A stretch of DNA of 37,577 nt from Bryobacteraceae bacterium (GTDB taxonomy: Bacteria; Acidobacteriota; Terriglobia; Bryobacterales; Bryobacteraceae), in NCBI GenBank assembly GCA_025055455.1, contig JANWXD010000008.1, positions 79,086-116,662 on the forward strand, written 5' to 3'. The notes beneath the pieces are model-generated. The model searched no databases and had not been told where the DNA came from. It saw only the letters and a list, made by a program, of their open reading frames with translations. A program made the translations under genes and the position numbers. Shown one piece after another: positions 1 to 37,577 of this stretch; the stretch's first letter is position 1; each line of letters opens with the position of its first letter.

Positions 1-495
1 AGCCGAGCCATCGAGCGGGCTGGAGTCGTGCTGCCAGCTTACATCGGAGCCATGATCGCCGCCGCCATCATCCGGAACCTCGACGACCGCTTTGGCTTCG
101 CCCGGCTTGCGCAGCGCCAGGTGGAGGCGATCGCCAGTGTGGCGCTGAATCTGTTCATCGTGATGGCGCTGTTGACCCTGCGGCTGTGGGAGCTGGCGCA
201 TCTGGTCGCGCCCGCGCTGCTCATCCTGACCGCCCAAGTGGCGCTGACCTGGCTGGTGGCGGCCACGCTCACGTTCCGCATCCTGGGCCGGCGCTACGAG
301 TCCGCCCTCATGACCGCCGGCTACGTGGGCTTCATGGTGGGCACCACGGCGAATGCTCTGGCGGCCATGCAGGTCCTGGCGGAAAAATACGGCCCCGCGC
401 CGCGCGCTTTCCTCGTGGTGAGCTTGGTGGGAGCGTTCCTGATCGATTTCGCCAATTCGCTGGTGATCACCGCTCTGGCGAACCTGGTGCGCTGA
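1..495 (+). CDS. gltS: Sodium/glutamate symporter GltS, C-terminal part (cut by window edge)
   Basis: The frame is open from base 1 and ends in TGA at 493-495, so only about 164 C-terminal residues are present. GltS imports glutamate with sodium across the inner membrane. The visible part has four to five hydrophobic helices. It carries the family's conserved C-terminal block: GFMVGTTANALAAM, then a KYGPAPRAFLVV stretch, then GAFLIDFANSLVI, the re-entrant loop and last helix of GltS proteins. The gene converges on the DAACS symporter, with 19 bases between the stop codons. No operon partner is visible because the upstream part lies outside the window. Family assignment is secure from these motifs; glutamate as substrate is inferred from the family. 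Confidence 0.88.
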   Translation, partial: SRAIERAGVVLPAYIGAMIAAAIIRNLDDRFGFARLAQRQVEAIASVALNLFIVMALLTLRLWELAHLVAPALLILTAQVALTWLVAATLTFRILGRRYESALMTAGYVGFMVGTTANALAAMQVLAEKYGPAPRAFLVVSLVGAFLIDFANSLVITALANLVR

Positions 496-506
496 GGGCC
501 GCCGGC

Positions 507-522
507 GCCGTTAGCTAACGGC
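507..522. repeat. 16-bp perfect palindrome between convergent transporter genes
   Basis: GCCGTTAGCTAACGGC reads the same on both strands. It lies between the gltS stop (495) and overlaps the stop codon of the converging symporter (515-517). As RNA it could form a 6-bp stem with an AGCT loop from either strand, which would suit a weak bidirectional terminator. There is no T-run after it on either strand, so a protein-binding site is equally possible. Confidence 0.35.
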
Positions 523-1822
523 CCGCACGGATTTCAACCAGCTTTTCCGACCGGGCAATGCACAAGGCGGTCGCCACGTCGCCGATCACGTTCAGCGTGG
601 TGCGGCACATGTCCAGCAGGCGGTCTACGCCCAGAATCAGCGCGATGCCCTGGGCCGGCACATTCACGGTCTGCAACACCAGCGCCAGCAGCGGAATCGA
701 GCCCGCCGGCACGCCCGCCGCGCCGATGGCCGTGATCACAGCCAAAACCAGAACCACGATTTGGTCAGCGAGCGAGAGGGACACGCCGAAGACCTGCGCC
801 AGGAACAGAACCGTGACGCCTTCGAACAGCGCGGTGCCGTGCATGTTGGCCGTCGCCCCCAGCGGCAGCACGAAGCCCGAGACGGACCGTGGGATGCCCA
901 GCGTGGTCTCGCTGACGCGCAGACTGGTGGGCAGCGTGGCGTTGGAGGAGCTCGTGGAAAAGGCGGTGATCATGATGACCCAGACGCTGCGGAAAAACCG
1001 GACCGGCGATTCGCGGGCGAGCACGCGCACCAATACCGAAATCGTGCCGAACAAGTGAACGCACAGGCCGGCGACTACCACAATCACGTACAGGGCCAGG
1101 GCCCGGAGCAGGCCGAGGCCGAAGCGCGAAGCGGTAGCGAACACGAGCATCCCCACGCCCAGCGGGGCGAGCTTCATGACGAAGCCGATGATACGAACCA
1201 TCACCTCCGCCACGGCTTCCAGCACGTCGCTGAGGGGGCGGGCTTTTTCGGCCGGTAGTCGGGCCAGCGCCGCGCCGAACACCAAAGCGAAGAAGATCAG
1301 CGCCAAGAAGTCGCCCCGTGCCGCCGCGTCGAGCGGGTTGCGCGGGACAATGTTGATGAAGGTCGTCAGGCCGAAACCGGCGAAACCGGCCACCGTCTTC
1401 TCGGCTGCCCCCCGGTATTCGGCCAGCACCTGCTCGGTCACTGCCGGAGGGAGACCCGCGCCCGGCCGGACCGTGTTGACCAGCACCAACCCCAACGTGG
1501 CCGCCAGCGCAGTCCCTACCAGGAAAAGTGCCAGCGTCTTGCCGAGGATCGGGCCCAGGCGGTGCAGTTGTCCGAGCTGCGCCACACCCAACACCATCGT
1601 CGAAAAGATGAGCGGGACCACGACCATAAACAGCATCCGGAGCCAGACTTGTCCCACGGGCTCGGCCACGTTGCGGACGATCCACACCAGGTGCGGGTGA
1701 CCTCCGGCGAAGCTATTCGCCGCAAGACCGAGAACCACGCCGGCGACCAGCGCCAGAAAGATCAGGCGGGTCGGAATGAAGGCCGCATCGGCTGCTTTGG
1801 GGGCGTCTCCGGGGCGTGTCAC
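515..1822 (-). CDS. Dicarboxylate/amino acid:cation symporter (DAACS family, GltP/DctA-like)
   Basis: This 435-residue polytopic inner-membrane protein is of normal length for the DAACS family, which imports dicarboxylates or acidic and neutral amino acids with protons or sodium. The serine-rich re-entrant loop FSTSSSNATLPTSL is present, followed by LPLGATANMHGTALFE, the substrate/cation site of TM7, and a glycine-rich AAGVPAGSIPLL hairpin. The C-terminal block GVDRLLDMCRTTLNVIGD contains the conserved Asp, Arg and Asn residues that hold the substrate amino and carboxyl groups. The start is GTG at 1822 without a clear Shine-Dalgarno sequence; no better start is available. The substrate cannot be fixed from sequence. 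It converges with gltS, another glutamate-type carrier of unrelated fold. Confidence 0.88.
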   Translation of the reverse strand: MTRPGDAPKAADAAFIPTRLIFLALVAGVVLGLAANSFAGGHPHLVWIVRNVAEPVGQVWLRMLFMVVVPLIFSTMVLGVAQLGQLHRLGPILGKTLALFLVGTALAATLGLVLVNTVRPGAGLPPAVTEQVLAEYRGAAEKTVAGFAGFGLTTFINIVPRNPLDAAARGDFLALIFFALVFGAALARLPAEKARPLSDVLEAVAEVMVRIIGFVMKLAPLGVGMLVFATASRFGLGLLRALALYVIVVVAGLCVHLFGTISVLVRVLARESPVRFFRSVWVIMITAFSTSSSNATLPTSLRVSETTLGIPRSVSGFVLPLGATANMHGTALFEGVTVLFLAQVFGVSLSLADQIVVLVLAVITAIGAAGVPAGSIPLLALVLQTVNVPAQGIALILGVDRLLDMCRTTLNVIGDVATALCIARSEKLVEIRAGR

Positions 1823-1927
1823 GCCGTAACGCTGCTCCGCTGGGCTTCGGCGAAAAGCGTAGTGTAGCAGAGGCGCGGGGCTTCCCTCCCTCGAGCGAAC
1901 GAATCCGACCAGAACCGAGGCGGTGGC

Positions 1928-3274
1928 TCAGCCCCGTGACGACGACGCAGCCTGGAGCATCTCCCGCTCGATCCGTTCCACGTCGCGCTTCATGAACAAG
2001 ACTGCCGCGGCCAGCAGCAACACTGCCGCCAGCAGGTACACGCTGGAGGTCAGCGCAATCGCCAGTCCCAGGCTTTCCCGCTGGGCGATCAGTCCGATGA
2101 TGACCGGCGCGGTCCCGCCACCTCCCAACCAGCCCACGCAGTTCATGAAGCCCGCAGCGGTTCCCCGTGCTTCGGGTGGCATCACGTCGTAGACCGAGGC
2201 GAAGATGTTGGCGTCGTAGAGGCCCTTGAACAAGCCCCAGGCGGTGAGAGCGGCCACCAGAACGGCAACCGAGGGCGTCAGGCCGCACAGCGCCACGAAC
2301 GGAGCCCCGCCCAGCACACCGAGGGCCTGTACGAGCGGCCGGCCACGTGGCGTGCGCCGCCGCAGCGCATCCGCCATCCAGCCGCCGAGAGGAGAGCCGA
2401 CCATGCTCGCCAACTGGACGAAAAGCGTCGCGGTCAGCCCCGCCATGGCCAAGCTCATCTGAAAACGGTCGTAGAGAAACTTGGGCATCCAGGACAGCAA
2501 CACCACCGCGACGAAATTGGCGCAAACGAAAGCACCCATGAGCAGCAGCGCGCTGGGGGTCCGCGCGAGCACTCGGAAAAACTCGGAAAGCGGCAGACTC
2601 GCCCGAAGAGGCGTTGCGCCCGCTCCCGCCTCCGCACGGTCCGCCGCACCCCGGGGCGCTTCGTGGAGGAAACGATGGAGGACTACGCCGAGCAGGATTC
2701 CGAGGGCGCCGAAGACGATGAAGGACCAGCGCCAGCCGTACCGCTGGCCGATCCATCCGGCAAAGAAGCCGCCTCCGATAGTGCCGACGTAGACGCTGGT
2801 TTGATGCAGTCCCATGGCGCGCGAGCGCGTGGCTTTGCCGTGGTAATCGCTGATCAAGGACATGGAGGCGGGATAGTAAAACGTTTCTCCCAATCCTTCC
2901 GCGGCGCGAAACAACAGGAGGTGGCGAAAATTACGCGACAGGGCAGTGAGGGCGCAGATCAGGCTCCAGATGTGGAGTCCGGCCAGGATCGCCGTCTTGC
3001 GGCGCACGCGGTCCACCACGTAGCCGGCCAGCGGGGCCGCGAGTCCGTAGGTCCAGGCGAAGGATGAGCCCAGCAGCCCGAGCTCGACGGGGCTGAGCCC
3101 CATCTCCTGTTCGAGGAGAGGAAAAACCGAGAAGATGGCCTGCCGGTCCGCGTAGTTGAAAAACGAGATCCACCACAGCATGGCCACGAGGTACCACTTG
3201 TAACGGGGCGACGGCGGGCGCCAAGAAGCACCCGACTCCGGTTTGCCCGGCAAGGGCTGGCCGTCCCGCTTCAT
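1928..3274 (-). CDS. MFS transporter (ACS-like), coupled to FCD regulator
   Basis: The 448-residue, 12-helix major facilitator resembles anion:cation symporter family members that import sugar acids, acidic sugars and similar anions. The N-terminus has the typical opening WISFFNYADRQAIFSVFP and the loop 2-3 motif GYVVDRVRRK. A second copy of that motif, GGWMADALRRR, follows the central loop. The frame extends further upstream, but ATG at 3274 is chosen because it overlaps the regulator's TGA as ATGA (3271-3274), a translational-coupling arrangement. Cotranscription with an FCD-type regulator, and divergence from a TonB receptor plus a sialidase-like enzyme, suggest that it carries the released product inward. 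The substrate is inference only. Confidence 0.85.
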   Translation of the reverse strand: MKRDGQPLPGKPESGASWRPPSPRYKWYLVAMLWWISFFNYADRQAIFSVFPLLEQEMGLSPVELGLLGSSFAWTYGLAAPLAGYVVDRVRRKTAILAGLHIWSLICALTALSRNFRHLLLFRAAEGLGETFYYPASMSLISDYHGKATRSRAMGLHQTSVYVGTIGGGFFAGWIGQRYGWRWSFIVFGALGILLGVVLHRFLHEAPRGAADRAEAGAGATPLRASLPLSEFFRVLARTPSALLLMGAFVCANFVAVVLLSWMPKFLYDRFQMSLAMAGLTATLFVQLASMVGSPLGGWMADALRRRTPRGRPLVQALGVLGGAPFVALCGLTPSVAVLVAALTAWGLFKGLYDANIFASVYDVMPPEARGTAAGFMNCVGWLGGGGTAPVIIGLIAQRESLGLAIALTSSVYLLAAVLLLAAAVLFMKRDVERIEREMLQAASSSRG

Positions 3275-4032
3275 TGGGACCGTCCCGGGGCCGCCAATGG
3301 CGCGGTGAGCAGATCCTGCAACTCCGACTCCCGCTGCCATTGGTCGAACAACTCGAGCCGTTCCTGAAGGCTGGCGCGGATGTGCTCGCCGAGCAGTTGC
3401 GCGGCTCGCTCCCCGTCGCCCGACATCAAGGCCTCTACGATCCCAGAGTGATACTGATAGATCCGCTCGAGCAGGGCCGCATCATGTCCCGGCCGCTCGA
3501 AGGAAAAGATCCGCGTCAACAGCCGCGTGTCGGTGACGAGCTTCATCAGCCGGCGGTTTGACGCCCCACGCAGGAGCAGCAGGTGAAACTTCATGTCGGC
3601 GGAGAGGAACTCCTCCATCTCCATCTCGTTGAGCCGCTCGCGCCCAGAGGTGCGCAACAGGTCCGCGAAAGCCCGGATACGTTCGCACAGCTCGCGCAGA
3701 AGGCCGCGATCGGCTGGCGGCAAGCCGCGGCAGGCCGCTTTGCGCACGGCGTAGACCTCGAGCGCCTCCCGCAGCTCGTAGAGTTCCACAATGTCGTCCC
3801 GTTCCAGGCTGGTCACCACCACACGACCTCCAGGGGCGTGCTCCAGCCAGCCTTCCGCCAGCAACTGGTGGATGGCCTCCCGGATCGGAGTGCGGCTCAT
3901 GCGCGTCTCGCGGGCGAGCGCCAGTTCCGACAGCGTGGTTCCCGGACGGATCATCCCGGAGAGAATGCGGTGCTGGATATAGTGGTACGCCTTGCGCCGC
4001 AAGCTTTCGTCTTTTCGCCGGGCGCTAGCCAT
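3271..4032 (-). CDS. GntR-family transcriptional regulator, FCD (FadR-type) subfamily
   Basis: From ATG at 4032 the protein has 253 residues, normal for the subfamily. Residues 10-76 form the winged helix-turn-helix, with the recognition region MSRTPIREAIHQLLAEGWLE. Residues about 83-230 form the helical FCD ligand domain. Its metal site is visible as Asp146, His150, His195 and His217, implying a small carboxylate or sugar-acid effector bound through a metal. The frame stays open upstream to 4356, but that extension runs through the intergenic promoters and the TonB receptor start and is not protein-like, so 4032 is preferred. The gene is coupled to the MFS transporter and divergent from the TonB receptor. 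It probably represses both by binding between them. Confidence 0.88.
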   Translation of the reverse strand: MASARRKDESLRRKAYHYIQHRILSGMIRPGTTLSELALARETRMSRTPIREAIHQLLAEGWLEHAPGGRVVVTSLERDDIVELYELREALEVYAVRKAACRGLPPADRGLLRELCERIRAFADLLRTSGRERLNEMEMEEFLSADMKFHLLLLRGASNRRLMKLVTDTRLLTRIFSFERPGHDAALLERIYQYHSGIVEALMSGDGERAAQLLGEHIRASLQERLELFDQWQRESELQDLLTAPLAAPGRSQ

Positions 4033-4078
4033 GAGCCTGGAATCGTCCCAGCGGGAAGTTGGCGGAGGAAAATTCGGG

Positions 4079-4107
4079 TTGACAGACAGGGCGAGCCTGC
4101 ATACAAT
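4079..4107 (+). promoter_or_regulatory. Sigma70-type promoter for the TonB receptor
   Basis: TTGACA at 4079-4084, a 17-base spacer, then TACAAT at 4102-4107. This is a perfect -35 and a 5/6 -10 at optimal spacing. It points towards the receptor start at 4196, which carries GGAGGT at 4185-4190. In such a GC-rich window the match is unlikely to be chance. Confidence 0.7.
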
Positions 4108-4113
4108 AAGTAT
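4101..4113. promoter_or_regulatory. Candidate operator for the FCD regulator
   Basis: ATAC-AATAA-GTAT is an inverted repeat with 4-bp arms and a 5-bp centre. The right arm extends into GTATAC, a core common in FCD-GntR operators. It covers the -10 elements of both divergent promoters, so a bound dimer would block both. Assignment to the neighbouring regulator is inference from position. Confidence 0.5.
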
Positions 4114-4137
4114 ACACTTGGCGTGCGCCCGGTACAA
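4109..4137 (-). promoter_or_regulatory. Candidate promoter for the FCD regulator-MFS operon
   Basis: Read on the minus strand: TTGTAC (4137-4132), a 17-base spacer, TATACT (4114-4109). The -10 is good and the -35 weak. It directs transcription towards the regulator start at 4032. Its -10 lies one base from the -10 of the opposite promoter, so the two should compete for polymerase. Confidence 0.5.
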
Positions 4138-4184
4138 GCGCGCTCCGTCGCGTCGCCGGCTCGCGCGCAAGCTCGTCCGAACGT

Positions 4185-4190
4185 GGAGGT
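4185..4190 (+). promoter_or_regulatory. Ribosome binding site of the TonB receptor
   Basis: GGAGGT lies 5 bases before ATG 4196. It decides this start over ATG codons further upstream in the same frame, which would translate the promoter and operator. Confidence 0.75.
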
Positions 4191-4195
4191 GCGTC

Positions 4196-7100
4196 ATGGG
4201 AGCGAAACCCAAGATCCTTCGGAGCGGCATCGTCCTGATCGCCTGCGCCGGCGCCACGCTGGCGCAAGTCACCACCGGGACCATCACCGGCCGCGTCACC
4301 GACCCCAGCGGCGCGGCGGTGCCCAAGGCGGAAGTGACGGTGACGGAACAAAACACCGGCCTGAGTCAGCGGACGGAAACGGGAGACACCGGCCGGTACA
4401 CGGTTCCGCTGTTGAAACCGGGAACGTATACGGTCACCGTCAAGGCGCCGGGTTTTTCGACGAGCGTGCGCCGCGACCTGATCCTGCAAATCCAGCAGAC
4501 TCTCGACGTCGACGTCCAGCTGGCCGTCGGAGAGGTCGCCCAGGAGATCACCGTCTTCGGGGGCGCGCCGTTGGTGCAGACTTCGACCTCGGACGTCGGC
4601 AACGTCATTCCCATGGACCGCATCCAGCAGCTGCCGCTCAACGGGAGGAATTTTTCCCAGTTGGCCTTGCTGGCCCCGGGCACGAACCCCGGCCCGGTGG
4701 GCGGCATCCGGACGCAAGGCGCCGGCAACGAGACCCAGAGGGCCGGTGCGGAGATCATCGCCAACGGCGGCCGCGGCAGCTTCACCAACTTCATGATCGA
4801 CGGCATTGACAATCGCGACCAGACCGTGGCCACGATCAAGGTCTTCCCTGCCGTTGAGGCCATCTATGAGTTCAAGATCCAGACGAGCAATTACGATGCG
4901 GAGTTTGCCGGCGGCGGCGCCGTGGTCAACGTAATCACTCGCTCCGGCTCGAACCAGTTCCACGGTTCGGTGTTCGAATTCTTGCGTAATTCCAAGCTGG
5001 ACGCCCGGCGCTTCTTCGACCCGGGCAAGCCGGGCTTCCGCCACAACCAGTTCGGATTCGCCCTCGGCGGGCCTATCGTGCGCAACAAGACTTTCTTTTT
5101 CGGCGACTATGCTGGCTTCCGCTCCCGCCGCGAGGAAACGTTCCTGCTGTCGGTGCCGTCGGTGCCCGAACGCAGCGGCGACTTCTCGCAGAGCCCGAAC
5201 CGCATCTTCGATCCCCTGACGTTCGACCCAGCCACCGGCACGCGTCAACCGTTTGCCGGTAACCGCATCCCGGCATCCCGCATCGATCCTGTGGCCAACC
5301 GTCTGGTGGCTCTTTGGCCGCTGCCGAACCTGCCAGCGCGCCGCAACAACTTCGTGCACACGCCCCTGCGGGCGGTGACCCAGGACCAGTTCGACGTGCG
5401 AGTGGATCACAATCTGTCGTCCAAAGACAATTTCTTTGCCCGGGTCACTTATGGCCGCGCGTTGGTGCGCTGGCCGGCGACGCCCGCCTTCCGGGACGGC
5501 CAGCCCAATCCTCCGGCGTTCATGATCGTGGGCACGTCGCCCCGGAACAACGACGCCCCCAGCTTCCAGGCCACGTGGCAGGAAACGCACGTATTCAACC
5601 CGACCTTGGTGAATCACTTCGCCGTGGGCTACACGCGGCTCGTGCTGCGCGCCACGCCACTCGACTTCGGACAGAACACGGCGGAGCGGCTGGGGTTGCG
5701 GGGCGCCAACACCGAGCCGATCGGCTCCTCGATGGCCAACCTCAACGTCGCCGGCATTCAGGCCATTACGCCCAGCAGCTTCGTGCCGCTGATTGCACCT
5801 CAGAACACTTGGCAGATCAACGACACGTTAGCCTGGACGCGGGGCGCGCATTCGCTCAAATTCGGCTTCAGCGTCATCCGGAACAATTTTGGATTCTTCC
5901 AGCTCCGGGCGCCCGCCGGGGCGTTGGACTTCGGCGGGGTCTACACCAACAATCCGGCCAGTCCCGGGGGCACGGGCGAGGGGTTCGCCGATTTCCTGCT
6001 CGGTCTGCCCAACGGCTCGACCAAATCCACTTTCACGCGGGGCACACCGCACGTCTTCTACACCGAGTTCGGGGCCTTCGTCCAGGACAACTGGAAAGTC
6101 CACCCCAGGCTCACCCTGAACCTGGGCCTTCGGTATGACCTTTTCACCTCGCCGTATGAAAAGTACGACCGCCAGTCGAACTTCAATCCGCGCACGGCCA
6201 GCATCGATCTGGCAGGCACGGGCGGCATCTCGCGCGGGATCTTGGACGTGCGGACCAACAACTTCGGCCCGCGCGTGGGGTTCGCCTGGACGTTGACGCC
6301 GCGCACGGTGCTCCGCAGCGCCTGGGGTCTGTTTTTCTTCAACGAGCAAGGCACGGGCTCCTCGGCCCGGCTGTTCATCAATTTCCCGTTCGCCGCGGAA
6401 TATTCCGTCTCGTGCAGCGCGACTGCGCCCTGCTTGCGCACGCAGGATGGCATTCCGCTGCCCGCGCAGGCGCAGCCCATCGCGGTCTACATCCCGACAG
6501 CCAACGAGACCTCCAACATGCAGCAGTGGAACCTGACGCTGGAACGGCAACTTTCGGAGACGTTGGTTGTCCGGGCCGCCTACGTGGCTTCCAAAGGCAC
6601 CCACTTGTTCATCGCGCTCGACGAAAACGTGGCGGTCCCCGGACCCGGGCCCATCGCGCCGCGGCGGCCGTTCCCCGCCTACTCGACCATTTCGGCTTGG
6701 GAGCCTCGGGGCAATTCCAGCTTCCAGTCGTTGCAGCTGTCTTCGGAAAAGCGCATGTCCCACGGCTTGTCTTTCCTGGTGTCCTACACGTGGGGACGCT
6801 CGCTCGACTATGGCGCCGGCGGCAATTCCTCGGACGGCGACCCGCGCATCAACATCCAAAATCCGCGCAATCTGCGGGCCGACCGGGGGCTTTCCAACTT
6901 CGATTACCGGCACCGGCTGAGCATCGGCTATATCTTCGAACTCCCGTTCGGCCGGGGCCGCCGATGGATGCACTCGGCTCCGGCGGTCGTGGAGCAGGTT
7001 CTGGGCGGTTGGCAACTGAACGGCATCGTCACCGCGCAATCGGGGGCTCCCACCACGCCCGTGCTCGCTACGCCGACAGCCAACACCGGCACCTTCACCC

Positions 7101-7444
7101 GTCCCAACCGCGTCTGTGACGGGAACCTGCCGGAAGCGCAACAAACGGTCGAGCGCTTCTTCGACATCGGCTGCTTCGTCAACCCGCCGGCCTTTCAGTT
7201 CGGCAACAGCGGACGCAACATCATCATCGGGCCGGGGCTGGCTACCTGGGACTTCGCCGCCCAGAAAAACTTCCGATTGACCGAACGAGTGGGACTCGAG
7301 TTCCGAGGCGAATTCTTCAATCTGTTCAACCGCGCCAACTTCGGGCTGCCGAACCGCTTTATCGGCTCCCGCGCGGCCGGAACGATTACGCGGGTGATCA
7401 CGAACGCTCGCGAAATTCAATTCGCGCTGCGACTGCGCTTCTGA
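4196..7444 (+). CDS. TonB-dependent outer-membrane receptor, Oar-like with carboxypeptidase-regulatory domain
   Basis: The start at 4196 gives 1082 residues. Residues 1-23 are a signal peptide ending ATLAQ. Residues about 27-110 are a carboxypeptidase-regulatory (beta-sandwich) domain, opening GTITGRVTDPSGAAVPKA. A plug domain follows, with the conserved QLPLNGRNFSQL and FMIDGIDNRDQ motifs. The rest is a 22-strand-type barrel with GSVFEFLRNSKLDAR and many alternating aromatic strands, ending in LRLRF, an outer-membrane insertion signal. Such Oar-like receptors are greatly expanded in Acidobacteriota and import oligosaccharides or other large ligands with TonB energy. It is divergent from the FCD regulator and has its own promoter. 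The sialidase-like gene follows 22 bases downstream, so the two are probably cotranscribed. The ligand is unknown. Confidence 0.92.
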   Translation: MGAKPKILRSGIVLIACAGATLAQVTTGTITGRVTDPSGAAVPKAEVTVTEQNTGLSQRTETGDTGRYTVPLLKPGTYTVTVKAPGFSTSVRRDLILQIQQTLDVDVQLAVGEVAQEITVFGGAPLVQTSTSDVGNVIPMDRIQQLPLNGRNFSQLALLAPGTNPGPVGGIRTQGAGNETQRAGAEIIANGGRGSFTNFMIDGIDNRDQTVATIKVFPAVEAIYEFKIQTSNYDAEFAGGGAVVNVITRSGSNQFHGSVFEFLRNSKLDARRFFDPGKPGFRHNQFGFALGGPIVRNKTFFFGDYAGFRSRREETFLLSVPSVPERSGDFSQSPNRIFDPLTFDPATGTRQPFAGNRIPASRIDPVANRLVALWPLPNLPARRNNFVHTPLRAVTQDQFDVRVDHNLSSKDNFFARVTYGRALVRWPATPAFRDGQPNPPAFMIVGTSPRNNDAPSFQATWQETHVFNPTLVNHFAVGYTRLVLRATPLDFGQNTAERLGLRGANTEPIGSSMANLNVAGIQAITPSSFVPLIAPQNTWQINDTLAWTRGAHSLKFGFSVIRNNFGFFQLRAPAGALDFGGVYTNNPASPGGTGEGFADFLLGLPNGSTKSTFTRGTPHVFYTEFGAFVQDNWKVHPRLTLNLGLRYDLFTSPYEKYDRQSNFNPRTASIDLAGTGGISRGILDVRTNNFGPRVGFAWTLTPRTVLRSAWGLFFFNEQGTGSSARLFINFPFAAEYSVSCSATAPCLRTQDGIPLPAQAQPIAVYIPTANETSNMQQWNLTLERQLSETLVVRAAYVASKGTHLFIALDENVAVPGPGPIAPRRPFPAYSTISAWEPRGNSSFQSLQLSSEKRMSHGLSFLVSYTWGRSLDYGAGGNSSDGDPRINIQNPRNLRADRGLSNFDYRHRLSIGYIFELPFGRGRRWMHSAPAVVEQVLGGWQLNGIVTAQSGAPTTPVLATPTANTGTFTRPNRVCDGNLPEAQQTVERFFDIGCFVNPPAFQFGNSGRNIIIGPGLATWDFAAQKNFRLTERVGLEFRGEFFNLFNRANFGLPNRFIGSRAAGTITRVITNAREIQFALRLRF

Positions 7445-7466
7445 CGTTAGCCCGGGGGTCCGGCGT

Positions 7467-8558
7467 ATGCGCCACCCACAGCGGAGCGTGCGGCTGACGT
7501 TGGGTGCGGGGCTCGTTGCGATGCTTGTGGTGCCGCTCCAGGCCCAGCCCCTGCGCGAATTCGTGTTCGAGAAAGCCCCGTTCCCCTCCTGCCATGCCTC
7601 GACGCTCGTGGAGCTTCCCGACGGGGAGATCCTCGCCGCTTGGTTCGGGGGAACTGCCGAAGGGCGGCCCGATGTGGCGATCTGGGCAGCCCGACGAACC
7701 GCCTCCGGCTGGTCGCAGCCCATCGAGCTGGCGCGCGAGCCGGAAGTTCCCACGTGGAACCCGGTACTGTTCTACACCGCTGACGGCCGGTTGTGGCTGT
7801 ACTACAAGTTCGGGCCGAGCCCGCAAACTTGGACGGCGGCCCGCCGCGCGAGCGCGGACCACGGACGGACATGGTCCGCCATCGAGCACCTCCCCGCCGG
7901 ACTGTACGGTCCGATCCGCAGCAAGCCGCTGCTGCTGCCGGACGGGACGCTCGTCTCGGGCACGTCCGTCGAAAGCTACCGGTCGTGGGCTTGCTGGATC
8001 GAGCGCAGCGCCGACCATGGCCGGAGCTGGCAACGCATCGGCCCGATCACCGTCGCCCGGGACGTTCCCCGCCGGGATGCCGCCGGGCCGGCGCCCGCCG
8101 AAGTTCCCGGGTCCTCGGAATGGAAGCGGATCGACGGCATCATTCAACCGGCGGTCGTGCCGTTGGGCGGCAACCGATTGCGGTTCTACGCGCGGTCCAC
8201 GGCCAGTATCGGACGCATTTGCGTGGCCGATTCCTTCGACGACGGCCGCAGCTGGACGCAGGCCCGTCCGATCGACTTGCCCAACCCCAATGCCGCCGTG
8301 GACGCGATCCGCTTGGATGATGGCCGCATCGTGCTGATTTACAATCACAGCGACCGGGCGCGGACGCCCCTCAATCTGGCGGTGAGCCGCGACGGCGAGC
8401 GCTTCCGCAGCTTTTACACCCTCGAGGATCAGCCGGGCGAATATTCCTACCCCGCCCTGATTCAGGCGCGCAACGGCGACCTGCTGATCACCTACACCTG
8501 GAGGCGACAGCGGATCGCGTTTGTGCGGTTTCCGCTCGGGTTGGTGCCGGCGGAGTGA
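7467..8558 (+). CDS. Secreted sialidase-fold (BNR/Asp-box) protein
   Basis: The protein has 363 residues with a signal peptide of about 26 residues ending LQAQ. It is a six-bladed sialidase-type propeller: three Asp boxes are clear (SADHGRTW at 129-136, SADHGRSW at 181-188, SFDDGRSW near 250), and the BNR_2 family opening ILAAWFGGTAEG is present. Canonical GH33 sialidases have a FRIP motif and an arginine triad; no FRIP is visible, so true sialidase activity is doubtful. Related sialidase-fold enzymes act on other glycosidic bonds. It follows the TonB receptor by 22 bases, suggesting that it trims a ligand the receptor imports. The fold is confident; the reaction is not. Confidence 0.8.
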   Translation: MRHPQRSVRLTLGAGLVAMLVVPLQAQPLREFVFEKAPFPSCHASTLVELPDGEILAAWFGGTAEGRPDVAIWAARRTASGWSQPIELAREPEVPTWNPVLFYTADGRLWLYYKFGPSPQTWTAARRASADHGRTWSAIEHLPAGLYGPIRSKPLLLPDGTLVSGTSVESYRSWACWIERSADHGRSWQRIGPITVARDVPRRDAAGPAPAEVPGSSEWKRIDGIIQPAVVPLGGNRLRFYARSTASIGRICVADSFDDGRSWTQARPIDLPNPNAAVDAIRLDDGRIVLIYNHSDRARTPLNLAVSRDGERFRSFYTLEDQPGEYSYPALIQARNGDLLITYTWRRQRIAFVRFPLGLVPAE

Positions 8559-8642
8559 GGGAACGCTGACCGGCGAGGGCCGAGCGGATCCGAGGAAATA
8601 AGGGCCGCAGTTGGAGGGGTTTTTCGACGCCCCGAGCGGTGC

Positions 8643-10955
8643 CTATTTTTCTTGGCGGATCAACCAAACTTCCGCCACCTGGCAGCCCCGCCCGTTGCCG
8701 CCGAGTCCCAGCTCGCGGTACCAGCGCAGCTCCAGGGTGCCGGCTGCCGTAGCCTCGCGAGGGATCTCGAATTCGATCGGCCGCACCGGCGCGGGCTTTT
8801 CGATCAGCGGGTGAATCTCGAACCGGTCGTTGGCGACCAGCCGGATCTTACGGGTCGGACTGTCCCCGGCGTAAACGACGCGGATTTTGTACCGAGCCGT
8901 GGGATCGAGGTTGTCGTACCGAAGGGTCAGCGGCTGGTCGTTCAAGGCCTCTGCGTGATCCCACCAGGATTTGCGCCATCCGGGTCGGTAGGTAAAGCCG
9001 ACGAGGGGCGATTCCAGAAACGCAGGATCCGCTTCGTAAGATTTCGTCCGGACCAAGTGGGGCTGGCGGGCCGGATTGCCCAGGTCGTCATAGAAGCCGC
9101 CCGGTCCGGGATTGCTCCAGTTGAGGATCTCTTCGATGGCGCGCAGGCGGGCGGCCTCGTCGGCCAGCGCGCGGATCTCGGCGAACCGGTCCTTGAGCCA
9201 CAGCCGGTTGTTGAGCGGAACATCCACGGTGTCCAGATTGGCGCCGCGGTCCACCGCGATGGCCTTGTAACGGGGCACGCTGAGTTGCATGCGGATGCTT
9301 TGGAACAAGGCCTCGGCAAGTTCGAAGATGCGGGCGCGCCAAGCCGGCGCCGGCGGCTTGGAGGCGGCTTGGTCCAATAGGGCTTCGGCGCGGCCCACGG
9401 CTGCCAGCGAGCCCAGCGCACGAGCCTCCCGCAGCGTTTCCATCGCCTTTTCTTCGAGCTCCGTCTCGTAGAGCAGGCGGCGTCGCGTGTAGGCGTCATA
9501 GTAGGCGCGGTAGAGCGCTTGCTGGAACCGCCAGTTGGCGAGCAATTGCGGCGGAGCGGCTCGCTCCATTGCCTGGAACTGTTCCAGGGTCGTGTAGACG
9601 CCGCTGTTGGTCGCCAAGGGCCCACGCCAGTTCCGCTCCAGAGCGAGCAGGCCCTGAGCGAAACTTTCGGTGAACGGCTCGCCGATGAAAAAGCGGCTGT
9701 AGTCGCGAAGAATTTCGATAACGGGCCGGTCCGGATCCCAGCCGAGGCCGCTCCAGACGAACTTGTTGACGTCGTCGTTGACACCTTCCGAATACGTCAG
9801 GAATCCGACGGTGTAGGGAGCGAGCAGGCGGAAGATGGCGGCCTGGTCCCGCGGCCTGGGGTTGATCGTTTCGCGTCCTTCGGTGACGGCGTAGGCGGTG
9901 TCCCAGTCTGGCACGGGATACTGGCAGCGAAGGCTGTGGGTGATGTCGGGGTAATAACGAATGGGATACCGCTCCGGCACCGCACGGCGGAGCTCCGGCA
10001 GGCTCATGCGGATTTGCGGGCCAAAGACCACGCCCGCCAGCCAAGCCGGCTGCTCGTCGCGGAGGATGCCCAAAAACTCCTCCATCCACGCCTGGCTGAA
10101 TCCCTGCGGCGACACCCACATCGTCGCCTTGGGGTGGTAGCGGCGCAGGTTGGCCGTCTGTTTTTCGAGCAACGCCATGAGGTGCCGGGGTTGCGTGTGG
10201 CCCGGATCCCCGCCCGGCACGAACACCGCGTCAATGCGGGGCAACTGGCGGAAGACCTCGCCCCATTCTTTGAGCGCGAACGCCACCGTGTTCGGATCGG
10301 AATAATCTTTGTCGAGCGCGGGATACCAGATCCAGACGTCCAAACCGTAGGAGTCTGCCAGCCGCGACATTTCCACCATCATGTGCATGGGCGGCAGAGG
10401 GAAGTGGGGACTGTCGGCGGCGTCGTCCGAGCGCGGTGGAATCAGCTCGACCGCGTTGGCGCCGAACAGGGCCAGTTCGCGCAGGTATTGGTCCCACATG
10501 GCCACCGTGAAGCCGTCGTAGGAGTTCGTCTTGGGACGATAGCCGAGCTGGTGGCCGCGCAAGCGGTAGCGGGGCGCGGTCGCGACGTGGAATCCGTCGG
10601 GAAGCTCCACGCCGTGTCGGCGTATCCGCAAGGCGCTCAACAGGCGCCCGACGCCGTAAAGCACCCCGCGCGCGTCGTTGCCCGTCACCGTGACTGTTGG
10701 GCCGTCGGTCGTGATCCGGAAGCCCTCCGGCGGCCCGGAGCCTCGTGCAAGGAGCACGACCGGTGCACCGCCGCGGGGGCGGCTCGTCGCCACCGGCCAG
10801 CGAACCTGCGAACGCTTCTCCACTTCTTCCACGAGCACCGCGGCAGCTTTCTGCTCGAGAGATCCCAGGCCATGCGAAACCACCACGGTGGCCCGAGTCA
10901 GGTCCAGTGCGAGGGCTGAGGCCGAGCAGCACAAGAGCAACAACGCGCGGTTCAT
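8643..10955 (-). CDS. Secreted glycosidase-like protein (alpha-glucuronidase/GH20-type N-domain plus TIM barrel), specificity unknown
   Basis: The protein has 770 residues, a signal peptide of about 16 residues and a GGAG-type ribosome site before ATG 10955. Residues about 17-125 form the alpha/beta domain that precedes the barrel in GH20, GH67 and GH84 enzymes, including ITTDGPTVTVTGNDARGVLY. A TIM-barrel-like region follows, with RGHQLGYRPKTNSYD, ANAVELIPPRSDD, DVWIWYPALDKDY and DAVFVPGGDPGHT. A helical segment comes next, and a beta domain after about residue 640 may bind carbohydrate. Acidic residues in the PPRSDD and GVNDDVNKF motifs are candidate catalytic groups. I do not recognise the exact family; it may be annotated as alpha-glucuronidase-like. 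It lies last in a five-gene minus-strand cluster. Confidence 0.7.
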   Translation of the reverse strand: MNRALLLLCCSASALALDLTRATVVVSHGLGSLEQKAAAVLVEEVEKRSQVRWPVATSRPRGGAPVVLLARGSGPPEGFRITTDGPTVTVTGNDARGVLYGVGRLLSALRIRRHGVELPDGFHVATAPRYRLRGHQLGYRPKTNSYDGFTVAMWDQYLRELALFGANAVELIPPRSDDAADSPHFPLPPMHMMVEMSRLADSYGLDVWIWYPALDKDYSDPNTVAFALKEWGEVFRQLPRIDAVFVPGGDPGHTQPRHLMALLEKQTANLRRYHPKATMWVSPQGFSQAWMEEFLGILRDEQPAWLAGVVFGPQIRMSLPELRRAVPERYPIRYYPDITHSLRCQYPVPDWDTAYAVTEGRETINPRPRDQAAIFRLLAPYTVGFLTYSEGVNDDVNKFVWSGLGWDPDRPVIEILRDYSRFFIGEPFTESFAQGLLALERNWRGPLATNSGVYTTLEQFQAMERAAPPQLLANWRFQQALYRAYYDAYTRRRLLYETELEEKAMETLREARALGSLAAVGRAEALLDQAASKPPAPAWRARIFELAEALFQSIRMQLSVPRYKAIAVDRGANLDTVDVPLNNRLWLKDRFAEIRALADEAARLRAIEEILNWSNPGPGGFYDDLGNPARQPHLVRTKSYEADPAFLESPLVGFTYRPGWRKSWWDHAEALNDQPLTLRYDNLDPTARYKIRVVYAGDSPTRKIRLVANDRFEIHPLIEKPAPVRPIEFEIPREATAAGTLELRWYRELGLGGNGRGCQVAEVWLIRQEK

Positions 10956-11032
10956 AGCTCACTCCACCGGGAGACGGAACCGAGTTCGAGCGGGCCGGGG
11001 CATCGAGTCGGTTGGTGCAGCCGCCGCGGAGT

Positions 11033-11476
11033 TCAGTCCGTGAGCCCCTTCACCTTCACCGCCACGTCAATGCCCTGACGGACGCTGGCGGTGACCGTGC
11101 AAAAGTCTTCGAACAGTTCCAGGCAGCGCCGTGCGTTGTCGCGCTCCGACTCCGGGATGTGGGGATCGATGACCACCTCCACCTTGCCGATCCGTAAGCG
11201 GCGGTTCTCGTTGCGCACCACGTGCACGGTCACCTCGGTGTGGAGATGGTCCACCGGCACGCGGGCCTTGCGCGCGCAGAACAACAGGCTCGCGGTGAGG
11301 CAATTGCCGATGGCCGCGGCCAGCACGCGCCCGGCGTTCGGCCCCCGATCCTTTCCAAGCGGCGGCGGCTCGTCCATGAGCAGCTCGGGAAACTGCTCCT
11401 TGTCGAATCGCACCCGGAACTCGTAGCCCTCGATCTGGTCCACGGTGATGGAGAATTGGCTGACTGGTTCGCTCAT
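11033..11476 (-). CDS. OsmC family protein
   Basis: From ATG 11476 the protein has 147 residues. The two redox cysteines of the OsmC/Ohr family are present: Cys59 in AAIGNCLTASL and Cys126 in FEDFCTVTASVRQG. The spacing and the latter motif match the YhfA-like branch better than Ohr. Family members reduce organic hydroperoxides or bind related thiol chemistry in the cytoplasm. The start is one base after the ceramidase-like stop (TAG, one base, ATG), so translation is probably coupled. The longer frame to 11512 would overlap the upstream gene. Its role in this cluster is unclear; it may protect against oxidation during lipid breakdown, but that is inference. Confidence 0.82.
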   Translation of the reverse strand: MSEPVSQFSITVDQIEGYEFRVRFDKEQFPELLMDEPPPLGKDRGPNAGRVLAAAIGNCLTASLLFCARKARVPVDHLHTEVTVHVVRNENRRLRIGKVEVVIDPHIPESERDNARRCLELFEDFCTVTASVRQGIDVAVKVKGLTD

Positions 11477-11477
11477 G

Positions 11478-12872
11478 CTACCGTTTTCCCAGAAGTTCCT
11501 GTAAGGCGGCAACGATGCGCGGCGCCGCCTCCGGGCCTACAGAATTGACCTCGCCATACCAGCGCCGCGGGCTGTTCTGCAGCCACGGCTCGTTTTCGTC
11601 CCACTCGGCCTTGGGGATAATGTAGCCGATCTCGTCATTGGCGAGCCCGAACAGCATGCGGTAGGGGGCGCGCATCAGCTTCTTGATGGGGGGCTCGAGC
11701 GGCGCCTCGGGAAAATCGGCGCCCGGGTACCGCTCGATGCCGCCCACGCTCAGCTCCGGATAGAGCTCGCCCGGCACGAGCGCGATCTCCAGCACGGGAC
11801 GCTGGCCGCGGCTCAAGCGGATCCATCCCACCGGGGTGGTGGTGACAGCCTGCGGATCCATGACCTTGCGGCCTCGGAAGACACCGGCTTCGGCGGCCTT
11901 CAGAAATCGTACGTTCGTCACCGGGATCGAGATGAGCTTCTCGTGGTATTCGACCCGTTCAATGGCGACCGGCCTTGCGGGACCCAGCGCCTGGGCGGCC
12001 AGCTCCGCCACGCGCCGGCCGATTAGCTCGGCTTTCCGAAAGGTTCCGTCCGGCGCTTCCGCCCCCGTGGCCGGATCGATAACCTTGGCGCCGAGCGGCG
12101 ATTGCATCCCGCCCACAGCGCCATTGACGAAGACAGCAACGCCGCCCAGAAGCTCTTCCAGACGTGTGTACAGATGCGCCGGATAATCCGCCGTCACCAG
12201 GGTGTTCTTCGAGCCGAGCGCCTCCGGGTGGTTGGCCCAGTTGACCAGCGTGGCGATGGGCCGGCCGTCGCGCCCGGCCGCCGAGAGAATCACCAGCTCG
12301 GAGTCGTGCACCACGGGCGGGCGGTTGTCGTGGATGAAACGGTCGAGTTCCGGGCTGTGGAAGCGTGCCAGACGGATCGTCGCGGGGCGGAGGGAGCCCA
12401 CGGCCTCGGCCGCAGCCTCCGCCGTGCGTTCCACCACGAAAGCGTTGTAGGCTTCGCTGATGCCGCTCACGCCCAGTTTCGGACCCCACAGGCCCATGGT
12501 GTCCGGCGCCTCGTGGTTGTGGGACGACGCGACCACAAGGTCGGCGGGGCCTGTCAGTTGCGAACGAGCAGCGGCGCGGATCTTTTCGACGTCTTCGTAG
12601 AAGAGGCCGATCGAATCCACGCCGCAGATCACCAGGCGTCCGCCGCCGGCCTCCAGCGCCAGGCATCGCGCCCACAGGTCGTCGTGAATACCGGTGGCGC
12701 GACGGTTCAGGCCGAACCCGGCCAAAAAGACGGGAGCGTGCCCCTCCAGGTCCGGGGTGATCGGGCGCTTGGCGGCCCCGGCTCGCAGCTCGGCCCGCAG
12801 AGCGCCCGCCCCGACCAGCAGTAGGAGCGCGACAAGGGCCGCCCCGAACCTTGCGCTGCGGCCGCGACGCAT
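11478..12872 (-). CDS. Neutral/alkaline ceramidase-like secreted zinc amidase
   Basis: The protein has 464 residues with a signal peptide of about 27 residues ending LRAE. The N-terminal ceramidase domain opens with AGAAKRPITPDLEGH. It has the zinc-type histidines in ASSHNHEAPD (His118, His120) and a later candidate in NWANHPEALGSKN. Classical neutral ceramidases are longer (about 650-750 residues) and use a serine in a GxxSPN motif. Here the equivalent stretch appears to be NGAVGGMQSPLG, and the C-terminal immunoglobulin-like domain is absent. This is a short bacterial branch whose substrate may be another N-acyl or amide bond. It starts 20 bases after the isomerase gene and abuts the OsmC gene, forming a tight operon. 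Confidence 0.8.
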   Translation of the reverse strand: MRRGRSARFGAALVALLLLVGAGALRAELRAGAAKRPITPDLEGHAPVFLAGFGLNRRATGIHDDLWARCLALEAGGGRLVICGVDSIGLFYEDVEKIRAAARSQLTGPADLVVASSHNHEAPDTMGLWGPKLGVSGISEAYNAFVVERTAEAAAEAVGSLRPATIRLARFHSPELDRFIHDNRPPVVHDSELVILSAAGRDGRPIATLVNWANHPEALGSKNTLVTADYPAHLYTRLEELLGGVAVFVNGAVGGMQSPLGAKVIDPATGAEAPDGTFRKAELIGRRVAELAAQALGPARPVAIERVEYHEKLISIPVTNVRFLKAAEAGVFRGRKVMDPQAVTTTPVGWIRLSRGQRPVLEIALVPGELYPELSVGGIERYPGADFPEAPLEPPIKKLMRAPYRMLFGLANDEIGYIIPKAEWDENEPWLQNSPRRWYGEVNSVGPEAAPRIVAALQELLGKR

Positions 12873-12892
12873 CCCGGCGGCTCCGGCCCCGG

Positions 12893-13852
12893 CTACGCCC
12901 AGTACGCCACGCCGGGTTTCTCGCGAATCACGATGTCCTTGAGGAAGTTGATGGCCTTCGTCAGCCCTTCCTCGGGCGACATGAGGCTGTCCTCGTGCTC
13001 GATGGAAAGCACGTAGTCGTAGCCCACCATCCGCAGCGTGGAGACAAACTCGCGCCAGAAGTCCGCGCCGTGACCCCAGCCACAGGTGCGGAAGATCCAG
13101 GCGCGGTTGCGCTCGTCTGTATAGCGCTTCATATCGAGCACGCCGCTCTTGGGCAGGTTGACGGGATAGATCTGCGTGTCCTTGGCGTGGACGTGGAAGA
13201 CCGCATCGCCCAGAACGCGCACTGCCGCGCAGGGGTCAATTCCCTGCCAGAACATGTGGCTCGGGTCGAAGTTGCACCCGATATTGTTGCCCGCGATCGA
13301 GCGCAACTTGAGCAACGTCTCCGGGCTGTAGACGACGTAGCCGGGGTGCATCTCGATGGCGATCTTCACGCCGTGATCGGCGGCGAACTTCGCCCGCTCG
13401 GTCCAGTAGGGCGCCACTTTCTTCTCCCACTGCCAGGCCAGCAGCTCCTGGTAGTGCGGCGGCCACGGCGAAACCACCCAGTTCGGATACTTGGCGTTGT
13501 CACTGTCGCCCGGGCAGCCGGAGAAGTCGATCACCACCGGCACGCCGAGCTTTTCCGCCAGCAGAATGGTCTTGCGGCTGATCTCCTGAGCCTTACCGGA
13601 AACTGCCGGATCGGGATGCAACGGCTCGCCGTGACAGCTTAGGGCGCTCACGGTGATGCCGTTGTCGTCCAGCATCTTCTTGAACTCCTTGAGTTCGCTC
13701 TCGTTGTCGAGCATGGACAACTTGCAGTGGGCATCCCCCGGGTAGTTGCCCGTTCCGAGCTCGATGGTGTCCACGCCCAGCGCTTTGAGCTTCTGAATCA
13801 CCTGCGGTAGGGGAAGATCCGACATCAAAACGGTGAACACTCCAATTTTCAC
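12893..13852 (-). CDS. Sugar phosphate isomerase/epimerase (xylose isomerase-like TIM barrel)
   Basis: The start is GTG at 13852, preceded by the purine-rich GAGGAGAG; the product has 319 residues beginning MKIGVFTVLM. It is a single AP-endonuclease-2/xylose-isomerase TIM barrel. The metal-binding set is visible in order: Glu in IAIEMHPG, Asp in GCNFDPSHMFWQG, His in FHVHAKD and Glu in VLSIEHEDS. Proteins of this family epimerise or isomerise sugars, keto-sugars or inositols. A conserved LSCHGEPLHPDP motif and no signal peptide suggest a cytoplasmic enzyme acting on an imported sugar. It sits between the phosphoesterase and the ceramidase-like gene. The longer frame to 14047 would overlap the upstream gene and is rejected. 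Substrate unknown. Confidence 0.88.
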   Translation of the reverse strand: MKIGVFTVLMSDLPLPQVIQKLKALGVDTIELGTGNYPGDAHCKLSMLDNESELKEFKKMLDDNGITVSALSCHGEPLHPDPAVSGKAQEISRKTILLAEKLGVPVVIDFSGCPGDSDNAKYPNWVVSPWPPHYQELLAWQWEKKVAPYWTERAKFAADHGVKIAIEMHPGYVVYSPETLLKLRSIAGNNIGCNFDPSHMFWQGIDPCAAVRVLGDAVFHVHAKDTQIYPVNLPKSGVLDMKRYTDERNRAWIFRTCGWGHGADFWREFVSTLRMVGYDYVLSIEHEDSLMSPEEGLTKAINFLKDIVIREKPGVAYWA

Positions 13853-13929
13853 GGCCTCTCTCCTCGTGTCACTCGAAGATGTACGGCATGGCGCCGGCAG
13901 ACAGCATATCACTTTCAAAGCAGCGGGAA

Positions 13930-16668
13930 CTACTCGCGCCGTGCTCGAAGCGCTGCCGCAAGTCGCATCGTAGCGGCGCACGGCCTCGCTCGAGGGTCGC
14001 CTGCCGTTGGCCGGCCTCCAGCAGAGCTCCCAGCGAGACCCCGGCAACGCTCACCGACAACCGTCGGCCGGCGCACCTTTGCTGGGTCGAACACCCGCGG
14101 ATCCGGTGGAACGGCTTTGTACGGGGTCAGATCCGGTTCGTGGGTGAACAGATCGGACAAGTCCGAGGCCGTCGCGTCGAACAAGTTCAGCGGTGGGATC
14201 TTCAGCAGCCGGAAGATGGTCTTGAGCAAACCCGGAAAGCTGGAATTGACTTTGGAAACATAGTTCCTCTTGGCATACGGACTCACCAGGAGCAGGAGCG
14301 TGCGGTGCGAGTCGATGTGGTCCACCCCGCCCTGGGCGTCGTCCTCGGTAATGAAGATGGCCATTTGAGGCCACCATGGCGAGTGGGAAAGAAATTCGAC
14401 GATGCGCCCCAAGGCAAAGTCATTGTCCGCGACGTAAGAGGCTTCGAACGGGTAGCCGTATGCCGGGCGGGGACGGCCCGTATGGTCGTTGGGCAGATGG
14501 AGGTAGACGAATTGCGGGAAAGGCTCTCCGCCCCGGAGGTAACGCCGTTCCACGTCTTCGATGAAGCGGTCCGCGCGGTACTGGTCGGAAATCTGCAGGT
14601 TGAACTGGGGATACGTCCGGGAGGTGTGGCGGTACAGCGGGTCTGGCAGCGGGACGTTCGTAAGATAGCGTGCGCCGGTCGGTTCGAGATCCTCCCCTGC
14701 ATAGACGCCCGCCAGCTCCAAGCCCTCGCCATAGTTGCGGAAGCGGACTCCGTGGCGCTCGAGGTGGTGCCACAGCGTGCCCGCTTCCAGCTGCGCCTCC
14801 GGATGCACCGAGGCGGCGCTGCCGCGAAACATCCAGCGGCCCGGCGCGCGGGTGGAAAAACGAAAGTCCTGGTGGCCGCCAGAGCCGGCCGCCGCCGAGA
14901 CGGCGACCCAGACGTCGGGATAGACGCCCGCGAGCCAGTGGTGCCCTTCCACGCTGGTGTGCGCCTCGGCGTAGAAATTGTCGCTGAAGGCCCAGCGGGC
15001 CGCCAGCGCGTGATGATTGGGAGTGACGTTGACGTTGCGCAGATTGAGGCGGGCGTCGAAGGCGCGGCGTTCGTGCCATAGGTATCCCCGCTGGCCGAAA
15101 CGCGCCAGAGCCGGCGCCGACCGTACCGCGCCGTTCGCAGCCGCCACCACATCGCCCAGGATCTCGTCGAAGCTGCGGTCCTCCTTGACGATGAGGACCA
15201 CGTAACGGATCGCGGCGGGCAATCGGGCGGGCGCTTCTTTCACCGGCGTCAGCCCGTTGAGCCGCCAGACGCGCGCAGTATGGCCGTCGAGCTCGTCGCG
15301 GCCCGGAAGCGGAAACACGGAGATCGTTCCCCGCTGCAGGAGGCCCTGCAACGTTTCGCGGTACGGCTCTCGGGCGCTGCCACTCGGCCCGGTCCCGTGT
15401 CCCCAGGCGCTGGCCACGAAGACGGTGTCGCGATCCAAGGCCACGCGCGTCGGAAACCAGCCCGCCGGCAGATGCCCGATCACCCGATGGCTTCGCGTGT
15501 CGATGACCCCGACGGCATTGATCCCCGCTTCGGCCACCAGCAGCCAGCCGCTGGGCTCGTGAAACGCCAAACCCGCCGGAAGCACGCCGCGCAGGTGTTC
15601 CAAGCCGGGCACGCGCAACAAGATCTCCCCGACGACCTCGTAGGTCCTCCTGTCGAGGACCGTGACGGAGTCGTTATGCGCGTTGGAAACGTACACGCGG
15701 TCTGTGGTCGCCAGCACGCCGGAGGGGCTGCTGCACCCGAGACTGCCCTCGCTGAAATGCCGGCCCGTTTTCACCCATGTCTGCACGCGCGGTGCCCGCG
15801 GATCTTCCACGTCGACGACCGCCACGGAGCACGCCTCCGGCGCGTTCGGGTCGGCGACGCCAGGAACCTGCACCGGCCCGGATTCCGTCTCCCGGCCCAC
15901 CCCCGCCAGCGCCTCCGGCGACGGAAAACCAAAAGCTGGAAATGCCAGACCGGTTTGTTTAGGCCGCAGCGGGTCCGCGCCCGGGATCGGGCGGTACTCG
16001 ATCAGCCCGACGTGCGTCACGTACAGCCTCCGCCCATCCGGCGCCAGGGCCAAGGCGAAAGGCAAACGTCCGGTCCGTACCGAGGACACGATTGCGCGCT
16101 TGCGCACGTCCACGATCACGAGCCGGAAGTTGGCTTGGTCTACGACGTAGAGCAAGCCCCGCTCGCGGTCGATCGCCAACTCACCGGTGTGGCTGTCAGC
16201 AAAGCCGTCGCGGTTCACATCGAACAGACGCCGCGTGTCGCCGCTGCCGGCATCGAGCAGTCGCACCCGCCCGGAGTCACCTTCGGAGACGTAGAGTTCG
16301 TCCTCTCGGCCGAAAACAATGCCCGTAGAAACGCCGGCCCAATCCCCGAGGCGATTCTCGGAATCGCTTCGAGCAACCGGCTCGCGGTGTACCGCACGCC
16401 AGCGATTCTTGTGCCGGTGCAGTACAGTAATGGAATAGCGCCGCGGGCCCAGATTGGCCGTGGCCACGAATTTGCCGCCGGGACTGACGGCGAGGCCGAA
16501 GGCGCCCGGTCCGGTAGAAAACTGGCGGCCTAACGGCAGCAGCAAGCGGCCGCCCGGTAGGACGCTTTCCGCTCCGGGCCGGCGAATGGCGGGGCGCGTC
16601 CCGGCGGGAGCGCGATACTCCGCGCTCAGCATGACCAGCGCGGCGCTGACGAGGAAGACGGCGGGCAT
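13930..16668 (-). CDS. YVTN-type beta-propeller fused to alkaline-phosphatase-superfamily phosphoesterase
   Basis: The protein has 912 residues with an N-terminal hydrophobic export signal. Residues about 50-480 are a YncE/YVTN beta-propeller, with repeats such as PDGRRLYVTHVGLIEY and RVYVSNAHNDSVTVLD. Residues about 490-860 are a phosphoesterase (PF04185-like) domain beginning YVVLIVKEDRSFDEILGD, with SVEGHHWLAGVYPD, FVYLHLPNDHTG and IFITEDDAQGGVDHIDSHR as metal-site motifs. The fusion is common in Acidobacteriota and acts outside the cytoplasm on phosphodiesters, perhaps phospholipid head groups. After about residue 870 the chain becomes arginine- and alanine-rich and does not look like a domain; a late frameshift or poor tail cannot be excluded. 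It is the first gene of the five-gene minus-strand cluster. Confidence 0.85.
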   Translation of the reverse strand: MPAVFLVSAALVMLSAEYRAPAGTRPAIRRPGAESVLPGGRLLLPLGRQFSTGPGAFGLAVSPGGKFVATANLGPRRYSITVLHRHKNRWRAVHREPVARSDSENRLGDWAGVSTGIVFGREDELYVSEGDSGRVRLLDAGSGDTRRLFDVNRDGFADSHTGELAIDRERGLLYVVDQANFRLVIVDVRKRAIVSSVRTGRLPFALALAPDGRRLYVTHVGLIEYRPIPGADPLRPKQTGLAFPAFGFPSPEALAGVGRETESGPVQVPGVADPNAPEACSVAVVDVEDPRAPRVQTWVKTGRHFSEGSLGCSSPSGVLATTDRVYVSNAHNDSVTVLDRRTYEVVGEILLRVPGLEHLRGVLPAGLAFHEPSGWLLVAEAGINAVGVIDTRSHRVIGHLPAGWFPTRVALDRDTVFVASAWGHGTGPSGSAREPYRETLQGLLQRGTISVFPLPGRDELDGHTARVWRLNGLTPVKEAPARLPAAIRYVVLIVKEDRSFDEILGDVVAAANGAVRSAPALARFGQRGYLWHERRAFDARLNLRNVNVTPNHHALAARWAFSDNFYAEAHTSVEGHHWLAGVYPDVWVAVSAAAGSGGHQDFRFSTRAPGRWMFRGSAASVHPEAQLEAGTLWHHLERHGVRFRNYGEGLELAGVYAGEDLEPTGARYLTNVPLPDPLYRHTSRTYPQFNLQISDQYRADRFIEDVERRYLRGGEPFPQFVYLHLPNDHTGRPRPAYGYPFEASYVADNDFALGRIVEFLSHSPWWPQMAIFITEDDAQGGVDHIDSHRTLLLLVSPYAKRNYVSKVNSSFPGLLKTIFRLLKIPPLNLFDATASDLSDLFTHEPDLTPYKAVPPDPRVFDPAKVRRPTVVGERCRGLAGSSAGGRPTAGDPRARPCAATMRLAAALRARRE

Positions 16669-16720
16669 GCCGCACCACGGTTATAGCGTGTCCGCCAGCG
16701 TGGAGGCAAATGACCGCACC

Positions 16721-17497
16721 ATGGATCGGAGATCGTTCGTAGGAATGCTCGGCGGGCTCAGCCTGGCGGCCGGCCAGCGGCCGGAGGGCGAGGAACGGAA
16801 GACACGCTTGTACCTGCTCGAGCTCTTTTACCTCAAACACGGCACGCAGCTCGGGCGCCTGCACAATTATTTGAGCCAAGCAGTGCTGCCGGCCCTGAAT
16901 CAGGTTCACGCCGGCCCGAAAATCGTGCTCGAGGCCCTGGTAGCGCCGCATATGCCGCAAGTGGCGATGTTGCTGGGCTTTCAGTCGGTGGCCGAGATGT
17001 GGCAAGTGCGCGCCAAACTGCAAGAAGACGAGGCCCTCAAGAAAGCCTTCGAAACCTGGCAGGAAGGTCCGGAGCCTCCGTTCGAGCAACAGCACAACAT
17101 CTTGCTCGAGGCCGCCGCGTACTCGCCCGAGGTAGTGCCCCTCGATCCGCCGCCCAAGACGCCCCGCATCTTCGAGCTGCGCGTCTATCACTCGCCCACT
17201 TGGCGGCAGTTGAAGGCGTTGCACGAACGCTTCGAGGGCCCGGAAATCAAGATCTTTCACCGCGTGGGCGTGCACCCGATCTTGTACACGTCCACCGTGA
17301 TCGGACCGAACATGCCCAACCTGACTTATTTGATCCCTTTCGAGGATTTGGCGGCGCGGGAGAAGGCTTGGAGCGCCTTTGCGGCGGATCCGGAGTGGAT
17401 CAAAGTGCGGCAGGAGTCCATCGAGCGGCACGGACAAATCGCCAGCGTCATTCAGATCGCCCTGTACCGGGCCGCTCCCTACTCGCCAGTGCGCTGA
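16721..17497 (+). CDS. NIPSNAP-family protein with Tat-like signal
   Basis: From ATG 16721 the protein has 258 residues. The N-terminus MDRRSFVGMLGGLSLAAG fits a short twin-arginine (Tat) export signal (RRSFVGM). Two ferredoxin-like NIPSNAP domains follow, beginning at TRLYLLELFYLKHG and RIFELRVYHSPTW. The second ends in a region rich in Trp and Arg (REKAWSAFAADPEW), typical of the family. NIPSNAP proteins have no assigned bacterial reaction, although the fold is shared with small monooxygenases and dimeric stress proteins. A GGAGG lies at 16702-16706, rather far from the start; GTG at 16700 is an alternative. The gene is divergent from the phosphoesterase and converges on the M48 peptidase, with 36 bases between. 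Confidence 0.78.
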   Translation: MDRRSFVGMLGGLSLAAGQRPEGEERKTRLYLLELFYLKHGTQLGRLHNYLSQAVLPALNQVHAGPKIVLEALVAPHMPQVAMLLGFQSVAEMWQVRAKLQEDEALKKAFETWQEGPEPPFEQQHNILLEAAAYSPEVVPLDPPPKTPRIFELRVYHSPTWRQLKALHERFEGPEIKIFHRVGVHPILYTSTVIGPNMPNLTYLIPFEDLAAREKAWSAFAADPEWIKVRQESIERHGQIASVIQIALYRAAPYSPVR

Positions 17498-17533
17498 GGC
17501 CCCCTTCTTCGGGGAGCGAATTCGGAGAAGAAC

Positions 17534-18523
17534 TCAGTTGCGGCGCTTCAACGTGGGCCGTTCGTCTTCGTCCGCCTTGCTTTTCTCGTCTTTCTTTTCT
17601 TCGATGGGCGACGTGCTTCCTGGGCTGCGCCGCAGGGTGGGCCGGTTGACGTCCTTTTCATCCACCTTGCGGCGGCTGTGCATGGCGGCCAAGCGCGCCT
17701 TCACCAAATTGAACTCCGAGGTGTTGACGACGTATTCAGGCTTAGCCCGGAGAATCTCCTGAATGTTTTTCTGAGCCTTCTGGATGCGGTCGTCCGTGGG
17801 CGGATGGGTGGAAAAGACCGAAGCCATCGTGCCCGGCTTCTTTTTCTCGAGCGCCTGAATCTTCTCGAAGAAATCAATGAACGCCGTCGGATCGTAGCCG
17901 GTCTTGTACAGATACTGCAAGCCCAGCAAGTCGGCCTCTTCTTCAAAGCCTCGCGAGAACTTCAAGAAGGCCAACGGGATTCCGACCCCGGCTCCTTGGC
18001 GAATGATATAACCCGTCCAGCCGCCCCAGAAGATGAGCGGAAGACTCAGCAAGTTGGCGATTTGCGCCCGGCTGGCCTGCCGTGTGCCATGGCGGGCCGC
18101 CACGTGGGCAATTTCGTGGGCCATGACGCCGGCCAGCTCCGCCTCGGTCTCCGCCCGGAGGATCAAACCCGAGTTCACGAAAAAGAAGCCGCCGGGCAAG
18201 GCGAACGCGTTGACCTCTTCGGCATCGAGCACCTTGATGGTGAAGGGCACCTTGGCGTCAGAGTTGCGCGCCAAATTCTGGCCGATGCGATTGACGTATT
18301 CGGCGATGATTGGATCGTCGATCACCTTAGCCTGGTGCTCCACCTCCTGGGCGAGCTGCTTGCCCAACGCGATTTCTTTTTCGAGGGAATAGAGATTGAT
18401 CCCTTTGCCGACGTCGCGGTTGCCGATCTCGTCGGGATCTTTCTTTTTGTCCTTGGCGATGACAGCGGGCACCAGCAGCGCAACCGCAATCAAAACTCCT
18501 AAAACTTGGCGGACTGCCCTCAT
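17534..18523 (-). CDS. M48 family metallopeptidase (periplasmic, BepA/LoiP-like)
   Basis: The protein has 329 residues with a signal peptide of about 23 residues ending VIAK. The zinc site HEIAH is at 136-140 in GVMAHEIAHVAARHGTRQ, and the third ligand is supplied by the EEEAD motif near 195-198. The domain is flanked by FALPGGFFFVNSGL, the usual active-site strand. Family members degrade or assemble outer-membrane proteins in the periplasm. ATG 18523 is preceded by GGAGGT (18533-18528), 4 bases away. The last 45 residues form a charged tail in which RPTLRRS and RPTLKRR recur around a Lys/Glu-rich stretch; this is not part of the catalytic fold. Confidence 0.88.
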   Translation of the reverse strand: MRAVRQVLGVLIAVALLVPAVIAKDKKKDPDEIGNRDVGKGINLYSLEKEIALGKQLAQEVEHQAKVIDDPIIAEYVNRIGQNLARNSDAKVPFTIKVLDAEEVNAFALPGGFFFVNSGLILRAETEAELAGVMAHEIAHVAARHGTRQASRAQIANLLSLPLIFWGGWTGYIIRQGAGVGIPLAFLKFSRGFEEEADLLGLQYLYKTGYDPTAFIDFFEKIQALEKKKPGTMASVFSTHPPTDDRIQKAQKNIQEILRAKPEYVVNTSEFNLVKARLAAMHSRRKVDEKDVNRPTLRRSPGSTSPIEEKKDEKSKADEDERPTLKRRN

Positions 18524-18527
18524 CGTT

Positions 18528-18561
18528 ACCTCCCGGGTCCCGAGGCCCTGCCCACATTATA
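18528..18561 (-). promoter_or_regulatory. -10 element and ribosome site of the M48 gene
   Basis: On the minus strand a perfect TATAAT (18561-18556) is followed about 22 bases later by GGAGGT (18533-18528), which precedes the ATG at 18523. No recognisable -35 lies at the usual distance, so the promoter may be extended or activator-dependent. The divergent aminotransferase starts at 18609. Confidence 0.45.
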
Positions 18562-18608
18562 CTCCCCGCCGCCCGGGTCCCTATTGGGTTTAACGTAGAC
18601 TTGGGGAT

Positions 18609-19745
18609 ATGGGTTACCCAGCCCGGCCGGTGGCGGAGGTTCAACCGCTGTGGAAACAGTACCGTGACGCCTTCCCTGTGACCGAGCAGCTGGTGTACCT
18701 CAACCATGCCGGCGTGGCCCCCTTGTCCAAACCCGCCGCCGCTGCCATGCAGCATTTCGCGGAAGACGCCCTGCGGTACGGCGCGCTGCACTACGACGAG
18801 TGGATGGCAGCGTGCGAGGGATTGCGCGATGCGGCCGCACGGCTGATCGGGGCTTCGCGCCAGGAGATCGCCATCGTGAAGAACACCTCGGAGGGGATCG
18901 CTACGGTGGCCATGGGTTTAGACTGGAGACCCCGCGACAAGGTCGTGGCCTTCCGAGAGGAGTTCGCGGCCAACTATTTCCCTTGGAAGCTGCTGGAGCG
19001 GAGGGGAATCCACGTCGAGTGGCTGTCGGTCGAAGATCCTTTGGACCGCGTCGACACGGCCTGTCGCGGGGCGAAGCTGCTGACCATCAGCTTCGTGCAG
19101 TACTTGAGCGGCTACCGCGCGGATCTGGAGGCCATCGGACGGATCTGCCGCTCCCACGACTGCCTGTTTTTCGTGGACGCCATCCAGGGGCTGGGGGCGT
19201 TGCCACTGGATGTCGAGCGGGCGCAAATTGACGCGCTCGCGGCCGATGGCCACAAGTGGCTGCTCGGGCCCGAAGGGTGCGGGATCCTTTACGTCCGCCG
19301 CCGCGTGCAGGACCGAATCCAGCCGGCGGAAATCGGCTGGATGAACTTTGTCGGCTACGCCGACTACGGCTGCCGCGACACGACGCTGCGCCCCGATGCG
19401 GCCCGCTACGAATGCGGTACGCTGAACACCGCCGGCTGCTTCGGACTACGCGCCTCCATTGAGTTCTTGCTCGAGGTGGGACTGGACCGGATCAGCCAAG
19501 CGGTGCTGCATCTGGCCGAGCGCTTGGCGCGGGGCCTGCGCCAGAAGGGATACGAAGTCCTCGGCCGGGGCCTCGGATCGGGCATCGTCAGCTTCCGCCG
19601 GCCGGACGCGGACAGCGCGACGCTGGTGCGCGCGCTCCGGCAGAAGGGATTCCTCCTGGCGGCGCGCCAAGGCTGGGTCCGGGCATCTCCCCACTTCTAC
19701 ATCAGCGAACAGGAAATCGACGCGCTGCTGGCGGAACTGCCGTAA
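18609..19745 (+). CDS. Class V PLP-dependent aminotransferase-fold enzyme (cysteine desulfurase/epimerase-like)
   Basis: The protein has 378 residues, the usual length. The PLP lysine is Lys216 in AADGHKWLLGPEG. Asp190 and Gln193 in FFVDAIQGLGALP hold the pyridine ring, and the opening VYLNHAGVAPLSKPA and IAIVKNTSEGIA are the N-terminal and phosphate-binding motifs. This pattern covers selenocysteine lyase-, isopenicillin-N-epimerase- and kynureninase-like proteins. No catalytic cysteine loop of SufS/IscS type is obvious, so sulfur mobilisation is not assured. The enzyme is cytoplasmic. The gene is divergent from the M48 gene and converges on the sulfatase-like gene, with 12 bases between. 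Confidence 0.85.
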   Translation: MGYPARPVAEVQPLWKQYRDAFPVTEQLVYLNHAGVAPLSKPAAAAMQHFAEDALRYGALHYDEWMAACEGLRDAAARLIGASRQEIAIVKNTSEGIATVAMGLDWRPRDKVVAFREEFAANYFPWKLLERRGIHVEWLSVEDPLDRVDTACRGAKLLTISFVQYLSGYRADLEAIGRICRSHDCLFFVDAIQGLGALPLDVERAQIDALAADGHKWLLGPEGCGILYVRRRVQDRIQPAEIGWMNFVGYADYGCRDTTLRPDAARYECGTLNTAGCFGLRASIEFLLEVGLDRISQAVLHLAERLARGLRQKGYEVLGRGLGSGIVSFRRPDADSATLVRALRQKGFLLAARQGWVRASPHFYISEQEIDALLAELP

Positions 19746-19757
19746 CCGAGGCGCGGG

Positions 19758-21335
19758 TCAACTGGGAGGCGCGCCCAGGCCCGTGTACACCGGCTCGGTA
19801 CGGACCGACTCGCGGCGGCGGTCGAGCCAGCGCGCCACGCCCGCCGACGTCCGCAGGTTCCCCCGAAGCAACTCCAGTAGCAGCTCATGGCTCAGCACGG
19901 TGTTGAACGGCCGGTCGTAAACCAGCGGTCGCGTCTTGCCCGTCAGTTTGAGCAGAAACGGCACGCGATGGTCCTTGTGGCCGTCAATGAGCTCGGAGGT
20001 TCGCAGCCAGTGGTCCGACGTCACCAAGACCGCAGTCTGCTGCCACAATCCCGCGTCTTCCAGCTGCTGCCGGAACTCCCCCAGCGTGCGATCCAGTAAC
20101 ACTAGGCTATCGAAATAACCAAAAACCGGATGGCGGTCGAACCGATACGCGCCCGTGTGGCGGTCGTAGAAGTACGGACCGTGAGGCACCGGCAAATGCA
20201 CGAGAACCAGATCGAAAGAGGCGTCGGCAAGCACTTTGGCCGCTTCCCGGCGCATCTGATCGAACAGCTGGCTGTGATGGAACGCATCCAGCGACTCGAG
20301 CGACACGGAAAAGACGGCCTTTTTCATTACCAGTTGCCACTGCCCCGTCAACAGGCGCGACAGTGAGGAGCCGCTCACCCCTCCGAGGGGCTCGTTTTGC
20401 CAGCACACATCGGTGGCGTCCGACAACAAGGCGCAATATGGGAGGTACCAGCCGACGACCGCCGTGCGGAAGCCTTCGTTTTTGGCGCGGCGGAATAAGT
20501 TGGGGTACGCGCCCCAAAGGGCACTTTCAGGGAAATCGCGAAACAGGAGACGGAGGTCACGGCTGGGATCCGGCTCCAGGCCCGTCAGGACGCGGCCAGC
20601 CAGAACGGAGAGCATGGAATACTGGGTCTGCTCGGCGGGAGCATAGGCTGCCGCACCGAAAAACGATTCGCCCCGGAGCCGGTCCAATTCCGGCAGGGCA
20701 AGATCGGCCGGGCGTTGCTCGAAGGTCAAGCGCTGGTCCCACTCGTCGAAGACCAGCCAGACCACGCGCGAGGCGGCCGGCGGGCGGTGCATTTCCGAGC
20801 TCGTCCGGGACGCAGAGGTGGGAGCGGCCAAGGGCGGCCCCTGTCGGGCCGCGTACAAGCGCCAGCCGGCGCGGGCGAACGTGACGCCGACAAAGGGAGA
20901 GAAAATCAGCAACACCGCGTAACACGCCGCAGCGATGCGCCGGTACAGGCGCGGCAAGGCCAGCAGGAGCAGCAGCAGCGCGCACGCCGTCAGGGCGGGT
21001 CCGGCGCTAACCGGCAGCAGCGTGTCGAGGGAGGGTTTGGGACGGTAGTGGCGCAGCACGGTGTAGCCAGCCACCAGAGGCGCCCACGCTAGGACTCCGG
21101 CTGCTGCAACCGTCGCTGCCAGCTTGAGACCCGTCAGCCTCCGCCGCACGGCCAGGATCGCCAGGTAAAAGGCGCCGGCCAGAAGCAGCACGTTCACAAT
21201 GGCGGCCGCGTACTCGGCCGGAGGCAACAACCGCAGTCGCGCGAGCGGATCCTTTGCCTCTGCCAGTAGCGAGGACCAGAATCCGAAAAAGCACAAGTTC
21301 GCCAGCGACAGCGCCACCGCGAGGTCTTTCCACAT
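19758..21335 (-). CDS. Inner-membrane sulfatase/phosphotransferase-fold protein
   Basis: The protein has 525 residues. About five hydrophobic helices occupy residues 1-160, and a periplasmic alkaline-phosphatase-superfamily domain follows from about 188. The metal site opens with VVWLVFDEWD (Asp197). The nucleophile region is AEQTQYSMLSVLAG, where Thr237 or Ser240 is the likely attacking residue. FDLVLVHLPVPHGPYF and TSDHWLR match the sulfatase-fold second half. There is no CxPxR sulfatase signature. With membrane helices attached, a phosphoethanolamine- or phosphoglycerol-type transferase modifying an envelope lipid or glycan is more likely than a sulfatase. A 13-bp palindrome lies just upstream of its start. 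Substrate not determinable. Confidence 0.75.
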   Translation of the reverse strand: MWKDLAVALSLANLCFFGFWSSLLAEAKDPLARLRLLPPAEYAAAIVNVLLLAGAFYLAILAVRRRLTGLKLAATVAAAGVLAWAPLVAGYTVLRHYRPKPSLDTLLPVSAGPALTACALLLLLLALPRLYRRIAAACYAVLLIFSPFVGVTFARAGWRLYAARQGPPLAAPTSASRTSSEMHRPPAASRVVWLVFDEWDQRLTFEQRPADLALPELDRLRGESFFGAAAYAPAEQTQYSMLSVLAGRVLTGLEPDPSRDLRLLFRDFPESALWGAYPNLFRRAKNEGFRTAVVGWYLPYCALLSDATDVCWQNEPLGGVSGSSLSRLLTGQWQLVMKKAVFSVSLESLDAFHHSQLFDQMRREAAKVLADASFDLVLVHLPVPHGPYFYDRHTGAYRFDRHPVFGYFDSLVLLDRTLGEFRQQLEDAGLWQQTAVLVTSDHWLRTSELIDGHKDHRVPFLLKLTGKTRPLVYDRPFNTVLSHELLLELLRGNLRTSAGVARWLDRRRESVRTEPVYTGLGAPPS

Positions 21336-21344
21336 CCGTCAAAC

Positions 21345-21357
21345 GTAAACAGTTTAC
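21345..21357. promoter_or_regulatory. 13-bp perfect inverted repeat upstream of the sulfatase-fold gene
   Basis: GTAAAC-A-GTTTAC has 6-bp arms and a single central base, 9 bases upstream of the ATG at 21335, and is AT-rich compared with its surroundings. It contains TAAACT on the minus strand, a possible -10. It could be an operator for the minus-strand gene; ribD starts 127 bases away on the other side. Confidence 0.4.
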
Positions 21358-21483
21358 TGCGACACATACGAGGCACTGTGGACGCGGTGGGGCACGACTT
21401 CGTCTACACTCGAAGAAGAGCAGAGATCGGCGCCGCACGCCGCGCCCAGGGAGGCTGTCTTGGCGTGCACGACCTGGTGAGAC

Positions 21484-22611
21484 ATGGAGAATTGGGGGTT
21501 ACATAACCTGTCCCCGAAATTCATGGAGGAGGCGCTTGCGCTGGCCCGGCAGGGCGTCGGGCAGACCAGCCCGAATCCGGCCGTGGGCGCGGTGCTGGTG
21601 CGCAACGGCGATGTCGTGGGGCGCGGTTCGCACACTTGGGCGGGGGTAAAACACGCCGAAGTGTTGGCCCTCGAGCAAGCTGGCGAGGCCGCGCGCGGCG
21701 CCACCTTGTACGTCACCCTCGAGCCGTGCGCACACCAAGGCCGCACGCCGCCGTGCACGGAAGCGCTCATCGCGGCCGGCGTGCGGCGGGTCGTGACCGC
21801 CATGGAGGATCCAAACCCCTTGGTGCGGGGCGCCGGCCTGCGGCGGCTGCGCGAGGCCGGCATCGAGACGGAGGTGGCCTCAGCCTACACGGAAGCGGCG
21901 CGGGAGATCAACGAAGAATTCGTCCACTTCATGCGCACTGGCCGGCCGCTGGTCACGCTGAAGGCGGCGCTCACTCTGGACGGCAAAATCGCCGCCCCGG
22001 CCGACAACGAGGGCTGGATCACGTCGGAAACGGCCCGGGCGCACGTGCAGCAGCTCCGCCACCGCTCCGACGCGATCCTGACGGGAATCGGCACGGTGCT
22101 GACGGACGATTGTCTGCTCACGGACCGCACGGGCCTGGAACGCAGCCGCCCGCTGTTGCGCATCGTGCTCGATTCGCAGCTCCGGTTGCCCCCGGAATCG
22201 CGCCTCGTCAAGAGCTGCCGCAGCGACGTGCTCGTGGTGACCACCTCGGCCGCCTCGGCCGAGCGCCGACGGGCACTCGAGGAACGCGGCGTGCGCATCC
22301 TGGCGCTCGACGGGCCCGGCGGCCGCACCGACCTCCGCCAGTTGGTCGAGCATCTGGCGGCGGAAAAGTACCTGTCACTGATGATCGAGGCGGGCAGCAA
22401 GGTCAACTGGGCGGCTTTGGAGGCGGGCGTCGTGGACCGGATCTTCTTTTACTACGCCCCCAAGATCCTCGGCGGGCTGGAATCGCTGCCGGTCGTCGGG
22501 GGCGCCGGACGCCGGCGACGGGCCGACGCCATCCGATTTCACCGCGTGCGCCTGCACCCGATTCCGCCGGACGAGTTCGCCGTCGAAGCCTGGCTGGTCA
22601 AGGAGCCGTAA
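21484..22611 (+). CDS. ribD: Bifunctional riboflavin deaminase/reductase RibD
   Basis: The protein has 375 residues, the normal two-domain length. It deaminates the pyrimidine produced from GTP by GTP cyclohydrolase II and then reduces the ribose ring with NADPH, the second and third steps of riboflavin synthesis. The N-terminal deaminase has zinc ligands His57 in KHAEVLALE and Cys82 and Cys91 in LEPCAHQGRTPPC, with Glu59 as proton shuttle. The C-terminal reductase opens with VTLKAALTLDGKIA and includes GSKVNWAALEAG. ATG 21523 is an alternative start, but 21484 has the better upstream GGTGA. The gene is followed by ribE after 2 bases. The 148-base upstream gap holds a CTTCG/CGAAG inverted repeat (21398-21415) but no recognisable FMN riboswitch. 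Confidence 0.95.
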   Translation: MENWGLHNLSPKFMEEALALARQGVGQTSPNPAVGAVLVRNGDVVGRGSHTWAGVKHAEVLALEQAGEAARGATLYVTLEPCAHQGRTPPCTEALIAAGVRRVVTAMEDPNPLVRGAGLRRLREAGIETEVASAYTEAAREINEEFVHFMRTGRPLVTLKAALTLDGKIAAPADNEGWITSETARAHVQQLRHRSDAILTGIGTVLTDDCLLTDRTGLERSRPLLRIVLDSQLRLPPESRLVKSCRSDVLVVTTSAASAERRRALEERGVRILALDGPGGRTDLRQLVEHLAAEKYLSLMIEAGSKVNWAALEAGVVDRIFFYYAPKILGGLESLPVVGGAGRRRRADAIRFHRVRLHPIPPDEFAVEAWLVKEP

Positions 22612-22613
22612 GC

Positions 22614-23264
22614 GTGTTTACAGGGCTCGTCGAGGAGGTCGGGACGGTAGAATCCTTCGAGCGGCTGCCCGCAGGGGCACGGCTGCGTGTCCGCTGTCGT
22701 ACGGTGCTCGAGGATCTGCGGGAAGGGTCGAGCATCGCCGTCAATGGGGTGTGCCTGACCGCGCGCGAGCTGCGGCGCGAATCCTTTGCTGCGGATCTGG
22801 CACCCGAGACGCTCGCTCGTTCCAACCTCGGCGACGTGCGCCCCGGCTCGCTCGTCAACCTTGAACGGCCGCTTTCAGCTTCGGGCCGTCTGGGAGGACA
22901 CATCGTGCAGGGCCACGTGGATGGCACCGGCGAGTTCCTTTCCCTCGAACCGCTCGGCAGCGACAACTGGTGGCTCCGAATCCGCGTGCCGCCGGAGCTG
23001 GACCGCTACTTGGTGTACAAAGGCTCGGTGGCGATTGACGGCATCAGCCTGACCGTGGCTTCGATCGAGGCGAGCGTGCTCTCGGTGACCATCGTGCCCC
23101 ACACCTATGAAAACACCAACCTCCGAACCAGGAGGCTCGGCGACCGGGTGAACCTGGAGTGTGACATCCTGGCCAAGTATCTCGACAAACTACTCGTGAC
23201 GCGTGAGGCGCTTCCGGAAGCCCGGCGCCTGACGCTCGAAAAGCTGCGGGAGATGGGGTACTGA
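22614..23264 (+). CDS. ribE: Riboflavin synthase, alpha subunit type
   Basis: GTG at 22614 follows the ribD stop by 2 bases and is preceded by AAGGAG inside the ribD end, giving 216 residues beginning MFTGLVEEVG, the invariant family start. Two lumazine-binding repeats are visible. The first contains SIAVNGVCLTAREL and the second SVAIDGISLTVASIE; each repeat also has a conserved His-Thr/Ser type region, GGHIVQGHVDGTG in the linker and IVPHTYENTNL. It dismutates two 6,7-dimethyl-8-ribityllumazine molecules to riboflavin in the cytoplasm, the last step of the pathway. ribBA and ribH are not in the window. It converges with the BON-domain gene. Confidence 0.95.
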   Translation: MFTGLVEEVGTVESFERLPAGARLRVRCRTVLEDLREGSSIAVNGVCLTARELRRESFAADLAPETLARSNLGDVRPGSLVNLERPLSASGRLGGHIVQGHVDGTGEFLSLEPLGSDNWWLRIRVPPELDRYLVYKGSVAIDGISLTVASIEASVLSVTIVPHTYENTNLRTRRLGDRVNLECDILAKYLDKLLVTREALPEARRLTLEKLREMGY

Positions 23265-23368
23265 GGCGCGGCCAGGCTCTGCGCGAGTCACGGTCGCTCG
23301 AACAAGAGGCGCGGCGCGCCCATCGCACCTTGGCTGGCAGGCCGAATGGGTCTCCCGTCGCCAGGGCA

Positions 23369-23659
23369 TCAGAACGGCTCGACGACCAGCTCGTTGACGA
23401 CGCGTTTGACGCCTTTGACCTTGCGCGCGATGCGTTCGGCTTTGCTTTTCTGTTTCTCCGTGCGGACCTTTCCGCGTAGCGTGACCACCCCATCGCGCAC
23501 TTCCACGTCGAGCCCCCCGCCTTTGACGTCACGGTCTCCCGCCAGCCGTCGGCGGACCTCGTCGTAGATCCAATCGTCGGAGACCGGCTTTTGCGCCCAG
23601 GCCGCGGCCGCGAAGGCCGACAAGAGCATGAAAACGGTCACCAGCGACAGCCAGCGCAT
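23369..23659 (-). CDS. Secreted BON-domain protein
   Basis: From ATG 23659 the protein has 96 residues: a signal peptide of about 22 residues ending AWAQ, then one BON domain with the pattern DVKGGGLDVEVRDGVVTLRG and the closing KGVKRVVNELVV. BON domains bind phospholipid surfaces, so a periplasmic or envelope-maintenance role is likely. The start is 2 bases after the era stop, indicating that it is the last gene of the phoH-ybeY-corC-era operon. The longer frame to 23731 would overlap era. Confidence 0.85.
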   Translation of the reverse strand: MRWLSLVTVFMLLSAFAAAAWAQKPVSDDWIYDEVRRRLAGDRDVKGGGLDVEVRDGVVTLRGKVRTEKQKSKAERIARKVKGVKRVVNELVVEPF

Positions 23660-23661
23660 GG

Positions 23662-24588
23662 TCAGCTTACCTCGAAACCCGCCATCGAACGCCAGTCTAG
23701 CGCATTGAGAAAGGCAGGGTTCTCGCGCCACTTCGGGCGCACCTTGACGTACAGCTCCAGGAAGATCTTGCGGCCGAACAGCAGCTCCATCTCTTGCCGG
23801 GCCAGCGTCCCGATCTTCTTGAGCCGGGAACCCTGCGCGCCGATGACGATGCCCTTCTGCCCCTCGCGCTCGACATAGATCGTGGCGGAAATCCGCGTCA
23901 GCTTGGGCGTCTCTTCCCAGCGTTCGACCACGACCGCCACGGCGTGCGGGACTTCCTGGCGGGTCTCGTGCAGAATCTTCTCGCGGATCAGCTCGGCGGC
24001 CAGGAAGCGCTCGGGCTGGTCGGTGAGGTAATCCGGCGGAAAATAGGGTGGGCCTTCGGGAAGGCGTTTGACGATCTCCTGCCGCAGCACGTCCAAACCC
24101 TCACCGGTCAAGGCCGAGATCGGGATGAAGTCAGCGAATTCGTGCAGTCCCCGGTATTGTTCGATCAGAGGCAGCAGGCGCGACTTGTCCTTGAGCCGGT
24201 CGATCTTGTTCAGGGCCAGCAAGACTGGGGTGCGCGCCGACTTGACGATTTCGACGGCCGCTCGGTCTTCGTCGGTCAATGGCAGCGTGGCGTCCGCCAG
24301 GAACACCAGCAGGTCCCGTCCGTCGAGCGCCGCTTTCACGGTTTCCAACATGCGCTTGTTGAACAGCGTGTCGGGCCTGTGGATGCCCGGCGTGTCCACG
24401 AACACGATCTGAGCGCCGGGCAAGTTGACGACCCCCTGAATCGCAGTGCGCGTGGTCTGCGGCTTGTCGGCCACGATGGCCAACTTGGTTCCCACGAGCG
24501 CGTTCAACAGCGTCGACTTTCCCGTGTTCGGGCGCCCGAGGAGCGACACGAAGCCCGAAACGAACCGACTATCCGGAGCCGGAGTCAT
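23662..24588 (-). CDS. era: GTPase Era
   Basis: The protein has 308 residues, normal for Era. The G1 motif GRPNTGKS is at 18-25, the G2 Thr in KPQTTRTAI, the G3 motif DTPG at 65-68 and the G4 motif NKID at 127-130. The C-terminal KH domain includes VIGAQGSRLKKIGTLARQEMELL, the GxxG-type RNA-binding loop. Era binds the 3' end of 16S rRNA and controls maturation of the small ribosomal subunit. The gene overlaps the corC-like gene by 20 bases and sits downstream of ybeY, another 16S rRNA processing factor, a functionally coherent grouping. Confidence 0.97.
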   Translation of the reverse strand: MTPAPDSRFVSGFVSLLGRPNTGKSTLLNALVGTKLAIVADKPQTTRTAIQGVVNLPGAQIVFVDTPGIHRPDTLFNKRMLETVKAALDGRDLLVFLADATLPLTDEDRAAVEIVKSARTPVLLALNKIDRLKDKSRLLPLIEQYRGLHEFADFIPISALTGEGLDVLRQEIVKRLPEGPPYFPPDYLTDQPERFLAAELIREKILHETRQEVPHAVAVVVERWEETPKLTRISATIYVEREGQKGIVIGAQGSRLKKIGTLARQEMELLFGRKIFLELYVKVRPKWRENPAFLNALDWRSMAGFEVS

Positions 24589-25843
24589 GACTGTCTATTG
24601 CGACCGGCCTGACCCGAAGCTGTTCCACGCGGCGCTCGTCGGCAGCCAGAACTTCCAAGCGGATGCCGTCGCGCTCGACCACCTCACCCGGCTGCGGCAC
24701 GTGCCCCGCCCACTCGGCCACCAGCCCGCCCACGGTCGTGGACTCGATGCCCTGGTCGGGGCGGAAACCGAACAGCTCGCGCAGCCGGTCCACGTCGCAG
24801 CTGCCGGACACCACCCAGGCGCCGTCCGGCTCCGGCGTGGCGTCCAGCTCGGGTTCGTGCTCGTCGCGGATCTCACCCAGGATTTCCTCGACCAGGTCTT
24901 CCATCGTGGCCAGGCCGGCCGTGTTGCCGTATTCATCCACGACGATGGCCATATGCGCCCGGTCCTCCTGCATCTCGCGCATCAGCTCGCGCACGGGTTT
25001 GGTCTCCGGCACCAGCCGCACCGGCCGGACCAGCTCGCGCACCGTGCGCCGGCGGCGCTCCGGCTCGTCGAGCTCGAACATGTCACGCACGTGGACGAAG
25101 CCGATGATCTGGTCAATCGTGCCCTCGTAGACCGGGATGCGCGAGTATTGCTCGTGGATCACGAGCTGGCGCAAATCTTCCAACGTGCGCGAGGCCTCGA
25201 TCGCCACGATGTTAGGCCGGGGCGTCATGACCTCACGCACGGTCTTATCGCCGAACTCCACAGCGGCCTGGATGAGCTCCCGGTCCTCTTCCCCGATGAT
25301 CCCCTCCTCGGCGCCGGCCGAGATCAGCGCCTCGATGTGCTCGGCATGGTTGGCGCCAGCGGCGGCCGACTCCTCGTGATCCGCCAGTTCCACGACCGCC
25401 TGGAAAAACTCCAGCACGGCGATCACCGGACGCACCATCCAGGCCGCCAGCCGAAGCCCCGGCACGAGCGGCCGAACCCAACGGCCATCCGTCTTACGGT
25501 AAAGCGTCTGGGGAACGATGTAAGCGCCGGCCAGCATGGCGGCCCATGCCAGCAGGGCGGCTTCCGCCAGGGCCCGCCAAAGACCCGCCGATTCGGACAG
25601 CGTCGCGCCGAGGATCGCGACCCCCAGCGCCACCAGGATCGTATGTTTGAGCAGCGAGAAGACCAGCGCGCCGCGGGCGCCTTTCAGACCGATTTGGCCC
25701 TCGAGCGTCTTTTTGAAGAATTCCAGGGCCGGTAGCTCCCGGCTCCGAAGCCGGAGCGATTCCAAGTAGAGCACCTGGACAAAGGTGATCGGCGCCAGCA
25801 CCGTGGCCAGCACCACGGCCAAAACGACCAGCGCGGCGGTCAC
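24569..25843 (-). CDS. CorC/HlyC-like membrane protein with CNNM, CBS and transporter-associated domains
   Basis: The protein has 424 residues. Residues 1-140 hold three to four membrane helices of the DUF21/CNNM type. A CBS pair follows from about 205 with VREVMTPRPNIVAIE, QYSRIPVYEG and MAIVVDEYGNTAGLATMEDL. The C-terminal CorC_HlyC domain ends near residue 410. Relatives export magnesium or cobalt or regulate their transport; haemolysin naming is historical. The start is GTG at 25843, overlapping the ybeY TGA as GTGA. The era gene begins inside its 3' end. Ion specificity is not determinable. Confidence 0.88.
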   Translation of the reverse strand: MTAALVVLAVVLATVLAPITFVQVLYLESLRLRSRELPALEFFKKTLEGQIGLKGARGALVFSLLKHTILVALGVAILGATLSESAGLWRALAEAALLAWAAMLAGAYIVPQTLYRKTDGRWVRPLVPGLRLAAWMVRPVIAVLEFFQAVVELADHEESAAAGANHAEHIEALISAGAEEGIIGEEDRELIQAAVEFGDKTVREVMTPRPNIVAIEASRTLEDLRQLVIHEQYSRIPVYEGTIDQIIGFVHVRDMFELDEPERRRRTVRELVRPVRLVPETKPVRELMREMQEDRAHMAIVVDEYGNTAGLATMEDLVEEILGEIRDEHEPELDATPEPDGAWVVSGSCDVDRLRELFGFRPDQGIESTTVGGLVAEWAGHVPQPGEVVERDGIRLEVLAADERRVEQLRVRPVAIDSHDSGSG

Positions 25844-26283
25844 ACATCCCTCCGTTCGGTGAGCGCCTGAGGCAGGCCCAACCGCTTGCGCCAGGCGCGC
25901 TCGACGCGAGCCATGCGGCCCCGATCGGTCTCGTGATCCATCCCCAGAAGATGCAGCACGCCGTGCAACATCAGGATCTGGATTTCCTCGGCGACCGAAT
26001 GGCCGAAGCGCGCCGCTTGTTCGGCCGCCCGATCGACAGAGATCGCGATCTCGCCGAGCCAGCCGGTCTGGCCGGGCTGAGGGAACGAAAGCACGTCGGT
26101 GGGCTCATCGCGGCCGAGGAAACGGCGGTTCAAATCGCGTAGCTCGCGGTCGGTGGCGAGCAAGCAAGTGAAGCGCTGGCCTCCCGCGACCGTCTCCTCC
26201 AGCCGGCGTGCGAAGGCTGCCAGCGCCCGGCGCGGCAGCCGACGTCGGCCGCGAAAAATCAGCGGATCTTCCGTCGCCGACAT
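25840..26283 (-). CDS. ybeY: rRNA maturation RNase YbeY
   Basis: From ATG 26283 the protein has 147 residues. The zinc-binding motif HGVLHLLGMDH is present, along with PTDVLSFPQ before it, the two hallmarks of the family. YbeY is a metal-dependent endoribonuclease acting in 16S rRNA 3' end maturation and ribosome quality control. A GTG at 26322 in the same frame, overlapping phoH by 28 bases, is an alternative start with a purine-rich AAGAAGAG ahead; the 26283 start has no clear ribosome site. The stop overlaps the start of the corC-like gene by 4 bases. Confidence 0.93.
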   Translation of the reverse strand: MSATEDPLIFRGRRRLPRRALAAFARRLEETVAGGQRFTCLLATDRELRDLNRRFLGRDEPTDVLSFPQPGQTGWLGEIAISVDRAAEQAARFGHSVAEEIQILMLHGVLHLLGMDHETDRGRMARVERAWRKRLGLPQALTERRDV

Positions 26284-26294
26284 GGGGGAGGCGA

Positions 26295-27362
26295 TCAGGC
26301 TCGCGGCGTCTCGGTCGCCCACGAACGCTCTTCTTCTAGCTCGCGCGCGACGGCGGCTGCGCGCGGCGCCGAACCGTCGCCGAGCTTCAGACTGAGCTGG
26401 CGGCCCGCCTCCTGAGCTTCCTGGTACCGTTCGTAGGCCTTGACGATGCGCTGGACGAGGTTGTGGCGCACCACATCGCGTTCGTCGAAATAGATGAAAC
26501 GGATGCCCTCGACGCCCCGGAGCACCTCGATGGCTTCCAGCAGTCCACTGCGCTTGCCGGCGGGGAGGTCAATTTGCGTCACGTCGCCGGTGACCACCAT
26601 CTTGGAATTGAACCCCTGCCGCGTCAAGACCATCTTCATCTGCTCCGAGGTCGCGTTCTGGGCCTCGTCCATGATGATGAAACTGTCGTTGAGCGTGCGG
26701 CCCCGCATGAAGGCGATGGGAGCGACTTCGATCACGGAGCGCTCGAGCAACTTCTCCACCTTCTCCGCATCCAGCATGTCGTAGAGCGCGTCGTAGAGCG
26801 GGCGCAGGTACGGATCCACCTTTTCCTGAAGCGTGCCGGGCAGGAACCCGAGCCGCTCGCCGGCTTCGAGCGCGGGCCGGGTGAGGACGATGCGGCTGAC
26901 GCGCTTGGAGGTCAGCGCCGAGACCGCCATGGCCACCGCCAGATACGTCTTGCCCGTGCCGGCCGGGCCGATGCCAAACACCAGGTCGCAGCGCTCGATC
27001 GCCTCCACGTAGCGGCGCTGGTTGACCGATTTCGGAGCCACCGCTTTCTTGCCGAAGTTGCGCTGGCGGCCGCTCAAAACCAGCTCCCGGAGGCTCACTT
27101 CCGGGTCTTCGGTCACCACGCGGAGATAACTGTTCAGATCCCCGTTGGTGAACTGGTGGCCTTCCTGCACCAGCGCCACGTAGTCGTTGAGGATCTGCCC
27201 CGCACGGGACACTCCCGCCTCGTCCCCTTCGATCTCCAGGCTGTCCTCACGGAGCTGCGCGCTGACGTTCAGACCCTTCTCGAGCAGACGAATATTCTCG
27301 TCGCGGGTGCCAAACAGAGGCTCGATCCCGCGGCTGATCTGGACACTGATTCTGGTTCTCAA
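26295..27362 (-). CDS. PhoH family ATPase
   Basis: The protein has 355 residues. An N-terminal KH-like region (about 1-90) is followed by a P-loop ATPase: Walker A GPAGTGKT at 132-139, Walker B FIIMDE near 228-233, and the signature [12 protein letters not shown] and GDVTQIDLP. PhoH2/YbeZ-type proteins are RNA-associated ATPases that act with YbeY, whose gene follows directly. The start is TTG at 27362; GGAGGT lies 12 bases upstream (27380-27375), which is long spacing, and no better in-frame start exists. A candidate promoter and a structured leader precede it. Confidence 0.9.
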
Positions 27363-27434
27363 ACGAGTGTTGCCACCTCCATTACAGGGCGAGCCCGTTT
27401 CCAGTTGGGGTAGGAGCTAAACAGAGGAGGAAAC

Positions 27435-27453
27435 GCCCGGCTGCGAGCCGGGC
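27435..27453 (-). promoter_or_regulatory. Stem-loop in the phoH leader
   Basis: GCCCGGCT-GCG-AGCCGGGC is a perfect 8-bp GC-rich stem with a 3-base loop. On the minus strand it is followed by GTTTCCTCCTCTGTTT, moderately T-rich, so it could be an attenuator. The CCTCC inside that stretch is complementary to the phoH GGAGG, so ribosome-site masking is also possible. A second, weaker stem (TCCGC/GCGGA, 27471-27484) lies upstream in the leader. Confidence 0.4.
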
Positions 27454-27503
27454 CCAGAGGCTGTGCCGCGTCCGCATCCGCGGAGGTTGCGCCATCCGCC
27501 CTC

Positions 27504-27532
27504 ATTATAGCCCAAAGCCGGGGCGTTCGGAA
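27504..27532 (-). promoter_or_regulatory. Candidate promoter of the phoH-ybeY-corC-era-BON operon
   Basis: On the minus strand: TTCCGA (27532-27527), a 17-base spacer, then a perfect TATAAT (27509-27504). Transcription would begin near 27497, giving a leader of about 135 bases before the phoH start. No protein-like frame was found in the remainder of the 296-base gap 27363-27658. Confidence 0.5.
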
Positions 27533-27658
27533 CCGCCGAACTGCCCACCCCGGCAATGCCAGGCCTCGTTCGCACCGGTCGTCGCTCCGGCCGGCACCCC
27601 TCGGAAACTCCGCGTGCCTCGACGCCTTCCCGAGCCGAATGAGACGCTGGCTCGGTCC

Positions 27659-28687
27659 TCACACCGCGAGCACCACTTTGCCGAACTGTTCCTTGTTTTC
27701 GAGCCAGCGGTGCGCCGCGGCGGCCTCCGCTAGAGGATAGACGCGGTCAATCACCGGGCCCACCTCGTTGTGGAAGACGAGATCGAGGACTCGATACAGC
27801 TCGCCGAGCGTGCCCATGAAGGAGCCGAGCACCGACTGCTGCCGGTAGAACAGGAACCGGATGTCGAGGGCGGCCTCCGGTCCGGTGGTGGCGCCGCAGG
27901 TCACCAGGCGCCCGCCTGGAGCCAGACACTGCACGCTCCGGGACCACGTGGCCGCGCCCACGTGCTCGAACACCACGTCCACGCCGCGGCGGTCCGTGAG
28001 GCGCTTGACCTCGGCGACGAAGTCCTGCGCGTAGTGGTCCACCACTTCATCGGCGCCGAGCTCCTTGGCCTTCGCCAGCTTGGCCTCTCCTCCCGCGGTG
28101 GCGATGACCCGGCAGCGGAACCATTTCGCCAGCTGCACCGCGGCGGAGCCCACGCCGCTCGAGGCCGCCACCACCAGCACGGTCTCTCCGGCCTGGAGCC
28201 GGGCCCGCTCGAACAGCATGTGGTAGGCCGTCAGGAAGACCAGAGGCACAGCGGCCGCTTGCTCGAAGCTCAAATGCTCAGGAATCGGAATGGCGGCGTA
28301 TTCGGGGGCCGCAAGGTACTCCGCGTTGCCGCCGGGAATCTGGTAGCCGAACAGGGAGTACCGCCCGCAGCGGTTGTCCCGGCCGGAGACGCACTCGCGG
28401 CATTGGCGGCAGCTCAAGGCCGGTGCGAGCAGCACCCGCTGCCCCGGCCGAATGCGCTCGCAGAACTCGCCGACCTCTGCGACCTGGCCCGCGATGTCGC
28501 TGCCGAGGATGTGGGGCAACGGAATTGGAACACCTGGCAGTCCCCGGCGCACCCACAAATCGAGATGGTTCAGCGCGCAGGCCCGCACGCGGAGCAGGAT
28601 CTGGTCGGCGCGCGGCCGAGGTTCCGGAACGTCTTCGTAAACCAGAACCTCGGGGCCTCCGTGACGGTGAATGCGAACAGCTTTCAT
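27659..28687 (-). CDS. Zinc-containing alcohol dehydrogenase/quinone oxidoreductase (MDR superfamily)
   Basis: The protein has 342 residues, normal for medium-chain dehydrogenases. A structural zinc knuckle is visible as Cys93, Cys96, Cys99 and Cys107. The catalytic-zinc cysteine near residue 39 is replaced in the segment ACALNHLDLW, and LGSDIAGQV is intact. The nucleotide-binding fold has ASSGVGSAAVQLAKW. The pattern of structural zinc without a full catalytic site resembles quinone-oxidoreductase-like members that reduce enones or quinones with NADPH. It is cytoplasmic, with the start at ATG 28687. It is divergent from the small outer-membrane protein, 88 bases apart. Substrate unknown. Confidence 0.88.
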   Translation of the reverse strand: MKAVRIHRHGGPEVLVYEDVPEPRPRADQILLRVRACALNHLDLWVRRGLPGVPIPLPHILGSDIAGQVAEVGEFCERIRPGQRVLLAPALSCRQCRECVSGRDNRCGRYSLFGYQIPGGNAEYLAAPEYAAIPIPEHLSFEQAAAVPLVFLTAYHMLFERARLQAGETVLVVAASSGVGSAAVQLAKWFRCRVIATAGGEAKLAKAKELGADEVVDHYAQDFVAEVKRLTDRRGVDVVFEHVGAATWSRSVQCLAPGGRLVTCGATTGPEAALDIRFLFYRQQSVLGSFMGTLGELYRVLDLVFHNEVGPVIDRVYPLAEAAAAHRWLENKEQFGKVVLAV

Positions 28688-28775
28688 GTTGCCATTGTGT
28701 CGAAAACGCCCGAGCGTGTGCGGACCCGCAGCGGCGAAACCGCAGGGCTCCCACTGCGGCTGCTAGGATAGAGGA

Positions 28776-29378
28776 ATGATTTCACTGCGAGGGTTGATGA
28801 TCACGGCGGCGCTGGCCGGCGCCGGAAACGTCTGCTTCGGACAGATGCTCGAGGCCGGGATTAGCGGAGGGGGCTCTTTGCTCCGCAACAATTTGCTCAC
28901 CACCGTGGACACTGGAGCCGCGCGCCTCCCCGTGAGCCTCGATGGCGGATATCGGATCACGTTCCGGCTCACGTTGAACACCTACCGTTTCTTCGGCCAT
29001 GAGGGTGGCTATGCTTACAACCGCACGAAGCTGGACCTCGGGACTCTCGGCCAGCCGGGTATGGCCATTCACCAGGGTTTTTACAACTTTCTCGCCTACG
29101 CCACCTCCGAGGGCACCGGGGTGCGTCCCTTCGCTGCCGGCGGCGTGCACTTCAACAACTTCGTTCCACCCGGGGCTTCCGTGCAAACAGGCGGCGGCGT
29201 CACCAAGTTCGGAATCAATTACGGGGGTGGCATCAAAGCCCGGGTCAGCCCCATGTTCCTGATGCGGTTCGACCTGCGGCAGTACCACACGCCCAAGCCA
29301 GACTTCTTCGTGGGTCCGGAGCCGCAAGGCTGGCTGCGCCAGGTGGAAGTGAGTGCGGGACTGGCCTTCACCCTCTGA
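28776..29378 (+). CDS. Small outer-membrane beta-barrel protein
   Basis: The protein has 200 residues with a signal peptide of about 22 residues ending CFGQ. The rest alternates polar and aromatic/hydrophobic residues in eight or so short strands separated by Gly- and Asn-rich turns. Examples are GGYRITFRLTLNTYRFFGHEG and GGGIKARVSPMFLMRFDLRQY. It ends in SAGLAFTL, a plausible outer-membrane insertion signal. Size and pattern fit an OmpA-like/OmpW-type eight-stranded barrel. No enzymatic motif is seen. It converges with the Nramp-like gene, whose last 11 bases overlap the end of this gene. Function not assigned. Confidence 0.65.
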   Translation: MISLRGLMITAALAGAGNVCFGQMLEAGISGGGSLLRNNLLTTVDTGAARLPVSLDGGYRITFRLTLNTYRFFGHEGGYAYNRTKLDLGTLGQPGMAIHQGFYNFLAYATSEGTGVRPFAAGGVHFNNFVPPGASVQTGGGVTKFGINYGGGIKARVSPMFLMRFDLRQYHTPKPDFFVGPEPQGWLRQVEVSAGLAFTL

Positions 29379-30756
29379 CTCGCTCCAGGCCCGCCGTCAG
29401 GACCGCGTAGTAACCCATCAAGCCGATAATCACCACGGAAGCGACCCAGACGGCTACCGTCGCGTACCACGGCGGCTGAATCTCTTCCGGAAGCCGCTTG
29501 TGGCGGAGCCACAGCGCGCCAGCGGCGATGACCGGAATCATCAGCGCCTGCGCCACGCCGCCCGCAACGACCATCTTCACCGGGGACTGAAAGATCAGGA
29601 ACAGCGCCACCGGGATGAGGGTGAGGGCCCAGACGAAGCGATCGCGGTAGCGCACGCGCGCGGCGTAATCGTCAGCGCGGAAAAACCCCATTAAACGGAA
29701 CATGTCCGCATACACGCGGGAGTGGGCCGCCGTAGCGGCAAAGATGGTTCCGTAGAGGGTCACCACGGCTCCGGCGTAGAACACCCACAAGGACCACCCG
29801 CCGAGAGTCTGCGTGTAGATGTGCGAGAGCACGCGGATCATGTCTTTGGCGGCGGGCACCAGTCCCATGCCGTGAAGCACCCCCGCCCCGAGCAAATAAA
29901 ACGCCACGGTCGCCACCGTATAGATCAGCATGGACGCGAAGATGTCCAGGTTCATGACGCGAATCCAGCCTTGTGCCCGGAGCCTCCAGGCGCTCGAGCC
30001 GTCGCGCCGCCCGGTGAAACGCGCGTAGCCCTTCTCCACGCACCAGTACGGATACATGAACAGCTCGGTGGCGCCCACGCCGGTGATGCCGAACACGGCC
30101 ACTGCCGTGGCGAGTCCCTCGCCCGGAGCGCGAAACTTCAACCCCTCGAGCAGGCGCTTCCACGAGAAATACTGCGGCATGCGCAGCAGCAGCAGCGCCG
30201 CCAGAAAAGTGAGCAGCGTGAACAGGCCCACTTTGACCATGGCGAGGCGTTCGATGCGCTCATAGCCGCCGCCCAGAAGCAGCGCCAGCGTGATGGCGAG
30301 AAACACGAACACCCAGGCATTGACCGGCACCGACGGCACCAGTTCGTGCATGACTTGGGCGACGCCGCCGAACATGGCCCCGACCTGGAACTGCGTCATG
30401 AGCACCATCAAGGCCCACGCCCAGACGACCCAGCTCACTTTCCAGCGCGGGCCCGGCAAGCGGTTGAAGCTTTCCAGGCCGGTTTCTCCCGTGGCGATGG
30501 TGTAGCGGCCGAGCTCGGCCTGAACGGCGGGCTTGATGAAGCAGCTCAGCAGGATTACCCAGAGGGCGGCGTAGCCGACTTGCGCGCCGAGTGTGGTCGT
30601 GGCGATGAGCTCGCCGGAGCCGACGATCGAGGCGGCCAGGATCATGCCTGGCCCGATGCGGCGGAATGCGGCCCCGAGGCTACGGGGCGGCTCCTGAACA
30701 TCCTCGGGGCTCAGCTCGTAGAGATCCTTGAGTCCCGGCTTGGCCGCAGTCGCCAT
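29368..30756 (-). CDS. Nramp-fold transporter lacking the canonical metal-binding motifs
   Basis: The protein has 462 residues with about 11-12 membrane helices and the Nramp layout. TM1 has PGMILAASIVGSGELIATT, where canonical metal transporters have a DPGN motif. TM6 has ITGVGATELFMYPYW, where canonical ones have an MPH motif. Thus the Asp, Asn and Met that bind Mn2+/Fe2+ are replaced. Databases often still call such proteins divalent metal transporters. The substrate here may be another cation or a non-metal solute of the LeuT-fold kind. The last 11 bases overlap the 3' end of the convergent barrel protein gene. No mntR-like site was recognised upstream. Confidence 0.85.
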   Translation of the reverse strand: MATAAKPGLKDLYELSPEDVQEPPRSLGAAFRRIGPGMILAASIVGSGELIATTTLGAQVGYAALWVILLSCFIKPAVQAELGRYTIATGETGLESFNRLPGPRWKVSWVVWAWALMVLMTQFQVGAMFGGVAQVMHELVPSVPVNAWVFVFLAITLALLLGGGYERIERLAMVKVGLFTLLTFLAALLLLRMPQYFSWKRLLEGLKFRAPGEGLATAVAVFGITGVGATELFMYPYWCVEKGYARFTGRRDGSSAWRLRAQGWIRVMNLDIFASMLIYTVATVAFYLLGAGVLHGMGLVPAAKDMIRVLSHIYTQTLGGWSLWVFYAGAVVTLYGTIFAATAAHSRVYADMFRLMGFFRADDYAARVRYRDRFVWALTLIPVALFLIFQSPVKMVVAGGVAQALMIPVIAAGALWLRHKRLPEEIQPPWYATVAVWVASVVIIGLMGYYAVLTAGLERVRG

Positions 30757-30811
30757 TCCGTCTTACTGTAGCGAATTTCCGGGGGCCTTCCGCGACGCGG
30801 AGTACTCGGGG

Positions 30812-31249
30812 CTAACTGAGCGCGTCCAAATCAGCCAGATCCTGGGGCCGGCCCACGGCCCGCTTGTTGCGGACGTACTCCTCGCGCCCGATGAAGCTTA
30901 CCGGCAGGCCACCAAGCCGAGCCGGGACGCGTCCCGCCCAGACTTCGTCGAACGTACACCCGGTCAGCGAGGTAAGCAGATCGATGCGCCGGGGCGCGAC
31001 GCCCAGTTGCACGACCCGGTCCTCGACGAGGAAGTCCGCCGCTGACAATCCGGTCCCAAAGCCAAAGCTGCGCAAAGCCGCCTCCAGCCGGCGGGCGTTT
31101 TCCGGGCTGGGCCGTACCAGGATGTCCAAGTCGCCCGTGAACCGGGGCCGGCCATGGAAGGCCTGCGCGTAGCCGCCCACGATGACATACTCAACCCCGT
31201 TGGCGTTCAAGCACTCGATAAATTCTTTGAAGTCCTTCGGAAGATCCAT
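30812..31249 (-). CDS. Nucleotidyltransferase (MNT/DUF6036-like), overlapping its small partner
   Basis: The protein has 145 residues. The minimal nucleotidyltransferase fold is clear: VEYVIVGGYAQAFHG (Gly25, Gly26), FTGDLDILV with acidic pair Asp40 and Asp42, and RRIDLL with Asp90 as third carboxylate. Proteins of this size are commonly paired with a small protein and include antitoxins or toxins that nucleotidylate a partner or tRNA. The start overlaps the upstream 62-residue gene by 59 bases in another frame, indicating tight translational linkage. No HEPN partner is present. Catalysis looks intact; the target is unknown. Confidence 0.82.
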   Translation of the reverse strand: MDLPKDFKEFIECLNANGVEYVIVGGYAQAFHGRPRFTGDLDILVRPSPENARRLEAALRSFGFGTGLSAADFLVEDRVVQLGVAPRRIDLLTSLTGCTFDEVWAGRVPARLGGLPVSFIGREEYVRNKRAVGRPQDLADLDALS

Positions 31250-31379
31250 GGCGGGCGATGAGCTCTAACAAGATGTCCAAGCGTTGTTCCGGGGTGAGCG
31301 ACTTGTAGAATTCGCGGTCGGCCGCTTCGGCTTCCTGGAAGGACTGGAAGATGCGGACTCGCCGTTCGGAGGTGCTCAT
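31191..31379 (-). CDS. Small 62-residue protein paired with the nucleotidyltransferase
   Basis: ATG at 31379 overlaps the transporter stop as ATGA (31376-31379), and GGAGGTG lies just upstream. The 62-residue product is charged and helical, with the core REFYKSLTPEQRLDILLELI, then a short C-terminal helix with RVLERQRG. I recall similar short proteins beside nucleotidyltransferase genes in many bacteria, but I cannot confirm that here. Its last 59 bases also encode the start of the nucleotidyltransferase. It may be the toxin, antitoxin or substrate partner. Confidence 0.72.
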   Translation of the reverse strand: MSTSERRVRIFQSFQEAEAADREFYKSLTPEQRLDILLELIARHGSSEGLQRIYRVLERQRG

Positions 31380-33367
31380 CTCTCGATTGTACGCCCCGCG
31401 CCCGTCCGCAACGGCACCCGCACCAGCACATAGACCAGCGTGGCGAATGCCCCGAGCGAGAGCCACATGCCCGCTCGTTGGTACAGGGCCAGCTCGGGGC
31501 GTCCGGTGAGGAGCTCGGTGAGCGAGGGGACCCCAGCCAGGAACAAGGCCGCCAGCAAAATGCCCATGATCGCCTCGCCGGCGATCAACCCGGAAGCCAG
31601 CAGCGTGCCCCGCTCTTCGATCTGCGCGCGCTCGCGGTCGCTGCGGCGGACCGCCAAATGGTCGGCCACGAGCCGGATCAGCCCGCCGGTGAAGATGGCC
31701 GAGGAGGTGTCGAAGGGCAAGTACATGCCCACCGCGATGAGCATAGGAGCGCGGGCGCCGCACAGAATCAGAGCGGTCGCAAACGCCGCGCCGATGCCGA
31801 GCAAGCCCCATGGCATTTCACCCCCGACGATGCCGGTGGCCAATTGCGCCATCAGGCCGGCTTGCGGCGCGGGCAGCGCCCGGCCGCCGATGCCGCCGCT
31901 GTCCAGGTTGGCCTCGTGCAAGACGATGATCGGCGCCATCAGGAAAAACGCCAGCAGCGAGACGGCCAGCATCTCCACCAGCTGCATCTTCCAGGGCGTG
32001 CCGCCCAGCAGGTGGCCGGCCTTCAAATCTTGGACAAGCGAGCCGGAAACGCAACAAGCGCAGCAGACCACTGCCGCGACGCCGAGCACGGCGGCCACGC
32101 CCGGCGCCCCGCGTACGCCCAGGGCCAGCATCATCGAGGCGGCGACCACCAGCGCCGACAGCGTGAGTCCAGAGACGGGCTGGTTGGAGCTGCCCACCAC
32201 GCCGACCAGGTAACCGCCCACCGCTGAAAGCAGAAAGCCGGTGACGGCCATCACGAACGCCGCCGCCAGAGCCGCCCTCCAGCCGCGCGTGTAGTGGTAA
32301 TAGATCGCCGTGACCGGGATGAGCAGGAACAACGTGCCGAGCAGGATCCACCGTGGCGGAATGTCGCGCTCCGTCCGCTCGACGGGGCCGCCGGTGCGCG
32401 CCGCCGAAGCAGCCACGACGGCGCCGCGCACGGAGCGGAAGATCGAGGCGCGCATCGAATAGAGCGTGTACAACGCCGCCACGAGCATCGCGCCTACGGC
32501 CACTGGACGGACCACGTTGTACCAAACCGTAAACGCGACCACGTCTGGGCTCGGACTCCCCAGGCGGTGCGGCAGGTCCGGATCGAAAAACAGCAGCAGG
32601 GGAATCAGCAACCACCAGGCGATGACGCCGCCAGCTACGTTGATCGAGGCCAGCCGCGGCCCGATCAAGTAGCCGATGCCCATGAGGGCCGGCGACAGGC
32701 TGGGCGTGGACCACGCGATGCCCCCGGCGTGAGCGACGGCCGCAAGCGGCCGGCGCGCAAAGTCGAAGTGGCGGATCCGCGACAGGGGAAACGACCAAAA
32801 GCCTTCCGCGTAGTCTCGCAGGATCCGGAGTCCCTTGTCGCTTTTGAGGAGCTGGATCAGCGCCCCATAACCCATGGCGCCGAAGATCAGGCGTGAGGCG
32901 GCGCCGGCGCGGTCGCCCGCCTTGACGATCTCCGCGCTAGCGACGCTTTCCGGCCACGGCAGGCCGGCCTCGACGCACAGCGGGCGCCGCAACAGAATGA
33001 TGAATAAGACGCCGAGCAGGCCGCCGACCAGCAAAATCAGCGATGCTTCCCAGTAGTGCGCGCGCAGGCTCGTCCACAGCGAACGGCCGCCCGGTTGCGC
33101 CAGCACGAAGGCGGGCAGAGTGAAGATCGCTCCGGCAACCAGCGCCTCTCCCACCGAGGCGGCCGTCCGCGCGATGTTCTGCTCCAGCACCGTACCGCGG
33201 AAGCCAGGTAGACGGAACAAGGTGACAGCGATCACCGCCGCGGGGATGGTGGCCGCCACGGTCTGCCCAGCGCGCAAGCCCAGATAAGCGTTGGCCGCCC
33301 CGAAGACGAACGCGAGAACCAATCCCAGCCCCAAAGCCTTCGCGGTGATTTCAGCGGGTTCGCGCAT
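31376..33367 (-). CDS. OPT-family (oligopeptide/metal-chelate) transporter
   Basis: The protein has 663 residues with about 14-16 membrane helices, the length of bacterial OPT proteins. The N-terminal GAANAYLGLRAGQTVAATIP and the internal SLVQDLKAGHLLGGTPWKMQ are hallmark OPT motifs. The family imports oligopeptides or, in the YSL branch, metal-chelate complexes with protons. The bacterial branch is largely uncharacterised. The start is ATG 33367. The stop overlaps the small-protein start by 4 bases, so the small protein and nucleotidyltransferase are likely read from the same transcript. The 112-base gap upstream shows no clear promoter. Confidence 0.88.
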   Translation of the reverse strand: MREPAEITAKALGLGLVLAFVFGAANAYLGLRAGQTVAATIPAAVIAVTLFRLPGFRGTVLEQNIARTAASVGEALVAGAIFTLPAFVLAQPGGRSLWTSLRAHYWEASLILLVGGLLGVLFIILLRRPLCVEAGLPWPESVASAEIVKAGDRAGAASRLIFGAMGYGALIQLLKSDKGLRILRDYAEGFWSFPLSRIRHFDFARRPLAAVAHAGGIAWSTPSLSPALMGIGYLIGPRLASINVAGGVIAWWLLIPLLLFFDPDLPHRLGSPSPDVVAFTVWYNVVRPVAVGAMLVAALYTLYSMRASIFRSVRGAVVAASAARTGGPVERTERDIPPRWILLGTLFLLIPVTAIYYHYTRGWRAALAAAFVMAVTGFLLSAVGGYLVGVVGSSNQPVSGLTLSALVVAASMMLALGVRGAPGVAAVLGVAAVVCCACCVSGSLVQDLKAGHLLGGTPWKMQLVEMLAVSLLAFFLMAPIIVLHEANLDSGGIGGRALPAPQAGLMAQLATGIVGGEMPWGLLGIGAAFATALILCGARAPMLIAVGMYLPFDTSSAIFTGGLIRLVADHLAVRRSDRERAQIEERGTLLASGLIAGEAIMGILLAALFLAGVPSLTELLTGRPELALYQRAGMWLSLGAFATLVYVLVRVPLRTGAGRTIER

Positions 33368-33479
33368 CGAGCAATCGTGAAGTCCTTCGCACGAGGCTTT
33401 CCGCGCCGGCCGTCACAGCCGCGCGCCTCAAGTTGGGCCCCCGACGAAAACCCGTGCGGGAGGCGGCCTGCGCACGGTC

Positions 33480-35594
33480 CTACGGCTTGGTGTATGCCGC
33501 CGCCTCCACCCCGGCATTGATGCGCACCTCGGTCACCTTCTGCTCGCCGCGCTTCTGGCCGCCCTGATACAGCGTCGTGACGAACGGCAGTTTCAGACCT
33601 TCCGCCTCCCGCCAGTCCGAGTACACTTCCTCCAACTCGCCGGGCGCGCCCATCAAGCCCCCCACGTAGGTCTTCTTCACGAGCAGGTTGGTCTCCGGAT
33701 CCACATACAACTTGACTTGTAACTTCCGCGATGCATCACTTACGGCCACCACTTCCAGTTTCTTCCCTTGAAACTCCTCGGTACCCGCCCACTGCACCGT
33801 GTAATCGGGCCGCTCGAGGTTGCGCAACAAGAGGACTGTGTTCCGAAACAGGGCAGCCTCGAGCTCCGTCTTCATTTGCGACGGAGCATCCCGCACGCCC
33901 TGCGGCGTTTTCATCCAGGCCGTCTGGCCGTCGAAGCCTTGCACGATTTCCCCCATGGGTGTCGTCACTTTCTCGAGCAACTTTCCCTCCACATTGACTG
34001 TGGATTCGCTCGAGAGACTGAATTCCCCTTGTGGCGTGGACATGGTTACCGAAGCCCGCAGCACATAGTCCTTAACTTGGTCCAGCTTCGCCCCGCCGAG
34101 AGCTTCGCGCACCGCGGCGAGAATCCGCTTGCCGCGCGCGGTCGTCTCCGGCGTAGCTGCCGCCAGCTCGGCCGGTTTCGGCTGCGGAATTGTGATATCC
34201 CAGGCCACGACCTTGCCGAAAGCGGACAGCGGCCGCTCGAAACCTTTTTCCCTGCCCAAGACCAGTACGGTGAGCTTTTCCAGATCCAGGCGGCTCCGGG
34301 CAGCCCGCAGCACATCGGCGGGCGTGACTTTCTCGATGCCGGCCCGGAAGCGCTGGAGATAATCGCGCGGATAGCCGTAGTATTCGTAGCTCACCATGCG
34401 CTCGACGATCTCCTGCGTGGAATCGAACTCGAAGGCGAAGCCCTTCAAGATCGAGTCGCGGGCCCGCGTGAATTCGGAGGGTTCCACCTCGATTTGGCGC
34501 AGCTTGGCGATCTCGGCGCGAATCGCCTCCAGAATCCGCGCTGTGGTCTCGAGCTTCGTATTGCCAAAGGCGCGGAAGATGCCGGGCCGATCCCATCCGG
34601 CTTCCCAAACCGAACCCGTGGCGTAGGCCAGACCGGCCGCGGTGCGCACGTTGTTCAGCAGCCGCCAGCTCAGCACGCTGTTGGCCACCGTCAGAGCGAA
34701 GTAATCGGGATCGTCGCGCCGGCCCGCCAAGCCCCCGACCAGCACCCAGGACTGGTTGACGTCTTCTTTGTTGATGAGGTAGATTTCGCCCGCGACCCGG
34801 CTTTCGACCGTAGGGGGCGCGGGCTTCGGCCGGCCGCCGCGGGGCCACGCTCCGAAGATCCTCTCGATCCGGGCGCGCATGTCGCTCGAACGGAAGTCGC
34901 CCCACACGCCCATAATGACGTTCTCCGGCTGGAAAAACTCTCGATGGAACCGCACCAGATCGTCCCGGGTGATCGAGTCGATGGTTTCGTACTCCGGCTG
35001 CCGCCCGTAGGGACTGTCTTTGCTGTACAGGATCCGGGCGAATTCGCGAAAGGCCACGCCCGAGGGGTCGTCGTTGCGCCGCGCAATCGCGTCGCGTTGA
35101 GCGATCTTGGCCAGCTCGATCTTGTCCTGGGGAAACGCCGGGTTGCGCAGCAGGTCGGCCAGAATTTCCAAGCCCCGGTCGACGTCCTCTTTGAGGACCA
35201 ACATGGTCGCTCGCCCAAACTCCAAGCCGATGCTGGTCTCCACCACGGCCGCCAGGCGGTCCAGCTCTTCGTCCAACTGGTCTCCGGAGCGCGACGTGCT
35301 GCCGCCCGTGCGCATCACCGTTCCGGTGATGGAGGCGAGACCAGCTTTCCCCGGGGGCTCCCACCGCGCGCCCGTGCGGACGAGGGCGGTGGCGCCGATC
35401 AGTGGCAGCTCCCGGTCTTCGACAAGGTAGACCACCATGCCGTTGGCCAGCTCGAAGCGCACCGGTTCCGGCGCTTTGATCTCGCCGAGGGGCGGGAATT
35501 TCAGATCCCGGTAACTTTTCGGGATGGGCTGCGCTGCCAGCGTCGCCCATCCCAGGGCAATTCCGGCGGCGAAAATCTGCAAGGCGTGTTTCAC
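33480..35594 (-). CDS. M16 peptidase-like protein without zinc motif, with C-terminal extension
   Basis: The protein has 704 residues with a signal peptide of about 21 residues ending LAAQ. Residues about 45-470 form two M16 halves. At the position of HxxEH the chain reads LASITGTVMRTGG, so zinc cannot bind and this is the non-catalytic partner, as in M16B heterodimers. Residues about 480-704 form an extra beta-rich domain (SVTMSTPQGEFSLSSES, MGEIVQGFDGQTAWMKTP, VKLYVDPETNLLVKK) resembling LolA/LppX-type half-barrels of lipoprotein handling. It lies 18 bases after the catalytic M16 gene, and the two probably form a periplasmic complex. Confidence 0.85.
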   Translation of the reverse strand: MKHALQIFAAGIALGWATLAAQPIPKSYRDLKFPPLGEIKAPEPVRFELANGMVVYLVEDRELPLIGATALVRTGARWEPPGKAGLASITGTVMRTGGSTSRSGDQLDEELDRLAAVVETSIGLEFGRATMLVLKEDVDRGLEILADLLRNPAFPQDKIELAKIAQRDAIARRNDDPSGVAFREFARILYSKDSPYGRQPEYETIDSITRDDLVRFHREFFQPENVIMGVWGDFRSSDMRARIERIFGAWPRGGRPKPAPPTVESRVAGEIYLINKEDVNQSWVLVGGLAGRRDDPDYFALTVANSVLSWRLLNNVRTAAGLAYATGSVWEAGWDRPGIFRAFGNTKLETTARILEAIRAEIAKLRQIEVEPSEFTRARDSILKGFAFEFDSTQEIVERMVSYEYYGYPRDYLQRFRAGIEKVTPADVLRAARSRLDLEKLTVLVLGREKGFERPLSAFGKVVAWDITIPQPKPAELAAATPETTARGKRILAAVREALGGAKLDQVKDYVLRASVTMSTPQGEFSLSSESTVNVEGKLLEKVTTPMGEIVQGFDGQTAWMKTPQGVRDAPSQMKTELEAALFRNTVLLLRNLERPDYTVQWAGTEEFQGKKLEVVAVSDASRKLQVKLYVDPETNLLVKKTYVGGLMGAPGELEEVYSDWREAEGLKLPFVTTLYQGGQKRGEQKVTEVRINAGVEAAAYTKP

Positions 35595-35612
35595 GACGTC
35601 CTCCTGGGGTTT

Positions 35613-37106
35613 CTATTGGGTGGCCTCCGCCGGTTCGATGACCCCAACCGTGCGGTTTGCCCGCGTGAATGTCGCTCGAGCGACGCGCTGGATGTCGGCG
35701 GCGGTCACCGCCTCGATCCGCTCGAGGTAGCGGAACAGGTTGCGCCAGTCGCCCGTGAGAACTTGCCACCGCGCCAGCTGCAAGGCCATCGTGGAGTTGT
35801 CGCGGAGCTGGTCGAGGAGATTGGCGCGGGCCCGCCGCTTGACCCCCTCCAACTCTTCTGGTTTCACGAGCTCGGTCTTCAATTTCTCGATCTCTTCGTC
35901 GAGCGCCTTTTCCACCTCTTCGTTGGTGCGGCCCGGCGCCGTGAAGGCCGCAAAAAGGAACAGGCCCGGGTATTTCTCCCCCGGGAGCCCGGGAAATCCG
36001 AACGCCTGCACGGCCACCTTCTTGTCCCGCACCAGGCTGCGGTAGAGCCGCGACGAGCGTCCCTCGCTCAGCAGGCTGCTCAAGGCTTCGTAGACGGCGT
36101 GGTCCGGATGCAAGATGTTGCCTTTGTGATAGCCCACGAACACCAGCCGTTGTGCTTGGAGTCGCAGGGTGACGCGCTTTTCGGCTTCTTGCGGCGGCTC
36201 GACGGTCCGCAGCGACTCCGGCTTCGGCCCTCCCGGAATTCGGCCAAAATACTTTTCGGCCAGCTTCCGCACGCGAGCGGGATCGACGTCCCCGACGATA
36301 ACGCCGGTCAGATTCGCGGGCGAGTAATACTTCCGGAAGAAGGCCTCCGCGTCGGCCCGGGTGATGTTCTCCAGGTCGCTCATGTGCCCCACCACCGGCT
36401 CGCCGTAAGGATGCGCCTTGTAAGCGGCCGCGAGAAACTCCTCGAGCAGCTTGCCGATGGGATTGCTCTCCGTCCGCATCCGCCGTTCTTCCATGACCAC
36501 GTCGCGCTCTTTGTAAAACTCCCGCAACACCGGCTTGAGGAACCGCTCCGATTCCAGGTAAAACCACAGCTCGATCGCATTGGACGGCAAACTGTAGTAA
36601 TAAGTCGTCCAGTCCCAGGAGGTGCTGGCGTTCAAACCGCGGCCGCCTTCGCGCGTGATCGCCTCGGCGAATTCGTTCGGCACGACGAACTTGCCCGCTC
36701 TTTCCTGCGCGGCTTGGAACTCGGCCTCGAGCTGCTTCAACTTTTGCGGGTCCGCGCCGGCGCCCTTGCGCCGCTCGGCCTGCAGCGCAGCGAACGCCTG
36801 GTCGACCCGTTCCAGCGACAGGCGCTCTTCGGCATAGTTGTTCGTTCCGATCGTGTCCGTGCCCTTGAAGGCCATGTGCTCGAAAATGTGGGCCAGACCG
36901 GTGATGCCTTTGACTTCCTGCGCCGCGCCCACATCCGCCCAGGTCAGAAAAGAGGCCACCGGCGCATTGTGGCGCTCGAGCACCAAAAACCGCATGCCGT
37001 TCGGCAGCACAAACTCGCTGACGCGCTTCTGAATTTCGGCGAAACTTTCCTGCGCCGCCAGGGGCGTTGCCGCCAGCCAGGCGGCGAACACGAAACGCAA
37101 AGACAT
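35613..37106 (-). CDS. M16 family zinc peptidase, catalytic subunit
   Basis: The protein has 497 residues with a signal peptide of about 19 residues ending LAAQ. The inverted zinc motif is HIFEH (His73, Glu76, His77) in GITGLAHIFEHMAFKGTD; a downstream glutamate in the FYLESERFL segment probably completes the site. Between them, residues about 94-140 form a charged helical insertion (QKLKQLEAEFQAAQERAG), unusual for compact M16B enzymes. The second half carries DHAVYEALSSLLSEGRSSRL and RLVFVGYHKG. Such periplasmic peptidases degrade peptides and misfolded fragments. The start is ATG 37106, with GGGAGAG just upstream. The gene is coupled with the non-catalytic partner. Confidence 0.9.
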   Translation of the reverse strand: MSLRFVFAAWLAATPLAAQESFAEIQKRVSEFVLPNGMRFLVLERHNAPVASFLTWADVGAAQEVKGITGLAHIFEHMAFKGTDTIGTNNYAEERLSLERVDQAFAALQAERRKGAGADPQKLKQLEAEFQAAQERAGKFVVPNEFAEAITREGGRGLNASTSWDWTTYYYSLPSNAIELWFYLESERFLKPVLREFYKERDVVMEERRMRTESNPIGKLLEEFLAAAYKAHPYGEPVVGHMSDLENITRADAEAFFRKYYSPANLTGVIVGDVDPARVRKLAEKYFGRIPGGPKPESLRTVEPPQEAEKRVTLRLQAQRLVFVGYHKGNILHPDHAVYEALSSLLSEGRSSRLYRSLVRDKKVAVQAFGFPGLPGEKYPGLFLFAAFTAPGRTNEEVEKALDEEIEKLKTELVKPEELEGVKRRARANLLDQLRDNSTMALQLARWQVLTGDWRNLFRYLERIEAVTAADIQRVARATFTRANRTVGVIEPAEATQ

Positions 37107-37166
37107 AACGCTCTCCCGCGTGTTGATCCCCCCTACGCTAGCACGAAACGGTGATGCCGGGCCGGC

Positions 37167-37577
37167 TCAGCGGACCTGCCGCACCATCTGCTCGAGTCTC
37201 TCCAAAGCTGGCTCCAAGCGTTGCGGCTTGCGCAGCACGCCCTCGAATAGGTCCCCGCGCCGCTCGAACCGCTCGAGAACGTTCCGGATGTGAAATTGCG
37301 CGGGCGACAGCCCCGGCGTGACCTCGGCCCACTCGAGCGGCGTCGCCACCGGCGCCCCCGGAAGCGGCCGGGCCACGTACGGGGCCGAGACCGTCTTGCC
37401 GCGGCCGTTTTGCAGGTAGTCGAAGTACACCTTGCCCTTCTCGCGCGAGGCCACGGCGCGCGGCGCGGGGTCAATGCTCGCCGTGCATCCGTTCCGCCCC
37501 CGTCCCGTCGGCCTCGTGCTGACCCGGCTGCCGGGGCTGAAGGAGAGCGTGCTCGAGGGCACGGTCGCGGCCACCCG
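37167..37577 (-). CDS. LigD polymerase domain, C-terminal part (incomplete)
   Basis: Residues encoded from about 37463 down to 37167 match the C-terminal third of the LigD primase-polymerase domain of bacterial NHEJ. The motifs are KGKVYFDYLQNGRGKTVSAP, GAPVATPLEWAEV and FHIRNVLERF. Upstream of about 37463 the frame stays open to the window edge, but the translation no longer resembles the domain (Ser, Thr and Arg-rich). The rest of the polymerase domain, with the catalytic aspartates, is therefore either outside the window, frameshifted, or absent. No Ku or ligase domain is visible here. See the finding on the junction. Confidence 0.65.
   Translation of the reverse strand, partial: RVAATVPSSTLSFSPGSRVSTRPTGRGRNGCTASIDPAPRAVASREKGKVYFDYLQNGRGKTVSAPYVARPLPGAPVATPLEWAEVTPGLSPAQFHIRNVLERFERRGDLFEGVLRKPQRLEPALERLEQMVRQVR
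37474..37577 (+). CDS. Possible molybdopterin-binding (MoCF-type) protein, fragment
   Basis: From ATG 37474, or an open frame from 37420, the plus strand reads an orderly chain VHPFRPRPVGLVLTRLPGLK, then ESVLEGTVAAT, to the window edge. The FRPRPVGLVLT segment resembles the start of a MoaB/Mog-type molybdopterin-binding domain, which normally follows an N-terminal part. That N-terminal part is not encoded upstream: TAG at 37417 closes the frame. Family assignment is tentative and based on memory of the motif only. Confidence 0.3.
   Translation, partial: MLAVHPFRPRPVGLVLTRLPGLKESVLEGTVAAT

Follow-up and report, generated by a model that had tools for sequence, protein, structure and literature searches.

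Introduction

Regulators of the FadR subfamily bind sites made of TKGT and ACMA halves, with GT and AC separated by 3 nt or, for several groups, by 2 nt, and with weaker boxes located 7–12 nt from the centre, and common double sites close to the middle of a divergon are considered to control the two operons jointly (PMC4494728, available part of the text). As for promoters, bidirectional ones are common in E. coli, with opposed -10 boxes and, commonly, 10, 18 or 23 bp between the starts; in the five cases tested, acrA/acrR among them, the basal activity was too low for competition between polymerases, and activation of one direction could repress the other, as described in the available sections of PMC12825309.

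The window analysed here (the whole stretch of DNA, 37,577 nucleotides long) belongs to a genome of 3.9 Mb in 145 contigs that carries one further FCD gene, and the closest named relatives in a scan with its regulator are Bryobacteraceae (Acidobacteriota). The gap at positions 4033–4195 resembles FadR-subfamily divergons in that an FCD gene diverges from a transport operon, with paired GT-N2-AC sites near the middle of the gap and a weaker box at 7–12 nt from the centre, and it differs from those in the available text of PMC4494728 in its acidobacterial host, in its GTATAC/GTCGAC core and in its TonB-type receptor; Acidobacteriota are named nowhere in the main text of that paper. With the E. 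coli bidirectional promoters, as far as the accessible text of PMC12825309 describes them, the gap shares the opposed -10 boxes, with predicted starts 12 bp apart against 10–23 bp there, and with acrA/acrR in particular the position of a regulator next to a transport gene, whereas in the present gap one base separates the -10 boxes, with no overlap, one -35 box is perfect and the starts are predicted ones. The NanR protein of E. coli is also of the GntR type, with closely repeated sites and a sugar-acid effector, but its operator is (GGTATA)3 and not a set of palindromic cores at 11 bp (PMC8012715, in the part available). A NanR-type system was rejected for this locus, as GGTATA is absent from the gap and the NanR model gave 37.1 bits against a cut-off of 260. 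In the literature searched, mostly papers readable without subscription, we found neither an acidobacterial FCD/TonB system nor a report of GTATAC as an FCD/GntR operator.

From the sequence, we consider it probable that the locus is a FadR-type divergon in which a double site placed on a bidirectional promoter co-represses a single uptake locus, its two sides likely responding jointly to a nutrient signal. The arrangement itself is a known one, here in a well-built form, and not a new type of switch.

Results

Gene Organization

As shown in Table 1, the gap looks like the head of two apparent operons of one uptake locus, each of them predicted to be co-transcribed. The regulator has an N-terminal GntR winged helix (52.9 bits, Pfam cut-off 27) and a C-terminal FCD domain (72.6 bits, cut-off 24.3), as in members of the FadR (FCD) subfamily. 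None of the NCBIfam equivalog models reached its cut-off with this protein, the best being a PhnR-like one (79.2 against 271.5 bits), and ten distinct chains of solved structures were found similar to it with E values up to 1e-6, with 7xp0 as the best. Residues D146, H150, H195 and H217, which we take to be the metal-ligand positions (Asp plus three His) of a metal-type FCD domain, are invariant in all the 20 sequences aligned (20 of the 44 orthologues described below). Its start codon is the ATG at 4032, and the homologues from loci L004–L006 align from residue 1.

The genes for the permease and the regulator overlap by 4 nt and probably form one operon, of which the symporter gene, found 105 bp after the permease, is a possible third member. 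The best NCBIfam match of the permease is a D-galactonate transporter, below the cut-off. On the other side, the receptor gene starts with the ATG at 4196, with GGAGG ahead of it, and the protein matches OMP_b-brl_4 (871 bits) and CarboxypepD_reg (80.9 bits) above their Pfam cut-offs, with the TonB_dep_Rec barrel model just under its own (25.9 against 27). The BNR_2 gene is probably in the same operon as the receptor, and homologues of it are the divergent neighbours of the FCD gene in L040, L044, L105 and L110. The GH20b-domain protein possibly belongs to the same pathway, as the FCD gene has homologues of it on its downstream side in L007/L036, L011/L042, L013 and L122. Those following the FCD gene in some relatives show about 56% identity to it, and an alpha-galacturonidase model matched the protein itself weakly, at E 8.8e-5 and far under the cut-off. 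At gathering scores, Rfam gave no matches in the window.

Table 1. Coordinates of genes, predicted promoters and putative operator cores in the window.
Feature	Positions	Strand	Remarks
Sodium:dicarboxylate symporter-family gene	515–1822	-	SDF, 370 bits
MFS permease	1928–3274	-	MFS_1, 225 bits
GntR/FCD (FadR-subfamily) regulator, 253 aa	3271–4032	-	Pfam FCD and GntR above cut-off
Predicted receptor-ward sigma70-type promoter, TTGACA-N17-TACAAT	4079–4107	+	Consensus match 11/12
Putative operator core 2, GCATAC (GTATGC on the minus strand)	4099–4104	.	11 bp from core 1
Predicted regulator-ward promoter, TTGTAC-N17-TATACT	4109–4137	-	Consensus match 8/12, weak -35
Putative operator core 1, GTATAC (GT-N2-AC palindrome)	4110–4115	.	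In 16/44 upstream regions
TonB-type outer-membrane barrel protein, N-terminal carboxypeptidase-regulatory-like domain	4196–7444	+	
BNR_2 protein	7467–8558	+	BNR_2, 263 bits; 22 bp past the receptor gene
GH20b-domain protein	8643–10955	-	Pfam; homologues 3' of the FCD gene in relatives

Promoter Elements

Direct reading of the gap confirmed the elements listed in the initial annotation, that is, the hexamers, both spacers, the single base between the -10 boxes and the ATAC/GTAT arms. The plus-strand promoter has TTGACA at 4079–4084 and, after 17 nt, TACAAT at 4102–4107, combining a perfect -35 box, the one found in the pair, with the best spacer length. The minus-strand promoter reads TTGTAC at 4137–4132 and, again after 17 nt, TATACT at 4114–4109, with 3/6 consensus bases in its -35 box. 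The two -10 boxes are separated by position 4108, and the arms of the inverted repeat are ATAC (4101–4104) and GTAT (4110–4113), with N5 in between. Taking the usual distance of 7 bp from the -10 box, the predicted starts are 4114 (plus) and 4102 (minus), 12 bp apart.

A scan for promoters of at least 9/12 over the first 12 kb found one, against a shuffle mean of 1.3, which is the level of chance, and this threshold leaves the minus-strand promoter (8/12) unlisted. Promoters of at least 11/12 did not appear in any of 60 dinucleotide shuffles of the whole window (65.5% G+C), and face-to-face pairs with a summed score of at least 19 were found once in the window and never in 60 shuffles, for a pattern that was picked after looking. 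Within 260 bp there is no FCD-ward alternative better than the minus-strand promoter.

Conservation of the Putative Operator

Orthologues of the regulator were collected by profile searches of 237 genomes of the family and 399 of the class, plus a scan of named contigs. Its clade was found in 19 and 36 of these genomes, respectively (hits above 290 bits), and below the clade the next full-length hits of the family and class searches were under 130 bits and the fragments under 171. At most 30 loci were taken from each genome search. The 44 distinct orthologues used here, window included, are those loci whose profile hit exceeded 250 bits, reduced to distinct ones by identity over a 100-residue stretch; five clade-level hits of the class search (in G417, G390, G265 and G449, and a second one in G510) are outside this set, and the close kin retained in it (L018, L019 and L094; L115, L119 and L120) make its counts something other than numbers of independent events. 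DNA upstream of the gene is scant in L004, L009 and L094, among others. The hits under 250 bits, 28 in total, were set aside, and the 27 with enough upstream DNA served as a comparison group. In a quick tree of the 44, in which 15 of the 41 inner branches are open, the window protein groups with L004–L006, L014 and L035 (97), and both L003 (the window) and L014 sit on long branches.

Among the 64 six-base palindromes, the two most enriched in the 250-bp upstream regions of the 44 orthologues were GTATAC (16/44, against a shuffle mean of 1.1 and a maximum of 3) and GTCGAC (24/44, mean 3.4, maximum 8), the next being AAATTT with 8 against 3.1. Compared with the rest of the same loci, their density upstream was 17 times higher for GTATAC and 8 times for GTCGAC. 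The form TGT-N2-ACA was present in 26/44 regions (shuffle mean 2.6, maximum 7), while its version with 3 nt, TGT-N3-ACA, was near chance (4 against 2.1), and neither strict core was found in 10/44 orthologues. In the window, core 1 reads A-GTATAC-A on the plus strand, a partial fit to TKGT-N(2 or 3)-ACMA. It covers the minus-strand -10 box and falls between the plus-strand -10 box and its predicted start, and core 2, a weaker match one base off the palindrome, overlaps the plus-strand -10 box, in such a way that the pair GCATAC-N5-GTATAC (4099–4115) spans both -10 boxes.

A spacing of 11 bp between sites is also enriched. Pairs at this distance were found 13 times against 3.7 expected (sd 0.9, maximum 7) in 200 shuffles with the strict sites held in place. 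A strict core plus a looser one (GTNNRC or its complement) at N5 was present in 10/44 regions against a mean of 0.15 and a maximum of 1 in 200 shuffles; this pattern was defined once the data had been seen, and three of the ten regions belong to close kin. Just 2/44 regions have two strict cores at N5, and GTNNAC-N5-GTNNAC is found in 4/44 (shuffle mean 0.12, maximum 2), N4 being nearly equal with 3. Read on the minus strand, the window has GTATAC-TTATT-GTATGC; two pairs of this kind, with different spacers, are present in L014. As in double-site divergons, the 11-bp pair lies near the middle of the gap, with its centre (4107) 75 bp from one start codon and 89 bp from the other, the second site being weak. 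In L107 (-214/-204) and L112 (-218/-208), in FCD orientation, two GTCGAC cores lie 10 bp apart between the FCD gene and a divergent TonB-type gene, slightly tighter than the 11-bp pair.

These data modify the shared operator of the initial annotation, whose place over both promoters holds, with a GT-N2-AC core that recurs in relatives, and whose form does not. What is conserved is two GTATAC-like palindromes at a distance of 11 bp, ATAC-N5-GTAT being the inside of the GCATAC-N5-GTATAC pair, and the ATAC-N5-GTAT arms are kept in 2/44 loci (the window and L014), which means one of the seven other FCD/TonB divergons. From its adjacency and its conservation across the clade, the palindrome pair is very probably the binding site of the regulator itself.

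It could be argued that the palindromes are mere -10 boxes and the repeat a by-product of two adjacent ones, considering that TATACT overlaps the GTATAC of the window and is itself enriched (11/21, mean 0.7). This we find very improbable, because GTCGAC, which contains no -10 box, is equally enriched, because the 11-bp pairing is enriched as well, and because TATAAT appears 3 times in the 44 regions, on both strands, against 20 for GTATAC.

Beyond the orthologues, GTATAC was found upstream of 6 of the 27 FCD genes of the comparison group (mean 0.6, maximum 2), so that the motif may extend to FCD regulators more widely. In the genome of the window, GTRTAC-N5-GTATGC has a single match with zero mismatches, located in the window, which is also the only place with a zero-mismatch match to GTRTACNNNNNGTATGC. 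When up to two mismatches were allowed, GTRTACNNNNNGTATGC matched at 150 places and the reversed control at 127. Six of the eight places with one mismatch (L058–L062 and L065) have an unconvincing context, so no wider regulon is claimed. The one other GTATAC of the window (4426–4431) lies within the carboxypeptidase-regulatory-like domain of the receptor and is probably a codon effect.

Residue 45 of the regulator, which precedes a conserved SRTP, is S or T mostly in proteins with GTCGAC and I or M mostly in those with GTATAC only (Fisher 2.7e-4 in the alignment of the 44), the exceptions being L107, L112 and L122 (I, GTCGAC only) and L113 (S, GTATAC only). Since a better score is reached by 13 other columns and the class of this residue changed twice on the tree, the covariation is confounded by descent and was discarded as independent protein–DNA evidence.

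Divergent Loci in Relatives

A divergent gene within 450 bp upstream of the FCD gene was of the TonB type in 8/44 loci (window included) and of the BNR type in 4/44, those with a divergent TonB-type gene beyond 1 kb (L035, L039 and L088) not being scored as such. A strict core is kept in 12/12 of these loci, and in 22 of the 32 that have no such homologue within 450 bp. Eleven of the 12 have a predicted promoter towards the receptor or the BNR gene (at least 7/12), and L112 has none. In 7/12 (L010, L014, L015, L040, L044, L105 and L110), a strict core falls on one of the hexamers of the predicted divergent promoter, and in six of those seven the -35 box reads TCGACA and is thereby the operator's right half, which means that the promoter call in these six leans on the letters of the operator. 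Regarding the others, the strict core is just past the predicted start in L107 and L122, and the promoter spacer of L016 has only a looser GTACAC core. The L016 FCD/TonB divergon has a TTGACA-N17-TACAAT promoter identical to that of the window, with the same spacing. In L040, L044, L105 and L110 the predicted BNR-ward -35 box, TCGACA, coincides with the right half of the TGTCGACA operator, and its position inside this operator makes the BNR gene probably part of the regulon. Promoters towards the FCD gene were mostly poor, with two of the 12 loci scoring 10, eight scoring 7 or 8, and two without any. The -35 boxes of L016 overlap back to back, and L014 could be face to face, with a poor regulator-ward promoter. 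The feature that recurs among these loci is an operator in the gap, in most cases at a promoter, and the face-to-face layout is not kept.

The weakness of the regulator-ward promoter would also fit a control in one direction only, in which this promoter is unused, the FCD gene starts elsewhere and the site represses just the receptor-BNR operon. In support of it, TTGTAC has 3/6 consensus bases with nothing better towards the FCD gene in 260 bp, and FCD-ward promoters are poor in 10/12 divergent loci; nevertheless, the strict cores in the 22 of 32 loci lacking a close divergent TonB-type or BNR gene fit autoregulation, and we hold one-way control to be unlikely.

The initial annotation had proposed that the overlapping promoters make the expression of regulator and receptor mutually exclusive, with the operator as selector. 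The two promoters point towards each other one base apart, so the footprints of the polymerases must overlap, the receptor promoter is close to the consensus, and strong activation in one direction can repress the other according to the available text of PMC12825309, where, however, basal competition is absent in 5/5 E. coli cases. Moreover, since the pair lies over both -10 boxes, bound FCD dimers should halt transcription in both directions, so that the operator would block the two promoters instead of choosing between them. Gene order also speaks against the exclusion, with the BNR gene after the receptor and the 4-nt overlap between regulator and permease, because exclusion would part the receptor from the permease, which makes little sense for uptake, and the layout is not kept in relatives, such as L016, where the -35 boxes overlap back to back. 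We regard exclusive expression as improbable enough to set it aside.

Discussion

According to the co-repression that we favour, the FCD protein would bind the GCATAC-N5-GTATAC pair as dimers, the double site overlying the -10 boxes of the bidirectional promoter, and without ligand these dimers would stop the polymerase both ways, in such a way that the regulator-permease(-symporter) and receptor-BNR genes would be repressed together. Binding of a carboxylate in the metal site of the FCD domain would release the protein and switch the uptake locus on. Once the operator is free, the strong receptor promoter would outdo the weak regulator promoter, keeping the synthesis of repressor low, and a one-sided occlusion of the latter by the former is possible. 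The position of the pair over both -10 boxes, together with the low basal competition and the one-way repression upon activation in E. coli, points to co-repression and co-induction with, possibly, such one-sided occlusion.

A stronger version would be an all-or-none switch, in which two dimers on one helix face, 11 bp apart, shut the bidirectional promoter, and the freed receptor promoter occludes that of the regulator, so that the cell is starved of repressor and the locus locked on, with an 11-bp rule that stayed unchanged in the clade across Terriglobia as the core moved between GTATAC and GTCGAC. We see this version as improbable.

An acid is a plausible ligand for the FCD protein, judging from the invariant metal-ligand positions, the D-galactonate match of the permease and the acid-type genes in the neighbourhood. 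Downstream of the FCD gene, L036 has a GH20b-like gene, an HpcH/HpaI aldolase and a permease; L042 has a GH20b-like gene and a permease, and a DHDPS-family gene is found nearby in L039 and L043. A Pfam search with 30 neighbour proteins of relatives gave a mixed picture beyond the acid-type enzymes, with 9 proteins without a match and the rest including GMC oxidoreductase, IclR, PhyH, aminotransferase, aldehyde dehydrogenase, GH92/GH125 and fucose-isomerase-like proteins, among others. The neighbours agree with sugar-acid catabolism, and many others point no single way.

The locus also illustrates that the look of a promoter region, however striking, can bring a toggle to mind when the order of the genes speaks against one. 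The analysis provides a putative operator for a clade of FCD regulators, and would place a TonB-type receptor, a permease and a BNR protein under one signal. Acidobacterial uptake loci are many and mostly without an assigned substrate, and such a link to one signal would help to assign substrates to them.
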